Shown piece by piece: positions 1 through 64,000 of a stretch of 64,000 nucleotides of DNA. Every line of letters begins with the position of its first letter. Within the stretch, counting starts at the first letter, position 1. The notes beneath the pieces were generated by a model, which saw nothing but the letters and a program-made list of their open reading frames with translations, searched no databases and had not been told where the DNA came from. Source of the stretch: Gammaproteobacteria bacterium (lineage in GTDB: Bacteria > Pseudomonadota > Gammaproteobacteria > Pseudomonadales > Pseudohongiellaceae); contig VMDC01000027.1 in assembly GCA_008081045.1 (NCBI GenBank), positions 1 through 64,000 of the forward strand, in the 5' to 3' direction. The position numbers were made by a program, and so were the translations under genes.

Positions 1-235
1 GAAACCTTGTTTCTGTTGGGTTTTTGTTGGCAGAAACGGTCAGCTGCCGCCTGTCGCGGCGCGCCGACTGTCCCGCTACCAGAGTGTGCGTCAAGCTGAC
101 CGCCAGGTCTAGCGATGATCTGGCCAATCTGGCAGCCTGTCAGGAGGAGGTCCGGCCAACGTGCCTGCGTATTGATCTTTCAATCAGTCATTCCCAGCTT
201 CATAATCACAAGAAACAATGACAGGTGAGGACAAT

Positions 236-2122
236 ATGTTTCTGCAACAGCGGCACCGGAGCGGTAAAGCAAGCCGCCACGTCATTCAGCTCAGTTTTGT
301 CAGGTTAATCGGCACGCTGCTTTTGAGCGCTATTGCTCCGCATCAACTGGCGGCCCAAAGCGACCAGGCCGGACAGTGGCCGCTGTACCGCGGTAATTTT
401 AGCGGTACCGGTTACTCAGAGCTCTCGGTGATTTCACCTGAAAATATCGGAGAACTTGAGATAGCCTGGTCATTCTCCCTACGCAGCCGGGATCAGGCTG
501 AGGACCTAAATCCTAACTCACAGGTCACTCCGATTGTGGTAAACAACGTGATGTACCTGTCCACAGTTGACAGCATCGTCGCACTGAACCCGCAGAGCGG
601 CGCGGAGCTCTGGAGGCATCCGGTCGACTCCGGCCGCCCCTCACGCCGGGGTGTCGCCTACTGGCCAGGCAATGACACGCTCGATGCGCGCATCATCTTC
701 ACTGCCGGCAATCGGTTAACCGCGCTGTCCGCTGAGAGCGGAGAGAAAGATACGCGCTTCGGAGACAACGGGGAGGTGAATATGGGAATTCCCTATATCT
801 CCGTGCCTCTCGTGTATCAGGAACTCGTGATTGTGGGCGCCAATACGCCGCCCGGCACGCGCGGCGGCATCGGCAACCCCCGTGCATTCAGCGCCATTTC
901 CGGCAGAAAAATCTGGGAATTCAATTCAGTGCCGCTACCGGGAGAAACCGGTCATGACAGCTGGCAAGACGGAAGCTGGGAGAATCGCTTGGGGGCCAAT
1001 GCCTGGCCATTCTATTTCACCGTCGACACTGCCACAGACTTACTCTACCTGCCGCTGGCTTCTCCACTGCCGTTTGCATTCGGCGGAGACAGAGCCGGTG
1101 ACAATCTGTTTGCCAATTCCATCGTTGCGGTAGATATCCACACGGGTGACTATCGCTGGCATTTCCAGACGATCCATCACGATTTATGGGACCATGACCC
1201 GCCCGCACCCCCCACACTGTTCGACATCAGGGTGGGTGGCGAAACGCTGCCCGCACTCGCTGTCACCACCAAGTCCGGCTATTTGTTTTTTCTGAATCGC
1301 CTGACTGGCGAAGCAATATTCGGTGTTGAAGAGCGCGCTGTTCCCGCAAGTCGCATCGCCGGAGAGGCCGCCTCGCCGACACAGCCGATCCCGGTCAAGC
1401 CACCACCTATGGCCAGAGTCAGCTTCAGCCCTGAAGACATGGTGCGAGCCGAGTCTACCAGCGCGGACCATGCTGCCGCCTGCACCGATCTGCTGAGCCG
1501 GTCTGGAGAAATCGTCAATTCCGGTTCTTACACGCCGTGGACGTTGCGCGATGAAAACGGGGCAGGCGCAACCACCTTGCTATTCCCCGGATTGGCAGGC
1601 GGCCCGAACTGGGGCGGCGTCGCGTTTGATCCCAACAGCCGTCTTGCGTTCGTGTTCGCCACTGACCTTGGCACACTGGGGTGGCTGGAAGCGACCGGAG
1701 AAGACTTTCCGTATCAGCTCTCTCTGCCGCGCCCCTCTTCTTTCGCCGTCACTATTGAGGGTCAGACGCTGCCCTGCCAGGAGCCACCCTGGAGTCACTT
1801 GACAGCTGTCGACACCACCACCGGCGACATCGCCTGGCGCATCCCTCTGGGTGTCAGCGACTCGCTGCCGCCGGGCAAACAGAATACAGGCCGGCCGGGG
1901 CGCGCTGCCGCGCTGATAACCGCCAGCGACCTGCTATTTATCGCGTCAACCGACGACAATCGCTTCCGCGGACTGCGGGCCAGTACCGGAGAAATTCTCT
2001 GGGAGCAGCAGCTGAACCGCCGCGGGAATGCCAACCCGATGACCTACCTCGATGCCAGCGGCAGGCAACTTGTCGCGATCGCCGCCACAGATGAATTGAT
2101 CGTCTACGGCCTCAGTGAATGA
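236..2122 (+). CDS. Secreted PQQ-dependent dehydrogenase (quinoprotein beta-propeller)
   Basis: Predicted periplasmic quinoprotein (628 aa) that would oxidise a sugar or alcohol and pass electrons to the respiratory quinone pool. The N-terminus has a hydrophobic signal segment ending near HQLAAQS. The mature part opens with the family signature WPLYRGNFSGTGYS and repeats propeller blades of the type ALNPQSGAELWRH and AVDTTTGDIAWRI. The motif HHDLWDHDPP matches the Asp-rich active-site loop of membrane glucose dehydrogenase-type enzymes. No CxxCH haem motif is present, so it is not a quinohaemoprotein. I chose the ATG at 236 over the one at 218 because an AGGTGAGGA ribosome site precedes it. 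The substrate is unknown. A paralogue lies at 37090. Confidence 0.9.
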   Translation: MFLQQRHRSGKASRHVIQLSFVRLIGTLLLSAIAPHQLAAQSDQAGQWPLYRGNFSGTGYSELSVISPENIGELEIAWSFSLRSRDQAEDLNPNSQVTPIVVNNVMYLSTVDSIVALNPQSGAELWRHPVDSGRPSRRGVAYWPGNDTLDARIIFTAGNRLTALSAESGEKDTRFGDNGEVNMGIPYISVPLVYQELVIVGANTPPGTRGGIGNPRAFSAISGRKIWEFNSVPLPGETGHDSWQDGSWENRLGANAWPFYFTVDTATDLLYLPLASPLPFAFGGDRAGDNLFANSIVAVDIHTGDYRWHFQTIHHDLWDHDPPAPPTLFDIRVGGETLPALAVTTKSGYLFFLNRLTGEAIFGVEERAVPASRIAGEAASPTQPIPVKPPPMARVSFSPEDMVRAESTSADHAAACTDLLSRSGEIVNSGSYTPWTLRDENGAGATTLLFPGLAGGPNWGGVAFDPNSRLAFVFATDLGTLGWLEATGEDFPYQLSLPRPSSFAVTIEGQTLPCQEPPWSHLTAVDTTTGDIAWRIPLGVSDSLPPGKQNTGRPGRAAALITASDLLFIASTDDNRFRGLRASTGEILWEQQLNRRGNANPMTYLDASGRQLVAIAATDELIVYGLSE

Positions 2123-2126
2123 GGCC

Positions 2127-2615
2127 TCACATGCCGGGCTCGGACGCAACCTGCCCTTCCAGCTCCTGCACATAGACAAAGATCGGGATGACCAGATCGC
2201 CGAGCTGCGACTGGAGCATGCCATGAACTTCAGACCAGTCCAGACCGAAAGTGCCTGAGGCAATTCTCGGCATGGCCAATGATTTCACCCGCGTCGCTGT
2301 GACTTCTTTGGCAAGGCGGCGCAGACAGCGGTGCAGCGCAATTTTATCAGGGCGTCTGATTCGCGTAGGGTCTTCGTCTCCTTCCTGAGTAATGAGCGCA
2401 ATCATCTGCGTATGGTCCGAAGCCTCCCAACGCCAGATGTCCCCGGGCTCGGCACCGGCTTCCCCACACCACAGATGAAATGCCTCGGCCATGGCGGGAT
2501 ATTTATCCTTGAGCTTGCGCGCAATACCGCGATTCATGGGATCGAAGGTAGTCACGTTATGGACCACAAGCTGAGCGCGTGTCAGCAAAATATCGCCTTC
2601 AACCTCGTATATCAT
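2127..2615 (-). CDS. Macro-domain protein (TARG1/ALC1-like)
   Basis: A 162-aa single-domain protein resembling macro domains that bind or hydrolyse ADP-ribose derivatives. It begins YEVEGDILLTRAQLVVHNV, the usual first beta strand plus GDI motif, continues with a segment like the RGIARKLKDKYP helix, and has a later glycine-rich strand (PRIASGTFGLDW) where such domains contact the distal ribose and phosphate. It has no signal peptide, so it should be cytoplasmic. It lies 167 bp downstream of the CoxE-like gene on the same strand and may be the last gene of that transcript, although the gap is larger than elsewhere in the block. Its stop is 4 bp from the stop of the convergent quinoprotein gene. 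Substrate is not predictable. Confidence 0.75.
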   Translation of the reverse strand: MIYEVEGDILLTRAQLVVHNVTTFDPMNRGIARKLKDKYPAMAEAFHLWCGEAGAEPGDIWRWEASDHTQMIALITQEGDEDPTRIRRPDKIALHRCLRRLAKEVTATRVKSLAMPRIASGTFGLDWSEVHGMLQSQLGDLVIPIFVYVQELEGQVASEPGM

Positions 2616-2748
2616 TACTGTGCTCCTTTGCGGTTCAGGGCGGTCTCTGCGCCAGACTGCAGATCGGAACCACCTGCTTTCTTGCCTTTACCTATTGCTG
2701 TCGGCTGGACCAATCACCGTCAGGCTTAGCCTTTTCCTCTCGATAGCT

Positions 2749-2824
2749 GCGATCCTGCACTGTGGATTCAACAGGGCAGCAGTCATGCGACCTGCGCTGT
2801 GGAAGGGTTCAACAGGGCAGGCAG
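2749..2824 (-). repeat. Imperfect tandem duplication of the coxE 3' end
   Basis: Two related segments lie side by side. One is 2787-2824, the last codons of the CoxE-like gene; the other is 2749-2782, just after its stop codon. Both share the core TTCAACAGGGCAG (2767-2779 and 2808-2820), flanked by matching CTGTGGA and CAGT stretches and differing by small indels. Read on the minus strand, the downstream copy would encode a variant of the same ALLNP tail. It looks like a short decayed tandem duplication. Confidence 0.6.
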
Positions 2825-3976
2825 TTCAGTGAGGCTATTGATGTTATGCGCGGAGCGGAAAACATCAACATAGGGCAACATGGTGCGAACTCCCTGGGCT
2901 CTGGGTTCAAATTTCTCGTAGCGAAGCAGTGGATTCAGCCAAACGAGTTGACGGCAGGATTTAGACAGTCGCTCCATCTGCTTGCCGAGCTCAGGGCCCT
3001 CCCCCCGATCAAGCCCGTCAGTCAGAAGTATGACCACTGCTCCCTGACCCAGCACCCGACGGGACCAGTGCCGGTTGAATTGCTCAAGACAGAAACCGAT
3101 ACGGGTACCTCCTGACCAGTCTTCCACCGCTTTTGCGGTTTCTTCGAGAGCAAAATCGACATCCTTGTTCCGTAAATACCGGCTGATATTCGTCAGGCGA
3201 GTCCCGAACACAAAGCTGCGGACCCGATCACCGTTGTTGGTCATGGCGTGCATGAAATGCAGGAACATCCTCGAATACTGGGCCATAGAGCCAGAGATAT
3301 CACACAACACAACAATTTCAGGGGGGCGGGTGATCCTGCGTTTGAACTGCAGTGGAATTAACTCGCTGTTGCGCAGCAGGTGCTGCATGGTGCGACGCAT
3401 GTCGATCTGCGCACGGCTGACACAAGCCCGGTGACGACGGGCCTGGATCGGCTTCACGGGCAACCTGAGGTTCTGAAGCATCTTTTTAGCCACCTGTAGC
3501 TCCGACTCAGACATCTGCTCAAAGTCTCTGCTTTGCAGTATTTCCGACTCTGAAGCGGACAGATTGGCCTGCAGCTCTACTTGCTCCTCATCCCGGCCGG
3601 ATGACTCAGTGTTACCGCTGGAGAGCGCCTCCCCGAGACGACGGATCAGCGGCTGCTGATTCTGGTCGGAGCGCAAAGTAGGTAACATGGCACCCATCAG
3701 TTTTTCCATGAGTTTCGGGTTACGCCAGAACAGGGCAAATGTCTGATCAAAAACAGGGATTTGCTCACGACGGGTCACGAACTGGGAAAGCAGGACGGTG
3801 TGCAAGTCCTGCTGTGATTCAATGCCGACAAGGCTTACCGCCCGAATCGCGTTCAACACATTACCCGTACCGACAGGCATACCTGTGGCGCGTAGCAGTC
3901 TGGCAAACAGCATGATGTTTTCGGCCAGGCTTCCCTGTAGCAAAGGCGCGGCACTTGCCCCCGACAGTTCAGCCAC
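2783..3976 (-). CDS. VWA-domain protein, CoxE-like
   Basis: A 397-aa cytoplasmic protein of the CoxE family. Together with a MoxR ATPase, such proteins act in maturation of molybdenum hydroxylases (in Oligotropha, assembly of the CODH metal centre). The C-terminal half is a von Willebrand A domain: MIDAS motif DISGSM in VVLCDISGSMAQ, a Thr in SGGTRIG, and the Asp in LLTDGLDRG. The N-terminal half is helical and charged. The start is a GTG overlapping the 3' end of the MoxR gene by 8 nt, which indicates translational coupling. It is the sixth gene of the cox-type operon. The 3' end has been partly duplicated (see 2749-2824). Confidence 0.88.
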   Translation of the reverse strand: MAELSGASAAPLLQGSLAENIMLFARLLRATGMPVGTGNVLNAIRAVSLVGIESQQDLHTVLLSQFVTRREQIPVFDQTFALFWRNPKLMEKLMGAMLPTLRSDQNQQPLIRRLGEALSSGNTESSGRDEEQVELQANLSASESEILQSRDFEQMSESELQVAKKMLQNLRLPVKPIQARRHRACVSRAQIDMRRTMQHLLRNSELIPLQFKRRITRPPEIVVLCDISGSMAQYSRMFLHFMHAMTNNGDRVRSFVFGTRLTNISRYLRNKDVDFALEETAKAVEDWSGGTRIGFCLEQFNRHWSRRVLGQGAVVILLTDGLDRGEGPELGKQMERLSKSCRQLVWLNPLLRYEKFEPRAQGVRTMLPYVDVFRSAHNINSLTELPALLNPSTAQVA

Positions 3977-4895
3977 GGCGAGGCTGAGACACGGAAATAT
4001 GAAGCTTCACCTCTTCCAGAATGCGGGCAGCTTCACTGCCTCTGATCTTGGCAATGTCATCCTGATATTTCAGCAGGGTTCCGAGGGTGCCATCGATGGT
4101 GGTTGGGTCCAGTGCTACCTGGTCCAGCTGAACCAGAGCATCGGCCCAGTCCAGCGTCTCTGCAATCCCGGGCAGTTTGAACAAATCTTCCTGGCGCAGA
4201 CGTTGAACAAAATTCACCAGCAACTGACTGAGTTGCTGATCGATTCCGGGCATCTTTCTCTGCACAATTTCCAGCTCACGCTCAGCCGCCGGGAAGTCGA
4301 CCCAGTGATACAGGCATCGTCGCTTGAGGGCATCGTGAATTTCCCGGGTGCGATTGGAGGTGATAATCACCAGCGGGGGTTCCGTCGCCCGCACTGTACC
4401 GATTTCAGGAATCGAAATCTGGTTTTCGGACAGCAGCTCCAGCAGGAAAGCCTCGAACGGTTCATCTGTCCGGTCGAGCTCATCAATGAGCAAAACCGGC
4501 GCTCCCCTATCATCCGAGCGAAGCGCCTGCAGCAAAGGACGCTCGATAAGAAACTCTTCCGAGAAGACGTCTCTGGCTAGCCCGGCTTTATCAACGGAGC
4601 CCGCGGCTTCGGCCAGCCGGATTTCCAGCATCTGTCTTGAGTAATTCCACTCGTAGACAGCAGAGCCGATGTCCAGACCTTCGTAGCACTGCAGCCGCAC
4701 CAGTCGACGATCGAGGGTCTGGGAGAGCACTTTGGCAATTTCTGTTTTACCGACACCGGCCTCGCCTTCAAGGAAGAGCGGCCGCTGCATCTTCAGTGCG
4801 AGATACAGCGTGGTGGATAAAGCCCGGTCAGCGACATAGTTTGCCTGCTCAAGCAGTGCCTGCGTTTGCTCTATAGAGGCCGGTTCACGACTCAT
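3969..4895 (-). CDS. MoxR-family AAA+ ATPase, CoxD-like
   Basis: A 308-aa AAA+ ATPase expected to work as a chaperone-like remodelling ring with the adjacent VWA protein. Visible motifs are Walker A GEAGVGKTE, Walker B VLLIDELDRTDEPFE, sensor 1 in VIITSNRTREI and an arginine-finger region DALKRRCLYHWVDFP typical of MoxR proteins. It starts 8 nt after the stop of the FAD subunit gene and overlaps the CoxE-like gene. CoxD is needed to build the active site in the characterised CO dehydrogenase system; whether it does the same here for a non-CO enzyme is inference. Confidence 0.92.
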   Translation of the reverse strand: MSREPASIEQTQALLEQANYVADRALSTTLYLALKMQRPLFLEGEAGVGKTEIAKVLSQTLDRRLVRLQCYEGLDIGSAVYEWNYSRQMLEIRLAEAAGSVDKAGLARDVFSEEFLIERPLLQALRSDDRGAPVLLIDELDRTDEPFEAFLLELLSENQISIPEIGTVRATEPPLVIITSNRTREIHDALKRRCLYHWVDFPAAERELEIVQRKMPGIDQQLSQLLVNFVQRLRQEDLFKLPGIAETLDWADALVQLDQVALDPTTIDGTLGTLLKYQDDIAKIRGSEAARILEEVKLHISVSQPRRG

Positions 4896-4903
4896 AAAAA
4901 GCC

Positions 4904-5698
4904 TTACTGGCAGGCCTCCACAGCGCGCTTGGTCATGACTTTAACCAGGTGTGCCCGATACTCTGCACTGGCATGAATATCGCTGTTCATCTGCTCGACG
5001 GGCAGCTCAACCGCATCAATACCGCCTGCATCAAGCTCACCGCCCAGAGCCGCTTCAAGTCGAAACCCCCGATGGGCACAAGCCGTAGCGCCCGTGACGC
5101 CGACGCGCACCTCACCGCCTGTCTTTGCAACAAAAACACCGACGATGGCGTAGCGGGACGCAGGATTTTCAAACTTCATGTAGGCAGCCGCTTCGGGCAA
5201 GGGAAAACTCACGGACGTGACAATTTCATCGTCTTTCAGAGCGGTTTCGAACATCCCGGTAAAAAACTCCTCTGCCGGAATCGCCCGTTTGGATGTCTGC
5301 ACCGTCGCACCAAGAGCGATTACAGCCGCCGGATAATCGGCAGCCGGATCATGGTTGGCAATGGAGCCACCAAGAGTTCCCCGATTCCGCACGGCCGGAT
5401 CGCCAATATTGCCCGCCAGCCTGGCCAGCGCAGGAATGGCCTGCTGCACCTCTGCCGACGCTGCCACCGCAGCATGGGTCGTCATGGCGCCGACAATCAG
5501 ATTTTCATTCTCCACACTGATCCCGGTCAGTTCTGCGACGCCGCCCAGATCAATCAGATCAGAGGGGCTGGCCAGGCGATGCTTCATGGTCGGCAACATG
5601 GTTTGACCACCCGCCACAAATTTGCCGTCTTCTGCCTGCTGCATCGCCTCTACGGCTGCCGCAACGCTGTCAACTTTCCTGTAGTTAAATTCGTACAT
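4904..5698 (-). CDS. Xanthine dehydrogenase family FAD-binding subunit (CoxM-like)
   Basis: The medium flavoprotein subunit (264 aa) of a three-subunit molybdenum hydroxylase. It takes electrons from the iron-sulphur subunit and passes them on to an acceptor. FAD-contact motifs are AGGQTMLPTMKHRLA near residue 31 and TLGGSIANHDPAADYPAA near residue 105, both standard in CoxM/CutM proteins. The start at MYEFNYRKV is chosen because an AGGAGA site lies just upstream; longer in-frame starts would run into the preceding gene. It sits 11 nt after the large-subunit stop. Confidence 0.93.
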   Translation of the reverse strand: MYEFNYRKVDSVAAAVEAMQQAEDGKFVAGGQTMLPTMKHRLASPSDLIDLGGVAELTGISVENENLIVGAMTTHAAVAASAEVQQAIPALARLAGNIGDPAVRNRGTLGGSIANHDPAADYPAAVIALGATVQTSKRAIPAEEFFTGMFETALKDDEIVTSVSFPLPEAAAYMKFENPASRYAIVGVFVAKTGGEVRVGVTGATACAHRGFRLEAALGGELDAGGIDAVELPVEQMNSDIHASAEYRAHLVKVMTKRAVEACQ

Positions 5699-5709
5699 GA
5701 TCGCTTCTC

Positions 5710-8073
5710 CTAGGCACTGACCGCAGCCGCTTGCTGGGCCGCACGCCAAACGGTTTCCGGTGTTGCCGGCATATCTATGTGTCTCACACCAAGCGCATTC
5801 GAAATCGCGTTTATCACAGCCGGTGGCGCGCCGATCGCGCCGGCCTCGCCGCAGCCTTTGACGCCCAGCGGATTGTCCGGCGGATTGGTCGGCGCATAGT
5901 CGATATCGAAACTGGGAAGGTTGTCGGCGCGCGGCATGGCATAGTCCATGTAAGAGGCGGTGATCAACTGACCTTCGCTGTCATATGAGCAGCCTTCCAG
6001 CAGAGCCTGCCCCACACCGTGCGCGATGCCCCCATGAACCTGGCCTTCGACAATCATCGGATTGATCAATCTGCCGAAGTCATCGACGGCTGAATATTTC
6101 ACGACTTCTACCACCCCGGTGTCAGGGTCAACTTCCACTTCACAGATATGTGTTCCTGCCGGAAAAGAGAAGTTCGTGGGATCAAAAAACGCATTTTCAT
6201 CGAAACCGGGCTCTACACCTTCAGGGTAGGAGTGCGGCACGTACGCCGTGAAAGCGACTTCCGCAATATTCATCGCCTTGTCGGTGCCGGCCACGCTGAA
6301 ATTTCCATCGGCAAACTCGATATCACCTTCGGCTGCCTCCAAGGCGTGCGCGGCGATTTTTTTGCCCTTGGCAATCAGCTTGTCACAGGCCCGGGCGATT
6401 GCCACCCCCCCTACCGCCAGCGAACGGGAGCCATAAGTGCCCATTCCAAACTGGGTTTTCGCGGTATCGCCATGGATCACTTCGATATTCTCGATAGGCA
6501 CGCCCAGCTGATCGCAGACCAGCTGCGCAAATGTCGTCTCATGACCCTGTCCATGGGAGTGTGTACCGGTAAAAACCTGCACATTGCCTGTCGGGTTAAA
6601 GCGCACCTGCGCACTTTCCCACAGACCGACTCCGGCACCCAGCTGACCCACCGCCGCGGAGGGCGCAATACCGCAGGCTTCGACGTAGGAAGACAGACCA
6701 ATGCCGCGCAGTTTGCCTCGCGACTTGGCTTCTTCGGCCCGTGCCGAAAACCCGCTGTAGTCAGCCAGCTCCATGGCCTTGTCCAGCGCCGCAGGATAGT
6801 CTCCGCTGTCGTAGCACTGAACGACCGGAGTCTGATAGGGAAACGCATCAACGGGTATGAAATTACGCCGGCGAATTTCTGCCGGATCCAGCCCCATATC
6901 CGCCGCACAAATATCAACCAGACGCTCCACCAAATAGGTGGCTTCCGGTCGGCCGGCACCGCGGCAGGCATCAACCGGTGCTGTGTTGGTAAATACCGCT
7001 TTGACCTCAGAGTAAATCAGAGGAGTCGAGTATTGCCCGGCCAGCAAGAAAGCGTACAGGTAGCTGGGCACCATGGTGCTGAAAGTCGACAGATACGCAC
7101 CCAGATTGGCCTGCGTCTGCACCCGCATCGCCAGAAATTTGCCGTTTTCGTCCATCGCCATTTCCGCAGTCGATACATGATCACGACCGTGCGCGTCTGC
7201 CAGAAAAGCCTCGGTTCGATCGCCGTTCCACTTCACGGGACGCTTGATTTTCCTGCAGGCCCAGCCGACCACCAGTTCCTCTGCATAGACGAAGATCTTG
7301 GCGCCGAACCCGCCGCCCACATCCGGCCCGACCACACGCAGTTTGTGTTCAGGGGCCAGTTGATTGAACGCCGACAGCACCAGTCGGTGAACGTGCGGAT
7401 TCTGAGTTGTCAGATGAAGGGTGATCTCGTCCGTACCCGGGTTGTACTCGCCCAGTGCCGCTCTGGGCTCCATGGGATTGGTAACCATGCGATTGTTAAC
7501 CAGATCCAGCTTGGACACCTTGTGTGCACCTGCGAATGCCGCCTCTACCCCGTCCTTATCCCCGAATGGCCAGTTATAACAGACGTTATCAGGGGCGACC
7601 TCATGGATTTGCTGTTGCCCGGAGTCTGCTGCGCTACCGGTATCGATCACGGCCGGCAGGACGTTGTAATCCACATCCACCAACTCAGCCGCATCACGAG
7701 CCTGAGCGCGCGTTTCAGCAATGACGATCGCGACATGATCCCCGACATAATTGACTTTGCCCTGAGCCAGCGCGGGATGAGCAGGCGCCCGATGGGGCTC
7801 TCCGTCATCACTGGTCACCGTCACACCACAGATCAGGGGGCCGATGCCGTCAGCTGCCAGATCGTCCCCGGTCAGCACTGCGACAACACCGGGCGCGGCA
7901 AGCGCACCGCTACAGTCGATTCCTTTTATCTCTGCGTGCGCATGGGGCGAGCGCACGAATACCGCATGGGTCTGACCTGCCACATTAATGTCATCGGTGT
8001 AGTTACCTTTACCGATCAGAAAACGCTGATCCTCCTTCCGGCGCACACTTGCGCCAATGCCGTTCTCATTCAT
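5710..8073 (-). CDS. Molybdopterin-binding large subunit, xanthine dehydrogenase family (form II CoxL-like)
   Basis: Catalytic subunit (787 aa) binding Mo-pterin cytosine dinucleotide. Visible motifs are GGGFGAK (residues 253-259), the glutamine-loop-like [10 protein letters not shown], and [12 protein letters not shown] near the C-terminus carrying the conserved catalytic Glu. The active-site loop reads ACRGAGR (369-375). It is close to the AYRGAGR of form II enzymes and lacks the Cys of the AYRCSFR loop that binds copper in true aerobic CO dehydrogenases. CO is therefore an unlikely main substrate; an aldehyde or N-heterocycle is more plausible. The start ATG is 1 nt from the small-subunit stop and is preceded by GGGAGGG. 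Confidence 0.93.
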
Positions 8074-8074
8074 T

Positions 8075-8548
8075 TCAGGACCCTCCCATCGCTTTTGCAC
8101 CGGCCTGTACGGCTTTCACAATGTTGTGATACCCGGTACACCGGCAGATGTTGCCTTCCAATTCCTTTCGCACGGTAGATTCATCGAGCTCATGACCATT
8201 GCGGTTCACGATATCCAGTGCGCTCATCACCATTCCCGGTGTGCAGAACCCGCACTGCAATCCATGATTGTCCATGAATGCCTGCTGCATCGGATGTAAT
8301 CCCGCCTCATTCGCCAGCCCTTCTATCGTGGTGACGTCGGCACCATCGGCCTGAATGGCCAGCATCGTGCACGACTTGACGGATTTGCCATTCACGTGAA
8401 TCACACAGGCACCGCACTGGCTGGTGTCACATCCGACATGGGTGCCAGTGAGACCGAGATTTTCTCTCAGAAATTGCACCAGCAGCGTGCGACTTTCGAC
8501 CTCTCCGCACACGGCTTCCCCGTTAACTGTCATGCTGACTGTACTCAT
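8075..8548 (-). CDS. (2Fe-2S)-binding small subunit (CoxS-like)
   Basis: Electron-transfer subunit (157 aa) with two [2Fe-2S] clusters. The N-terminal ferredoxin-like domain has Cys40, Cys45, Cys48 and Cys60 ([10 protein letters not shown]...SC). The C-terminal helical domain has Cys99, Cys102, Cys135 and Cys137 (CGFC...CRCTGY), the pattern of CoxS/CutS/XdhC-type small subunits. The start at MSTVSMTV follows GGAGGGA. The stop and the large-subunit ATG are separated by a single base. Confidence 0.95.
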
Positions 8549-8563
8549 GATTTGTCCCTCCAC

Positions 8564-9034
8564 CTACTCTGGCGCGTCCGGAGCCGGTTCGGCTTCGGCG
8601 CCCACCAGTTGTTTAAAATTCTCAAAAAATTCATCGGCCATTTTTTTCGCGACCCCGTCAATCAACCGGGCCCCCAGCTGAGCCAGCTTTCCACCCACAT
8701 TGGCCTGCACATGATAGGCCAGCATTGTTGCACCTTCTTGTTCAGACAGAGTGACTGTCGCCGCCCCCTTGGCAAACCCTGCAGCACCCCCCTGACCTGC
8801 ACCGCTGATGGTGTAACCCCTGGGTGGGTCAAGATCGCTGAGTGAGACGTCAAATTTGAACCGGGCTTTGACCGGCCCAATTTTGGTAACCAGCCTGGCT
8901 TCAAATGTATTTTCTCCTGTTTCTTCAAAGCTTTCACAGCCGGGCATGGCTTGCTGCAGGATGGCGGTATCGTTCAGAGCCAGCCACACCGACTCCCGCG
9001 AAGCTTCAATCAACTGCTCTGAGATCATCTCCAT
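8564..9034 (-). CDS. CoxG-like SRPBCC protein
   Basis: A 156-aa protein of the CoxG (carbon monoxide dehydrogenase subunit G) SRPBCC family. The N-terminus [18 protein letters not shown] and the segment [15 protein letters not shown] are typical. CoxG is proposed to recruit the Mo-hydroxylase to the inner membrane; in other systems related proteins bind hydrophobic ligands such as menaquinone. It is the first gene of the minus-strand cox-type operon, 15 nt before the start of the small subunit gene. No transmembrane helix is evident. Confidence 0.9.
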
Positions 9035-9086
9035 GCCGCGTCCCCGAACTCAATAAACCTGTCTGATCTGCCCACTGGCAAGCACA

Positions 9087-10913
9087 CTACCAGCCAACCG
9101 CCTGACCATCTTTACGGTGATCCGATCCGGCCCGGTAAATGCCGTTGACCGGGTGGTCCTCGCTGATGCTTTCCGGTGTCATTTCGGGTAAAGGCAGCGA
9201 GGGGTCACGGGTGAAAAGAATCCCCTGATAACCGCCCACCCGGCCGCCATTCACGGAACGCACCTCGTGTCCTTTGGCCTCTAGCGATCTTCCCACCAGA
9301 CTGAAGAGATCGTGTTCCAGCGACAAAATATTGCTGCTCTGACTGTGCGTAAAGCGAGCCGCGTCAGTTGTCATCTGCACGTTCATGCCATGATCGATCA
9401 CGTTGACCATGTGCTGAGCATGCGTCTCTGGCTGCACCGCACCTCCCATATTGCCGAATGTCATTAGCGGCTGCCCGTCCTGCATCACCATCCCGGCAAT
9501 GATTGAATGGAACGGCCTTTTGCGGGGAGCCACGACATTCGGATGCGCTTCATCGACCGAGAACGCGACGCCGCGATTGTGCAGAATCATGCCGTAAGGC
9601 GGGATAGTGATACCGCTACCGTAGACTGAAAAAATACTGTGAATGAAGCTCACCATGTTGCCCCAGCGATCCGCTGTTGTCAGATAAATGGTACCGCCAT
9701 CGAGCCCGCCCTTGACGGAAGGTTCTGAAGCCAGGTCCATGTCAATCCGGTCACACAAACCAAGGGCATACTCTTTTGACAGCAGGCGATCCAGTGGTAC
9801 CTCAGAAAACAGAGGATCCGCGTTATAGGCCTGCAGGTCGGAGTAGGCCAGCTTCTTTGCCTCTACCATGAAGTGCCAGTAGTCGGGATTTGAAGGGCCA
9901 AGGGCTGCCAGATCCAGATTGTGGACAGGCGCGCACACTTCCAGGATATTCAGCATCTCCAGCGCTGCCCAACCCTGTCCGGGTGGAGGCAGCTGAAAAA
10001 TGTCATAACCGTGATAGCTGGTCGAAATAGGCTCAATCCACTCCGACTGAAAGGCAGCGAGATCCTCATGGGTCATGACACCGCCCTCTGACTGGATTTT
10101 CGTAATCAGGGCGTCGGCGATGTCGCCAGAGTAAAACGCCTCCCGCCCTTCCCGCTGAATCAGACGCAGGGCATCAGCCAGGCCGGGATTTCGGATGATG
10201 CTGTACAGCGCAGGCACTTCGCCCTCATCCAGAAATACAGCGGCGGAATCGGCATCCTGAAGCAGTTTGCTTTGCTGACTGACCAGATCATCATGCCGGC
10301 GCTCTGATTGCCCCCAGCCCTGCTCAGCGATGCGGGCAGCCCGTTCAAAGGTTTCGGCAAACCCCATTGTGCCAAACCGTTCCAGCAGCGCGTCATAACC
10401 GGAGACGGCACCCGGAACCGTTGCTGCGTTTACGCCACGACCCGGAACCTGATTCAGTCCCAGCTCCTCCTTGAAAAACTCAGGGGTCCAGCCGGCTGGC
10501 GCAAATCCAGCAGAATTCAGCGCATAGAGCTTTTGATCCTCAGCACTCCAGACCAGCGCGAACAGATCTCCCGCCAGCCCGGTGTCGTTCTGTGAAGTCA
10601 CATCAAGCACGGCCGCAGCGGCGACCGCCGCATCAATCGCATTGCCTCCCTGCTGAAGAATTTCCAGACCGGCCTGTGCCGCCAGTGGATCGCTGGTCGC
10701 CACAATCCCGTGACGCGCAATCACTTCAGAGCGGCCCTGGGCAAGCCACCCCTGTCCTCGGGAACCGGGCGCCGCCACGATATTGGCCGCGGGGTTGCGC
10801 ACTTTTTCTGAGGGAATACCAAACGCGTTGTCAGATTGGCCGAAGGCACCTGGCATGACAGCCCCGGCCGCAGCCAGAACCAGCGATTTAATCATAGGGT
10901 GGTTTAACATCAT
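9087..10913 (-). CDS. Gamma-glutamyltransferase family protein, secreted
   Basis: A 608-aa Ntn-hydrolase of the gamma-glutamyltransferase family with an N-terminal signal peptide (hydrophobic stretch ending VMPGAFGQ). It contains the typical early block ARHGIVATSDPLAAQAGLEIL and GGNAIDAAVAAAAVLDV. The autoprocessing site should be the Thr in LDGGTIYLTT, followed by ADRWGNMVSFIHS as in known small subunits. A late glycine loop TFGNMGG corresponds to the oxyanion region. Family members hydrolyse gamma-glutamyl bonds or, in some branches, acylated antibiotics; the substrate here is not clear. It follows a DUF3500 gene by 18 nt, so the two are probably cotranscribed. Confidence 0.9.
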   Translation of the reverse strand: MMLNHPMIKSLVLAAAGAVMPGAFGQSDNAFGIPSEKVRNPAANIVAAPGSRGQGWLAQGRSEVIARHGIVATSDPLAAQAGLEILQQGGNAIDAAVAAAAVLDVTSQNDTGLAGDLFALVWSAEDQKLYALNSAGFAPAGWTPEFFKEELGLNQVPGRGVNAATVPGAVSGYDALLERFGTMGFAETFERAARIAEQGWGQSERRHDDLVSQQSKLLQDADSAAVFLDEGEVPALYSIIRNPGLADALRLIQREGREAFYSGDIADALITKIQSEGGVMTHEDLAAFQSEWIEPISTSYHGYDIFQLPPPGQGWAALEMLNILEVCAPVHNLDLAALGPSNPDYWHFMVEAKKLAYSDLQAYNADPLFSEVPLDRLLSKEYALGLCDRIDMDLASEPSVKGGLDGGTIYLTTADRWGNMVSFIHSIFSVYGSGITIPPYGMILHNRGVAFSVDEAHPNVVAPRKRPFHSIIAGMVMQDGQPLMTFGNMGGAVQPETHAQHMVNVIDHGMNVQMTTDAARFTHSQSSNILSLEHDLFSLVGRSLEAKGHEVRSVNGGRVGGYQGILFTRDPSLPLPEMTPESISEDHPVNGIYRAGSDHRKDGQAVGW

Positions 10914-10931
10914 AAAAGTCGTCTTTACTGT

Positions 10932-12149
10932 TCAATGAGCCTGGGAGGCAAGGTGCTGCGCCAGCAAATCCTTGCCGTAATCGTTGCCGTTCGGCGTTCG
11001 AACCACCGTATGAATATGGTCTCTGGTGGGGACGCCCCGCTCATTCAGCATGAGCGTGCCGACAGGATTCTGGTGATCGAACTCAATCATGATTACAGGG
11101 CTGTGAATCCGGTAATAGAATACGGCGTCATCCTCGGTGGCACCGATCCAGGCAAAGAAGGTATCGTCCAGATGAGCCGCGATTTCCTCCATGGTGACGG
11201 CGGCATGGGGGTCCCGGAGATTGCCGATGTAGGCGCGAATCACTTCTAACAGAGCGAGGCGCTGGGAGCTCGTCAGATCAGCACCGGGAATGCCTTCATA
11301 ATCCTGCACTTTGTTGTCTGCATTGGCAGCCGCCATCGGATAATTGCGGGTCTTCTCCGAGCTCAGTGTTGCTCGGCCCTGCTGGTCCCTGTCCAGCGAC
11401 TGCATCAGCGCCAGACCAAGGTTCTGCTCGGGCTGCATGATGGTATTGCCGGCATATTTACCGGACTGCGCAGTCACCGGCTCGCCGCCCCAGAAGGCAG
11501 GTGTCATGACCACCTGATCACCCAGCACGAAAAAATTAATGACCAGATGATGCCCGTCCAACTGCCATCCCCAAGGCCCGTCAGCCGTTGGAATCCCCAT
11601 CATGGTGAGGTAGTACTTTTCCTCGCCATACCGAATCGGTTCGCCGTTCAGTTCGAACAGCGTTTGTTCCGTTCGCATGATCGCGCGCGTCTGCTCAAGC
11701 CCCTTGGCACTGAGCGATTGTTCAAGCAGATTCCAGGCAGCAGCTTTCTGCTCGGGATTCATCTCTTCGAGACTTACGCCCCGGCGGGGAAAGATTCCCA
11801 CATCCACATTTGACCAGTCCCGCCATTCGGGGTCGTCAATCGCAAAGTGGGTACGACTCAGATCGATGGTATTCAGGGTCGCCAAAAAAGCTTCCGCTGC
11901 AGAAAGAATTGCTTCAGTGCTCACTCCCGTGCTGCGAACGGGAAAGAGTCCGCCAATCTTGCCTGCGGAAGTCGTGACACCGACAAAGGGCTCGCCCATG
12001 GCCGCAGCCGTACCGCGGGAAAAGTTGCCTTTCTGGTTCAACAGATTGGCCGGATACTGAGACTGACTTAAACCAACCCCGGCACTCAAGGCGGTAGCGG
12101 CAATAACGGTCAGTCCCACAAGATGAGACAGGGATATTCGCATGGGCAA
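10932..12149 (-). CDS. DUF3500 secreted protein
   Basis: A 405-aa protein matching the DUF3500 family, whose function is unknown. It has a signal peptide (ends near SAGVGLSQS). Recognisable family blocks are GPWGWQLDGHHL, TPAFWGGEP and the C-terminal HIHTVVRTPNGNDYG. Several conserved His and Asp residues suggest metal binding, but that is inference. It precedes the gamma-glutamyltransferase-like gene in the same transcript. Confidence 0.85.
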   Translation of the reverse strand: MPMRISLSHLVGLTVIAATALSAGVGLSQSQYPANLLNQKGNFSRGTAAAMGEPFVGVTTSAGKIGGLFPVRSTGVSTEAILSAAEAFLATLNTIDLSRTHFAIDDPEWRDWSNVDVGIFPRRGVSLEEMNPEQKAAAWNLLEQSLSAKGLEQTRAIMRTEQTLFELNGEPIRYGEEKYYLTMMGIPTADGPWGWQLDGHHLVINFFVLGDQVVMTPAFWGGEPVTAQSGKYAGNTIMQPEQNLGLALMQSLDRDQQGRATLSSEKTRNYPMAAANADNKVQDYEGIPGADLTSSQRLALLEVIRAYIGNLRDPHAAVTMEEIAAHLDDTFFAWIGATEDDAVFYYRIHSPVIMIEFDHQNPVGTLMLNERGVPTRDHIHTVVRTPNGNDYGKDLLAQHLASQAH

Positions 12150-12248
12150 CTCTCTTGATGGAGCGTTTACTACGCAGGACTTACGAGGCTAACTGCTAAT
12201 CCCGTTAGCTGCAAGTCAAGAGGAGTCGCCGGCCGCAAGCAGAACCCG

Positions 12249-13625
12249 CTATTCCGCCATGACCCGCGCCAGCGCTTCTTCATCCCGCCACCGCTCGCCT
12301 CGCAGGCGGATGACGAACACGACCGCGATCGCAAAAATCAGCGCAACAAACGCCAGCCAGGCCACTTTGGGACCCAGTTCGAATACCCTGATAATGAAAT
12401 ATTGCGCTACCAGCATAGCCCAGTGGAGACTGACCGAGGCCACCATTAACCACCGCGTATCACCGGCGCCGCGCAGAACTCCCCCGGTGACCTGAATGAC
12501 TGCATCCGCCATCGCATAACTCGACAGACCCACCATCATAAAGCCGGCCAGATTTCGAATCTCAGTAAAATCGCCTTCCGGTGGCGCAAAGATTTCAACC
12601 AGAGGAAAGCGGAAGACAATATAAAGGCCAGCCAGCACGGCGGAGTAGGTCAGTCCGATGACAAATCCCGCCGTAACGACTTCGTCAGCGCGCTGCAGAT
12701 CGCGCGCACCGACAAATCGGCCAATCAGGCTGATCATACCGATGTTGAGTCCAATCAACGGCACAAAGGAGAGAAGATCCCAGTTGAACACAATCGCCGC
12801 TGAAGCACCCTCTACCACGCCATAAGACTGAAACATCAACAGGAACAAATTGAAGGCAGCAACGTTGAGAAACAACTCAACACCCGACGGAAACCCCAGC
12901 CGCAGAAACCGCTTGAGAATGCCTGTCTCCAGCGAAAAAGCTTCGATAACCGCAAACTCCTTACGATGAGTCCGCTCGAGGAAAAAACCCAGAAATAAAA
13001 GAAATGAGAAAATAGTGGCAACCATGGTGCTGATGCCAGCCCCGACAATCCCCAGGGCGGGAAAGCCGAAATGGCCGAACACCATGACATAGGCAAGGGG
13101 CACATTGAGAACCAGACCGCAGACGTCGCAGATCATGACCACTTTCGATCTTCCGATACCCGCAAAATAGGACGACAGGCAGATTTTGGCCAGAGTCACG
13201 ACAATTCCCAGCATCAGAATCTGGTAGTAGGTGCGCTCCAGTTCCACCTGCACGGGGTCGTGATCCATGGCAGAGAAAATATCTGAAACCAGAAAAGTAA
13301 TCGCCGCAAGAATAGGGATGCAGGCGACCGTCATGATCCAACCCTGGGTGACAACACGTGCGCATTTATGTTTTTCGCCCGCACCCAGGTATTGCGCAGC
13401 CAGCGCGTTGGCGTAGGAAAACAGTCCGGAAAAGAAACAGAACGAAAAGAAACAGGCCACACCACCGCCGAGCGCTGCCGCCATATGCACCGGGTCGATC
13501 TGCGACATGAAATAACGGTCGGTAAAGATCATCACCGCGAAGGCGCCCTGCGAAATCACCATAGGCAAGGCGATCTCAAGTAACTCCCGCAGTGTGTCTG
13601 CGTTGAAATTAAGGCGCGCTAACAT
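12249..13625 (-). CDS. MATE family multidrug/metabolite efflux transporter
   Basis: A 458-aa inner-membrane protein with about twelve hydrophobic segments and the two-lobe arrangement of MATE exporters. It begins LRELLEIALPMVISQGAFAVMIFTDRYFMS, a typical MATE first helix. The second lobe starts near LRLGFPSGVELFLNV. These transporters export cationic drugs or organic compounds using Na+ or H+ gradients. A GAGG site lies about 12 nt before the ATG. The gene stands about 100 bp from the DUF3500 gene, with an imperfect hairpin between them (12188-12209), so cotranscription is uncertain. Confidence 0.9.
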   Translation of the reverse strand: MLARLNFNADTLRELLEIALPMVISQGAFAVMIFTDRYFMSQIDPVHMAAALGGGVACFFSFCFFSGLFSYANALAAQYLGAGEKHKCARVVTQGWIMTVACIPILAAITFLVSDIFSAMDHDPVQVELERTYYQILMLGIVVTLAKICLSSYFAGIGRSKVVMICDVCGLVLNVPLAYVMVFGHFGFPALGIVGAGISTMVATIFSFLLFLGFFLERTHRKEFAVIEAFSLETGILKRFLRLGFPSGVELFLNVAAFNLFLLMFQSYGVVEGASAAIVFNWDLLSFVPLIGLNIGMISLIGRFVGARDLQRADEVVTAGFVIGLTYSAVLAGLYIVFRFPLVEIFAPPEGDFTEIRNLAGFMMVGLSSYAMADAVIQVTGGVLRGAGDTRWLMVASVSLHWAMLVAQYFIIRVFELGPKVAWLAFVALIFAIAVVFVIRLRGERWRDEEALARVMAE

Positions 13626-13955
13626 ACGGGATGCAATTGCCTCGCGTGAGTTCGGTTTGGACTGGACTGTTGCCGATTACACACCCGGAGATGATCGGCC
13701 GGCGACCCTGATCGCGCTGTCGAAGGAGAGTGCGCAGCATGACCTCAGGGAGAAGAACCCGACGAACCTGACTCAGCGGCCCCGAGCGGAGCGCATGGTA
13801 CGCCAATCCATCCGGCATGACAAATGCCTGCAGCGAGCCCTGCAGGCGTCTTATTGGTCGCGCTCGGCGGCACGCCAACTTGCTGAACCGGCTTTTGCAC
13901 TCAAGCCCATTCATTGGCAAACTCTTTGGCTTCTGTTCACCCGGAGAACCAATCC
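13626..13955. other. Intergenic region between divergent MATE and NIPSNAP genes
   Basis: About 330 bp separate the MATE start (minus) from the NIPSNAP-protein start (plus). Open frames here on both strands have no recognisable protein features and look like chance frames in GC-rich DNA. It should hold both promoters; I could not pick convincing -35/-10 pairs and see no RNA gene. Confidence 0.4.
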
Positions 13956-14954
13956 ATGCAAGCCATTGTCCGAGTGCTAGCCGGGATCGGAATGATCGTG
14001 GCAGCAGACCTTGCCTGTGCGCAGAACGACGTGCCGGTTCGGAACGAAACGCTGCGCGCAGACGGCCGCGAAGTCATCATGATGCGGCACGCCTACCTCG
14101 ACGAGGGAAGCTATGACTACTGGTATCAGCAAAGCGCCACCGGGGTCTGGCCGTGGTTTGAACGGCTTGGCGCCCGCATCCTCGGTGATTTCGAAATCAT
14201 TTACCCGCTGAGTGAAGACCAGACTCCGGGTCAGGATGAGGCTCTGCGTTTCGCGCGCTATGCCAGCTACGAACACTGGCAGGCAACCCGGAGTGGTCAG
14301 AGCGTTGGAGATACCGGCGGATCCCTGCGTCTGGCCGGTAACGGGGGACTCAGCGATGCCAGCGCAAGCGCCTTGCGCAATCGCCGCGGGGTTCAGCAGG
14401 GCTCACGCGGCGGCCTGTTCCTGCAGGGTTTTATGGCTCAGACCCGCCCTGTTTACCTGCCCGGCACCGGCGAGCGCTTCGAAGCAGTTTCTGCGGGGGC
14501 AGCCGACAGCGTCAGGGCGGTGCGCTCGGCCGCCGCGCTGCCGGGCGAGCCGGTTCTGGGACTCGAGTATAGGCAGATACAGAAAGGCAGTTTTACGCAG
14601 TACCATCAGATCACCCGGGACCAGCTGTATCCCTATCTTGAGAAAATCGGCGTCAGACCCGTCGGACAGTGGCAGGTGCTTTACCTGCCGAACAGCAGTG
14701 CTGAAGAGCATTCGGATTACGACGAGGTATACACGCTGACACACTATGCGAGCCTTGCGCATTATCAGGCGGTCCGATCTGATCCGGCCGCACTCGGTGG
14801 GGATGGCCCGGATTTTCAGACCATGGCGGCCGGAGTAGACGCGCTGGAAAGTCTGAGCCTGCAAAGCAGTACCGAATTCCTTCGGGGCCCGCTGTTCGGC
14901 AGTCCACCGGTCCATGCGCCGCCCGAGCCCGGCACCTACCGTCTCGCAGATTGA
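13956..14954 (+). CDS. Secreted protein with two NIPSNAP-like domains
   Basis: A 332-aa exported protein; the start at MQAIVRVLAG gives a clean signal peptide ending DLACAQN. Two dimeric alpha/beta-barrel (NIPSNAP-like) domains are visible. The first covers MMRHAYLDEGSYDYWY through FARYASYEHWQATR. The second covers LEYRQIQKGSFTQYHQ through LTHYASLAHYQAVR. Both carry the W/Y-rich helix and the ASYEHW-type ending common to the family. NIPSNAP proteins have no established enzymatic role. The domain duplication plus export is unusual. A possible terminator follows at 14963-15010. Confidence 0.75.
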   Translation: MQAIVRVLAGIGMIVAADLACAQNDVPVRNETLRADGREVIMMRHAYLDEGSYDYWYQQSATGVWPWFERLGARILGDFEIIYPLSEDQTPGQDEALRFARYASYEHWQATRSGQSVGDTGGSLRLAGNGGLSDASASALRNRRGVQQGSRGGLFLQGFMAQTRPVYLPGTGERFEAVSAGAADSVRAVRSAAALPGEPVLGLEYRQIQKGSFTQYHQITRDQLYPYLEKIGVRPVGQWQVLYLPNSSAEEHSDYDEVYTLTHYASLAHYQAVRSDPAALGGDGPDFQTMAAGVDALESLSLQSSTEFLRGPLFGSPPVHAPPEPGTYRLAD

Positions 14955-14962
14955 GGTCGGCC

Positions 14963-15010
14963 CGCCCATGGTGACGCTTGCGAAATCCCGGCGGACGCCA
15001 TGGGCGCAGT
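14963..15010 (+). terminator. Possible terminator hairpin after the NIPSNAP gene
   Basis: A perfect 9-bp inverted repeat CGCCCATGG / CCATGGGCG (14963-14971 and 14998-15006) is followed by CAGTTTT. The 26-nt loop is long and the T-run short, so this is only a candidate. Confidence 0.4.
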
Positions 15011-15099
15011 TTTACCCAGCAATTTGATCTTCCATGAGGATTTCATAATCTGAACCATCGCCTATAATAGGGTCGACCTTGATTCCCGGAACCCTAACG

Positions 15100-15615
15100 A
15101 TGATGACAACTGTCTTCCCCAGAATGGTCGGCCTGCCCGGCATGCTGAAGAGCCTCTTGGGCGTGTTTGCTTTCTCCTGCCTGCTTGCTGCCAAGGCGGG
15201 CGCACAGTCGATTGAAGACATCACCCTGAATGTCTACAAGGAGCCCACCTGCGGCTGCTGCGTCGGCTGGATTGAACACATGGACGCACGAGGCTATTCC
15301 TCCACCGTTCACCACCCCCGGAATATCAGCCTCGTCAAAGCGGAGCTGGGCCTGAAGCCTGAATGGACTTCCTGCCACACTGCGGTTACCCATGAAGGAT
15401 TTATCTTCGAGGGTCACATCCCGGAGAAGTTTATCGCGCAGTTTCTGGCAGCTCCGCCCGAAGGCGCGATGGGTCTTGCGGTTCCGGGGATGCCGATCGG
15501 CGGTCCGGGGATGGAAATGGGCAATCGCTTCACGCCATACGACATACTGCTTATCAACAAAGACGGCAGCCATTCCGTTTTCGCGAGTATCAAAAGCGCT
15601 GCTGAACAACACTGA
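15100..15615 (+). CDS. DUF411 domain protein, exported
   Basis: A 171-aa exported protein of the DUF411 family (signal peptide ending near AKAGAQS). The family core is YKEPTCGCCVGWIEHM, with a CxCC motif, followed by SCHTAVTHEGFIFEGHIPEKFI. DUF411 genes are often found with copper-handling genes and the Cys cluster suggests metal binding; a role in copper or other metal handling is inference, and no other copper gene is adjacent. A compact hairpin GTGCCC/GGGCAC lies just after the stop (15619-15634) without a clear T-run. Confidence 0.8.
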   Translation: MMTTVFPRMVGLPGMLKSLLGVFAFSCLLAAKAGAQSIEDITLNVYKEPTCGCCVGWIEHMDARGYSSTVHHPRNISLVKAELGLKPEWTSCHTAVTHEGFIFEGHIPEKFIAQFLAAPPEGAMGLAVPGMPIGGPGMEMGNRFTPYDILLINKDGSHSVFASIKSAAEQH

Positions 15616-15702
15616 CAAGTGCCCTACCGGGCACGTCTTCGATCTTGCACCAGCCTCCGGCTTTGACCGGGAACAAACGCCAGAGGCGGGACAGCCGGTC
15701 GC

Positions 15703-17373
15703 TCAAATTTCGTTGCGGCGTGCGGCCTGACTGATCAGTTCACCGGCACGAAATGCCAGCGCCATAATGGTCATGGTGGGTTGACCGCGGCCTGAGGTCA
15801 CCAGTGAACTGCCGTCGCACATGAAGAGATTCGGCACGTCGTGCGCCCGGTTCATGGCATCAACCACGGACGAGTCGGGATCATTGCCCATCCGGCAGGT
15901 TCCAAGCAGATGCACATTGCCTTCCTGCCCGTCGCGTTCGTAGTGACCCACTATGTTGCTGGCGCCTGCTACCTCCATCATTTCAACCGTCTTCTCGTAG
16001 AACCAGCGCATCGTTTCAATGTCGTCAGGATGGTCCATATAGGTTGTCCGAATCGCAGGACGCCCGAATTTGTCTTTAACCGTGGGGTCCAGGGTGATGT
16101 TGTTGGTACTCAGTGGCAGGGAGGTCGTGTGACCGTCGAAGGCCGCTACATGGGAGAACTGGTACGCAAGATCCGCCTTGAATTCACTGCCCCAGGTGGG
16201 TGTACCAAACGCAGGAGCGGCCGTGAGCGCAAAGCCCATCGGAGCACCACGAGAAGGATGTCGCCCGTCGATACCGCCGCCGCCATAAAACCCCAGAGAC
16301 GGGTCGAGCTCATAGAAATCATGGACAACGCGAGTCGCCGGCACGCTCTTATAAGCATTAACCGGTTCGTCGAACAGACCCATCACGGTACTGTATCCGT
16401 TAAACATCAGGTTCTTACCCACCATACCCGAGGAGTTGGCCAGGCCATCCGGATGCTGGGCTGATTCTGACATCAGCAATAACCGGGGCGTTTCCGATCC
16501 GTTGGCGCAGAGCACGACCGCTTTTGCGCGCTGAGCCTGCTCTACCCCGTCTGCATCCCAGTAAACAACCTCAGTCGCCCGCCCCTGCTCATTGGTATTC
16601 ACCCGGTGTACGGTGCAGTGGGTTCGTAGCTCGCAGTTTCCCGTAGCAAGAGCCACAGGGATCACAGTCACCAGCGAGGAGGATTTTGCGTTGACCTCAC
16701 ACCCATACCCATTACAAAAACCACAGTGAATGCACCCCGGCCGACCATTATGAGGCTGAGACAAAATCGCCACAGGGGCCGGATAGGGGTTGAGGCCCAT
16801 CGCCTTCGCAGCCCGCTCGAGCAAGACATCTGAGCCCTTGATCGGCATGGGCGGACAGGGATACTCGCGAGTGCGAGGCGGGTCCCAGGGCCCCTGCAAT
16901 CCGGACACGCCGACTTCCCAGTCTACTTTCGTATAGTAAGGCTCCAGATCCGAATAGGTGATGGGCCAATCGCTGAAGTTGGTACCGGCAATCGGGCCGC
17001 GCACGCTGGCTTCGACAAAATCAATTGGTCGGAACCGCCAGAAATTGCCGGAGTAATGCATACTGCTGCCACCCACATTGTGCGCATAACCACAAACCAT
17101 TTCACGCTCTTCGGCCACGTCGCTTTCGAACTTTCGAAAAGTCTGGGGGTAACCCTGACTGCGCCCCCAGGTCAGCTCGAGGTTGTGGTCATATCCCCAC
17201 TCATCGTGGTGGAAATCCGCGGCCTTGAGGTGAGGACCCTGTTCCAGCAAAACGACGGAGTGGCCAGCAGTTGAAAGCTCCTTGGCCATAACACCGCCCG
17301 CCGCTCCGGAACCGACAATCACAAAATCCACTTCTTCTCGGGTGGGGAAACTGGGAAAAACGGCTTCAGCCAC
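15703..17373 (-). CDS. GMC family oxidoreductase (gluconate 2-dehydrogenase-type large subunit)
   Basis: A 556-aa FAD-dependent dehydrogenase. The Rossmann motif VIVGSGAAGGVMAKEL is at residues 18-33, and the C-terminal GMC block has His in GNVHLLGTCRMG followed by GQPTMTIMALAFRAGE. A Cys cluster at 214, 217, 220 and 225 (CIHCGFCNGYGC) could hold an iron-sulphur centre, as the different Cys set of bacterial FAD-glucose dehydrogenase does. It would be exported by piggyback with the Tat-signal small subunit encoded immediately upstream (2-nt gap). Likely oxidises a polyol or sugar in the periplasm. No cytochrome subunit gene is adjacent. Confidence 0.92.
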   Translation of the reverse strand: MAEAVFPSFPTREEVDFVIVGSGAAGGVMAKELSTAGHSVVLLEQGPHLKAADFHHDEWGYDHNLELTWGRSQGYPQTFRKFESDVAEEREMVCGYAHNVGGSSMHYSGNFWRFRPIDFVEASVRGPIAGTNFSDWPITYSDLEPYYTKVDWEVGVSGLQGPWDPPRTREYPCPPMPIKGSDVLLERAAKAMGLNPYPAPVAILSQPHNGRPGCIHCGFCNGYGCEVNAKSSSLVTVIPVALATGNCELRTHCTVHRVNTNEQGRATEVVYWDADGVEQAQRAKAVVLCANGSETPRLLLMSESAQHPDGLANSSGMVGKNLMFNGYSTVMGLFDEPVNAYKSVPATRVVHDFYELDPSLGFYGGGGIDGRHPSRGAPMGFALTAAPAFGTPTWGSEFKADLAYQFSHVAAFDGHTTSLPLSTNNITLDPTVKDKFGRPAIRTTYMDHPDDIETMRWFYEKTVEMMEVAGASNIVGHYERDGQEGNVHLLGTCRMGNDPDSSVVDAMNRAHDVPNLFMCDGSSLVTSGRGQPTMTIMALAFRAGELISQAARRNEI

Positions 17374-17375
17374 AG

Positions 17376-17951
17376 CTATTCACCTCGCTCTGCGTAATCT
17401 GCATCATAAAATCCGTAGGGCGCAGACCAGGCCCCGCGATCCTCGTAACCTATGAGCTGGTAGCCGACTTTATCCCGGTTACCCCCATACCGTGGCAGCG
17501 AAAATGTGCCGGCTATGGTGAGATATCGCATGGTGGCAAAAAACGGCGTCTGCTCATTGTCACGCAGAAGCTGATCCTGCTGAGCTTCGGTGAGCTCGTG
17601 GATAGGGCGCCCGCCAGTTGTTAACTGCCCGCGCAGCGCGCCAAGCCCTTCTCTGAGTAAGGCCAGCTGCGAGGCCCGTCTGGCCTCGGCAAAGATAGTG
17701 TCGAGAAAATAAATCACGCCAGCCTCGGTGGCTCCGGGCGTGTCATCGGTCGGTATGATGCGAGCCGCAATCGCAGTCAGATCAGCCGCCTCGTCCGCCT
17801 CGAATACCCGAAAGCCCGCCCCCTGCTCGAGAGCCTGCTGCGAGCGCTGGCAAGCACTGAGGATGACAGGCAGCGACAGCGCCAGAAAGGATCCTTTCGC
17901 CACCGTGGCTGAATCCATGAGAAAGCTTCTTCGGGACCGGGAAACAGACAA
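17376..17951 (-). CDS. Gluconate 2-dehydrogenase subunit 3 family protein
   Basis: The 191-aa small subunit that accompanies GMC dehydrogenases. The N-terminus carries a Tat-type signal (SRRSFLMD) and a lipobox-like LSAC, so it may be a Tat-exported lipoprotein that anchors and carries the catalytic subunit across the membrane. The family core includes ADLTAIAARIIPTDDTPGATEAGVIYFLD and a C-terminal YQLIGYEDRGAW. First gene of the pair. Confidence 0.9.
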   Translation of the reverse strand: MSVSRSRRSFLMDSATVAKGSFLALSLPVILSACQRSQQALEQGAGFRVFEADEAADLTAIAARIIPTDDTPGATEAGVIYFLDTIFAEARRASQLALLREGLGALRGQLTTGGRPIHELTEAQQDQLLRDNEQTPFFATMRYLTIAGTFSLPRYGGNRDKVGYQLIGYEDRGAWSAPYGFYDADYAERGE

Positions 17952-18196
17952 AACAACTCACTCCGGGCAACGTTTGCCGTAGCTCATACCATACAAGTCA
18001 GCCATGCTACCACGGCGCCCACTGAGCTGGCGACAGACCCTCATTGGCCCGATTCAGCACCGTGCAATCAGGCAACTGCCCCCTACCATTCAGCAGGGTG
18101 TCACGGCTCTCGCCCGCCCGATGTAGGCCTTCTGACCGCCGTTTGCGACACGCCCGGTTGAGGTTACCGCTGCCCATGCCGCGTCTCGCCTGCAGA

Positions 18197-19315
18197 TCAC
18201 GATGCGAGCGCCTGTCTCGGATCAACATATTCATACCCCTGTGCGTTGGCGACCGGCTGAAGGGTAACCAACCCGTTGTGCACGTTCAGACCCGCCAGCA
18301 GATGAGGATCATTGATCAACGCCTGGCGCACACCCTGATTAGCCAGGGCAGATATAAACGGCTGCGTCACGTTGGTCAGCGCCAGTGTGGACGTTCTTGC
18401 GACTGCTCCGGGCATATTGGCCACGCAGTAATGGACAATACCGTTAATCTGAAAGGTCGGGTCCTGGTGCGTCGTCGGCATACTGGTCTCAAAGCAACCT
18501 CCCTGATCAATAGCCACATCGACCAGAACACTGCCCGGCTGCATCAGCTCCAGCATCTCCCGGGTAATGAGCTTAGGCGCAGCGGCACCCGGCACCAGCA
18601 CTGCTCCGATTACGGCGTCGGTCCGCGGCAGCAGGCTTTCGATATTGGCCCGGCTTGAATAAACGGTCTGCAGCCGGTCGCCATATAAGGTATCAATCTC
18701 CTGCAGGCGCTTCACCGACCGGTCCGCAAGCGTGACCTGCGCACCCATCCCCATCGCCATGCGCGCAGCATTGATGCCGACAACCCCGCCACCAATTACC
18801 AGTATATTGGCTGCAGGAACGCCGGGGACGCCGCCGGGAAGAATACCCTTGCCCCCTTGTGCCTTTTCCAGGCAATGCGCAACTTCCTGCGCGGCCATGC
18901 GTCCGGCGACTTCACTCATGGGCGTCAGAAGAGGCAGAGAACCGTCGGCGCTGGTCACTGTCTCATAGGCGATGCATGTGGCTCCCGATGCAATCAGCAG
19001 TTTTGTCTGTTCCGGGTCCGGCGCCAGATGCAGATAGGTAAACAGGGTCTGATGCGGACGCAATATTTTGCATTCCTGAGGTTGCGGCTCTTTGACTTTC
19101 ACGATCATCTCTGCCCGGTCGAAAATCTCCGCGGCGGTGTCGGCCACCTCAGCACCGGCTGAAAGATAATCTTCGTTGTGGAAACCGACAGCACTTCCCC
19201 CGTCCTTTTCGACCAGAACGATATGACCATCAGCTACCAACTCCGCGACACCGGATGGGGTAATTCCGATCCGGTATTCATGGTTTTTAATCTCTTTTGG
19301 CACTCCAATCAGCAC
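18197..19315 (-). CDS. ald: Alanine dehydrogenase
   Basis: NAD-dependent L-alanine dehydrogenase (372 aa, the normal family length), interconverting alanine with pyruvate and ammonium. Motifs are the N-terminal [18 protein letters not shown], the catalytic His in [11 protein letters not shown], and the nucleotide-binding loop [19 protein letters not shown]. The start is a GTG at 19315, 8 nt after a clear AGGAGA site; an ATG 12 codons upstream would add a tail not usual for the family. It is divergent from an Lrp-type regulator, which likely controls it. Confidence 0.95.
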
Positions 19316-19415
19316 GGAAAATTTCTCCTGGAAAAATGGGCTCACTCGCACACCGCTGCGGCGAATTCAGGCGTCGAGCATAAACGGTTATTTCCCGTAT
19401 TTTTTATCTTTTTTT

Positions 19416-19443
19416 TTGATTAAAATCTTTTCGGCAGTATATT
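19416..19443 (+). promoter_or_regulatory. Sigma70-type promoter of the lrp-like gene
   Basis: TTGATT (19416-19421) and TATATT (19438-19443) are separated by 16 bp in an AT-rich stretch. This would start transcription near 19450, giving a leader of about 40 nt before the ATG at 19489. It argues against the TTG frame start at 19447. Confidence 0.6.
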
Positions 19444-19449
19444 TTCTTG
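19435..19449 (+). promoter_or_regulatory. Candidate Lrp-binding box overlapping the lrp -10
   Basis: CAGTATATTTTCTTG matches 13 of 15 positions of the E. coli Lrp consensus YAGHAWATTWTDCTR. It overlaps the -10 of the lrp promoter, consistent with autoregulation, and lies 120 bp from the ald start. Confidence 0.5.
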
Positions 19450-19488
19450 AATTCAGTTAAATTAACAGAAATTTCTTCGGATGAAGCC

Positions 19489-19965
19489 ATGAAGCATGAG
19501 AGCACACTCGACAAGATCGACAGAAGAATCTTGCGGGAACTGCAGCAGGATGGGCGTATCACCTTTTCAGAACTGGCAAAACGCGTTGGGCTGTCCACCA
19601 GCCCGTGTCTGGAACGGGTGAGACGCATGGAACGGGAAGGGGTGATTGCGGGCTACACCACTTTACTCAATCCCAAATTCCTGAACGCCGGACTGATTGT
19701 CTTCGTACAGATCCGGCTGACCCGGACGTCTCAGGACATTTTCGAGCGGTTCAAACAGGCAGCGGTAGACATCGAGGAAGTGCAGGAGTGCTATCTGATT
19801 TCGGGAAATTTTGATTATCTGATCAAAGCACGCGTTTCAGATATGGACGCCTACCGACATTTCCTCGGTACCACCCTGCTCCAGCTCCCGGACGTCCAAG
19901 AGAGCACAAGCTACGCGGTCATGGAACTGGTCAAGGAAACTCTGAACCTCCCGATGCCAGGCTGA
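19489..19965 (+). CDS. lrp: Lrp/AsnC family transcriptional regulator, Lrp-like
   Basis: A 158-aa regulator very close to E. coli Lrp. The helix-turn-helix covers LDKIDRRILRELQQDGRI and VGLSTSPCLERVRRMEREG. The linker GYTTLLNP leads to the RAM effector domain with ECYLISGNFDYLIKARV, which binds amino acids such as leucine or alanine. I chose the ATG at 19489 because it matches the length of E. coli Lrp and leaves the promoter at 19416-19443 outside the gene. Being divergent from ald, it is probably the alanine-responsive activator of that gene, as seen for AldR-type regulators, and may also act globally. Confidence 0.9.
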   Translation: MKHESTLDKIDRRILRELQQDGRITFSELAKRVGLSTSPCLERVRRMEREGVIAGYTTLLNPKFLNAGLIVFVQIRLTRTSQDIFERFKQAAVDIEEVQECYLISGNFDYLIKARVSDMDAYRHFLGTTLLQLPDVQESTSYAVMELVKETLNLPMPG

Positions 19966-19972
19966 ACCGTTT

Positions 19973-21046
19973 TCAGCGAGCATACCCTTCCGCCCGGAGC
20001 TCCTCGAGACGTTTGCCCCGCAGCATATTCGTCAGGGCATAGTTGCCTTCATGGCAGGCAAACTCATAGATGGGCGCATTCAGTCGGGAAAAATGCACGA
20101 TCCCCCGGATCTGATCAGTGAAAGTCGACGGATCGTTCAGAATGAACTCGTATTCCATCGCCTGTTCGCCAACTCGGGTAAAGCGCTCGGTAAGCACCAT
20201 GTTTTCCGCGCTGCCGTAGGCAGCCGCACGCATAAAAACGCTGGCCATTTTCGCGTTGAAGTGACGCGTCTCGATCACCAGCGTGTCTCCCTCCCAGAAA
20301 CCACGGGAACTGCCCGTCCAGGTTTCGATGCGTTTGTCCAGAAAAGGCCGGTTGTCCAGCGGCACGATTCGAGGATCATTCCCCAGCTCGGTGTTCAGCA
20401 CCACATGATCCCGGGTCACCACAATCAGCACGTTATTGTTGTATGAATTGGCTTTGATATACGGACCGGTAGACTGAGGAAACAGCAGGCAACGCGATGC
20501 GAGCCCGAAATCTTCCGGCCGGTCACAGGAAATGGCCCCGAAGGAAATACGGCTGGGGCGGTCCGCGATCACGACCAACCCGTCATTGCAGGGATTAGAC
20601 GGCGGCGGCGAATGCTGGGTAATCACACCGTTTTGTGTAACCGGCAGACGCCCGTCCGTCGGATACACAATGATAGATGTTCTCTGATTCGGAAATGGCT
20701 CATCGTAGAAAGACCAGAAGCTGTTGTAGGCACCCGTGTCGTCAGTCGGCTCCTCCAGTATCCGCTGCGATAACGCTTCCTCACGACGATTCCGACGCTG
20801 TTGACCTGCGCCCAGCCGGGCAAACTTGGCAGCCAGTTCCTCCGCATTCAGAAACTCCCGCACACCAAAGCCCGGCGGCCGTTCAAAAGGCGTTGAATCA
20901 TTGAAATTCCAGACCCCGTTAAAATCAGGGTATCCAAATTCATCCTTCGGAACTGAATATTCCTGCGCCAGAAGCAGGCAGGGGAAGAACAGACTAGACA
21001 GAAGCAGGTAACACGCCGGACGTTTCAAGCGCTGATCCACAGGCAT
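19973..21046 (-). CDS. Secreted protein of unknown function (PDFNGVWNF / GDTLVIET type)
   Basis: A 357-aa exported protein with a signal peptide ending LLLAQEY. I recognise a family common in Proteobacteria and Acidobacteria that opens with a PDFNGVWNF-like motif and later has GFWEGDTLVIETRHFN and LTERFTRVGEQAMEYEF. No enzymatic activity is established for it as far as I know. It ends 8 bp from the lrp stop (convergent). The amidase gene ends 7 bp upstream of its start, so the two are likely cotranscribed. Confidence 0.7.
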   Translation of the reverse strand: MPVDQRLKRPACYLLLSSLFFPCLLLAQEYSVPKDEFGYPDFNGVWNFNDSTPFERPPGFGVREFLNAEELAAKFARLGAGQQRRNRREEALSQRILEEPTDDTGAYNSFWSFYDEPFPNQRTSIIVYPTDGRLPVTQNGVITQHSPPPSNPCNDGLVVIADRPSRISFGAISCDRPEDFGLASRCLLFPQSTGPYIKANSYNNNVLIVVTRDHVVLNTELGNDPRIVPLDNRPFLDKRIETWTGSSRGFWEGDTLVIETRHFNAKMASVFMRAAAYGSAENMVLTERFTRVGEQAMEYEFILNDPSTFTDQIRGIVHFSRLNAPIYEFACHEGNYALTNMLRGKRLEELRAEGYAR

Positions 21047-21053
21047 GGAGAAA

Positions 21054-22547
21054 TCACCTCTGGGCGGCGGGAACCAGTTCAGGGCGTTTGTCGAGGAAGT
21101 CTGTCAGTCCTTCATAGGCGAGGGCAAATTCAAGAACTTTTTTATCTGCACCGTAAGGACCGATTACCTGCATCCCCATAGGTCGCCCCTGAGCATCGAA
21201 ACCCACCGGCACATTTACAATAGGCAGGCCACCTAAACTGCCGTACATCACCACTTCCATCCAGCGGTGGTAGGTGTCCATCCTGCGATCAGCAATCTGT
21301 CGTGGCCACGACAGATTTTTATCGTAGGGAAAAACCTGAGCAGTAGGTAAGACCAGAAAATCATACTGTTTGAACAATCGGTCCAGTTCCCGATACCAGG
21401 CGCGACGAATGCGATTGGCATTCGCCGTGTCTCCTGCAGTGATACTGAAAGAATCTTCAATTTCATATGCCAGTTCAGGCTTCAGCATTTCCCGGGTAGC
21501 GGGATCCTCCCAGTAGCGACGCATACTCGCGCGACCGCCGTGGCGCAGGGTCGTCCAGCAGAGCCACAGATCGCTTAATGTAAACAGCGGAGTGGCAGCT
21601 TCAACCACCGCGCCGGCAGAACTCAGCAGTTTCAGACTCTCTTCGCACAGATCTGTGATGCCTTCTTCCATGGCCAGATAACCATCGAGGTTACCCATCC
21701 AGGCCAGCTTGACTGAACCGAGCTCAAGGGTCTGAAGCGCTCCGGATAAAGGGCTCGCTGCAATCGTATTGAGCAGGGCAACCGTATCCGCTGTGTTTCT
21801 GCCCATCGGTCCGGAGGTAGACAGTGGCCTCGGATCAGATTCGACACCACTCATCACATTCACGCTGGGTCTGAACCCGATCACGTTGTTAAAGGCACCC
21901 GGGTTGCGCAGCGAGCCCATCATGTCGCTGCCGTCGGCAACCGGCAACATGTGCGTTCCGAGACCACTGGCAGCACCCCCACTGGAACCTCCAGAAGTCA
22001 AATCAGGATTCCAGGCACTGGCGGTTGGTCCGAACACCTGATTGTAGGACTGCGAACCCAGACCGAACTCCGGAACGTTGGTCTTACCGATAAAGATGGC
22101 GCCGGCTGCGCGCAATTTTGCCGCCATCGCGCTGTCCTCCTCGGCCACCCGGTCCGCAAACATCGGCGACCCGCTGGTGAAGCGCAGTCCGGCAACTGGT
22201 TGCAGATCCTTAACCGCATGCGGCATACCATGCATCCAGCCCCGGTACTCACCGCGAGCGAGAGCCGTATCAGCCTCCTGAGCCTGAGAGAGCAAGACGT
22301 CCTCGTCAGGCATGCTGACTATGGCGTTGTATACGGGATTGTATCGCTTGATGTGCGCCAGATAGGCGAGCATGACTTCCTCACAGCTGACCGATCGGGC
22401 TTTGATCGCCGCTGATAGCTGCAGTGCTGTCATTGCCGTGATATCGGCCGGTAGCTCGGCTGCCCAGATACGGCCGGGCAGAGAGACCGCCAATGCGCCG
22501 GACAAGCTTGACCGCAGAAATGCGCGTCGGTTTATTGTTTTTTTCAT
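21054..22547 (-). CDS. Amidase signature family hydrolase, Tat-exported
   Basis: A 497-aa amidase with a Tat signal (NRRAFLRSS, cleavage near RIWAAE). The Ser-cisSer-Lys catalytic core is visible: Lys in MPHAVKDLQPV, the glycine/serine-rich TSGGSSGGAASGLG, and the downstream GSLRNPGAFNNVIGFRPS where the Asp-Gly-Gly-Gly of many members reads DMMGS. It hydrolyses an amide bond in the periplasm; substrate unknown. It is divergent from the M28 peptidase gene and is followed on the same strand by a secreted protein. Confidence 0.92.
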   Translation of the reverse strand: MKKTINRRAFLRSSLSGALAVSLPGRIWAAELPADITAMTALQLSAAIKARSVSCEEVMLAYLAHIKRYNPVYNAIVSMPDEDVLLSQAQEADTALARGEYRGWMHGMPHAVKDLQPVAGLRFTSGSPMFADRVAEEDSAMAAKLRAAGAIFIGKTNVPEFGLGSQSYNQVFGPTASAWNPDLTSGGSSGGAASGLGTHMLPVADGSDMMGSLRNPGAFNNVIGFRPSVNVMSGVESDPRPLSTSGPMGRNTADTVALLNTIAASPLSGALQTLELGSVKLAWMGNLDGYLAMEEGITDLCEESLKLLSSAGAVVEAATPLFTLSDLWLCWTTLRHGGRASMRRYWEDPATREMLKPELAYEIEDSFSITAGDTANANRIRRAWYRELDRLFKQYDFLVLPTAQVFPYDKNLSWPRQIADRRMDTYHRWMEVVMYGSLGGLPIVNVPVGFDAQGRPMGMQVIGPYGADKKVLEFALAYEGLTDFLDKRPELVPAAQR

Positions 22548-22675
22548 CGCAATGTCCTCTCGCCAAAAAAGCGGGGGTGTCGCTTTCTGTCCTGAGGATT
22601 ATTCATGAACTGGACACAAAGTCCAAGCTTGCCTATGCTTCGGGAGCCTTCAAGCTCCCACCGGAAAGGTACCCC

Positions 22676-23926
22676 ATGATCAGATCAGGCTACCGGATCA
22701 GCCTATTACTCGCGGCGATGAATACCTCTGCCTTGCTGCACAGTCAGACTAGTGATGAGGAGATTGCCGAACTGGTGGGCCGCCTGGAACTTGACGCTTA
22801 TAAGGCTACCATCAAAGGCCTGACTCAATTTGGGGACCGACGACAGGGTACCGCACGCAACAGCATGGCGGTTGACTGGATAGCTGACCAACTGGCGGCC
22901 ATGGGCTGTACGCCGGAACGCCTTGATTACCTCTTTGACCCTGAACCCAGACCGCGGCGCGCGCGCCCGGATTCCGCTGAAGATCCTGACCTTTCTACAC
23001 CGACCGGCGGCCTGGTCGGGCGCAATGGCAGCGGACCCGGAGGCGCTTCAATTTATGGCTATCGCAGCCCGACCGGCGTTAATCGCGATCTCATGGCACA
23101 GCCAGATGAACGCATCCGCGAACTTAACCGGGAAGAGCCGGTCAACGGAATGCGGAGTGAGGTCTATTGCACCAAGGTCGGTTCAACGCGCCCTGACGAG
23201 ATGTACATCCTCGGTGCTCACATGGATGGGCACGGGGTCAACGAAGCGGTTAATGACAACGGATCAGGTACGGCACTTGTCATGGAATTGGCCCGAATCT
23301 TTAATTCACCGGATGTTGAGACCGACGTCAGCATCCGCTTTGCCCTGTGGAACAATGAAGAAACCGGCCTCAACGGCGCCCGCGCCTACTTCGAACAGCG
23401 CGCAGCACTTCAGGGGATTGAAAACCCGCCCGGCTCAGGACAATACCCTGAACCGCGCTGGCTCGGCATGATTCAGCACGACATGATGCTGTGGGATCAC
23501 GGCGCACCGGGTGCCGACGGAACGGTCAGCCGCGATCAGCGTGCCGAAGCAGACGTCAACATTGAATTCCAATCCAGCTCCGCTCTGGCAGATGAATCCA
23601 TGCAGCTGGCTTTCCAGTTCAAGGCTGCAGCCGATCAGTTCACGACCGATTATCCGGCGACTGTTGGCCCGCACATGACCAATACCGATTCCAGCGTTTT
23701 TATGAATGACGTCCCCTCAATCAGTCTGCGGGAAAATGAGAGAGGGGCCCACACGGGCGCAGGCTGGAACCCGACCTGGCACACCCCTCTGGATGTCTGG
23801 GCGAGCTTTACGGATGACGATTTCCGACTCGGCCTGAACGCGGCTCAAATCACCTTGTCGGCCATTGCCAGACTGAGCGGCGCCAGAATTTCGGATGAAG
23901 CGTTAAGCGCCAGCGGCTCGCGTTAA
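22676..23926 (+). CDS. M28 family metallopeptidase, secreted
   Basis: A 416-aa zinc aminopeptidase-like protein. The start at 22676 is preceded by GGAAAGG and gives a signal peptide ending near ALLHSQ. Metal ligands are visible: His and Asp in LGAHMDGHG, Asp in VNDNGSGTA, the Glu pair in WNNEETGLNGAR, Asp in NTDSSVF, and His in WHTPLDVW. The likely job is trimming peptides in the periplasm. Divergent from the amidase gene; its stop overlaps that of the convergent desaturase gene (shared TTAA at 23923-23926). Confidence 0.9.
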   Translation: MIRSGYRISLLLAAMNTSALLHSQTSDEEIAELVGRLELDAYKATIKGLTQFGDRRQGTARNSMAVDWIADQLAAMGCTPERLDYLFDPEPRPRRARPDSAEDPDLSTPTGGLVGRNGSGPGGASIYGYRSPTGVNRDLMAQPDERIRELNREEPVNGMRSEVYCTKVGSTRPDEMYILGAHMDGHGVNEAVNDNGSGTALVMELARIFNSPDVETDVSIRFALWNNEETGLNGARAYFEQRAALQGIENPPGSGQYPEPRWLGMIQHDMMLWDHGAPGADGTVSRDQRAEADVNIEFQSSSALADESMQLAFQFKAAADQFTTDYPATVGPHMTNTDSSVFMNDVPSISLRENERGAHTGAGWNPTWHTPLDVWASFTDDDFRLGLNAAQITLSAIARLSGARISDEALSASGSR

Positions 23927-24858
23927 GACGACTCCGTTCGCGCGGTGAGGCGCCGGATCACCGCACCATAGCCGACAACGATGTCGGCATCTCCCAGCAA
24001 ATCTTTCTTCTGAAGAAGCTGATGGAATGCAGCCAGCCGGTACTTGGGTACCGCCGGCAGCAGGTGGTGTTCCAGATGATAATTTACACTATTCGGTGCA
24101 ACAGTAAGACGTTCCCACCAGCGCGTGAGCGTGGTCCTCGTGTTTTTCAGAGGGTCAGCCTCTTCGAGGTCGGGTACCACCGCGTGCTCGGCAAGATTAC
24201 GAATGCGTGAAAACGCCATGTAGGTACTGAAAAATGCGGCAATCCACAGTAAGTAGAGCCACCAGAAGCCCGCCAAGCTGAGCAGTGCAAACAGTCCGAT
24301 ATTGACGATGAGTGGCGCATGCAGTCGGGTCACAAGAGCCCGAAAGCTGAACCCGGCCCGGCCCGGGCTGCCTGCGACCGTGCCGTTGGTTCTGATGAGT
24401 TCCCGCAGAAACTGCAAGCTCGTGCGGCCGGACAGGTCCCGCCACAGCTTTCTCCTGAAAGAAGCAGGGCTGACCGGATAATTCCGGTAGCGGGACAAAT
24501 CGGGGTCTGCTGCTGAACCAATCGCCTGATGATGAGCCAGATGACGATTCATGTAGTCATCAAGACGATAGGCAACCGGCGCAGCGCAAAGCCATTTCCC
24601 TGCCCACTGATTCAGAGCCCGGCTGGCAAACAGCGAGCCATGCCCACACTCATGCATCAGCGCTCCGAAACCGAGCTGACGACCACCAAGCACAATCAGG
24701 GCCAGCACAACGGACACAGGCGTCGGCCAGACCGCCACCAGTGCAAGCGCTCCGAAAACCATTACCCAGTTGACTAAGATCGCCCACCAGCCCAGGCCGT
24801 TACTGCGCCGCAGCAGCGATCGCAGTTCCGCCTGCGTGAAGTGATCCCGTATCCGCAT
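23923..24858 (-). CDS. Membrane fatty acid desaturase
   Basis: A 311-aa integral-membrane di-iron desaturase. The three histidine boxes are HECGH, HLAHH and HLEHH, spaced as in acyl-lipid desaturases. There are about four hydrophobic segments. I place the start at MRIRDHFTQAE; the upstream in-frame extension has no signal or conserved feature. It would insert a double bond into membrane fatty acids or a related lipid; electron donor and position are not predictable. Confidence 0.88.
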   Translation of the reverse strand: MRIRDHFTQAELRSLLRRSNGLGWWAILVNWVMVFGALALVAVWPTPVSVVLALIVLGGRQLGFGALMHECGHGSLFASRALNQWAGKWLCAAPVAYRLDDYMNRHLAHHQAIGSAADPDLSRYRNYPVSPASFRRKLWRDLSGRTSLQFLRELIRTNGTVAGSPGRAGFSFRALVTRLHAPLIVNIGLFALLSLAGFWWLYLLWIAAFFSTYMAFSRIRNLAEHAVVPDLEEADPLKNTRTTLTRWWERLTVAPNSVNYHLEHHLLPAVPKYRLAAFHQLLQKKDLLGDADIVVGYGAVIRRLTARTESS

Positions 24859-25120
24859 ATTTGTCCCGGTGTCTCGCGTTTTCCAGGCAACAAGGTACTG
24901 CACAGGCTGCGACAAATCTACGCATTCACGCAGCCAGACCACTGACGATTTTCACCAGTTAATCGCGAAATCCACCGATTTCGCAGCCAGCATCTGATGT
25001 TTTTCTATATCTTTCATTGAGTTACGGATTGGCACAATGACTGCATTGATCACACCACATGAGCACGAAATTCACCGTTTACGGGCGCCACAATGGCGCC
25101 CGGCGCCTATCGGAGCCGTT

Positions 25121-25474
25121 ATGAACATTCAGTCCGCCACACAGAAACAAACCTCCCTGCTTGCCCGGGCAGTCATGCTGGTGCTGGTCGCAATCCTGAC
25201 CCTGATCGGCCTTGCCGGTCTGATCCTGCCCATCGTCCCGGGTGTGCTTTTCCTGGCAATGGCGGCCTGGCTTTTGGCGCAAATCTCCGACCGGTTTGCG
25301 CAGCGTCTGCATCAATCTCCCCGATGGCAGCAGGCATCGCGAACATGGCAAGCCCAGGCTTCATTGTCAGCCCGGCAACGGACAAAGTTCTGGGCCTGGG
25401 TTGCGCTTGGCGGGATGGTACAAGCGATGACATCACTGCTTGGCATGGTGCGCCGCGCCAGATTTTCGCGATGA
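25121..25474 (+). CDS. Small inner-membrane protein, DUF454/YbaN-like
   Basis: A 117-aa protein with a long hydrophobic hairpin (VLVAILTLIGLAGLILPIVPG and the following VLFLAMAAWLL), then a basic amphipathic region SPRWQQASRTWQ and a final hydrophobic segment. The GLAGLILPIVPGV pattern resembles YbaN/DUF454 proteins. A GGAG site precedes the ATG at 25121. Function unknown. Confidence 0.6.
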   Translation: MNIQSATQKQTSLLARAVMLVLVAILTLIGLAGLILPIVPGVLFLAMAAWLLAQISDRFAQRLHQSPRWQQASRTWQAQASLSARQRTKFWAWVALGGMVQAMTSLLGMVRRARFSR

Positions 25475-25568
25475 GGACAACCGGAAAAAGCAGAGGACCT
25501 GAATCCTGACAGGGATCATGGGCACGGCGCGCCCGCTGCGAAAGCCGCGATCACAGCGCCGTAGGACT

Positions 25569-25853
25569 TCAGTCCCGCGTGCGTCCGAACACGGAGTAGT
25601 CCCCTGAATTCATCGCACCTATTGTGAGCAGCGTGCGTTCGTTGTGATGCACCCAGTCTTCAACCGATCTGCATACGTTTCTGCGGATGTGGGAAGAAGT
25701 CGGCTTCATCTTCTGGCAATAAATCTGTTTCAACACCGGGCGGTCGGCGTTGAAAGCCAGCAATTCGGCCTCTGTCATCGAGGCGAAATTGTGCTGCGGT
25801 GCGGTACAGCTGACCACACCCACAGTCAGTAGAAGGCTCAACGGGGCGCGCAT
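25569..25853 (-). CDS. Small putative lipoprotein, copy A of a tandem pair
   Basis: A 94-aa predicted lipoprotein (lipobox VVSC). It shares with the next gene upstream the blocks SMTEAELLAFNADRPV, QIYC and IRRNVCRSVEDWVHHN, so the two are tandem paralogues. Two conserved Cys residues outside the lipobox (in QIYC and VCRS) could form a disulphide or bind metal. I do not recognise the family by name. It begins 48 nt after copy B. Confidence 0.65.
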   Translation of the reverse strand: MRAPLSLLLTVGVVSCTAPQHNFASMTEAELLAFNADRPVLKQIYCQKMKPTSSHIRRNVCRSVEDWVHHNERTLLTIGAMNSGDYSVFGRTRD

Positions 25854-25900
25854 CGCCCGCCAGAGCTCATCAGTTGCTGTTGGTCGACAAGCAGAAAACA

Positions 25901-26182
25901 CTAGTTAAAAGGCCTGCCAACAGACATGGTCTGAATGATCTGCTGGGTTCGAAAGTTATGCTCCACCCAGTCCTGCACCGTTCGGCACTCTCGACGACGA
26001 ATCCGGGACCCCGTTCGCACCTTGCCTTCTTCGCAGTAGATCTGGTCCATGACAGGTTTGTCCCGATTGTATGCGAGCAGTTCAGATTCACTCATGGTGC
26101 GGAACCGGACCGGCTGCTGAGCACAGGACACCATCAGGGCACCGGCGACCAAACAGAAAACGCTCAATTTCGTCATCATCAA
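25901..26182 (-). CDS. Small putative lipoprotein, copy B of a tandem pair
   Basis: A 93-aa predicted lipoprotein (lipobox MVSC) and paralogue of the adjacent gene. It has the matching blocks TMSESELLAYNRDKPV, DQIYCEEG and IRRRECRTVQDWVEHN. The identity pattern is strongest at the ELLA-N-D/KPV motif and the RxxxCR-V-DWVxHN motif, with free variation at the ends, as expected of two functional copies under selection. Function unknown. Confidence 0.65.
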   Translation of the reverse strand: MMMTKLSVFCLVAGALMVSCAQQPVRFRTMSESELLAYNRDKPVMDQIYCEEGKVRTGSRIRRRECRTVQDWVEHNFRTQQIIQTMSVGRPFN

Positions 26183-26457
26183 CTCGACCTGCTAAGCCTG
26201 GAACTTTTCAATCCAAGATCTCAGGGCAGAGTATAGCCTTAATTGGCAGCCCTTGAGAGGGTAAATCGCACCGGAGGGCCAGTACCATCCACCGCTTATC
26301 TCAACCAAGTCGGTTAGACACCGCTACTGCCACTGATAGGCTCTTGGCATTTCACACGTCGTGAATTAGTCTGTCCAGCAATAGAAAGTTGTCTTTTTCC
26401 AAGGCGACTCCAGCAACAAGCCGTCAGGCCAGCTATCGGCTATCAAGGGAGAAAATC

Positions 26458-26973
26458 ATGTTAAAGCGTCGTCCACAATTCGCCACTCAGCAGGCGCTTC
26501 GGAAATTTCGGTTACCGCCAGCGTCTCGGCTGCTGTCCGTCATTCTGATGAGTCTGGTTCCGGCGCTGGGCAGCGCCCAGGACGTTGAGCCCGATGAACT
26601 GGGTTTCGTCATCGGGACCCCTGAGGTTCTCGAGCCTGCTGAAGGCGCCCGAAGCGTGGTCATATATGGCAACCCTTCAGAACCCGGCATGTATGTCATG
26701 CGGATTACCTTCGCACCCGGCACTGGGAGCCGGCCGCATTTTCACAGCACAGCGCGGTACATTACGGTAATCAAAGGCACCTGGTACACCTCTTGGGGTC
26801 CGGAGGCTGACATCTATGACCCGGATAACATGACAGCAGTGCCGGAGGGTACTTTTATCTACCAGCCACCCGGCGGACACCACTACGACATGGCCAAGGA
26901 TGAGGAAGTTACGGTTCAGATTATGGGTATCGGGCCCGTAGTCACCACCTCCATTCCACAGCCGGGCGATTAA
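26458..26973 (+). CDS. Cupin-domain protein, secreted
   Basis: A 171-aa cupin with a signal peptide (hydrophobic stretch ending LGSAQDV). Cupin motif 1 is GSRPHFHSTARYITVIKG and motif 2 is PPGGHHYDMA, supplying His ligands for a metal. The ATG at 26458 follows GGGAGA. A possible operator/promoter lies at 26344-26372. Cupins of this simple type may be enzymes or binding proteins; I cannot say which. Confidence 0.8.
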   Translation: MLKRRPQFATQQALRKFRLPPASRLLSVILMSLVPALGSAQDVEPDELGFVIGTPEVLEPAEGARSVVIYGNPSEPGMYVMRITFAPGTGSRPHFHSTARYITVIKGTWYTSWGPEADIYDPDNMTAVPEGTFIYQPPGGHHYDMAKDEEVTVQIMGIGPVVTTSIPQPGD

Positions 26974-27146
26974 CCGGCAGAGAGGCTGGCTTGCGGGAGC
27001 TCTTTTGCGGAAGCTTGGCTCACCACCCGGTCAGTCGGAGCTTACCTTGCCGACCCGCTCGGGCTTGCTGCACGTCGCCCGGGCAGAGCGGGTTCAACAA
27101 GCCTGGTCGCCACAGGTACGTCTTACCACCTGGCTACCCTAGGTGA

Positions 27147-28019
27147 TTACTCGGACTGTACAGCCTCGACAAAGTCAGTGAGATTGGCAAGCTCGGTTGA
27201 ACCACTGGCCAACTGCACCCCGCCGCCATGGCCGATGCCCTGCGGCTTGGACAGGATCAGGCTGGCGCCGCTGGGCACATTCCTGATGAAATCCACCATT
27301 TCGTTGTAGTTAAGCGTCATATAGTTGTCTACCGAACTTCTGACGAATACCAAACGGGTATTGCCCGAAGCACCCCCACTGACATGGCAGCTGACACAGC
27401 GGGACTGAACGATCGGTGCAGAAATCGACGCATTGTAGAGCGTCAAACTGGCCGGTTCGGCCGGGGGCTCAGTGCCGATCGCCACCGTGACAGGAGCTCC
27501 GCTGAAGAAAAGTTCTCCGGGCACAGCGGACGTGTCATAGGCAAAGAAAATACTCAGGGTAAGGCCGGCAGCGCCAGCAGGCCCGAGCGGCACATCGTCA
27601 ACAATCGTCAGCGGCTCAACCGATGCCAGCGTTTTATCCGGACTCGCAGCCTGCAGGGTGGAAAGCTCCAGATTCCAGGCCTGATAGTTGCCCTCGGAAT
27701 CGCGGTACAGATAATCCTCACCAAGCAAGACCACAATGTAGAGGTTTCCAACGGTGTTGATATGCGCTTGCTCGACCTGAATCGAGCCCGAGATATCCAG
27801 CGGCGTATTGAAATCAAAGCTGCTGCCGTAGGTTTCTCCATTATCTGCCGAAGCGCCTCCGAAGAATCTTGCCGTGGTCGGGTTCCCGGATGCCGACGAG
27901 GGAGACGCCAGCTCTGGCAACTCTTGCCCCAGTGCATACCAAGGGCCAAACGTGGCCAACAGCATGATCAGTGCTCTTTGCATCTGCATCCCGCCCGTCC
28001 TGTTGTTCTGTTTTACCAT
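27147..28019 (-). CDS. Secreted protein with a C-terminal c-type haem motif
   Basis: A 290-aa exported protein (signal peptide ending YALGQEL; AAAGGAGC site before the ATG at 28019). The N-terminal two thirds look like a beta-sandwich with no recognised motif. The C-terminal part has one CVSCH motif followed by GNTRLVF, NYNEMVDFIRN and SKPQGIGHGGG, the pattern of small monohaem cytochrome domains fused to periplasmic proteins. It could pass electrons from one of the dehydrogenases in this window, but nothing links them directly. Confidence 0.65.
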   Translation of the reverse strand: MVKQNNRTGGMQMQRALIMLLATFGPWYALGQELPELASPSSASGNPTTARFFGGASADNGETYGSSFDFNTPLDISGSIQVEQAHINTVGNLYIVVLLGEDYLYRDSEGNYQAWNLELSTLQAASPDKTLASVEPLTIVDDVPLGPAGAAGLTLSIFFAYDTSAVPGELFFSGAPVTVAIGTEPPAEPASLTLYNASISAPIVQSRCVSCHVSGGASGNTRLVFVRSSVDNYMTLNYNEMVDFIRNVPSGASLILSKPQGIGHGGGVQLASGSTELANLTDFVEAVQSE

Positions 28020-28194
28020 GTCTGATTGCTCCTTTCGCGCCCGCCTCCGATGAAGTGGCTCTCGATCAGTTTGTTGGTGCCTTGGCAAATCCCGCGCTGC
28101 CTGAAACACGGGCCCCTGATCTTTATTACGCACCAGCCGCCGTTGGGTTTACTTCGCCATAGATGCGCGTGCAGGTGATGCACTACGACGGCAC

Positions 28195-28599
28195 TCAGCC
28201 GTCAGCCATCGGGGATACGATCATGAAGGTCGCATTGGCCTTAGCGACCAGCTTGTCATCACTGTGCACGGCAATCTCAGTTCGAAACAGTGCTTTACCG
28301 GCGTGAATCACCTGGGCGGTCGCCACCAGCGTATCACCCAGCGGCGGGCGAATGAATGCAATATTGAGATCGGTGGTAGCCGAAGCTTTCCCCTCAGGAC
28401 GCAGTGTCCGGACCGCTGCGCCGGCGGCAGTATCCGCAAGAGAGGTAAGCACGCCGCCATGCACTCTGCCTCCATTGTTCAGATGATGGTCCATCAACGT
28501 CATTGAACAGACTGCCCGTCCGGCTGCTAATTCACCGATCTGAATCCCCAGAAAATCGCCGTAGGGACTCATCACCAGCGGCTCCTCTTGTTCGCTCAA
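28195..28599 (-). CDS. PaaI-family hotdog thioesterase
   Basis: A 134-aa hotdog-fold protein. The motif NNGGRVHGGVLTSLADTAAGAA contains the conserved HGG and the downstream Asp of PaaI/YdiI-type acyl-CoA thioesterases; IAFIRPPLGDTLVATAQV follows, as in that family. Cytoplasmic hydrolysis of an aromatic or short acyl-CoA is likely. It lies 30 nt downstream of trhO on the same strand. Confidence 0.85.
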   Translation of the reverse strand: MSEQEEPLVMSPYGDFLGIQIGELAAGRAVCSMTLMDHHLNNGGRVHGGVLTSLADTAAGAAVRTLRPEGKASATTDLNIAFIRPPLGDTLVATAQVIHAGKALFRTEIAVHSDDKLVAKANATFMIVSPMADG

Positions 28600-28629
28600 T
28601 CTGTTCTCCCAGTTGGTCCCGGACCCGGA

Positions 28630-29634
28630 TCAGTCCTTGTGTTGTTCCAAATCGCGCTGCGATTTCTTGAAGGCGAGCTTTTGCTGCCGACGCTGCTCGA
28701 TAGTCGCCTGCACAGGGTGACCAAGATGCTCCTCACCTCGACGCTGCGCCAGTTCAATCTGCCGTTCCCGTTCGGCATACCGCTGGCGCTGTTCCGGCGA
28801 TTGTGTACCAAGGCAATGGTGGCAACTGACGCCCGGCTGATACTCTTCCCTTTGTTTGTCCTGCTCCGTAATCGGCATTCGGCAGGCATGACACTGATCA
28901 AAGGAACCTCGCTCCAGCTGGTGATTTACCGTCACTCGGTTATCAAACACAAAACACTCGCCTTCCCATTTGCTTTCCGGTTCCGGCACCTCCTCGAGGT
29001 ACTTCAGAATCCCGCCTTTAAGGTGGTAGACCTCTTCAAATCCCTGCTCACGAAGATACGCCGTGGATTTTTCACAGCGAATGCCTCCGGTGCAAAACAT
29101 TGCGACTTTTTTGTGCTTGCCGGGATCGAGCTGTTTTTTGACATAGTCAGGAAATTCGCGAAAGGAATCAGTACCCGGATTGACCGCCCCGGCAAAGGAT
29201 CCAATTTCAACTTCATACTTGTTTCGAGTATCCAGCAGCAGAACCTCAGGATCTGAAATCAACTCGTTCCAATCCCGGGCTTCCACGTAAGTACCGACAA
29301 TCTTATTCGGGTCGATGCCGGCAACCCCCATGGTTACAATTTCTTTCTTCAGTTTGACTTTGGTCCGATAAAAAGGATTTTCATCCACGTAGGACTCTTT
29401 GACTTCAAGACCGGCAAAACGCGAGTCTTGCCGCAGGAAGCCGAGCACCCGGTCTATACCTGCCCGGGGACCTGCAATCGTGCCGTTGATCCCTTCAGTC
29501 GCAAGCAGCAGTGTGCCGCGCACCTCAGCGGCGAGCAGACAATCCAGCAAGGGTTGCCGGAAGCTTTCAAATTCGGGAAATCGCGCAAAGCGATAAAGCG
29601 CAGCGACCACCACGCCGGGAGTTGTCTCAGTCAT
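28630..29634 (-). CDS. trhO: tRNA uridine(34) hydroxylase (rhodanese-like)
   Basis: A 334-aa TrhO/YceA protein, oxygen-dependent hydroxylase for 5-hydroxyuridine at tRNA position 34. The N-terminal domain has [14 protein letters not shown]. The rhodanese domain has [14 protein letters not shown] and active-site Cys in [16 protein letters not shown]. The C-terminal Cys-rich segment (CHACRMPI...CHHC) is a zinc-ribbon-like extension common in the family. Length fits E. coli TrhO (about 350 aa). Confidence 0.93.
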
Positions 29635-29760
29635 ACAGTAGCCTCATTGCTGCCCGGAACGTAAAACCGGAGCAATTGACCAGAAGTCTATCAACAATTC
29701 CCTCAGACCTGTTAATCTGAGCGCAGGCTTAAGCGCTTTTGATCAAACCCGGGAGCTGAC

Positions 29761-30282
29761 TTGGATACGGCAAATATACTGATCGGATTCGCGGAAATCG
29801 CCATTGCGCTGGCAGGTTTCACCACGATTTCCACAATCATCGTCAGAATCAGTGACAGCACCTCAAGGAACTTGCTTGCAGTGCGGTTGAAGACCATTCT
29901 TCTTTTCAGCATTCATCTGGTTCTGCTTGCGATTGCACCGACTGTGCTGTTTCAGCTGCAACCGGAAGGTGATCATTACTGGCGCTGTTCAGCATTGCTG
30001 TCACTGTGCGCGGGCATCATCGTCGCTGCGATAGGATTCATCAGGCTCATGCCCACAACCATCAACGATCCCAAGAACTCCTGGCTGCAAACGATAAGCG
30101 TGACCCTGCTGGGCACTGTAAGCCTGGTGACAGGCTGGCTGGCCTACGCAGGCAATCACCCTGCGTTCTGGTACTTCGCTACTCTGGCGCTGATCCTCGG
30201 CGCCAATCTGGTCATGCTGGCTGGGCTGATCCTCTCTTTTCCCATATTCGACGTACACCGCAAGTCAGAGTCACGAGAATAG
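29761..30282 (+). CDS. Four-helix membrane protein of unknown function
   Basis: A 173-aa protein with four strongly hydrophobic segments (roughly residues 5-25, 45-67, 78-97, 112-165). The start is TTG at 29761, preceded by GGGAGC 7 nt upstream; no ATG fits. The N-terminal half reads FAEIAIALAGFTTISTIIVR, a pattern I have seen in small proteobacterial membrane proteins without known role. Confidence 0.6.
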   Translation: MDTANILIGFAEIAIALAGFTTISTIIVRISDSTSRNLLAVRLKTILLFSIHLVLLAIAPTVLFQLQPEGDHYWRCSALLSLCAGIIVAAIGFIRLMPTTINDPKNSWLQTISVTLLGTVSLVTGWLAYAGNHPAFWYFATLALILGANLVMLAGLILSFPIFDVHRKSESRE

Positions 30283-30437
30283 GCAGAGCGCAACAGTCCG
30301 GCAAAGCAACCCGGTAGACGCGCTCAGCGCGAGCGGCTTCATTGTCAGCAACGGCGCACTCTGTCCGCCCTGAAAAAAACCGGGCTGTCAGACAATCTCC
30401 GACGCCAGAGCCGGCCATGGCTGACTGACGTTCTGTT

Positions 30438-30746
30438 ATGATGACTGAATCAGGCACCGCAACCGGAATCTCAGCCATCATGCGTGAGCTCTCTGAACCA
30501 ACTGAACTCTCTGAGCTCTCTGAGCTGCTGCCGGACGCACGAGACGGCCTCAACCGCAAAGAGCGCATTGTGCTGTATTGTCTGATGCAAACTCAGAAAG
30601 AATTCAGAGATCGTAATGTACCTACCATTACGCTGTACGGCCGGGTTCTGGAACACATCGATATGGGTGAGGCTGAATTCCAGCACATCTTGGCCAAGAT
30701 GACAGGACTGACGCGGAATTCGGATGATCCCACCAGGTCTGACTGA
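30438..30746 (+). CDS. Small cytoplasmic protein of unknown function
   Basis: A 102-aa predicted soluble protein. The N-terminal part contains a short repeat of Ser-Glu-Leu units (ELSEPTELSELSELLP) coded by near-identical CTCTCTGAG repeats. The rest, LNRKERIVLYCLMQTQKEF and TLYGRVLEHIDMGEAEF, looks like a compact helical domain. The codon pattern is coding-like, but I do not recognise the family. Start could also be at 30480. Confidence 0.45.
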   Translation: MMTESGTATGISAIMRELSEPTELSELSELLPDARDGLNRKERIVLYCLMQTQKEFRDRNVPTITLYGRVLEHIDMGEAEFQHILAKMTGLTRNSDDPTRSD

Positions 30747-31068
30747 CAGCTTGCCGAGCCGCTAATTCCTTAAATCGAATGAACCCGCCAGACATACGCT
30801 CTTGATCGGATGCTGCAACACAAAGACCCTTGCAGCGCAGGAAACAACAGTATTTATCTGGAAGCAGACTATGACTCGCATCTCATGGTCACTTTGGCAC
30901 GAAGGGTATGAATGGTACGAAACGTTTGAGGGCCAACAGCGCGCACTTGCACTGCCCGCTCTCCGTTCAGGCACGACATCGACGCTGACTCACAAGCCGG
31001 TGCAGTGCGGCAGGCTATCAGCTCGGCTCAGGCTCGGCATAGACAATACCGAGCAAGCCTGCGACGAA
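30747..31068. other. Intergenic region with no recognisable gene
   Basis: A plus-strand frame from 30871 runs into the 3' end of the sulfurtransferase gene but shows no family resemblance. A hairpin at about 31030-31060 (GCTCGG / CCGAGC) lies just downstream of the minus-strand sseA stop and may help terminate it; it lacks a T-run. Confidence 0.35.
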
Positions 31069-31911
31069 CTAGCTGACTACCGGCAGGTGGGACGGTGCGC
31101 CCCACTCCGCCCAGCTGCCGTCATAGACTGACAAATTTCGATAACCCAGCTCCCAGGCAGCCAGAGTGAGTACACAGGCAGTAATCCCTGACCCGCAGCT
31201 CGTGATCACCTGTTGCTCCAGGGTCGCCCGGTCAAGGAACAGTTTTCGAAGCTCCTCCGGCGGGCGCAACCGACCGGCCTCGAGCACGTCGGGAAAAGGC
31301 AGATTGCGGGCGGAAGGCATATGCCCTCCCCTGACGCCGGGTCTTGGCTCGGGCGCCGTACCGGCGAATCTGCCAGCTGAACGCGCGTCAATGATCTGCT
31401 TCTGTGGGTCGTCGATCGCCGCCAGCACCATTTCAAAATCACAGAACAGTCCTTCCTGCTCAGCAGGCTCAAAATTACCCGGACCGGGAGCCTCAGCGAG
31501 GGCATCGGTCACCGGATAAGCGTCAGCGAGCCAGGCCGGAAGCCCCCCGTCAAGCACGAACACCTTGTCATGCCCCATCGCTTTGAACATCCACCAGGCG
31601 CGCGGACTGGCATAGAGACCCACATCGTCATAGACAACCAGGGTGTCTTCATTGTTGATACCCAGCGCCTGCACTTTTTCCTGAAACAGCGCGGCAGACG
31701 GCATCATATGAGGGAGTGCAGTGTTGGGCTTACATACCTGTTGGTCGTAATCAAACCGGCGGGCGCCAGCGATTGCGGTAAATTTGTTCTCGCTGTTGTA
31801 AGAGACAAACCCCGGCACCACAGGCGGCACCGAGGCGTCCAGCACCACAAGGTTTTCATCACTCAGATGCCGGAACAGCCAGCCAACATCAACCAGCGCT
31901 GATTCTGTCAT
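31069..31911 (-). CDS. sseA: 3-mercaptopyruvate sulfurtransferase
   Basis: A 280-aa two-domain rhodanese protein. The catalytic loop in the second domain is SCGSGITACV, the CGSG(V/I)T form typical of mercaptopyruvate sulfurtransferases rather than thiosulphate rhodaneses. The inactive first domain has VVYDDVGLYASPRAWWMFKAMGH. It should transfer sulphur from 3-mercaptopyruvate to thiols or cyanide in the cytoplasm. Confidence 0.9.
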   Translation of the reverse strand: MTESALVDVGWLFRHLSDENLVVLDASVPPVVPGFVSYNSENKFTAIAGARRFDYDQQVCKPNTALPHMMPSAALFQEKVQALGINNEDTLVVYDDVGLYASPRAWWMFKAMGHDKVFVLDGGLPAWLADAYPVTDALAEAPGPGNFEPAEQEGLFCDFEMVLAAIDDPQKQIIDARSAGRFAGTAPEPRPGVRGGHMPSARNLPFPDVLEAGRLRPPEELRKLFLDRATLEQQVITSCGSGITACVLTLAAWELGYRNLSVYDGSWAEWGAPSHLPVVS

Positions 31912-31956
31912 GACAGGGGTCCTTACAGAATGTGCTGCTCAAAACCTCGATCCGCC

Positions 31957-32859
31957 TCAGAGGCGATTCCTGAATTCTCGCAGCTTGGCTTTAATTTTAG
32001 AGGCGTTCTCAGGGCCCATTCGAATAAGCAGCTTGTGGACTTCCTGAAGATTTTCAATACTCGCGTCCGCATACAGAAACATCACCGACGGTTTGACCAG
32101 CTGATAGGGCCCTTCGACTTCTTCGGCGGCGAGAACGGCGTTTATCGCAGAGCGCAGCGTGTCATCGAAACTCTGATTGCGAAATCCTATCTCCGCATAC
32201 GCCTGCTGAAACAGCGGAGACAAGAATCGGTACAGGGCATACGAGGCATCAGTATCAAGCGCGGTGAAAGTCTCAACCACTTCATTGAACCGGTCATAAG
32301 AGGCGTCATCCATGACAAAAAGGTTGGCGTCGATATTTCTGACCTGCATGTCTGTGCCGATCGGCTTATAGGGAACCCCCGTCTGTGGATACTCGCCGCG
32401 ACTGATGTTCTCTACCAGAGCAACGAATTTGCGCACAATCTGGTCACTCACCAGAAAATCGATTACGGCTGCACCACCGGAAATCTCACGCAGCTCCTCA
32501 AACACAAACGTATCGCTCTCATTAAGGCTCGGCAGGGGCGCTGCGGCAGGCGTCTCAGGTTCAACCTGCACAGGGCTGCTGGCAACCTCTGTGGGCAACG
32601 GTTCAACGATCGGCTCAGCCGCCGGTGGAGCGACCGGGTCTGTCTGCGGCTGAAGCCTGATTTCAGGCAAGATGCTGTTATCAGCTGGTGTGATCGCTCT
32701 TGAAGGCGGGCTCGGGCTTTGGACCGGCTCGACAGGCGGCGCAATCACCACGGTGGTCGTGCCACCCTGTGACGCATCGAAGGTCAACGCCAGATAGACA
32801 AGGCCCAGAAGCGTCACCACCGCAACACCGGCAATCGTAAATAAACCCGCTTTTTTCAT
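31957..32859 (-). CDS. DUF3014 membrane-anchored protein
   Basis: A 300-aa protein with one N-terminal membrane anchor (GLFTIAGVAVVTLLGLVYLAL), a long Pro/Val/Glu-rich linker (about residues 35-110), and a C-terminal periplasmic domain matching DUF3014 (FVFEELREISGG, VENISRGEYP, FNEVVETFTALD). The ATG at 32859 follows an AGGAG site. Function unknown. Confidence 0.85.
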   Translation of the reverse strand: MKKAGLFTIAGVAVVTLLGLVYLALTFDASQGGTTTVVIAPPVEPVQSPSPPSRAITPADNSILPEIRLQPQTDPVAPPAAEPIVEPLPTEVASSPVQVEPETPAAAPLPSLNESDTFVFEELREISGGAAVIDFLVSDQIVRKFVALVENISRGEYPQTGVPYKPIGTDMQVRNIDANLFVMDDASYDRFNEVVETFTALDTDASYALYRFLSPLFQQAYAEIGFRNQSFDDTLRSAINAVLAAEEVEGPYQLVKPSVMFLYADASIENLQEVHKLLIRMGPENASKIKAKLREFRNRL

Positions 32860-32984
32860 TCCGAACTCCTGAGTGCGGCTCAATTCTGTCACAGGGGCTG
32901 GGTCGCCTCAAGCAACGCACCGGTGCAGCTTGCAGTCCTTATTAGACTTACAGTCATCGAAAAAGTTTTAGGTTGCCTAATGTA

Positions 32985-33016
32985 AAAACCCGGTAGCAGA
33001 CCTGCTACCGGGTTTT
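32985..33016 (-). terminator. Rho-independent terminator of the selenoprotein peroxiredoxin gene
   Basis: A perfect 14-bp inverted repeat (32985-32998 and 33003-33016, AAAACCCGGTAGCA arm) with a 4-nt loop, followed on the minus strand by a T-run. It sits 50 nt beyond the peroxiredoxin stop. Confidence 0.85.
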
Positions 33017-33065
33017 CAAGGATTGGTTGCCCGGCAGCGGGCCGGGGTCCTCAGTTGGCTGGCTC

Positions 33066-33608
33066 TTAATGCTTGGGAAAGCCGAGATCGTTCATAGTCT
33101 GCACAAGGTCCCTGCCAGCGGTAGCCGGATTGGTTTCCTTGTCTATCTTCAGAACGGTGCCATCTGCACCAATATAATAGGTCCAGCGATTGGCAAATCC
33201 GACACCCATCAGGGCGCCGTAGGCATCTACCATCTCTTTACTGGGGTCAGCGAGGATTGGAAAGTTAGCCTCATGCTCTGCGGCAAAGGCAGTGTTGTCT
33301 TCCAGTGTGTCGACACTGGCCATGAAGTATGCAACGTCAAAATTCTGAATTTCTCTGGCACTGTCACGCAGCGCTTTACATTGCATAGTTCAGCCGCCGG
33401 TAAAGGCTTTGGGAAAGAAGGCAATCACCACCGGCTTTTCACCCAGAAACTGGGAAAGGCTGTAGGTGCTGCCGTCTGAAGCAGCCAGTGAAAAATCCGG
33501 TGCTTTGTCACCGACTTCCAGAGCTGCCGCAAATTGGCTTCCGAGCGCCGCTGAAGCCACCAGGGCAGTCAGCAGAGCGCGTGCGAAGCGCTTGGCAAGG
33601 TGAGACAT
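33066..33608 (-). CDS. Selenocysteine-containing peroxiredoxin, exported (in-frame TGA = Sec73)
   Basis: A 180-aa AhpC/TSA-type redoxin with a signal peptide (start MSHLAKRF at 33608 after GGAG; cleavage near FAAALE). The thioredoxin fold starts [19 protein letters not shown] and continues [13 protein letters not shown]. The next codon, at 33390-33392, is TGA, exactly where the peroxidatic Cys of the family sits; the frame then continues [11 protein letters not shown] to a normal end with [22 protein letters not shown] and WTYYIG. Residues around the TGA are conserved and the frame is intact on both sides. A hairpin meeting the bacterial SECIS rules follows (33358-33374). The protein would reduce peroxides in the periplasm, with Sec73 and Cys77 as a likely redox pair. 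A conventional gene caller would split it in two or mark it a pseudogene. Proof needs selA/selB/selC/selD elsewhere in the genome. Confidence 0.85.
33358..33374 (-). promoter_or_regulatory. Bacterial SECIS element (selenocysteine insertion hairpin)
   Basis: On the coding (minus) strand, 15 nt after the TGA, GCGCUG (33374-33369) pairs with CAGUGC (33363-33358), one pair being G-U. The 5-nt loop CGUGA has G at its second position. The UGA-to-loop distance is 21 nt. The published bacterial SECIS consensus asks for a 16-37 nt distance and a G in the first two loop positions; both hold. Confidence 0.75.
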
Positions 33609-33733
33609 AACGTACTCCATAGTTATTAAAAATCGACGAGCCTCTCGACGATCGCTCCTTTGTACCCTGATCAGCCGGAAAATTCCAGCAAAACCGGGGC
33701 TTTCGGGCAGTACGACGATACCGCATCGAGCGA

Positions 33734-34852
33734 TCAGAACAGAAACCCGCTGGGTCTGACACGGCGCAGTGCATCTGCCTCGGTTTGCAGCTGCCTGACG
33801 ACGGCATCAAATTCTTGTTTCTCGGAGACAGAGAGCCGGCTGTCAGAACTGTACAGTTTACGCATTCTCTCCAGCGAACGATCAATCGCACTGGTATGGC
33901 GGTACAGCGCCATTCGTTTGGCTTCCTGCTGCGACTGCCGGTAGCGGGGGTTTTCTACCTGAACATTGACGCACTGTCTGACCACCTGACCCGCGGCATT
34001 GCGTCGGTTCTGGCAACGGGACTGTGTAATGTACTGGCTTTCAGTACCCTGAAAATAATTATAGGGAGTGCTCGCAATATTGCGCGCCATCACAATATCT
34101 GCCTGCGATTTCCCCTGAAGCAATGCCATCATTCCCCGCGCATCCGCACCGGCTTCGCGCTCCAGTCCCGATATGACGAACTCATAAAAACTGCTCAGAT
34201 CCTCCGTGGTATTCATCAGCCCCCGGGAATTTTGTTGCAGCAGATTCTCCCTGATTACCCTGAGCTTCCACTTCCCGTAATCTTGCGCGGCTGACAGATA
34301 TTGCCGGTCACTGAGAGCATACAGCCGTTGGGAGATGTGATGAGTTAGGTGCGCAAGATCATCAACTTCCTGCCACTGCTGAGTGCGCGACCTGGCGTCA
34401 ATCAAGGCCTGTATGAGGGGTAACTGCTGCTCGCTGTACAGACCGGAATTTATCCGGACTATCTGCAGTGCTTCGCCGAGCGCCCCGGCAGCGCTCTCAT
34501 AATCTTCCAGTTCCAGATAGAGACGCGCCACGTCATCGTAAGCTTCAATGAGCGATTGATCATAAATTCCTTGCTGGCTCTGCAGTTCAACAATGGCTTC
34601 CTGGCGCCTGGCGAGTTCCCCGGCGAGCTCCTGCAAACGGGCTTCTTTTGCAGCCTGCTGGCGGGCCAGTTTTTCTGCCCTGATCTGGGCAGCTTTGGCA
34701 GCTGCCTGATCCTCTTCGAAACCCACATGGGCTCCGCCGGACTGCCCCCAGACAGAAGCAGACAGACTGACAGAAAAAATCAGCCATGCGATAAACTTCA
34801 GAGCAACCGCATTACCTGGAAAAACCAACCTGTTCATCACACAAGCAGACAC
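33734..34852 (-). CDS. Secreted TPR-like / coiled-coil protein of unknown function
   Basis: A 372-aa exported protein. The start is a GTG at 34852 after GAGG (an ATG 5 codons later is the alternative); the signal peptide ends SASVWGQS. Residues about 45-95 form a charged coiled coil ([24 protein letters not shown] is too long to be chance), followed by TPR-like helices ([25 protein letters not shown]). Two Cys lie in SRCQNRRN and RQCVNV. No known function. Confidence 0.6.
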
Positions 34853-34949
34853 CGGTGAAACCTCACATCGCTCTCAATTCCCTGCCAACCTAACGGACCG
34901 CCATGAATGCCTGCTGAACCGGGTCACGAATGCCTTCACGATCTGCTCT

Positions 34950-35921
34950 TCAAAAGGTCGCTATCGGGTTCAGCGGCGAACCGGTGCCGCCGTTGACCCG
35001 AAGCGGTGCTGTCGTAAATAAAAATTCTACCCGCCCTTCTCTCACCGCCTCGGCCGCAACAGCTTCCAGATCCAGATTGTCGAAAATAGGCATGCCAAGC
35101 GCGACCAAAATCAGGGCATGGACAGGAGAATCGTAGCCTTCGACCAGTGACGGCTTCACGTCAAGGGCAGAGTCACTCCCAATCAAAGCCACATCTCTTT
35201 CTTTGAACCACGCCACGGTACTGGCATGCAAACCTGCAGAGTCAGCGGCCAGATTCCACGGGCCAAGCGCTTCTCTGCGCGCCCAGCGTCCAGTTCGGAT
35301 CAGCACAATATCACCCGAGCCGACCGTGATTCCGTGCGTCGACTCCCATTCATCCAGCCACTCTGGCGTGATGGCCGTGCCATTTTCCAGCCAGTCAACA
35401 CCTCGCAACCTGGGAAAGTCCATCACAATGCCCCGCCCGAAAATGCCGTCTTGCATCGCCTGAATCGAGAGCTGCGCACAACCTTCTTCGGTCACTTCAT
35501 CTTCTGAATAGCCGTTATACATCGTGCCAAACTGGAAGCGATGACAGAGCGCGTCCAGATGTGAATGCGCATAACCATGGTAGGACACTCCGATAAAGTC
35601 TCCGGACCAGGGACCCGGACTGCTGCCAATAGAGGTCATACGATGCTCATACGGGCTGAAGTTGTCTGCAGTACGTTCCTCGAGCACCTCATGGGCCATT
35701 GAAACAGAGTTTCCGGACTGCACCAGTCGGGCAGCTCTGATGCGTGTCTCAGGGGTGATCAGGTTCACGGTACCCTTCTGATCAGTCTCCCCCCAACGCC
35801 CCCAGTTCGACAGTTGAGTAAACAAAGCGTCTGCTTGCGCTTCGGACATGTTCTGAGCGTTGAGAGGCACGCCCCAGACCATCAAAAAGAGGAACAGAAA
35901 ATAAGTGCGTATCTGGTACAT
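34950..35921 (-). CDS. Cyclase family protein (kynurenine formamidase-like), secreted
   Basis: A 323-aa metal-dependent hydrolase of the cyclase family. The start at 35921 follows GGGAGA and gives a signal peptide ending VPLNAQN. The family metal motif is visible as HSHLDALCHRF; the second part has SGDIVLIRTGRWARRE and the C-terminal HALILVALGMPIFDNLD. Characterised relatives hydrolyse N-formylkynurenine or isatin; the present substrate is open. Confidence 0.85.
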   Translation of the reverse strand: MYQIRTYFLFLFLMVWGVPLNAQNMSEAQADALFTQLSNWGRWGETDQKGTVNLITPETRIRAARLVQSGNSVSMAHEVLEERTADNFSPYEHRMTSIGSSPGPWSGDFIGVSYHGYAHSHLDALCHRFQFGTMYNGYSEDEVTEEGCAQLSIQAMQDGIFGRGIVMDFPRLRGVDWLENGTAITPEWLDEWESTHGITVGSGDIVLIRTGRWARREALGPWNLAADSAGLHASTVAWFKERDVALIGSDSALDVKPSLVEGYDSPVHALILVALGMPIFDNLDLEAVAAEAVREGRVEFLFTTAPLRVNGGTGSPLNPIATF

Positions 35922-36137
35922 GAGTATCTCCCTGAATTCGCCCCTCTGCTGAGGGCACCGCTGCTCCGGCCAGAGCGACTGCCCGGTACAGTCAGACTCA
36001 ATTTTGGTCAAGCCCGCCTGAAACCGCAAGTCACTGCGCAGGTGAGATGAAAAATCACGCACTGCAACAAGCCAGCCGGTTTCCATGCGCACGCTCACCG
36101 GTCTTCCGAACCCAGCGTTCGGGCTACGGCCGCCGCA

Positions 36138-36659
36138 CTACCCGGGTCCGACGTTGTCGACATCCAGCGAAAACTGGGCTTCCGTGCCGTTGACATTAAC
36201 ACGGTAGGTGCCTGCAGACAGGCCGAACACATTCAGGGCGACGGAGAGCTCAAAAGGATCGAGTACCGCGATGCAGGTTTCCGCCGGCCCCAGTGACGTT
36301 TCCGCGATCACGACAGTGAACAGGTCACCTTCACGGGATACGGCCACGGGCTGCAACTCGACGCAGGGCACAGATTTGTTCCCCGCTACCGTAATTGAGA
36401 CCTGAACAGGAAACGACTCCAGAAGCAGCACCTCAACAGAATCCACCATCACGAGATTCTGCAGCGTAGCGTCCACCACACTCAGACTGCCATCCGGATT
36501 CGTACTCAGTTTGACGTCAGCGAAGTAGGCAGGACCGTCCTGCCCAAGGGCAACAGCCTGCGGAATCTGTAGCGACTGATTCTGGTAAATCGCAGGCTGG
36601 GCATTGCTCTGTGCCAGCCAGGCAAAGGCAATAAGACCGGTCAGGGTGAGTTTGACCAT
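36138..36659 (-). CDS. Exported protein of unknown function
   Basis: A 173-aa protein with a signal peptide ending QSNAQPA and a predicted all-beta mature part. It contains two Cys, in VPCVEL and AETCIAV, that may form a disulphide. I do not recognise a family. It stands alone, 39 bp from the nearest frame end of the cyclase region. Confidence 0.55.
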   Translation of the reverse strand: MVKLTLTGLIAFAWLAQSNAQPAIYQNQSLQIPQAVALGQDGPAYFADVKLSTNPDGSLSVVDATLQNLVMVDSVEVLLLESFPVQVSITVAGNKSVPCVELQPVAVSREGDLFTVVIAETSLGPAETCIAVLDPFELSVALNVFGLSAGTYRVNVNGTEAQFSLDVDNVGPG

Positions 36660-37089
36660 GTCGCGTTTCTCCTAAGCAAACAATCTGATTGAACTTTCCG
36701 ATCCAGGCAATCGGCCTGCCGGCCGATTAACAGTAACATGCCTCTGACCGGCTGTATCGGGAACACTAACCCTGCAAAAGGAAGAAAACGAGCAGCCAGC
36801 AACGCACGTGTGACTCTGATCACCGCACTGGAGCAGTTTTTTGCCAGCGCAAACCCGTCTGTGTCTGTGTTTGAACAGCATCACAATCCGCAGTTTTTAG
36901 TCGACAGCAACGCCAGGGCTTTCCACCTGTCAATCCGGCCTGTAAAAGATGTCCCGCGAGTGGATGCTCTGCGCGTCTCATGACAAACGGCCGAACCTAC
37001 GCTAACCTGCGACTGAACAAAACTCTGGCTGATGATGACCGCCTACCGGGCACCGCAGAACCAGACACCATCCTACCGAGGTTAATGTC
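36660..37089. other. Intergenic region upstream of the second PQQ dehydrogenase
   Basis: 430 bp. It includes an 81-codon plus-strand frame at 36738-36983 with a possible small soluble domain (LITALEQFFASANPSVSVFE), but without a recognised family or strong ribosome site. The remainder probably holds divergent promoters. Confidence 0.35.
36738..36983 (+). CDS. Possible small protein, unsupported by homology
   Basis: An 81-aa frame with a basic N-terminus and a helical-looking centre (ARVTLITALEQFFASANPS). No family, no clear ribosome site. Listed because it is the only sizeable frame in a 430-bp gap; it may well be spurious. Confidence 0.2.
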   Translation: MPLTGCIGNTNPAKGRKRAASNARVTLITALEQFFASANPSVSVFEQHHNPQFLVDSNARAFHLSIRPVKDVPRVDALRVS

Positions 37090-39066
37090 ATGAGAACATC
37101 AGGATCCCTCACAAGCCGCAGCCTGATCGCCCTGAGTGTGTGCGTCCTGTCTGCATTGCCGGCATCAGGTCAAGACAGCATTGAATGGATGACCCTGGGC
37201 AGTGATTATGCGCACACCCGTTCCACCGCAGCGGCGCAGATTACCGCAGAGAATTTTGCAGACCTGTCAGTCGTCTGGGAGTGGGACGGCGCCAGTTTTG
37301 AAGCGCAGAGTGGACGCTCAACGCCCAGCTATATTAACGGAAGACTTTACACAGTGGCCGGCGCCCGCCGCCATGTGGTCGCGATTGATCCGGAGTCGGG
37401 CGCCACAATCTGGTCCTACCGGGAGCCGGACACGGAGCGCTGGGAGTACTCGATGCGGGCTGACTACGGCAAGGGGGTAGGCTACGCGAGCATCGACGGT
37501 CAGGACATCATCTATACCATCTCACCCGGCTTCTTTCTGACTGCGCTCGATGCGGAAACCGGTCAGCCACTGCAGGGCTTTGGCGAGCCGGTACCTATTG
37601 AGGGTTTTCCGGAAACCGGCGTGGTGGATCTTCTCAAGGATCTGGGACATCCCTATGACCCCTATGAAGGCCTTCCTCTGGAACGCGGCTACATCACGTC
37701 TTCCTCACCACCCATTGTGGTCAATGACACGATCATCGTCGGCAATTCCGCCGAACAGGGATACCATCAGTCACGAATTGAGAATGTGCCGGGCGATATT
37801 CTTGCCTACGACGCGAGGACCGGCCACTTCAAGTGGAAGTTCAACGTAATTCCCAAACCCGGCGAATTCGGCCACGAGACCTGGGAGAACGATGCCTGGC
37901 AATATACCGGTGACATCTCGTCCTGGGCCCCTCTTTCCGCCGATCCGGCGCTCGACCTGGTCTATATCCCGACCAATGGCGTCACCATAGACTATTACGG
38001 GGGACACCACCCCGGTGACAATCTGTACAGCACCAGCCTGATTGCGCTTAAGGCCGCCACCGGAGAGCGGGCCTGGCATTTCCAGATGGTTCATCACGAT
38101 ATCTGGAACTACGACACACCGACGGCGCCTATTCTGTTGGACATTGAAACCAGTCAGGGCCCCACCCCCATCGTGGCGCAGGCAACGAAGCAGGGATATA
38201 CCTATGTGTTCAACCGGGAAACCGGTGAGCCGATCTGGCCCATAAACGAAGTAGCGATGCCGGCCTCGCCTGTACCCGGCGAGCAGCTGGCCGCCACGCA
38301 GCCAATTCCCAGCAAACCTGCACCTTTTGAATACGTGGGTTCGAGCGAGGAGTTACTCGCAGACTATACGCCAGAAATCAAACAGCAGGCTCTCTCTGCC
38401 GTTGCCGACTACATCATGGGTCCCGTTTTCAATCCGCCGATCCAGCGGGATAATCCCGAGGGGGCAATCGCCGCGCTGATGTGCCCCTCAGGCGCAGTGA
38501 ATATCACGCATCCCCCCGCAGCGGATCCAAAAAGCGGCATCATGTATATCATGTCACGTTACAGCTGCGGCAGCCGTTTTCTGGTAACCGGTGAAGAAGC
38601 TGACACCTATTACGAGGCACCCACCGGCGTTACCCTGTCCCGCTATGCCGCCTCCGGCACCGGCCGACCTCCACGTCATCCGGCAGGGATCCCGGTATTC
38701 AAACCTCCGTACAGCCGGATCACAGCCATAGACATGAACACCGGCGAACACCTCTGGTGGAAACCCGCTGGCTATACACCGGACCGGATTAAAAACCTGC
38801 CAGCGCTTGCTGGGGTGGAGATCGGCAACACCGGATCCGGCGCAGTCGGACAGCTGCTGGTGACCGATTCACTGCTGATCTACAGCAACATCACCAGTGA
38901 TGGGACACCACACCTATTCGCTTTGGACAAACAAACCGGCGAGGAACTGGCCCGGGTTCCGGTACCGGCAGCCTCTCGCTACGGCATGAGCTCATGGGTG
39001 CATGACGGCAAGCAGTACCTCATTCTGCAAACCGGCAGCACCTTAACCGCGTTAACGCTTCCCTAA
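37090..39066 (+). CDS. PQQ-binding-like beta-propeller dehydrogenase, secreted
   Basis: A 658-aa quinoprotein, paralogue of the one at 236. The signal peptide ends LPASGQDS. Family blocks are EWMTLGSDYAHTRSTAAAQI, the propeller repeat VVAIDPESGATIWSYREP, the active-site loop HHDIWNYDTPTAPILLDI and AIDMNTGEHLWWK. Three Cys occur (MCPSGA, SRYSCGS); no CxxCH. Likely oxidises an alcohol or sugar in the periplasm with PQQ. It is followed at 36 bp by a lectin-like secreted protein. Confidence 0.9.
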   Translation: MRTSGSLTSRSLIALSVCVLSALPASGQDSIEWMTLGSDYAHTRSTAAAQITAENFADLSVVWEWDGASFEAQSGRSTPSYINGRLYTVAGARRHVVAIDPESGATIWSYREPDTERWEYSMRADYGKGVGYASIDGQDIIYTISPGFFLTALDAETGQPLQGFGEPVPIEGFPETGVVDLLKDLGHPYDPYEGLPLERGYITSSSPPIVVNDTIIVGNSAEQGYHQSRIENVPGDILAYDARTGHFKWKFNVIPKPGEFGHETWENDAWQYTGDISSWAPLSADPALDLVYIPTNGVTIDYYGGHHPGDNLYSTSLIALKAATGERAWHFQMVHHDIWNYDTPTAPILLDIETSQGPTPIVAQATKQGYTYVFNRETGEPIWPINEVAMPASPVPGEQLAATQPIPSKPAPFEYVGSSEELLADYTPEIKQQALSAVADYIMGPVFNPPIQRDNPEGAIAALMCPSGAVNITHPPAADPKSGIMYIMSRYSCGSRFLVTGEEADTYYEAPTGVTLSRYAASGTGRPPRHPAGIPVFKPPYSRITAIDMNTGEHLWWKPAGYTPDRIKNLPALAGVEIGNTGSGAVGQLLVTDSLLIYSNITSDGTPHLFALDKQTGEELARVPVPAASRYGMSSWVHDGKQYLILQTGSTLTALTLP

Positions 39067-39101
39067 CGACACCTAACTGACAACAATCGAGGATTCAATC
39101 G

Positions 39102-39755
39102 ATGAACAGAACCCTAATCTTTTCTTCCGCCGCACTGCTTGCTGCAGCAGCGAGCTTCACCAGCGTGAATTCGCAACAAAATGAAATGAGTTTCTTCATT
39201 ACCAGCGTTGGCTCCGGTGACGGCGCCAATCTCGGCGGTCTGGCCGGCGCTGATGCCCACTGCCAGCAGCTCGCTGAGGCTGCGGGCTCAAGCGGCAAAA
39301 CCTGGCGGGCCTATTTGAGCGCTCACGCTGATGGCAGTGCGCCGGCAGTGGATGCCAGGAACCGGATTGGCTTTGGACCCTGGTACAATGCTGAGGGAGT
39401 CCAGGTCGCTTCAGGCATCAATAATCTTCACAGTGTCAACAACAATCTCAACAAGCAAACCGCACTGACGGAAAATGGCGCGACGGTAAACGGTCGGGGC
39501 GATTCTCCGAATCAGCATGACATTCTCACCGGCTCAACCCTGGACGGTCGCGAACTCGAGGACGGTGCGAACCATACCTGCAGCAACTGGACCAGCAACG
39601 GCTCCGGCTCCGCGCACGTCGGGCATTTTGACCGCACCGGCGGCGGGCAGAATCCCACTTCGTGGAACAGCGCCCACGGATCAAGGGGTTGCAGCCAGAG
39701 TGATCTGGTTGGAACAGGCGGCAACGGCTACTTCTACTGTTTTGCCATCGACTAG
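39102..39755 (+). CDS. Lectin-like secreted protein
   Basis: A 217-aa exported protein with signal peptide ending TSVNSQQ. The core (FFITSVGSGDGANLGGLAGAD, HCQQLAEAAG, TWRAYLS) matches proteobacterial proteins with a C-type-lectin/endostatin-like fold. The C-terminal half has paired Cys in HTCSNWTSNG, GCSQSDL and FYCFAID, likely disulphides. Ligand unknown. Same strand and 36 bp behind the PQQ dehydrogenase, so they may share a transcript. Confidence 0.7.
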   Translation: MNRTLIFSSAALLAAAASFTSVNSQQNEMSFFITSVGSGDGANLGGLAGADAHCQQLAEAAGSSGKTWRAYLSAHADGSAPAVDARNRIGFGPWYNAEGVQVASGINNLHSVNNNLNKQTALTENGATVNGRGDSPNQHDILTGSTLDGRELEDGANHTCSNWTSNGSGSAHVGHFDRTGGGQNPTSWNSAHGSRGCSQSDLVGTGGNGYFYCFAID

Positions 39756-39932
39756 CCCGATTTCGGTCTTCGTTAACCGGGACCATCGGGATCACCGGGA
39801 AGGTAGAGGGTACGCTCAGGCCTCTGATCGTACCCTCTCTCAAGCCCTGCCGATCGGCAGAGCAGAGCGCTAACAATATGAACCCCCTCAGCAGGGGTTG
39901 CGCCTGTTGAAGACAACCCCGGTGCAGGGAGA

Positions 39933-40565
39933 ATGAGCGTGATCAAGTTATATGGATTTGGTGAGTCAAGATCCTTCAGATGTCTCTGGGCACTCGAAGA
40001 AGCAGGACTGCCCTATGAGTACATCAGCACGAAACTGCGAACGGACGCGGCGGATCCGGCAAGTGCTCAGCATCCTGGCTATTTGCAGCTGAATGTTCAG
40101 GGAAAGGTGCCCACTCTGCATAATGACGGGCTGGTACTGACTGAATCTATTGCGATCCTCCACTATATCGCGCGCTGCGCCCCGGAATCCGGTCTGCTTC
40201 CCAACGCCAGCATGGATGTTTATGCCCGGCTTGATGAACTGACTTCCTTTGTCCTTGCTGAGTTGGAACAGCCCTTGTGGAGTAAGGGAAAACATACGTT
40301 TGCCCTGCCTGCGGAGCAGCGCGTACCGCAGATGCTTGAGACGGCAAAATTCGAATTCAAGAAAGCGGTGACCACTCTCGATCACATGCTGCCTGAATCA
40401 GAGTTTGCAGTGGCTGACTCCTTCACTCTGGTTGATATCCTGCTTGCCCAGACCTTCAACTGGGCCATCCGCTTTCAATTCGAGGTTCCTGCGCGCTTTG
40501 TCACGCTACGGGACCGGCACTATAAACGACCGGCGGCGCAAAGAGCTCTGAATGTCGCTGGCTGA
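39933..40565 (+). CDS. Glutathione S-transferase family protein
   Basis: A 210-aa cytosolic GST. The N-terminal thioredoxin-like domain has KLYGFGESRSFRCLWALEEAG, the cis-Pro motif GKVPTLHNDG and the glutathione-contact LTESIAILHYIA. The C-terminal helical domain carries the N-capping box SFTLVDILLAQ. Conjugation or reduction of electrophiles is the general role. A PDZ/S41-like gene starts 3 nt after the stop. Confidence 0.9.
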   Translation: MSVIKLYGFGESRSFRCLWALEEAGLPYEYISTKLRTDAADPASAQHPGYLQLNVQGKVPTLHNDGLVLTESIAILHYIARCAPESGLLPNASMDVYARLDELTSFVLAELEQPLWSKGKHTFALPAEQRVPQMLETAKFEFKKAVTTLDHMLPESEFAVADSFTLVDILLAQTFNWAIRFQFEVPARFVTLRDRHYKRPAAQRALNVAG

Positions 40566-40568
40566 AAC

Positions 40569-41603
40569 ATGATTATTCGCATCTTGATAATCACGGCGGG
40601 CCTGTCTTTTGTCGCTGACGCCAGCCTCGCCCAGAACTTATCCGCGGAGCAGATCAGTGACCAAAATCTGGATTTTTTTCTCATACAGGCGTTTAACAGC
40701 AAAGACGCCAGATCACGCCTTGCCCTGAATCACATTGGCATTCAGGGGCAAAAGCAGGAAGCGGGGTTTCTGGTTACGAGCGTTCTGGAAGGCTATCCAG
40801 CCCATAGGGCCGGACTGAATCGCGGCGACATTATCACGTCAATTGATGGTCAGCCATTTGATCCGGTTACCGGTTTTAACCGGGCTGCTGCTTTTGCGCC
40901 TGAGCTGACGAGTCGTTTGCTCAGCGTTCTTCGTAATACTGATCTTTTTGAAGTATCCGTAACGCCGGTTTACGAAAATCTCTATGACAGTTTTCGCAGC
41001 GCGAACAGCGCCAGTCTCCAGCAGTTCAGTGCGGGTAACAAAATTATCGGATACCTACATCTTTGGGGGCTGTCCCGCAGCAGTCATGATCTCATATTGA
41101 TCCAGTTGCTGATGCAGGAGCTCGCCCAATGCGATGGCATCATCCTGGATTTACGCGACAGCTATGGCTTTCTCGACCCGGAGCACCTGCAAGTATTATT
41201 AACCAATTATTCCAACATAAACGTCACCGATGCATCGGGCTGGCTGACATCAATCAATAATACTGCGAGCTCGATTGACAGCAACCCCTACCGCAGACCG
41301 CTTGCGATTCTGATCAACGAACGGACTCGCGGAGGGCCGGAAATATTGGCCTATGAAACCAGCAAACTTGAGCGCATCGTCAGCCTGGGTAGCGCGACTC
41401 CGGGTCGCATTGGCAGCTACGAGCAAGCCGGTGATTCCGGCGCGTTTAACTACAGGCCGGCGGACTCCACCCGAATCGATGGACAGCACTTTGAAGGCAT
41501 CGGTCTGCAGCCTGAAAGCGTCCTGGAGTGGCCACTCAGTGAAATCCGCAGGGATGACCCGCAGTTCGAGGCAGCTGTGACGCTGCTGCTCGGGATAATC
41601 TGA
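40569..41603 (+). CDS. S41-like protein with PDZ domain, catalytic residues lost
   Basis: A 344-aa exported protein (signal peptide ending ADASLAQN) with a PDZ domain (GFLVTSVLEGYPAHRAGLNRGD, about residues 55-130) and an S41 (Tsp/CtpA) peptidase fold. In active enzymes the nucleophile lies in SASASE and the Lys 25 residues later. Here the block reads TRGGPE: the Ser position is Gly255, the Lys position is Arg280, and the Asp equivalent to Tsp Asp441 is Lys266. All three catalytic residues are therefore absent, while the fold motifs and spacing are kept. It is probably a binding or regulatory pseudoprotease. It starts 3 nt after the GST gene. Confidence 0.7.
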   Translation: MIIRILIITAGLSFVADASLAQNLSAEQISDQNLDFFLIQAFNSKDARSRLALNHIGIQGQKQEAGFLVTSVLEGYPAHRAGLNRGDIITSIDGQPFDPVTGFNRAAAFAPELTSRLLSVLRNTDLFEVSVTPVYENLYDSFRSANSASLQQFSAGNKIIGYLHLWGLSRSSHDLILIQLLMQELAQCDGIILDLRDSYGFLDPEHLQVLLTNYSNINVTDASGWLTSINNTASSIDSNPYRRPLAILINERTRGGPEILAYETSKLERIVSLGSATPGRIGSYEQAGDSGAFNYRPADSTRIDGQHFEGIGLQPESVLEWPLSEIRRDDPQFEAAVTLLLGII

Positions 41604-41611
41604 CAACCGGT

Positions 41612-42352
41612 CTAGGAGTCCTCTTCACCCGCCCAGGAGATTTGCTGGTAATCGAACCCGAGCTCCAAAGTGGGTTTGATAACTTCAAAATAGGGAGACA
41701 GGTCAAAATCCCTTGGCGTGAAGTGTGAGAAATGGCGCCGGTAGTAGACCGGAACCTCACCCTCGACACCGACTTCCGGCCCTAAAACAGGCAGTATCGG
41801 GTAATTGATAGACTGAAACGATTCAGCGATCAGCGTAGAGCAAATCGCTCTGGTCGGTTCACCGCTGCCCAGCCCGATCATCGCGCGCCGCCAGCGGTTC
41901 GGCACCGCCGGCTTCTGAATCAGAAATCTGACCAGATCCCAGACATTCTTGAGATCGTAGGTATGACCCAACCGGGATCTGGCGTGACGAATCAGTCTGA
42001 GGCGATCCTGATCCGTAAGTCTGACCGGACGGCATATCCGCAAATTGAAACCCGAGTAGTGCTGCAGCGGAATTAACCTGACCCCCTCCTGCAGATCCGC
42101 CTCCAGCAGGCAGGGCTCATGGGAACTTGAGCCGGACTCACCTACAAACAGACAGGCGTGTGACCAGGAGGATTGGGTCAGATACTTAATTGCAACGCTG
42201 ATTCGCGTTCCACCCTCAACCAGGACCACATCACCCGGTCGCAAAATCTCCGCAACGGCGTCAACAGTCACTGTGTCGAGCCGCCGGTAGCCCGAGAGCG
42301 TTTTGCTGAGAAAAGCCGCCAGCTGATTGCCGATTGCGTGTCTGAATCCCAA
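41612..42352 (-). CDS. YiiX-like permuted papain-fold (NlpC/P60-type) hydrolase
   Basis: About 246 aa. Motifs are LRPGDVVLVEGG (the family N-terminal strand), the His in SSWSHACLFVG and the Cys in RAICSTLIAESF, which form the permuted Cys-His catalytic pair of YiiX/NlpC-like enzymes. There is no ATG; the start is taken as TTG at 42352 because it follows AGGAGCAGGAG. A TTG at 42421 is the alternative but would place the ALDH promoter inside the gene. Substrate (peptide amide, acyl or lipid) unknown. Confidence 0.75.
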   Translation of the reverse strand: MGFRHAIGNQLAAFLSKTLSGYRRLDTVTVDAVAEILRPGDVVLVEGGTRISVAIKYLTQSSWSHACLFVGESGSSSHEPCLLEADLQEGVRLIPLQHYSGFNLRICRPVRLTDQDRLRLIRHARSRLGHTYDLKNVWDLVRFLIQKPAVPNRWRRAMIGLGSGEPTRAICSTLIAESFQSINYPILPVLGPEVGVEGEVPVYYRRHFSHFTPRDFDLSPYFEVIKPTLELGFDYQQISWAGEEDS

Positions 42353-42449
42353 GACTGCTCCTGCTCCTACTTCTAGCTCTTTGTGAATCTGGTTATACTC
42401 TGGGCCCGCAGTGTAATTCAATCAATCCGGCAGAAACAGGAGCAGCACC

Positions 42450-43874
42450 ATGACTACGGCCTATAACAAGTTCTTCATTAACGGTGAGTGGGTCGAGCCT
42501 GACCGCCCCACACTGGAAGTGATCAATCCGGCCACCGAAGAGCCTTTCGCCACCATATCCATGGGCACGGCCGACGATGTAGACGCAGCGGCCAAAGCGG
42601 CCAAAGCCGCGTTTGCTTCCTGGTCAACCTCTAGCATCGAGACCCGTAAGACCGTACTGGGAAACATTATTGCGGGATTGAAAGCCAGAAGTGAAGAAAT
42701 GGCGGTCGCGATCTCCACAGAAATGGGCGCACCGATGGGATTGTCGAAAACCGCGCAGGTCGGCAGTGGTATGGGGCACTTTATGACCGCGCTGAAAATC
42801 CTTGAAAATTTCGACTTTGAGGAAACGCGCGGCAGCACCAAGATCGTCAAAGAACCTGCCGGGGTCTGCGGCTTTATTACCCCCTGGAACTGGCCGCTGA
42901 ATCAGATTGCCTGCAAAGTGGCGCCTGCGATTGCCGCCGGATGCACCATGGTTCTGAAACCTTCGGAAATCGCGCCGGTCAGCGCCTACATCCTGGCAGA
43001 GGTGATCGCTGAATCGGGCTTACCGGCAGGCGTCTTCAATCTCGTCAATGGCGACGGACCTGCTGTGGGTTCAGCGATCTCAGCCCACCCGGACATCGAT
43101 TTGGTGTCTTTCACCGGATCAACCAGAGCAGGCCGCGAGGTTGCTCGCGCCGCTGCCGACGGAATCAAGCGAGTCACTCAGGAGCTTGGTGGCAAATCGG
43201 CAAATATCATTCTTGAGGACGTCGCTGACTTTGCGAAGGCGGTTGCCGGCGGCGTTGCCGGCTGTTTTGGTAACAGCGGCCAGTCCTGCAATGCACCCAC
43301 GCGCATGCTGGTACCGGCAGCGCGAATGGCGGAGGCAATCGAAGTAGCCAAAGTCGCCGCAGCCAAAGCCACTGTCGGAGACCCTCAGGATGAAAGCACC
43401 CGCTTGGGTCCGGTTGTCAGCGAAATGCAATACACCAAGATTCAGGGTCTGATAGCGAAGGGCGTTGAAGAAGGTGCTGACCTGATCGCCGGAGGAACAG
43501 GCCGACCTGAAGGATTAGACAAAGGCTACTATGTCCAACCAACGGTGTTTGCGAATGTCACTAATGACATGACTATCGCAAGGGAAGAAATATTCGGACC
43601 GGTGCTGTCCATCATCGCCTACCAGGATGAAGAAGATGCGGTCAGAATAGCCAACGATACCGATTACGGATTGTCGGGATATGTCTCTGGTGAAGCGTCT
43701 CATGCGCAGGCGGTTGCACTTAAGTTACGCACCGGAAACGTTCACATTAACGGGGCAGGCCCTGATTTTGCCGCCCCTTTCGGTGGCTATAAGCAGTCTG
43801 GCAATGGTCGGGAATGGGGTATTGAAGGATTCGAAGAATACCTTGAAACCAAGGCCATCATGGGCGCAGCTTAG
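42450..43874 (+). CDS. NAD(P)-dependent aldehyde dehydrogenase
   Basis: A 474-aa ALDH superfamily enzyme oxidising an aldehyde to the acid. Visible motifs: FITPWNWPLNQI, catalytic Glu in QELGGKSANII, catalytic Cys in GNSGQSCNAPTRM, and the late EEIFGPVLSIIAY. Cytoplasmic. It is followed at 48 bp by a VOC protein on the same strand, ending at a strong bidirectional terminator. Confidence 0.95.
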   Translation: MTTAYNKFFINGEWVEPDRPTLEVINPATEEPFATISMGTADDVDAAAKAAKAAFASWSTSSIETRKTVLGNIIAGLKARSEEMAVAISTEMGAPMGLSKTAQVGSGMGHFMTALKILENFDFEETRGSTKIVKEPAGVCGFITPWNWPLNQIACKVAPAIAAGCTMVLKPSEIAPVSAYILAEVIAESGLPAGVFNLVNGDGPAVGSAISAHPDIDLVSFTGSTRAGREVARAAADGIKRVTQELGGKSANIILEDVADFAKAVAGGVAGCFGNSGQSCNAPTRMLVPAARMAEAIEVAKVAAAKATVGDPQDESTRLGPVVSEMQYTKIQGLIAKGVEEGADLIAGGTGRPEGLDKGYYVQPTVFANVTNDMTIAREEIFGPVLSIIAYQDEEDAVRIANDTDYGLSGYVSGEASHAQAVALKLRTGNVHINGAGPDFAAPFGGYKQSGNGREWGIEGFEEYLETKAIMGAA

Positions 43875-43922
43875 AGGCATAAGTGCAGCGCTTGAAATCC
43901 TTCTCGCACAATTGGGCAAACT

Positions 43923-44327
43923 ATGAGTATTCAGAAATCTGCTATTGATCTTGGCATCATCACAAACAACCTCCATGCCATGCTCACCTTCTACGGTGAG
44001 CAGCTGGGCCTCGAAGTCGAATCGGTAATAGACATGCCGGGCGGCGGAGTTATGCACCGGTTCAAGGCCGGCGACAGTATCGTGAAAGTCATCGAAACAG
44101 ACCCAAAACCCGATCTGACTGCCGCTCCTGGCGGCATTCGCGGGGCAACCGGATATCGCTACTGGACCCTGCACATAAGCGATCTTGAAGACAAGCTTGC
44201 CTCGCTCGAGGCGGCCGGCGTTAAAGTGGTAGTTCCCGCAAAAGAAATCCGGACCGGAATCACCATCGCGATCGTTGCTGATCCGGACGGAAATTGGGTC
44301 GAGCTACTCAATAATGCGGAGGGCTGA
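43923..44327 (+). CDS. VOC family (glyoxalase/bleomycin-resistance fold) protein
   Basis: A 134-aa metal-binding fold protein. It begins DLGIITNNLHAMLTFYGEQLGLE and ends TIAIVADPDGNWVELLNNAEG, the typical first and last strands of VOC proteins, with His in YRYWTLHISD as a likely ligand. It probably detoxifies or isomerises a product of the preceding ALDH pathway; this is inference from position. Confidence 0.85.
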   Translation: MSIQKSAIDLGIITNNLHAMLTFYGEQLGLEVESVIDMPGGGVMHRFKAGDSIVKVIETDPKPDLTAAPGGIRGATGYRYWTLHISDLEDKLASLEAAGVKVVVPAKEIRTGITIAIVADPDGNWVELLNNAEG

Positions 44328-44380
44328 CCTCTCAAAAATGTGCCGAGCAAGATGATTTGCCGGCGACACCGACAGGCAAG

Positions 44381-44415
44381 CAATAAAAAAGGGGCAATAG
44401 GCCCCTTTTTTATTG
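44381..44415. terminator. Bidirectional intrinsic terminator
   Basis: A perfect 15-bp inverted repeat (44381-44395 and 44401-44415, GGGGC/GCCCC core flanked by A-run and T-run) with a 5-nt loop. It lies between convergent genes, the VOC (+) and DUF6265 (-) genes, and can serve both. Confidence 0.9.
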
Positions 44416-44438
44416 CGACAAAGCCCGATATCAGGACT

Positions 44439-44933
44439 CTACCAAATACTGCGAGCCTTCAGAGGAATGTCCAGCACATTGCCATCCGGCCGCCCCACAT
44501 GAATGATGAAGGTTTCCGCATCCGGATGACTGTAGCCCAGGGTTGACATACCACCTTCGGTCACAGCTCGGAATTTGACGCTGCTGGCGGTGATTTCTTC
44601 CAACTCCATGGTCTGCGGAGATTCGGTGCGAGGCTTAAAACCCGGATCCCACTGCTGAATATTGAGCATCAGCGAGCCATCGACTTCTTCGATCGTAATC
44701 ATCTCGAACATGCTGGTCGCGCCGCTTCCAGTCATTCGCACCATGGCCGCGATCGAACCGCCTTCTGTGGCAATCCAGTTTTCTTCCAACTGATTGGGGC
44801 CCAGCTGCCCCGCCCAGTTACCGGTCATCCAGTCCAGTTGATCAATCGTGGCAGGTGGGCCCGCTTGCAGCGTAGCCGGCAGGCTGAAGGCCGCACAAAG
44901 GACAGCGAAGGTACTCATAATCAGTTTTTTCAT
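44439..44933 (-). CDS. DUF6265 secreted protein
   Basis: A 164-aa exported protein with signal peptide ending TLQAGPP. The family pattern is visible as IDQLDWMTGNWAGQLG, WIATEGGSIAAMVRM and the strand-rich remainder. Function unknown. It is the last of a four-gene minus-strand operon (NMO, SDR, hydrolase, this gene) and ends at the terminator 44381-44415. Confidence 0.8.
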   Translation of the reverse strand: MKKLIMSTFAVLCAAFSLPATLQAGPPATIDQLDWMTGNWAGQLGPNQLEENWIATEGGSIAAMVRMTGSGATSMFEMITIEEVDGSLMLNIQQWDPGFKPRTESPQTMELEEITASSVKFRAVTEGGMSTLGYSHPDAETFIIHVGRPDGNVLDIPLKARSIW

Positions 44934-44968
44934 TCTCTACTCCGGATTAACGACTTGATAGTTTTTTA

Positions 44969-45697
44969 TTACTCTGTTTCGACCCTGATTTTTGCCAGCC
45001 AGGCATCCAGAGACTCCCAGTTCATCCGGAACATATGCGGCGCACTGTCCAGGATGGCTGCATCCAGATCGACCCCTGCCTCTTCGAGAGCGGCAACCGT
45101 TTCGTCGAAGCGCTCTGCCCATCCCAACTGATCTTCACCGCCAATACGAAGATAGACCGGAAACCCCGCCAGGGGCTTGTTATCGAATGCGGAGGTCGAC
45201 AGTGCCGGAACGGCAGCAACCCCGAGAAATCTCTCCGGGTTGCGACGGGCTATTTCCAGTGCCGACATGCCGCCATTAGAGATTCCGGCCAGTAGCGCTT
45301 TGCCGGGTGCCACATCGACACGCTGCTGTAGCTGATCAATCAGCATCAGAATTTTCTGATTATTTTCGTAACCGCGAAACGCCCGATTATTCGGCGATAC
45401 CGGCACCGCAACTAACCATCCTCGCCGGGCAAACTCACTGCCCAGCCACTGTGAGGTATCCCGGGAAATAGAGAGATTCCCCGGGCCTCCGCCCATCAGA
45501 ATAACAAGAGGGCTCAGCCTGTCCGTCGTTGCTGCAGGCTCAACGAGGAACGCCGTGAGCTGACTCCCATCTTCAAGCTCGATTCGCTCCTGAGCGTGGG
45601 CCCCGAGACCATGAGTACAAAGAGTCATGACACTCACAGCCACGATTGAGGCAAGCAGGTTTCTCAATTCGTCGGGTATCCGTCTCATGTCTTTCAT
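44969..45697 (-). CDS. Alpha/beta hydrolase, exported
   Basis: A 242-aa alpha/beta-hydrolase with a signal peptide ending LGAHAQE. The nucleophile motif is GISNGGMSAL; the oxyanion loop MGGGPGNLS and the late His in DSAPHMFRM complete a catalytic set. Likely a carboxylesterase or dienelactone hydrolase-like enzyme. Third gene in the operon, 18 nt after the SDR stop. Confidence 0.8.
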   Translation of the reverse strand: MKDMRRIPDELRNLLASIVAVSVMTLCTHGLGAHAQERIELEDGSQLTAFLVEPAATTDRLSPLVILMGGGPGNLSISRDTSQWLGSEFARRGWLVAVPVSPNNRAFRGYENNQKILMLIDQLQQRVDVAPGKALLAGISNGGMSALEIARRNPERFLGVAAVPALSTSAFDNKPLAGFPVYLRIGGEDQLGWAERFDETVAALEEAGVDLDAAILDSAPHMFRMNWESLDAWLAKIRVETE

Positions 45698-45715
45698 TGC
45701 ACCCCGCTGACCGCG

Positions 45716-46531
45716 CTACTTTTCCAGGTCGCGTTCAGCGCGGGCCTTGTAAGCATCTTCAAACCGCTCATGCAGACGCCGCATTCCGCCCAACCAGCGA
45801 TCGTAGTCTTCTGTCTTGCGGCGCATGTAGGTCAGCACCTCAGGGTGAGGCAACACCAGAAATCGCTCTTCCGCGAGCGTTTCAACCACAGTATCCGCCA
45901 GCTGCTCAGGTTCCAGCATGCCATCAAGCCCCGCAACACCACCACCTTCTGACCCCGCGGTCATTGCGGTTCTGACAGCCTGCGGACAAAGGGCTGAGAC
46001 CTTGATGCCGCGTTTGCCGTACGTAATTGAAAGCCATTCCGCGAAACCGATCGCCGCATGTTTCGTCACAGAATAGGGTGCGGAGCCTACCTGGCTGAGC
46101 AATCCGGCGGCAGAGGAAGTGTTCAGCAGATAACCCTCACCTCGCTCCAACATGCTGGGCAGTACCGCGCGGGCCGCAAAGACGTGGGACATGACGTTAA
46201 CCTCCCAGATTTTCTGCCAGGCCTCAATGGCCACCTCTTCTCCGCCAGCGGTAAAAATCCCCGCATTTGCGCAGAATAGATCAATCTGACCAAACCGTTT
46301 AAGCGTCTCCTGAACGAGCGTGTTTACCGACTGCTCATTGCCCACATCACAAGGTACGGCCATGCCCTCTGTCTCATCTCCCAGAGCGGCAAGCGTTTCC
46401 GCCATACCTACCGTATCGATATCGGAAACGACCACGGCCTTTGCGCCTTCTTTGGCGAAACGTTCACACAAAGCACGGCCGATTCCACTGGCGGCACCGG
46501 TCACGACAACAACCTTATCCCTGATTTCCAT
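45716..46531 (-). CDS. Short-chain dehydrogenase/reductase
   Basis: A 271-aa SDR. Cofactor motif TGAASGIGRAL, NAG motif CANAGIF, catalytic Ser in LLNTSSAAG and YSVTK with Tyr and Lys. The acidic residue after strand 2 (VSDID) favours NAD. Substrate unknown. It follows the nitronate monooxygenase gene by 35 bp. Confidence 0.92.
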   Translation of the reverse strand: MEIRDKVVVVTGAASGIGRALCERFAKEGAKAVVVSDIDTVGMAETLAALGDETEGMAVPCDVGNEQSVNTLVQETLKRFGQIDLFCANAGIFTAGGEEVAIEAWQKIWEVNVMSHVFAARAVLPSMLERGEGYLLNTSSAAGLLSQVGSAPYSVTKHAAIGFAEWLSITYGKRGIKVSALCPQAVRTAMTAGSEGGGVAGLDGMLEPEQLADTVVETLAEERFLVLPHPEVLTYMRRKTEDYDRWLGGMRRLHERFEDAYKARAERDLEK

Positions 46532-46566
46532 TAAGTATTCCCTTGCTGTTTTCTTTTAAGTTCTTG

Positions 46567-47919
<1,353 letters not shown>

Positions 47920-49998
47920 ATGGTACGCAAGATATTGGCAGCAAGCATCACTCTAGCCACCGCGGTGAGCGCCGCACCTTCGTGGGCCCAGTCAGGCGCT
48001 GGCGCGAACGCCATCGAAGAGATACAGGTGACCTCAAGAAGTCGCCGCTCAGAGGGGCTCGCAGACATTAACGCTGCCGTTTCGGTCATCGGCTCAGAGG
48101 AACTCAAACGCATTTCCCAAATGCACTACCAGCAGGCGCTGAATCGCTTGCCGGGTGTCAACATCCATCGCAACAATGGCCAGGAGAGTCTGGCAGCAAT
48201 CCGCTCGCCGGTCTTTACCGGTGCTGGCGCTTGTGGTGCCTTTCTGGTGGCCGAAAATGGCATTCCGGTACGTTCGCATGGCTTCTGTAACGTCAATGAA
48301 ATGTTCGACACCCACTCCGAAAGCGCTGAGCGGATCGAAGTAGTCCGTGGGCCGGGCAGCGCCTTCTGGGGCTCCAACGCCGTACATGGACTGATCAATG
48401 TGGTTTTGCCTGAGCCCGGCGAAGCTGCCTCGTTGCGACTGGAAGCCGGCCCCCGGGGCTCCTTCCGGACAAACCTCAGACTGGGCAGCGAACACGACAA
48501 TTTCAGCCAAATCCTCCTGGTTAACGGAGTGAATGAGAATGGCTATCAAAATGACTCCGGGGTTGAACAGCAAAAATACAGCTGGCTGTACAAGTACGAT
48601 GCTGGCGGTGGTACTGAAATCGATGGCGGAATTACTGCAATCAATCTGAACCAGGAGACCGCGGGCTATATCGTCGGCACTGACATTTACAAGGACGAGG
48701 CTGCACGGGTGATAAATCCGAATCCTGAAGCCTACCGGGACAGCAAGAATCATCGCGTGTGGAGCACTCTCACCCACGAAAATGACAACTGGACGTTCAA
48801 ATTTACGCCTTTTCTGCGTGAAGTGAATATGCGTTTCATCCAGCACTTCTTGCCGGGACAGCCGGTCGAGGATTTCCAGCACTCCACACTCGGTTTCCAG
48901 AGCGCGGGATTCACAGACCTCGACAATGGTGCCGAACTGGCCATTGGATTCGACTTTGAGACGACCAGCGCAGATCTGCTGCAATACCAGGCGAACGCCA
49001 CCCAGGGATCTTTTTTCCTGAGAAACTCTATCCCCCGGGGACTGCATTACGATTTCGAGGTTGACGCTCGTCAGATCGCCGCCTTTGCAAACTATGAGCA
49101 GGCTTTTGATAACGGATTCGAAATCTCGTTGGGGTTGCGTCTGGAAGACGTTGATTACGCCTACGACAACCAGATGATTGATGGTCGCACTGACGAGTTC
49201 GGTGTCCCCTGCCGGTTTGGCTGCCGCTACAATCGCCCGAGCGACCGTGAAGACAGCTTCACCAACCTGTCACCGAAATTCGGGCTGAGTTATTCGCTGG
49301 ATGACTCCACCAAGTTACAGGTCCGGATACAGCAAGGCTTCCGGGCGCCTCAGGCAACTGAACTCTATCGTCTGCAAAACAGCCAGACAGTGGCCGATCT
49401 GGACTCTGTCGAACTGGATAGCTATGAAATTGCGATCAACGGAGCAGGAAGCAACTGGGATTACTCCGTCAGCCTGTACCGCATGAATAAAAACAACGGC
49501 ATCATAACCAACAGCGCACGGGAAAATCTGAACGGCAGTGACACCCTGCACCAGGGCCTAGAAGTCAGCTACGGGCGCGTACTGACGGATACGCTTTCCA
49601 TTCGTGGCGTGGCGAATCTTGCCAAGCACACCTACGAGAATTCAATTATCTCAGGCGGGGTCGACATCAAGGGTAACGACATCGACACCTCACCCAACAC
49701 GTTCGGTAACCTGCGGCTTGTGTGGCAGCCAGCCTCTAATGCCACACTCGAACTGGAGTGGGCCAATATGGGCGAATACTTCACAAATCCGGAAAACACG
49801 GCAGAATACGAAGGGCATGACCTACTCAACATTCGTGGACAGGTTCAGTTCAGCAATGCCACGCTGTCACTGAATGTGCTGAATATCACAGACGAGCGCT
49901 ATGCCGAGCGCGCCGACTGGACCACTTTCACCGGCGATCGGTACTTTCCCGGGCAGGAGAGACGGGCGTACTTCGCAGTGGAATGGGACTTCCTGTAG
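47920..49998 (+). CDS. TonB-dependent outer-membrane receptor
   Basis: A 692-aa beta-barrel with plug domain. The start at 47920 follows GGAGAGAAG; the signal peptide ends SAAPSWAQS. Plug motifs are EEIQVTSRSRR (TonB-box-like region), the LNRLPGVNIHRNNGQ block and VVRGPGSAFWGSNAVHGLINVV. The barrel ends in a strand closing with Phe-Leu (VEWDFL). Paired Cys in the plug (GACGAF...FCNV) and barrel (PCRFGC) suggest disulphides. The substrate is unknown; import of a carbon source metabolised by the divergent operon is a reasonable guess. Confidence 0.93.
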   Translation: MVRKILAASITLATAVSAAPSWAQSGAGANAIEEIQVTSRSRRSEGLADINAAVSVIGSEELKRISQMHYQQALNRLPGVNIHRNNGQESLAAIRSPVFTGAGACGAFLVAENGIPVRSHGFCNVNEMFDTHSESAERIEVVRGPGSAFWGSNAVHGLINVVLPEPGEAASLRLEAGPRGSFRTNLRLGSEHDNFSQILLVNGVNENGYQNDSGVEQQKYSWLYKYDAGGGTEIDGGITAINLNQETAGYIVGTDIYKDEAARVINPNPEAYRDSKNHRVWSTLTHENDNWTFKFTPFLREVNMRFIQHFLPGQPVEDFQHSTLGFQSAGFTDLDNGAELAIGFDFETTSADLLQYQANATQGSFFLRNSIPRGLHYDFEVDARQIAAFANYEQAFDNGFEISLGLRLEDVDYAYDNQMIDGRTDEFGVPCRFGCRYNRPSDREDSFTNLSPKFGLSYSLDDSTKLQVRIQQGFRAPQATELYRLQNSQTVADLDSVELDSYEIAINGAGSNWDYSVSLYRMNKNNGIITNSARENLNGSDTLHQGLEVSYGRVLTDTLSIRGVANLAKHTYENSIISGGVDIKGNDIDTSPNTFGNLRLVWQPASNATLELEWANMGEYFTNPENTAEYEGHDLLNIRGQVQFSNATLSLNVLNITDERYAERADWTTFTGDRYFPGQERRAYFAVEWDFL

Positions 49999-50032
49999 AT
50001 CAGACACAGGCCGGTTAACGGCTTGAAAGATC

Positions 50033-50070
50033 AGAATAAAAATGCCGGCAACAGCCGGCATTTTTATTCT
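50033..50070 (+). terminator. Intrinsic terminator of the TonB receptor gene
   Basis: A perfect 17-bp stem (50033-50049 and 50054-50070, ATGCCGGC core) with a 4-nt loop and T-run. It is nearly symmetric and lies between the receptor and the Nudix gene. Confidence 0.9.
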
Positions 50071-50096
50071 GGAAGCACACTAGAGAGTTCCAGCTT

Positions 50097-50723
50097 ATGA
50101 CAATTGCTCCATCAGCGCGGCGCTATCAAGACTTACTCAGCTTTTTTGACTGCGACCATGGCAAGCGGCTGGACCCGATCAGGCATCCTGACCGCATGGT
50201 GAACACAATTGCCGAGTCAGAGTTAAGTCGCTTCCGTTCAGCCGCGGTGCTCATTGCGGTGACGCGTCCTGACGCTAATGCAGAAAGTCAGGTCGTATTG
50301 ACCGTCCGGTCAGCAAACCTGAAGAGCCACGCCGGTCAGATCAGTTTTCCGGGCGGAACCACGGAGAAGCAGGACAGGGACTCGGTGGCCACTGCGCTCA
50401 GAGAGACCCATGAGGAGATCGGTCTGCACCCCAGCAATGTCGAGGTGATCGGGTGCATCGGTGATATTGCGCTGCCTTCCGGCTATCGGGTGACCCCCGT
50501 GGTGGGCATCATCGACAATAATCTGGATTATCTGGCGAATCCCGCAGAGGTCGAGGCCATTTTTCATGCACCTCTCAGCCTGGCACTGGACCCGGAGGCT
50601 TACACCCATTCCGCGGTGACCTATCGTGATGTCGAGCGCACCGTACTGGAACTACACTACGAAGAACATCGGATCTGGGGCGCGACGGCAGCGATTCTCT
50701 ATCACCTGGCCAGCCTGATCTGA
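50097..50723 (+). CDS. Nudix hydrolase, CoA pyrophosphatase-like
   Basis: A 208-aa Nudix enzyme. The Nudix box is spread over SFPGGTTEKQDRDS and TALRETHEEIGL (REx2EE). The UPF0035-like lead LKSHAGQISFPGG is characteristic of the CoA diphosphatase subgroup (NudL), which cleaves CoA to 4'-phosphopantetheine and 3',5'-ADP. Cytoplasmic. Confidence 0.9.
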   Translation: MTIAPSARRYQDLLSFFDCDHGKRLDPIRHPDRMVNTIAESELSRFRSAAVLIAVTRPDANAESQVVLTVRSANLKSHAGQISFPGGTTEKQDRDSVATALRETHEEIGLHPSNVEVIGCIGDIALPSGYRVTPVVGIIDNNLDYLANPAEVEAIFHAPLSLALDPEAYTHSAVTYRDVERTVLELHYEEHRIWGATAAILYHLASLI

Positions 50724-50787
50724 GGGAGAGTGAATCAACAGGAAGTGCGAAACCGAAGTCTCAGAGCCTCTCAGAGCGAATGCATCT

Positions 50788-51453
50788 TCAGGCTGAAGCC
50801 ACGCCACGCTCTGATCCCGCGCTCTCAGCGCCTGAGTCAAGCGTGTGACACACTCTGTTTCGGCCCTGCTCCTTAGCAAGGTAAAGCAGTCCGTCTACCC
50901 GTTCAACGAACTCTTTTTCGCTCAGAGCTTCATCACGCTGATAAACACCCACGCCAAAGCTGGCTGCAATACCTAAGGAGAGGTCGCCGACCGCCACGGG
51001 TGACGATTCGATAACGCGTCTGAGGCGGTTGGCGAATTCAACCCCCTGCGGCATACCGGTATCAGGCAGAATGAGCGCAAATTCTTCGCCCCCGTATCGA
51101 CAGGAGATATCCAAACGCCGGATCGCTCTGCGGACAAGACCGGCGACGTGCGCCAGTACCAGATTTCCCACTTCATGGCCGTGCTCGTCGTTGATGTCTT
51201 TGAAGTGGTCAAGATCGCACATAATGAGACAGACTGTCTGGCCGGATCTGCGGGTCCGCTCCATTTCCAGACTGAGAGCCTGATTAAAATAGCGGAAATT
51301 GAAAAGCCCTGTCAGCTCATCAGTGCGCACCATCTTGGCGAGTTGCTTGACCTCTGCACGCAGACGGGACACTTCGTCCAGATGCGGGCAATTCTCATCG
51401 CCTCCCGGGCAGGGAGTCGATTTTCTGCGATTTGTTGACAGCTGTTCAGTCAT
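50788..51453 (-). CDS. Diguanylate cyclase (GGDEF domain)
   Basis: A 221-aa stand-alone GGDEF protein making c-di-GMP. The active loop is GGEEF in CRYGGEEFALIL, and the product-inhibition I-site RxxD is present as RRLD five residues before. TDELTGLFNFRYF and DLDHFKDINDEHGHEVG are the usual early motifs. Only a short Cys-containing N-terminal segment (about 40 aa, CPGGDENCPH) precedes the domain, possibly a small metal or redox sensor, although this is speculative. No transmembrane segment. Confidence 0.92.
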   Translation of the reverse strand: MTEQLSTNRRKSTPCPGGDENCPHLDEVSRLRAEVKQLAKMVRTDELTGLFNFRYFNQALSLEMERTRRSGQTVCLIMCDLDHFKDINDEHGHEVGNLVLAHVAGLVRRAIRRLDISCRYGGEEFALILPDTGMPQGVEFANRLRRVIESSPVAVGDLSLGIAASFGVGVYQRDEALSEKEFVERVDGLLYLAKEQGRNRVCHTLDSGAESAGSERGVASA

Positions 51454-51654
51454 GAAATGTGAGATGCTACCCAGTCAGCCCTGTAGCCGTTCTACCCCGG
51501 CAAACGGTTTGGCACCGGACCGGTGCATCGTGCAAAGGCCGGTCGGTACTGAGGGCCGATGCGTTCCGAGTTTGGCCTTCAGTAGCACAAAGCAGCGCCC
51601 TGCTGTATAGCTCTCACGCCCGGGAATGCATCTCAGGCGCGTCCTCCCGCGAAA

Positions 51655-53379
51655 TTAGGGCACTGCCCACATCGGAAAACCGTCCAGCACTCCGAAAGTC
51701 ATATGTCCCAGGGTATACACAAAGCCTGTCAACAGCACCACGGACAGCACATCGAGCCAGATCCCCGCGACCACCATCTTCATGATGGGAATACGGCCAG
51801 ACCCATAGACGATTGCATTCGGCGGCGTTGAGACTGGCAGCATGAAAGCGCAGGAGGCGGCAACGGTCGTCGGAATCAGCAGCAGTAACGGGTGCGCTTC
51901 GATTGCCTGAGAGAGACTCGCCATAATAGGCAGCGACAGTGAAATCGTTGCAGTATTGGACGCCACCTCAGTCAGACCGGTAATAATCCCAACGGTACTC
52001 ACTACAATGACGAACGGACTCGCATCGCCCAGCCAAATCTGAAGCTGTGAAGCGATATAGTCAGATAAACCAGAAGTCGTAAACCCTTTCGCAATAGCCA
52101 GTCCACCGCCAAACAGCAGGAGTATGCCCCAGGGAATTTTCTTGGCGTCGTCCCAGCTGAGCAACTTCCCACCGATAGCGTTACCTGCCGGGATCATGAA
52201 TAAAGTCAGGGCCATACCAATCGATACGGTTCCGTCATCAATCAAATAGCCTACCGGTGCACTCCCGACCGATCGCAGCAGATTGTCTAAGTAATAACTC
52301 CAGCCAAAAATATCCACGTCAGCGCCAAATAAGCGTTCCTTCCGAGTCATCAGCAGCAGCGCGAAAGACACAAAGACCGCCAGCACACGCCTTTCCTCAA
52401 CTGACATGGGGCCCAGTTTACGCAGCTCATTCTGAATGAAATCCCGACCACTGAAAGGGGTTGTGGCCGGCAGGGGAAAAACCAGGCGGGTCAACAGAAG
52501 CCACGCCAGAATCATGTAGACCCCACTCATTGGCAGGGCAAAAATCATCCACGTCGAAAACGTCAGGTCCGGTGCTTCAGGAAAAAGCTGTGGCAGTTGT
52601 GTCACCAACACGCCATTGGGAGGCGTACCGATCAGAGTCGCAAATCCGCCAATTGAGGCAGAATAGGCAATACCAAGCAGTAAAGTCAGAGCAAAATTCT
52701 CTGCCCGCCCGTCGATCGCCTGACCCTGCTTCACCAGTCCCGCGTTAAGCTCTTCATAAAGCAGGATCAAGGACATGCCCATCGGCATCATCATTAAAGC
52801 GGTCGCTGTATTCGACAACCACATGGACAGGAAGCCTGTGGCGAGCATGAACCCCAGCACCAGTCGGTGGGGTTGTCCGCCCACAACCCTCAGAATATTG
52901 AGCGCGATTCGTTTGTGCAAATTCCACTTTTCAACTGCCACGGCAATGATGAAGCCGCCCATGAAGAGCAGAATGATCCAGTCCATATACTGATTGGCGA
53001 CATTCGGAAAAATGACGTCGAAATCGCGAGCGGTAAAACCTTCCTGAATAGACGCGGCATCGAAATCTACCCGACTGCCCGCACCCACCTCTCTGCCGCG
53101 CATGATACCCAGAAATGGAAACAGCGGAATAGGCAGCAGCGCGGTCGCCGCGAGCGGAATCGCCTCTGTCATCCACCAGATCGCCATCCAGAGAATGACC
53201 GCAGCCATCCGGGTAACAAGAGGATTACCGGGATCTAGATCAACGAACGCCAACATCAGAAAGAAGACCAAAGGCCCCAGCCATAACCCCACTCTGCTGC
53301 GTGTGGGTACGGTATTTTGACTTGAGGGGGAGTCAGTTGCTGATGAGGTCATCCGTCGTCCTGGCGTCACTGGGAGCAA
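51655..53379 (-). CDS. DASS (SLC13) family anion symporter
   Basis: A 574-aa inner-membrane transporter, probably Na+-coupled uptake of dicarboxylates or sulphate. Both substrate/Na+ SNT motifs of the family are visible: LSNTATALMMMPMG in the first half and ASNTATISLSLPIM in the second. The PPN loops (GTPPNGVLVTQ, STPPNAIVYGSG) also recur. About eleven hydrophobic segments. Confidence 0.93.
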   Translation of the reverse strand: MLPVTPGRRMTSSATDSPSSQNTVPTRSRVGLWLGPLVFFLMLAFVDLDPGNPLVTRMAAVILWMAIWWMTEAIPLAATALLPIPLFPFLGIMRGREVGAGSRVDFDAASIQEGFTARDFDVIFPNVANQYMDWIILLFMGGFIIAVAVEKWNLHKRIALNILRVVGGQPHRLVLGFMLATGFLSMWLSNTATALMMMPMGMSLILLYEELNAGLVKQGQAIDGRAENFALTLLLGIAYSASIGGFATLIGTPPNGVLVTQLPQLFPEAPDLTFSTWMIFALPMSGVYMILAWLLLTRLVFPLPATTPFSGRDFIQNELRKLGPMSVEERRVLAVFVSFALLLMTRKERLFGADVDIFGWSYYLDNLLRSVGSAPVGYLIDDGTVSIGMALTLFMIPAGNAIGGKLLSWDDAKKIPWGILLLFGGGLAIAKGFTTSGLSDYIASQLQIWLGDASPFVIVVSTVGIITGLTEVASNTATISLSLPIMASLSQAIEAHPLLLLIPTTVAASCAFMLPVSTPPNAIVYGSGRIPIMKMVVAGIWLDVLSVVLLTGFVYTLGHMTFGVLDGFPMWAVP

Positions 53380-53391
53380 TGAGGTGCGAGA

Positions 53392-54102
53392 TCAGAATAG
53401 CTCTGCCAGAAAATTTTCCAGAGATTGATAGCTGCGCTGCTCAGCTGTCGCACTGTAGACTGTCCCGAAGTCAGGATTATTGGCAGCCGGATTCGTGAAA
53501 GCATGCATTGTGCTTCCGTAGACATGCACCTGCCAGTCCGCCCCGGCTTCAGTCATTTCGGTCTCAAATGCCAAGACCTGTTCTGGCGGCACCATCGGAT
53601 CATCATGGCCGTGCAAACACAGCACCTTCGCCTTGATGTCTTCGTTTTTGCTGTCCCCCGCTGCGAGAATGCCGTGGATGGACACGACACCGAGAACATC
53701 AGCGCCAGATCTCGCCAGTTCAAGCACACACATACCGCCAAAACAGTATCCCATAGCCGCAACCCGGGTTGGGTCCACCTGCGGGATATTGCGTCCTGCT
53801 ACCAGAGCAGCCCGTATTCGCCGTCGCAGCAAGCCCCGATCTTCAGCGAACGGGCTCATCAAGGCCGCATTGCCGTCGGTATCCCCGTCGGCGCCGAAAA
53901 CCCCCTTGCCATACATATCCAGAGCAACACCCACATAGCCCATTGCGGCAATACGCTCGGCTGCCTGAGTGGCAAATTCGCGCCGCCCGGTCCAGTCATG
54001 AGCAATCAGCACGAGCGGCTTTTGTGTGTCAGCTGCTTCGAAAGCCACGTAGGCTTCCAGTTCAGTATCACCGTCTGAATAGTCTAGCGTTTGGGTGATC
54101 AT
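53392..54102 (-). CDS. Dienelactone hydrolase family protein
   Basis: A 236-aa alpha/beta hydrolase. The catalytic triad is Cys in GYCFGGMCVLE, Asp in HGHDDPMVPPE and His in STMHAFTNP, the Cys-Asp-His set of dienelactone hydrolases. No signal peptide. It lies 12 nt upstream of the DASS transporter gene (same strand), suggesting cotranscription. Confidence 0.92.
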   Translation of the reverse strand: MITQTLDYSDGDTELEAYVAFEAADTQKPLVLIAHDWTGRREFATQAAERIAAMGYVGVALDMYGKGVFGADGDTDGNAALMSPFAEDRGLLRRRIRAALVAGRNIPQVDPTRVAAMGYCFGGMCVLELARSGADVLGVVSIHGILAAGDSKNEDIKAKVLCLHGHDDPMVPPEQVLAFETEMTEAGADWQVHVYGSTMHAFTNPAANNPDFGTVYSATAEQRSYQSLENFLAELF

Positions 54103-54163
54103 GAGATCCGCTCCTTTGGTTTTATTCTGTTTGGGAATCGACTCAGCTCAGGCTTTCAGAAGG

Positions 54164-54643
54164 TCACAGTTGCTCAAGCATGGCCTCTGCCGAGCTGACC
54201 TTGATTTCGCCCGGCGCTTCCACGCCAAGATAGGTCACAGTGCCATCTTCAACGATCATGCCGAATCTTCTGCAGCGCATACCCATACCAAATCCGGTTC
54301 CATCCATTTCCAGACCAACAGCGCGGGTAAACTCCCCGTTGCCGTCTGCGAGCATGACAATTTCCTCAGCGTTCTGGGCTTTACCCCAGCTGCCCATCAC
54401 GAAGGCGTCATTCACGGCCATGCAGGCGATAGTGTCAGCACCCTTTGCCTTGATGGCATCCGCCTGAACGACAAAACCCGGCAAATGCGTCATTGAACAA
54501 CCCGGCGTAAACGCTCCGGGCACCGCGAAGAAAACCACTTTTTTGCCGGCAAACAGCTCGTCAGATGACATATCCTGAGGCCCTTCTGCGGTCATGATTT
54601 TGAAAGTGGTGGCTGGAACTTTGTCACCGACCTGAATCGACAT
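54164..54643 (-). CDS. Prx5-type peroxiredoxin
   Basis: A 159-aa cytosolic peroxiredoxin of the Prx5/glutaredoxin-dependent group. The peroxidatic Cys is in PGAFTPGCSMTHLPGF; GADTIACMAVNDAFVMGSWG matches the family. It reduces H2O2 and alkyl hydroperoxides with glutaredoxin or thioredoxin. It is the Cys-type counterpart of the selenocysteine enzyme at 33066. Confidence 0.93.
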   Translation of the reverse strand: MSIQVGDKVPATTFKIMTAEGPQDMSSDELFAGKKVVFFAVPGAFTPGCSMTHLPGFVVQADAIKAKGADTIACMAVNDAFVMGSWGKAQNAEEIVMLADGNGEFTRAVGLEMDGTGFGMGMRCRRFGMIVEDGTVTYLGVEAPGEIKVSSAEAMLEQL

Positions 54644-54839
54644 AATTGATTACTCCTGTATTTTACTGGTGCAGGCCGGGGGCTGCCGAAGCCTGCAAAC
54701 TGAGTGGGCTATGCGCATGATAGTAGCAAATTCGTCCGCTGTATCTAACCCGCCCAGGTTTTTTTCAGCGGCGCTATGCCAAGCGAGAATAACGCACTGC
54801 AGATTCAAATTCGACGCCCTGTTGTCGATCTATTGGTCT

Positions 54840-55667
54840 ATGGAGAATCTTTTTTTCGTCTCTTCCAAACTCGGCTGGGCACTCATCGCCCCGGGTAATT
54901 TCTTCGTCATTCTGGCAGTGGCTGCATGGATTTGCCTGGTGGCGAACTGGATACGACTCTCGCGCCTGCTGCTGTCCATCTCTGCGTTGTTGCTGCTTCT
55001 GGTGGGCACCTTACCGGTCGGAGAATGGCTGCTTGCACCCCTTGAGAAACAATTCTCAGCGAATGCTGCCTTACCCCGTTCTCCGGCAGGAGTGATCGTC
55101 CTGGGCGGTGCGGTAGACCCGGCGCTTTCAGAGGCCTGGGGGCAAACTGAGACAGGCGAGGCGGCAGAACGACTTATAGCGATGGTCTATCTGGCCAACC
55201 TGTATCCTGACGCGCAGATGATTTTCACCGGTGGCAGCGGCTCAGTATCTGAGACTGAATACAAAGAGGCCGACTATGTCCGCTTTCTGTTCGAGCAGTT
55301 GGCACCGCGGGATCGAGCGATCCTCTACGAAAGCCAGGCCCGGAACACAGAGGAAAATGTTCGCAACAGCAAAGCGCTCATCAATCCGAAACCGAACGAG
55401 GATTGGGTTCTGGTTTCTTCGGCATTTCATATGCCCAGAGCGGTCGGGGCATTTTGTCAGGCTGGCTGGCCAGTTGTCCCCTATCCTGTCGACCATCGAA
55501 CCCAACAGGGGAGGCTGCTCAGACTAAGCTTCGACTTCGGCACGAACCTGAGAATACTGGAACTGGCCCTGCACGAATGGCTGGGTTTGCTGGCGTACCG
55601 GCTCACCGGCCGCAGCGATCGCCTGCTCGCCGGCGATCAGAATCAGTGCAGCGCCGCGACGGGTTAA
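54840..55667 (+). CDS. YdcF/ElyC family membrane protein (DUF218)
   Basis: A 275-aa protein with two N-terminal transmembrane helices and a DUF218 domain: GVIVLGGAVDP, AQMIFTGGSGSVSETEYKEA, ESQARNTEENVRNSK and SSAFHMPRAVGAF. ElyC-type members act in envelope (peptidoglycan / lipid carrier) metabolism. Start at ATG 54840; the longer in-frame extension has no membrane segment. Confidence 0.88.
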   Translation: MENLFFVSSKLGWALIAPGNFFVILAVAAWICLVANWIRLSRLLLSISALLLLLVGTLPVGEWLLAPLEKQFSANAALPRSPAGVIVLGGAVDPALSEAWGQTETGEAAERLIAMVYLANLYPDAQMIFTGGSGSVSETEYKEADYVRFLFEQLAPRDRAILYESQARNTEENVRNSKALINPKPNEDWVLVSSAFHMPRAVGAFCQAGWPVVPYPVDHRTQQGRLLRLSFDFGTNLRILELALHEWLGLLAYRLTGRSDRLLAGDQNQCSAATG

Positions 55668-56428
55668 TTGGGCGAAGGCAGGATGTTGCGAAGCCGATTC
55701 TCCAAGCCCTGCACCGCTTCCTCCACCGTGTCTTCTACCGTTTCCTCAATCTCTTCCACGCGCTGCTGCACCTGCGCCTCGACGCTTTCCCGCAGTTCAT
55801 CGAGACCGGGCAGTGACGCTCCCGCGATGGCGCGACTGAGTTCAGTCAGCACAATATCCATAAGCTGAGCAACCGTCGCAGCGCTGTTCTCGGTACCTAT
55901 ATCGGTCAGTTCAATAACAGGCAGAGTAACCGGAGCTGAGAACGCAGCCGCATTGACGCTCAGCAGTGCATCTTCGATTCTGAATCGCCGGATGATCAGT
56001 GATTTGCCCGGGCTGTCGGCAGCCCCTGTACCCCCTGAATCCTGGGGGAGAATTTTTTCAAGCAGTGCACGCACGTTATCGCTGGTCAGGCGTGTTTCAT
56101 AGGTAATCTGCGGCTGCGAAATCACAATTGAGTCGATTTCAACCACCTCGGAGAAAAGGCTGGCAACGTCGACATTGACTGAAACCTGCTCGAGTTCAAA
56201 AATCGTTTCTGCGCTCCAACCTTCGGGGTTATCGACTGTCAAACCTGAAATGGATCCGGTTCCGGCCAGGGGTGAGATCGATGCAGACTGCACTGCGACT
56301 TCAGTGCCAAGCACTTCAGTTCCAACCAGTTCGATACCATCAACAACCAGCCGATCCAGATAAAACCAGGCCACGGCAAAGGCAACGCCGAGCAAAACCA
56401 CAACACTAGCGACAAGTTTCTTTAACAT
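55664..56428 (-). CDS. AsmA-like membrane-anchored protein
   Basis: A 254-aa protein with one N-terminal helix (VVVLLGVAFAVAWFYL) and an extended beta-rich domain typical of AsmA/DUF748 N-terminal repeats (VAVQSASISPLAGTGSISGL, IDSIVISQPQITYE). The C-terminal 40 residues form a Glu-rich coiled coil (VQQRVEEIEETVEDTVEEAV). Start at 56428 after AGAGGA. The stop overlaps that of the convergent YdcF gene. Function unknown. Confidence 0.65.
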   Translation of the reverse strand: MLKKLVASVVVLLGVAFAVAWFYLDRLVVDGIELVGTEVLGTEVAVQSASISPLAGTGSISGLTVDNPEGWSAETIFELEQVSVNVDVASLFSEVVEIDSIVISQPQITYETRLTSDNVRALLEKILPQDSGGTGAADSPGKSLIIRRFRIEDALLSVNAAAFSAPVTLPVIELTDIGTENSAATVAQLMDIVLTELSRAIAGASLPGLDELRESVEAQVQQRVEEIEETVEDTVEEAVQGLENRLRNILPSPN

Positions 56429-56447
56429 AGACGTTGTCCTCTTATGT

Positions 56448-57260
56448 CTAGTTGAGTGGGCGCACGATACTCTCAATCCATGCAAGATGAGATGACACGC
56501 GCTCATAAACCGCAATGGCGCCGTAGCGACCCTGCGTCTCCTCCCGATAATCTGCGCCGATCACTTGACCCACTGCGATCCCGGCGAGGCTTAAACCGGA
56601 TTCCGTAACCAGCAAGGCGGGCCCGCCACTGTCTCCCAGACCCAGTGTCCCCTCGGTTGGCAGGCTTTCCGCCAAGCGCTCCCGTGGATCATCGAACAGA
56701 GTCCGCAGGTAACGTCCTGACTGAGTGATTCGATTGGTAGCATGTCGCATCCGACCATCATCATACTGACGACCCTGGGTGCCTACGCCAAAGTACCCCC
56801 ATCCGACAATTGTCACAATCTGACTGAGTTCATCCTTTGCGGTGTTAAGCGGAATCGGACGCGGACTCGCGAGGGGGGCCTTGAATCTGATCAAAGCCAG
56901 ATCCACGTCATCTACAGCGCCCTGCTGGTAGCGGGGATGCTTGACCACCAGATCGATCTCTCTGGCTTGGCCGGCAACTTCTACGGCAAAGGTTCCACCC
57001 CGGGCTGTTGCGACGCCCAGAGACGTTTCCTCGGTGCAGTGCGCTGCAGTCAAGGCCCACTGCCGGGCAATCAGGGTGGCAACACACACTTTGCGCACCC
57101 CCTGACGCTCAAGATAAAAGATCGCGGGATAATCGATACTCCGGGTTTCATAAGCGGCTTGCCCGACATCATGACGGATAATGATGCCGTGACCGGATCC
57201 GGTGAAGAACAGCGCTGACAGCACGAACAGGCAGCGGGACATGACAGCAACGTGTCTCAT
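56448..57260 (-). CDS. Trypsin-fold serine protease, secreted
   Basis: A 270-aa S1-type protease with a hydrophobic N-terminal signal. The triad is His in ALTAAHC, Asp in DVDLALIRF and Ser in GLGDSGGPALL. The residue at chymotrypsin position 189 is Thr instead of trypsin's Asp, and Cys191 is missing, so Arg/Lys specificity is not expected. The ATG overlaps the stop of the preceding small membrane protein gene (ATGA). Possible role in periplasmic or extracellular protein processing. Confidence 0.85.
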   Translation of the reverse strand: MRHVAVMSRCLFVLSALFFTGSGHGIIIRHDVGQAAYETRSIDYPAIFYLERQGVRKVCVATLIARQWALTAAHCTEETSLGVATARGGTFAVEVAGQAREIDLVVKHPRYQQGAVDDVDLALIRFKAPLASPRPIPLNTAKDELSQIVTIVGWGYFGVGTQGRQYDDGRMRHATNRITQSGRYLRTLFDDPRERLAESLPTEGTLGLGDSGGPALLVTESGLSLAGIAVGQVIGADYREETQGRYGAIAVYERVSSHLAWIESIVRPLN

Positions 57261-57442
57261 TCGAATCTGCGTCGCCTCAACGGTCTCAGGTTTGGCCGAT
57301 AGGCAGTTTTGCGCGACATCCGTATCAGTTTAAGCACCCTCGCCATCACCACACACAGCGTTATTGCGATGAATGCAAGAATACTCGCCGCAAGCCACTG
57401 CTCATGGCTCCAGCCGGATGCGTCAATCAGATCGGAAAGCAT
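57257..57442 (-). CDS. Small single-span membrane protein, coupled to the protease gene
   Basis: A 61-aa protein with one hydrophobic span (AASILAFIAITLCVVMARVL) and a highly basic tail (RPLRRRRF). Its stop and the protease ATG share the sequence ATGA, indicating translational coupling. No known family. The coupling is the main argument that it is real. Confidence 0.55.
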   Translation of the reverse strand: MLSDLIDASGWSHEQWLAASILAFIAITLCVVMARVLKLIRMSRKTAYRPNLRPLRRRRFE

Positions 57443-57548
57443 GGAGAGATTCTGTCAGGCCTGATGGCACAACGGCAAGTACTACGTGGCAAAACTGCGT
57501 CTTGACCTACACTGACACTCAACCGGCACGAAGTGCAGCCGACCGGTA

Positions 57549-58181
57549 TCAGGGCTCTCCGGCCATTTCTGCCACCAGTTGTTCGATCGCGCTGATCCGC
57601 TCCCAGGGGTCGTCCAGATCCAGCAGCTGCTGCTTCTGATCAATCGCCATCGGGATAAACTCGCCAAGGCGCCAGCCCAGGTCCCAGAGATTGTCGTAGT
57701 CGATCGTCAGCTGTTTTTGTTCAACCAGCGGATGCTTCTCCAGACTCTGAAGCAAACCCACCAGTGCGGCATACGCATCATCCAGCGGAATGGCCTCTTC
57801 GCCCAGGCGATCCTGCTCGCTGAAGGTCACGGTTGCCTCGAGCACACCACTGTCTCCCTGCCAGCAGTCGGTAATACGAAATTTCGCCAGCCCCTCTACG
57901 GTGATGCCGAGCAGCCCATTGTCCAGCTGATCCCAGTCGATCACCGAGCAATAAGTCCCGGTACGGTGAATGGTCTGGCGCCCCTCTTCACTGACGACCT
58001 CGTCTCCCTCGCGCAGCAGACAGATGCCAAACCCGGTCCCGCCGCGCATACATCGGCTGATCATGTCCAGATAGCGCTGTTCAAAAATCTGCAGATCAAG
58101 GCGACTTCCGGGAAACATGACCACTCGCAGTGGAAACAGCGGAATATCCTGAGGGGAATCGAGTTGAATCGGGGTGGTCAT
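57549..58181 (-). CDS. LON peptidase substrate-binding (Lon-N) domain protein
   Basis: A 210-aa stand-alone Lon-N protein with no ATPase or protease domain. The typical opening IPLFPLRVVMFPGSRLDLQIFEQRYLDM and a later GLAKFRITDCW block are visible. It is likely an adaptor or substrate-binding protein. It lies 27 bp after mpl on the same strand. Confidence 0.9.
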   Translation of the reverse strand: MTTPIQLDSPQDIPLFPLRVVMFPGSRLDLQIFEQRYLDMISRCMRGGTGFGICLLREGDEVVSEEGRQTIHRTGTYCSVIDWDQLDNGLLGITVEGLAKFRITDCWQGDSGVLEATVTFSEQDRLGEEAIPLDDAYAALVGLLQSLEKHPLVEQKQLTIDYDNLWDLGWRLGEFIPMAIDQKQQLLDLDDPWERISAIEQLVAEMAGEP

Positions 58182-58208
58182 CTGCTTGTCTACGCCAGCA
58201 GGGCAGCT

Positions 58209-59654
58209 CTAGTTTAGTGAGCCTGGCGTGCCCCTGAGCGCCGACAGCAGCTTCTGATGGATGTTGTCAAACCCGCCATTACTCATGATAACAATCCGGT
58301 CACCATGAGCGCTGCCTTCTTTAACAAAGCTGACGATTTCTTCGACCGAGTCAAAAGCGTGGGCTGGGCACTCGCTCTGGGCAAGCAGCGTGTGAAAGTC
58401 AAGACCTGAGCTCTCAGGTTTCTTCCAGAGCACGAGGTCAGCTGCTGTGGTCGCCGCAGCGAGATCGGTCTGATGAATGCCAAGTTTCATGGTGTTCGAG
58501 CGTGGCTCTATGATCGCGACCAGGCGGCCGCCCGATTCGCCGGCAGCCATTTTGGCGGCCATGCCTCTGAGCGTGGTGTCAATTGCGGTGGGGTGATGGG
58601 CAAAATCATCATAGACCGATACACCGCCAATCGTGCCCAGATGCTCCATGCGCCGCTTGACCCCTGCAAATTCGCGCAGGGCTGCAGTGGAGGTCGCTGT
58701 ATCAATCCCCACATGGCGCGCGGCAGCAATCGCCGCAAGGGCGTTTCTCACGTTATGCTCGCCGGTCAGGGCCCATTGCACTGCGCAGCGATTGACCACT
58801 TCACCCGTCGCTCCCTGACCATACTGGACGACTTCAAAGGCTTCTCCAGAGTCTCCGGACAGATTCGCATTCCAGAATGCGCCACCCCCGGAAGCCAGCA
58901 GACGACAAACTTCGTCCGGCACGTTGACACCAAACTGCTGCCTCGGTGACCAGAGCCCCTGTGACAGAACAGCTTCCAGCACAGAATCCCGATACGGAGA
59001 AATGATCAGACCATTTCCGGGCACCGTGCGCACCAGATGATGGAACTGACGCTCGATGGCCGCCAGATTTTCAAAAATATCGGCGTGATCGAACTCAAGG
59101 TTATTGAGAATCGCCGTTCGCGGCGCGTAGTGAATGAACTTCGATCGCTTATCAAAGAATGCCGTATCGTATTCATCAGCCTCCACCACGAAGAAATCAG
59201 ACTCACCCAATGAGGCCGACCGGGGAAAATTCTTGGTCACGCCTCCGATCAGGTAACCCGGCCTGGCCCCGGCGTATTCGAGCACCCACGCCAGCATGGC
59301 ACTGGTGGTGGTTTTCCCGTGAGTACCCGCAACCCCCAGAACCCATTTGTGCTGAAGCACCGCCTGCGCCAGCCACTGAGGTCCTGAGGTGTACACCAGT
59401 CTGTCACGCAGAACGGCTTCAACAGCGGGATTGCCCCGGGACAGAGCGTTGCCAATGATGACCAGGTCCGGTTTCGGCTGCAGATGCTCGGGGTGATATC
59501 CCTCCCTCAGTTCGATGCCCAGCTCCTGAAGCTGGGTGCTCATGGGAGGATACACATTTTGGTCACTGCCGCTTACCCGGTGCCCCAGCTGCCTGGCGAT
59601 GACCGCAAGCGACCCCATGAAAGTTCCACAAATGCCAAGGATATGAATGTGCAT
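58209..59654 (-). CDS. mpl: UDP-N-acetylmuramate:L-Ala-gamma-D-Glu-mDAP ligase
   Basis: A 481-aa Mur ligase that reattaches recycled murein tripeptide to UDP-MurNAc in the cytoplasm. Motifs: N-terminal ILGICGTFMGSLAVIARQLGH, SGSDQNVYPPMSTQL, the ATP loop GVAGTHGKTTTSAML, FFVVEADEYDTAFFDKRSKF and GEHNVRNALAAIAAAR. Length and order match E. coli Mpl. Followed by the Lon-N gene. Confidence 0.95.
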   Translation of the reverse strand: MHIHILGICGTFMGSLAVIARQLGHRVSGSDQNVYPPMSTQLQELGIELREGYHPEHLQPKPDLVIIGNALSRGNPAVEAVLRDRLVYTSGPQWLAQAVLQHKWVLGVAGTHGKTTTSAMLAWVLEYAGARPGYLIGGVTKNFPRSASLGESDFFVVEADEYDTAFFDKRSKFIHYAPRTAILNNLEFDHADIFENLAAIERQFHHLVRTVPGNGLIISPYRDSVLEAVLSQGLWSPRQQFGVNVPDEVCRLLASGGGAFWNANLSGDSGEAFEVVQYGQGATGEVVNRCAVQWALTGEHNVRNALAAIAAARHVGIDTATSTAALREFAGVKRRMEHLGTIGGVSVYDDFAHHPTAIDTTLRGMAAKMAAGESGGRLVAIIEPRSNTMKLGIHQTDLAAATTAADLVLWKKPESSGLDFHTLLAQSECPAHAFDSVEEIVSFVKEGSAHGDRIVIMSNGGFDNIHQKLLSALRGTPGSLN

Positions 59655-59737
59655 AATTCAAAAAAACAGGACGCTGGTTGAGATCATGTAAAACCTGTCC
59701 AAGCGCGCTAGTATTACCTCATTGTGGTATTTCTGAA

Positions 59738-60283
59738 ATGCAGTCACTGGTGATAATGAACCCTGCAAACGACGATCTCTGGGAATTCTCTCTCACACTA
59801 TATGCCGAGCCCGGAGTCGCAGCATCGTGCCTGAGCTTACAGAATCAGCATGGGTTTGATGTCAACCTGGTGCTGTTCTGCCTCTGGTACGGATTTCGGC
59901 ACGGCGTACTGACCGAAGACCTGCTGAAAACAGCGCTTGATACCGCTGATCGCTGGCGCGAAACGGTGGTGCAGCCCCTGCGAAGCCTGCGAACCCGCCT
60001 CAAACGCGATCTGGTCGAGAGCGCCTACGCCTCCAGCCCCGAGATTTCCGCCCTGAGAGAAAAAATCAAGACCGCAGAACTGGACGCCGAGAGGATACAG
60101 CAACAGGAACTGGAAAAGCTAATCGTGACGGCCAACAAAATGAGCCCTGTTGCAAGGGGAGAACGTTCCGCGCGAACCAATCTTGACGCTCTCGCGGCGT
60201 CCCGAGGTGCCGGAGCAGATACCGCTGTCGACGGGCATTTCGACAGCCTTGTTCGGAAGGCGAACAGTCGATTCGCTGACTAG
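59738..60283 (+). CDS. TIGR02444-type protein
   Basis: A 181-aa protein. LWEFSLTLYAEPGVAASCLSLQ, QHGFDVNLVLFCLWYG and the helical remainder match the TIGR02444 family, of unknown function and mostly from Gammaproteobacteria. No clear ribosome site; the start could be 59756. It is divergent from mpl. The C-terminal 60 residues are less conserved, with Arg/Ala-rich segments. Confidence 0.8.
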   Translation: MQSLVIMNPANDDLWEFSLTLYAEPGVAASCLSLQNQHGFDVNLVLFCLWYGFRHGVLTEDLLKTALDTADRWRETVVQPLRSLRTRLKRDLVESAYASSPEISALREKIKTAELDAERIQQQELEKLIVTANKMSPVARGERSARTNLDALAASRGAGADTAVDGHFDSLVRKANSRFAD

Positions 60284-60325
60284 GGAAACGGCGCCGGAGA
60301 GACCGCCGGCGATCAGGCTGAGTGG

Positions 60326-60559
60326 CTAGTCGGTCGCGCCTTCGGCTGCGTCTGCCCCCTCGGATTTGCCAATACTGATGGCAGAAACGGCGAATGCAAT
60401 TGCGCCGGCTAACCACAGAAACCCGGTTATTCCTCCGTTTCCGCCTGTAAATGACAAAACGGCCAGCGCCAGCCAGATGACTGAGACGACCCAGCACAGA
60501 CCTTTGGAGTATTTTGCAAAACGGGTTTCCTTGTTAAATATCGCGCTGTCTCCAGTCAA
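60326..60559 (-). CDS. Small membrane protein, unknown function
   Basis: A 77-aa protein with two hydrophobic spans (WVVSVIWLALAVLSF and FLWLAGAIAFAVSAISI) and an acidic tail. No known family. A GC-rich hairpin near 60288-60308 lies downstream of its stop. Confidence 0.5.
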   Translation of the reverse strand: MTGDSAIFNKETRFAKYSKGLCWVVSVIWLALAVLSFTGGNGGITGFLWLAGAIAFAVSAISIGKSEGADAAEGATD

Positions 60560-60658
60560 CGTTAAGAATTAATAGGCTCCTAGTTTCCCATCGGCACCAG
60601 CAATTGAAACTTGATCAGCCTCAGAGCTGTTGCCGCCATTTGTCCCGGTTACGGGCGA

Positions 60659-62059
60659 TTATTGTTTTGCGGCCAGATCGATTACGACGTCCCAGTTAAA
60701 TTTCACAAAACGGTTCAGCTCGGAAATCAGAATCCGCTCCTGATCGCTGTGAGCCCCAAAACCCAGAGCGGCATCCTCACGATCAATCGCGGGTCCAATC
60801 CCGTAGCACTGAATACCCCGATTGCGCAAATAGGCCATATCGGTGGCGCCGGTACTCATGGTGGGCAGGGTAATCACACCATAATGCTTGTTGACTCCGG
60901 CTTCGATCGCAGCGAACGCCTCGGTACTGAGGCTTGCCTGTCCCGGTGGCCTCGTGTTGCGCTCACCCAAACTGACGTCGACAACATCATCATCAATCAG
61001 GGTGCGCACCTGATTCAGAAAACCGGGAATATCCTCATCAGGCAAGGCGCGAAAATCGACACTGGCTCGCGCTTCTGACGGGATCACATTGATGCGGTAG
61101 CCTGCCTCGAAAATGTTCGGGCTGAGCGAAGAGCGCAGCATTGAGGCGTGGCGCGGCTCATTAGCCAGGAAATAGTCGTCTGCCTCACTGGCCCGTCCCG
61201 GGTCAAGGACTGCCAGATACCGTTCCGCCGCGTCGGCGGGAGAAATGGATGCCAGTCGCTCAAAATAGGCAGCTGTGGTCTCATTCAGACGAATGGGTGA
61301 ACGCCAATCAGCAATTGCCGCAATGGCTTTCGCCAGCCGAACCACTGAATTGCTTTGCAGGGGCACCGATCCGTGACCGGCCACACCCGTCGCAACCAGC
61401 TCAAGTCGGTAAGGGATCTTCTCGACAGTCTGGACCCCTGCGTACTGAACCTCACGATTGACCCGCGCAACCGAACCGCCCTCCGCCAGACAGAATTCAG
61501 CGTTTATTTTGTCGAAATGCTCTTCAACCAGAAACTCAATCCCGTACTCAGTAGCGCCTTCTTCCCCGGATTCCGCCAGAAAGATGACGTCTCTGGCCAG
61601 CGGCACGTTCTGCCGCTTGAGCTCCAGCATCACCATCAGCGCTGATGCCAGGTTGTCCTTGTCGTCAACTGCGCCCCGGCCATAAACATAACCTCCGTCG
61701 ACGGTCGCGCTGAACGGCGGGAAGGTCCACTTTTCCGGATCAACGTTAACGACATCGGTGTGCGCCATGATCAGCAGCGGCTCTTTGCTGCTGTCACCCT
61801 TCAGTCGTGCGATCACATTCGGCCGCTCTGGACTGTTTGACAGCATCTCGACCTCGATACCCTCAGCCTCCAGGACATCACGCAGATATTCTGCAGCGGG
61901 GAGCTCGCGACCCGGTGGGTCACTGGTGTCGAACTGCAGCAGCGCACGAAAATGGCGCAGAGTCTCCTCCTCGACTGCGGGCCAGTCGGGCTCAGAGACT
62001 TGCGCCATAGCTGAACAGCTCAGCAGCGAACCAACGAATAGTATTTTCCTGATCATAGT
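60659..62059 (-). CDS. M20 family metallopeptidase, exported
   Basis: A 466-aa zinc peptidase with a signal peptide (SLLSCSAMAQVS; the LLSC may be a lipobox). Zinc ligands are His in MAHTDVVNVD, Asp in GRGAVDDKDN, the Glu pair in AESGEEGATE, Glu in CLAEGGSV and His in GFGAHSDQER. The ATG at 62059 follows GGGAGG. Likely a carboxypeptidase or aminoacylase in the periplasm. Confidence 0.9.
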   Translation of the reverse strand, partial: TMIRKILFVGSLLSCSAMAQVSEPDWPAVEEETLRHFRALLQFDTSDPPGRELPAAEYLRDVLEAEGIEVEMLSNSPERPNVIARLKGDSSKEPLLIMAHTDVVNVDPEKWTFPPFSATVDGGYVYGRGAVDDKDNLASALMVMLELKRQNVPLARDVIFLAESGEEGATEYGIEFLVEEHFDKINAEFCLAEGGSVARVNREVQYAGVQTVEKIPYRLELVATGVAGHGSVPLQSNSVVRLAKAIAAIADWRSPIRLNETTAAYFERLASISPADAAERYLAVLDPGRASEADDYFLANEPRHASMLRSSLSPNIFEAGYRINVIPSEARASVDFRALPDEDIPGFLNQVRTLIDDDVVDVSLGERNTRPPGQASLSTEAFAAIEAGVNKHYGVITLPTMSTGATDMAYLRNRGIQCYGIGPAIDREDAALGFGAHSDQERILISELNRFVKFNWDVVIDLAAKQ

Positions 62060-62121
62060 GACCTCCCACTGATCGAGCTTCCAGAGCACAGGTTTGCGCC
62101 GAAACGGATCGACAGATCCTT

Positions 62122-62697
62122 TTAAGACTGTCTTGAAACCGGACCCTGCCATCGCTGAACCAGGCCGGGATCAAGGTCAAATAAATCGAGTATGCGACCG
62201 ACATGGTGGTCGACCAGTTCATCAACCGTCATTGGATTGATGTAGTGCGCCGGCATGGGCGGCGCCAGAATAGCCCCCATCTGACTGGCCTTTAACAGTA
62301 ACTCACAGTGCCCTGTATGCAGCGGAGTCTCGCGCGGCACCAGCACCAGTCGACGACGCTCTTTGAGCACCACATCTGCCGCTCTGACCAAAAGGGAATC
62401 CGCGTAGGAGTTTGCAATTGCGGATAAGGTTTTCACCGCACAGGGGGCTACGATCATACCGTCAGTTTTAAACGAGCCGCTTGCCAGTCGCGCCGCAATA
62501 TCCTTGTTGGAGTAGACCTCATCTGCCAGAGCCTGAACCTCTTTCGCACTGCGATCTGTTTCTATCGCAATGTTCAGTTTCGCTGAGTCTGAAAGCACAA
62601 GGTGCGTTTCCACCTGCTCGACCCGGCTGAGCACCTCCAGCAATCGGATACCGTAGATTACTCCGCTTGCACCGCTCATCCCGATGATCAGTCGCAT
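62122..62697 (-). CDS. ubiX: Flavin prenyltransferase UbiX
   Basis: A 191-aa enzyme that makes prenylated FMN, the cofactor for UbiD decarboxylase in ubiquinone synthesis. The opening IIGMSGASGVIYGIRLLE and the later CAVKTLSAIANSYADSLLVRAADVVLKERR and PPMPAHYINPMTVDELVDH are diagnostic. 62 bp upstream of the M20 peptidase gene. Confidence 0.95.
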   Translation of the reverse strand: MRLIIGMSGASGVIYGIRLLEVLSRVEQVETHLVLSDSAKLNIAIETDRSAKEVQALADEVYSNKDIAARLASGSFKTDGMIVAPCAVKTLSAIANSYADSLLVRAADVVLKERRRLVLVPRETPLHTGHCELLLKASQMGAILAPPMPAHYINPMTVDELVDHHVGRILDLFDLDPGLVQRWQGPVSRQS

Positions 62698-62863
62698 GGG
62701 GTGTTGACCTGTTTGAAAGGACGCATAAGGCGACAGATTGTTGCATCAAAAGCGAAGCGCTGGCAAGGAAGTTCCTCAGCGAGTACCATTGACCCAGCTG
62801 AGCATTTCGCCTCAGAAATGCGATCCATTCCCCTCTTCAGACCAAAGACCTTTGCGAGTCATC

Positions 62864-64000
62864 ATGCCCAAACCTAACTTGTTTTATGCGCAGTCCGGTG
62901 GTGTCACTTCTGTCATTAATGCCAGTGCCTGCGGGGTCATCGAGACCGCGCGCAAGCATCGAAGTCAAATAGGCAAAGTGTATGCGGGACTGAATGGCAT
63001 TGTCGGTGCCCTGAATGAAAACCTGATCGACACCGGCAAAGAAAGCGCGGCCAGCATTGCCGCGCTGCGGGCGACGCCGGCGGGGGCGTTCGGCAGTTGC
63101 CGTTACAAGTTGAAGTCCTTTGAGGAAAATCAGCAGGAATATGAGCGACTGATGGCTGTGTTTCGCGCCCATAACATTCGTTACTTCCTTTATAACGGCG
63201 GTGGAGACTCACAGGACACCGCGAATAAAGTCTCTCAGCTCAGCCAGGCCATGAATTTTCCTATCAGCTGTATCGGAATCCCGAAAACTGTGGACAACGA
63301 TCTGCCGATCACGGATACCTGCCCGGGGTTCGGTTCCGTGGCCAAGTATGTTGCCGTATCGGTCCGCGAGGCCGGACTGGATGTCGCCTCCATGTGCGAA
63401 AGTTCTACCAAAGTGTTCGTCATGGAAGTCATGGGCAGGCATGCCGGCTGGATTGCGGGGGCGGCAGGGCTGGCATCTGAGCAGCAGGGGGACGCGCCAC
63501 ACATCATCCTGTTTCCGGAAATCGCGTTCAATAAAGAAAAGTTTCTGAAAAAGGTTCAGTCCTGCGTCAGGAAGTTCGGCTACTGCGCCATTGTCGTTTC
63601 AGAAGGCGCCAATTACGGAAACGGACAGTTTCTGGCCGACGCGGGCAGCAAAGATGCGTTTGGTCACGTTCAGCTCGGCGGGGTGGCACCTTTCGTTGCC
63701 AACATGATTAAAGAAGCGCTGGGCTACAAGTATCACTGGGCGGTGGCTGACTATTTGCAGCGCGCAGCCCGCCACATCGCGTCCGCTACCGACGTGGAGC
63801 AGGCCTACGCCGTGGGTCAAGCCGCCGTTGAATTTGCGCTCGCAGGCAAGGACGCCGTCATGCCGACCATCGTCAGACGGCCAACCAAGCAATATCGCTG
63901 GGAAATTGGCGAGGCGAAGCTTTCTGATGTCGCAAACCGCGAGAAGATGATGCCCCGCAGTTTCATCAGTCGCGATGGGTTTCATATCACCAGTGCAGCC
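62864..64000 (+). CDS. 6-phosphofructokinase, probably pyrophosphate-dependent (partial)
   Basis: The first 379 codons of a phosphofructokinase that continues past the window edge. It begins AQSGGVTSVINASACGVIE. The PPi-type loop reads NGGGDSQDTANK, where ATP enzymes have GGDGS, and the motif PKTVDNDLPITDTCPGFGSVAKY carries the PPi-type Lys. MGRHAGWIAGAAG follows. It would catalyse reversible phosphorylation of fructose 6-phosphate with PPi. PPi dependence is inferred from motif. Confidence 0.85.
   Translation, partial: MPKPNLFYAQSGGVTSVINASACGVIETARKHRSQIGKVYAGLNGIVGALNENLIDTGKESAASIAALRATPAGAFGSCRYKLKSFEENQQEYERLMAVFRAHNIRYFLYNGGGDSQDTANKVSQLSQAMNFPISCIGIPKTVDNDLPITDTCPGFGSVAKYVAVSVREAGLDVASMCESSTKVFVMEVMGRHAGWIAGAAGLASEQQGDAPHIILFPEIAFNKEKFLKKVQSCVRKFGYCAIVVSEGANYGNGQFLADAGSKDAFGHVQLGGVAPFVANMIKEALGYKYHWAVADYLQRAARHIASATDVEQAYAVGQAAVEFALAGKDAVMPTIVRRPTKQYRWEIGEAKLSDVANREKMMPRSFISRDGFHITSAA

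Follow-up and report, generated by a model that had tools for sequence, protein, structure and literature searches.

The minus strand of the window, by which we mean the whole 64,000-nucleotide stretch of gammaproteobacterial DNA analysed here, carries a gene that probably encodes an exported, selenocysteine (Sec)-dependent peroxidase, a reading to which we assign a probability of about 0.78 and in which U73 would be the peroxidatic residue, C77 is the only other thiol and an in-frame UGA would be decoded by SelB. Decoding of the UGA as Sec is, on comparative grounds, highly probable in itself. The statement as a whole is rated lower because the control for the rule used to score export itself looks exported, and because a role other than peroxide removal keeps a minor share of the probability. 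The reading is supported computationally by a TGA that appears to stand in for Cys, by a putative SECIS element bearing the marks of selection at the RNA level, by Sec machinery in the source genome, and by a predicted peroxiredoxin fold and active site; from these we infer actual Sec incorporation, export, peroxidase activity, a U73-C77 bond and a reductant that serves it.

A single in-frame TGA at the peroxidatic position of a peroxiredoxin gene

The preliminary description of this DNA had placed a TGA exactly at the peroxidatic Cys codon of a peroxiredoxin, with both flanks in frame, and this was borne out by translation with the TGA read as a residue: the 180-aa frame contains a single TGA, at codon 73, which is preceded by FPKAFTGG and followed by TMQCKALRD with the frame kept throughout (Table 1). 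It had also been predicted that ordinary gene calling would split the gene, and a mechanical listing of open reading frames of at least 80 aa does indeed yield only a 106-aa piece instead of the full gene. The end of the gene is adjoined by a likely intrinsic terminator that a pattern scan had missed. Two rhodanese-domain proteins are also encoded near the gene (window 28630-29634 and 31069-31911), the pair consisting of a UPF0176-type protein and one with two rhodanese stretches, the latter showing synteny with the Sec gene within the genus.

Table 1. Coordinates, within the window, of the candidate selenoperoxiredoxin gene, its parts and its neighbours
Feature	Position	Strand	Basis or remark
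Candidate selenoperoxiredoxin gene, 180 aa, Sec very probable at residue 73	33066..33608	(-)	stop codon TAA 33066-33068
Predicted signal peptide, residues 1-29, cleavage point approximate	33522..33608	(-)	sequence features
Pro66 codon, Pxxx(T/S)xxC(U) active-site motif	33411..33413	(-)	invariant in alignment A1 (32 sequences)
Thr70 codon, active-site motif	33399..33401	(-)	invariant in alignment A1 (32 sequences)
In-frame TGA, very probably Sec73, peroxidatic position	33390..33392	(-)	frame reading and orthologue column
Cys77 codon, proposed resolving residue (U-X3-C)	33378..33380	(-)	only other thiol of the protein
Putative bacterial SECIS hairpin, 6-bp stem GCGCUG/CAGUGC	33358..33374	(-)	folding and comparison
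Putative SECIS apical loop CGUGA, G at position 2	33364..33368	(-)	47/47 distinct Sec sequences
Arg141 codon, presumed active-site arginine	33186..33188	(-)	invariant in alignment A1
106-aa fragment ORF, start Met75	33066..33386	(-)	mechanical ORF listing, minimum 80 aa
Likely intrinsic terminator: G+C hairpin, A run before, T run after	32984..33016	(-)	read directly in the sequence
Upstream neighbour, 372 aa, no Pfam match	33734..34852	(-)	beside Sec and sister-genus Cys orthologues
Downstream neighbour, DUF3014	31957..32892	(-)	beside Sec and sister-genus Cys orthologues

Orthologues carry either TGA or a Cys codon at the same column

A protein search of 194 genomes, one per species and including the source genome, identified a TGA-bearing orthologue in 75: in 73 of the 84 genomes of the genus (three of them, G033, G066 and G071, with gene pieces only), in one genome from another genus of the family (G088) and in one from another family (G193). 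No copy was found by this search in 11 of the 84 genus genomes, and a Cys orthologue (159.9 bits or more) was found in fourteen of the 194. A class-wide draw of 369 genomes, again including the source genome, added two further TGA genes (G522 and G504) together with two that have TGC and no stop, and a phylum-wide draw of 398 genomes added two more orthologues, both in the Cys form. The expectation that homologues would carry Cys at the TGA column was upheld: across 157 matched loci, many of which are the same genomes counted twice and which include two Bcp-type paralogues (L191 and L192), codon 73 is TGA in 123, TGC in 24 and TGT in 10. Twelve weaker loci excluded from this count (L123-L134) all have Cys at the column.

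The 80 best of 180 confirmed loci come in part from close relatives titled Pseudohongiella sp. or OM182 bacterium MED-G28; the Cys orthologues of the sister genera (g4 and g7, where the titles again include Pseudohongiella) have about 60-66% identity. Three loci (L102, L093 and L118) have titles (Rhodoferax sp., SAR86 cluster) that clash with their sequence and synteny, both of which group them with Pseudohongiella-like loci; the MAGs concerned may be mislabelled or mixed. Searches of viral contigs gave 28 pattern matches, none of them a relative, and those of plasmids gave two matches at about 35% identity, one of which is annotated as bcp.

Sec and Cys forms occupy the same locus in sister genera

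We examined gene order in 50 Sec loci with flanks, drawn from the best 80 of the 180 confirmed loci. The 372-aa upstream gene lies beside 49 of these 50 and the DUF3014 gene lies downstream in 45, and the five loci where it is missing either end early or break off near the gene. Both flanking genes were also present in 10 of 12 sister-genus Cys loci, and one of them in the remaining two loci, which break off near the gene, with identities of 26-32% for the upstream protein and 42-46% for the DUF3014 protein. Since Sec and Cys loci have these flanks in common, the two forms are, within the family, the same gene in the same place. In six more distant Cys loci neither flanking gene was found.

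The free tree, which is poorly resolved, implies four changes between Sec and Cys, of which its well-supported branches ask for at least two. Approximately unbiased (AU) tests did not reject a single Sec clade, whether this was composed of the 67 rows of family f1 (p 0.78) or of all Sec rows but L198 (p 0.58), and trees held to one Sec clade even scored better than the free tree. Conversions between Sec and Cys in several families, peroxiredoxins among them, are described in PMC1794560.

A candidate SECIS hairpin follows the TGA

The hairpin starts 15 nt past the UGA, and its apical loop lies 21 nt from it. Bacterial SECIS elements, as defined in PMC13188914, have a loop of 3-9 nt, a stem of 4-16 bp, a G in the first two loop positions, a spacing of 16-37 nt and a minimum free energy (MFE) of at most -7.5. 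The hairpin falls within all of these published limits as given there, the 52-nt stretch having an MFE of -7.9 kcal/mol, inside the -7.5 limit. At the same time, its energy equals the mean of shuffled sequences (z -0.02), and a 57-nt stretch extended to 9 nt ahead of the UGA takes a different best fold, one that lacks the hairpin; the fold of a 76-nt stretch contains it.

The window, taken on both strands, has 2572 TGA triplets, and 648 of them, or about 25%, are followed by a stem of at least 6 bp that satisfies the rule (1244 for stems of at least 5 bp and 305 for at least 7 bp), so that inference of a SECIS element from one hairpin is weak, and we rejected the rule as a stand-alone proof. 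The adjacent SECIS proposed in the preliminary description therefore stood as to its parts, namely the 6-bp stem, the CGUGA loop with G at position 2, the distances of 15 and 21 nt and the agreement with the rules, but the argument from the rule applied to a single hairpin proved a weak one. Folding placed the element within the published limits but at the shuffle mean, and it is comparison that supplies the strength. Two extensions of the stem were also considered and set aside. The longer stem suggested by the 76-nt fold is unsupported, as its downstream partner, codon 93, is GCA in just 31 of 71 distinct Sec sequences, and a seventh pair beneath the stem is not kept, the columns involved (17 and 35) including 15 A-C and 4 A-A combinations among 47.

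Codons under the hairpin are frozen in Sec genes

For comparison at the codon level, rows that contained N or were too short were dropped and duplicates were collapsed, leaving 71 distinct Sec and 27 distinct Cys sequences. Codons 79-82 (GCG CTG CGT GAC) are identical in all 71 Sec sequences, 69 of which have AGT and 2 AGC at codon 83; the 27 Cys sequences vary at codons 79-83 in both codon and residue. The same-codon score of codons 79-83 is 0.98 in the Sec genes, the highest of 148 five-codon windows (median 0.48), and 0.48 in the Cys genes (median 0.43), where it ranks 29th of 149. On a tree of 70 Sec rows these five codons underwent 0, 1, 0, 0 and 3 synonymous changes, or 4 in all, where other two-, four- and sixfold codons of the same tree underwent on average 11.7, 18.6 and 19.1, and no total this low arose in 200000 degeneracy-matched draws. 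Each of the 47 distinct 51-nt Sec sequences forms all six stem pairs and has the loop CGTGA; of the 29 distinct Cys sequences, none forms all six.

In the hairpin of G504 (L198) the closing pair is changed from G-C to C-G and the basal pair from G-C to U-G with loop and spacing kept. When pairs were counted in 12 chosen sequences, two had changed on both sides, a value reached in 6 of 500 shuffles; five of six slid versions of the count showed none and one (+3) showed one. Both of the two-sided changes come from this single distant sequence.

That the hairpin is more than a chance structure follows from the recurrence of the TGA in 75 of 194 genomes, the frozen synonymous sites, the difference in pairing between Sec and Cys genes and the presence of Sec machinery. 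Weak as evidence when taken from one sequence, it becomes by comparison very strong evidence for a SECIS element, and we consider this comparison decisive. The same body of data bears on whether the gene is a pseudogene or an assembly error, in which a point change turned Cys into a stop beside a chance hairpin. The frame does hold just one stop, and a rule that a quarter of the window's TGA triplets pass could well be passed by accident; such an accident would, however, have to recur as the same TGA in 75 genomes, each from a different species. The tree's 101 distinct proteins contain no further stop, so that the test of multiple further disruptions named in the preliminary description was passed. 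Moreover, purifying selection acts on both sides of the TGA (for the window gene compared with L031, dN 0.042 and dS 0.59 over codons 30-72, and dN 0.004 and dS 1.13 over codons 84-179), and the synonymous sites of the hairpin are frozen. We regard decay or error as having a vanishingly small probability.

Three other codons are unusually constant in Sec genes. The codon for Gln76 (33381-33383) reads CAA in 70 of the 71 distinct Sec sequences and that for Lys67 (33408-33410), which precedes the UGA by 18 nt, reads AAA in as many, with one and two synonymous changes on the tree, respectively; Arg85 (33354-33356) is AGA in 50 of the 51 Sec sequences that have Arg there, with one such change. A search for a conserved pairing in Sec genes that could explain the conservation of codons 76, 67 and 85 found none.

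An ATG (33384-33386) lies 3 nt past the Sec-UGA in 65 of 71 distinct Sec sequences, and Ile occupies this position in 23 of 27 Cys orthologues; it is a possible site of reinitiation when selenium is short. If the UGA were a real stop, translation might restart at this Met75 codon to give two polypeptides, perhaps as a fallback under selenium shortage, and both the prevalence of the ATG and a spacing that would suit termination-reinitiation are in keeping with such an arrangement. The resulting halves would nevertheless part Pro66 and Thr70 from Arg141 and lack a peroxidatic residue, even though purifying selection acts on both; some Sec genes (L051, L162, L165, L173, L174, L186 and L198) have no ATG there; and the conservation of the hairpin and its link to Sec machinery would be left unexplained. 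We give this reading very little credence.

The source genome encodes Sec machinery

In the source genome (96.17% complete, 62 contigs) all four of the components that the preliminary description had proposed to look for were identified: selA (549 bits, cut-off 267.9), selB (392.3 bits, cut-off 242.25), selD (285 bits, cut-off 125) and tRNA-Sec with anticodon tca (66.6 bits, cut-off 47). Contig C2 carries selA, selB and tRNA-Sec, clustered within about 17 kb. In a 752-aa fusion protein (L201:2471-4729; G000:C2 about 230.5-232.7 kb), a pyridine nucleotide-disulfide oxidoreductase is followed by SelD as the C-terminal part, and Ndh-SelD fusions are a known arrangement according to PMC2398784.

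Across the 75 TGA genomes, selA was detected (E <= 1e-60) in 70, and four of the other five have tRNA-Sec, leaving G018 (85% complete) as the sole one of the 75 in which neither was detected. The TGA genomes G522, G504 and G193 have tRNA-Sec, and the Cys-form genome G097 has neither selA nor tRNA-Sec. As selA is present in eight of the 14 genomes with a Cys orthologue, a genome that has the machinery need not use the Sec form. Three genomes of the same genus, G054 (99% complete), G047 and G019, have selA and tRNA-Sec and no copy of the Sec gene that we could find; the case of G054 implies that the Sec machinery serves something else too, and another selenoprotein is probably encoded in the genus. 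Run on the source genome, a covariance model of the element (R1) recovered the selenoperoxiredoxin gene at 65 bits and ten weaker matches at no more than 13.7 bits; inspection of the frames of three of the ten revealed no credible selenoprotein. Near the sel genes lies a gene for a 477-aa protein with a thioredoxin-like N-terminal start, CPTC (L200:13134-14567; G000:C2 about 193.1-194.6 kb), which has no NCBIfam match and which we presume to resemble the UGSC family in Cys form.

These data also bear on the residue inserted. The presence of tRNA-Sec is by itself no proof of what is inserted, since some systems can load Cys on tRNA-Sec, and the UGA could conceivably be read through with an ordinary residue (Cys, Trp or Arg) by a near-cognate tRNA or a change of code. 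Against this stand a SECIS-like element that is kept only in TGA genes, the presence of selA or tRNA-Sec in 74 of 75 TGA genomes together with selD in the source genome, and the use of TGC or TGT by sister lineages when Cys is wanted. We see only a slim chance of such readthrough, and Sec remains the residue that we expect at position 73.

A predicted peroxiredoxin with a U-X3-C motif and signal-peptide features

The protein belongs to the AhpC/TSA peroxiredoxins, among which Bcp/PrxQ and AhpE are its nearest kin; it matches PF00578 (105.4 bits, cut-off 26) and PF08534 (78.9 bits, cut-off 26.6). An AlphaFold2 model of its mature part has a mean pLDDT of 95.5, the top Foldseek matches include Bcp1, BcpB, Bcp4 and AhpE at query TM-scores of 0.84-0.88, and the solved structures nearest by sequence are Sulfolobus Bcp and AhpE. 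P66, T70, C/U73 and R141, the last of which we take to be the active-site arginine of peroxiredoxins, are invariant in an alignment of 32 sequences (A1). Cys77 is present in all 71 distinct Sec and all 27 distinct Cys sequences and is nearly invariant in A1. In the AlphaFold2 model it shares a helix with residue 73, and resolution by Cys77 would, if the model is right, need this helix to unwind.

In Bcp/PrxQ proteins of the alpha type the resolving Cys lies at +5 (C-X4-C); here the second Cys is found at +4. The Bcp-type paralogues L191 and L192 have the C-X4-C spacing, unlike the U-X3-C of the window protein, and AhpE is called 1-Cys in its PDB title. The source genome also encodes a paralogue (C9:74424-74867) of 34% identity and without a stop. 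The scores for all listed NCBIfam models fall below their curated cut-offs, including those for NF006960 Bcp (78.1 bits against 140) and NF040737 peroxi_PrxU (40.7 against 270), so that no curated model there claims the protein. The latter, which we assume to be the model of PrxU of Eubacterium acidaminophilum, aligns to residues 27-172; PrxU is likewise a Sec peroxiredoxin, and the window protein differs from it in being shorter than the 233-position model, in its predicted signal peptide and U-X3-C motif, and in scoring so far below 270 bits.

These departures lend some substance to the view that the protein is a selenoprotein whose main job is not peroxide removal, with U-X3-C as a thiol-selenol oxidoreductase or metal-binding site, for which the CX3C of Sco proteins offers a loose likeness: the second Cys lies at +4, where L191 and L192 have it at +5 (CTVQAC and CTIQAC), and every listed NCBIfam model leaves the protein below its cut-off. 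The motif Pxxx(T/S)xxC plus Arg is, on the other hand, the peroxide-binding set, none of the 32 sequences departs from it, and by fold the protein best matches the Bcp and AhpE peroxidases. We judge a non-peroxidase role unlikely and favour a peroxidase.

Export was assessed by a crude rule combining hydropathy, charge and a small-X-small motif, after removal of two Bcp-type paralogues and of two Cys rows that do not start with Met. All 70 Sec and all 27 Cys proteins scored pass the rule, as does the sole control paralogue, L012, which itself looks exported. Export is a prediction with moderate support. Of the earlier proposal of a Sec-dependent periplasmic peroxidase, the Sec peroxiredoxin was sustained by the TGA in place of Cys, the machinery and the fold, and its location in the periplasm is suggested by signal-peptide features.

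A model for decoding and catalysis

In the sequence of events that we propose, SelB with GTP and Sec-tRNA(UCA) would bind the CGUGA hairpin 21 nt past the UGA, leading to insertion of Sec at position 73, and the signal peptide would direct export to the periplasm. Pro66, Thr70 and Arg141 would there activate the selenolate of Sec73 for the reduction of H2O2 or organic hydroperoxides. The selenenic acid may then be resolved as a selenenylsulfide by Cys77, which lies four residues further along the same helix, and a periplasmic thiol reductant would recycle the selenenylsulfide.

Discussion

Sec peroxiredoxins as a kind are not new; they are known and common in the sea. In PMC1088965 and PMC2398784, Sec-containing Bcp-type peroxiredoxins appear as an established and abundant marine selenoprotein family, with 43 sequences in the Sargasso set (PMC1088965) and 253 in the GOS set (PMC2398784). 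As described there, these proteins (COG1225/PF00578) share with the window protein the AhpC/TSA fold, a peroxidatic Sec in TxxU, a marine setting and a SECIS element just past the UGA. The terms 'signal peptide' and 'periplasm' are absent from the main texts of these two papers. A literature search that most subscription papers fell outside found none tying selenoproteins to OM182 or Pseudohongiella, none joining selenoprotein, peroxiredoxin, signal peptide and gammaproteobacteria, and likewise none joining selenoprotein, periplasm and Sec translocon.

Of the known systems, the Bcp/PrxQ thiol peroxidases (NF006960) and mycobacterial AhpE provide the nearest structures and have the same active-site set as the window protein. 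The sister-genus Cys orthologue is like the Sec gene in its flanks, its signal-peptide features and its X3 spacing (C-X3-C), and differs in having TGC or TGT at codon 73 and in not keeping the hairpin. What the present analysis appears to add is a U-X3-C subfamily with a predicted signal peptide, its near-fixation in the genus and an in-place difference between Sec and Cys in sister genera. We lean slightly towards treating it as a distinct, unnamed subfamily of periplasmic selenoperoxidases (U-X3-C, single-gene unit), near-fixed in a largely marine genus and with syntenic Sec and Cys forms in sister genera.

Mechanical ORF calling hides what is likely to be a peroxide defence enzyme of a marine clade. 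The frozen codons of the hairpin represent a clean case of an RNA element overriding the freedom of codon choice. If the reading set out here is true, the Sec and Cys genes form a natural matched pair in which both the gain that selenium brings to an exported peroxidase and the cost of the SECIS element to the protein could be measured, and, with Sec and Cys orthologues at one locus and the same apparent export route, the question of why bacteria keep Sec would become directly testable.
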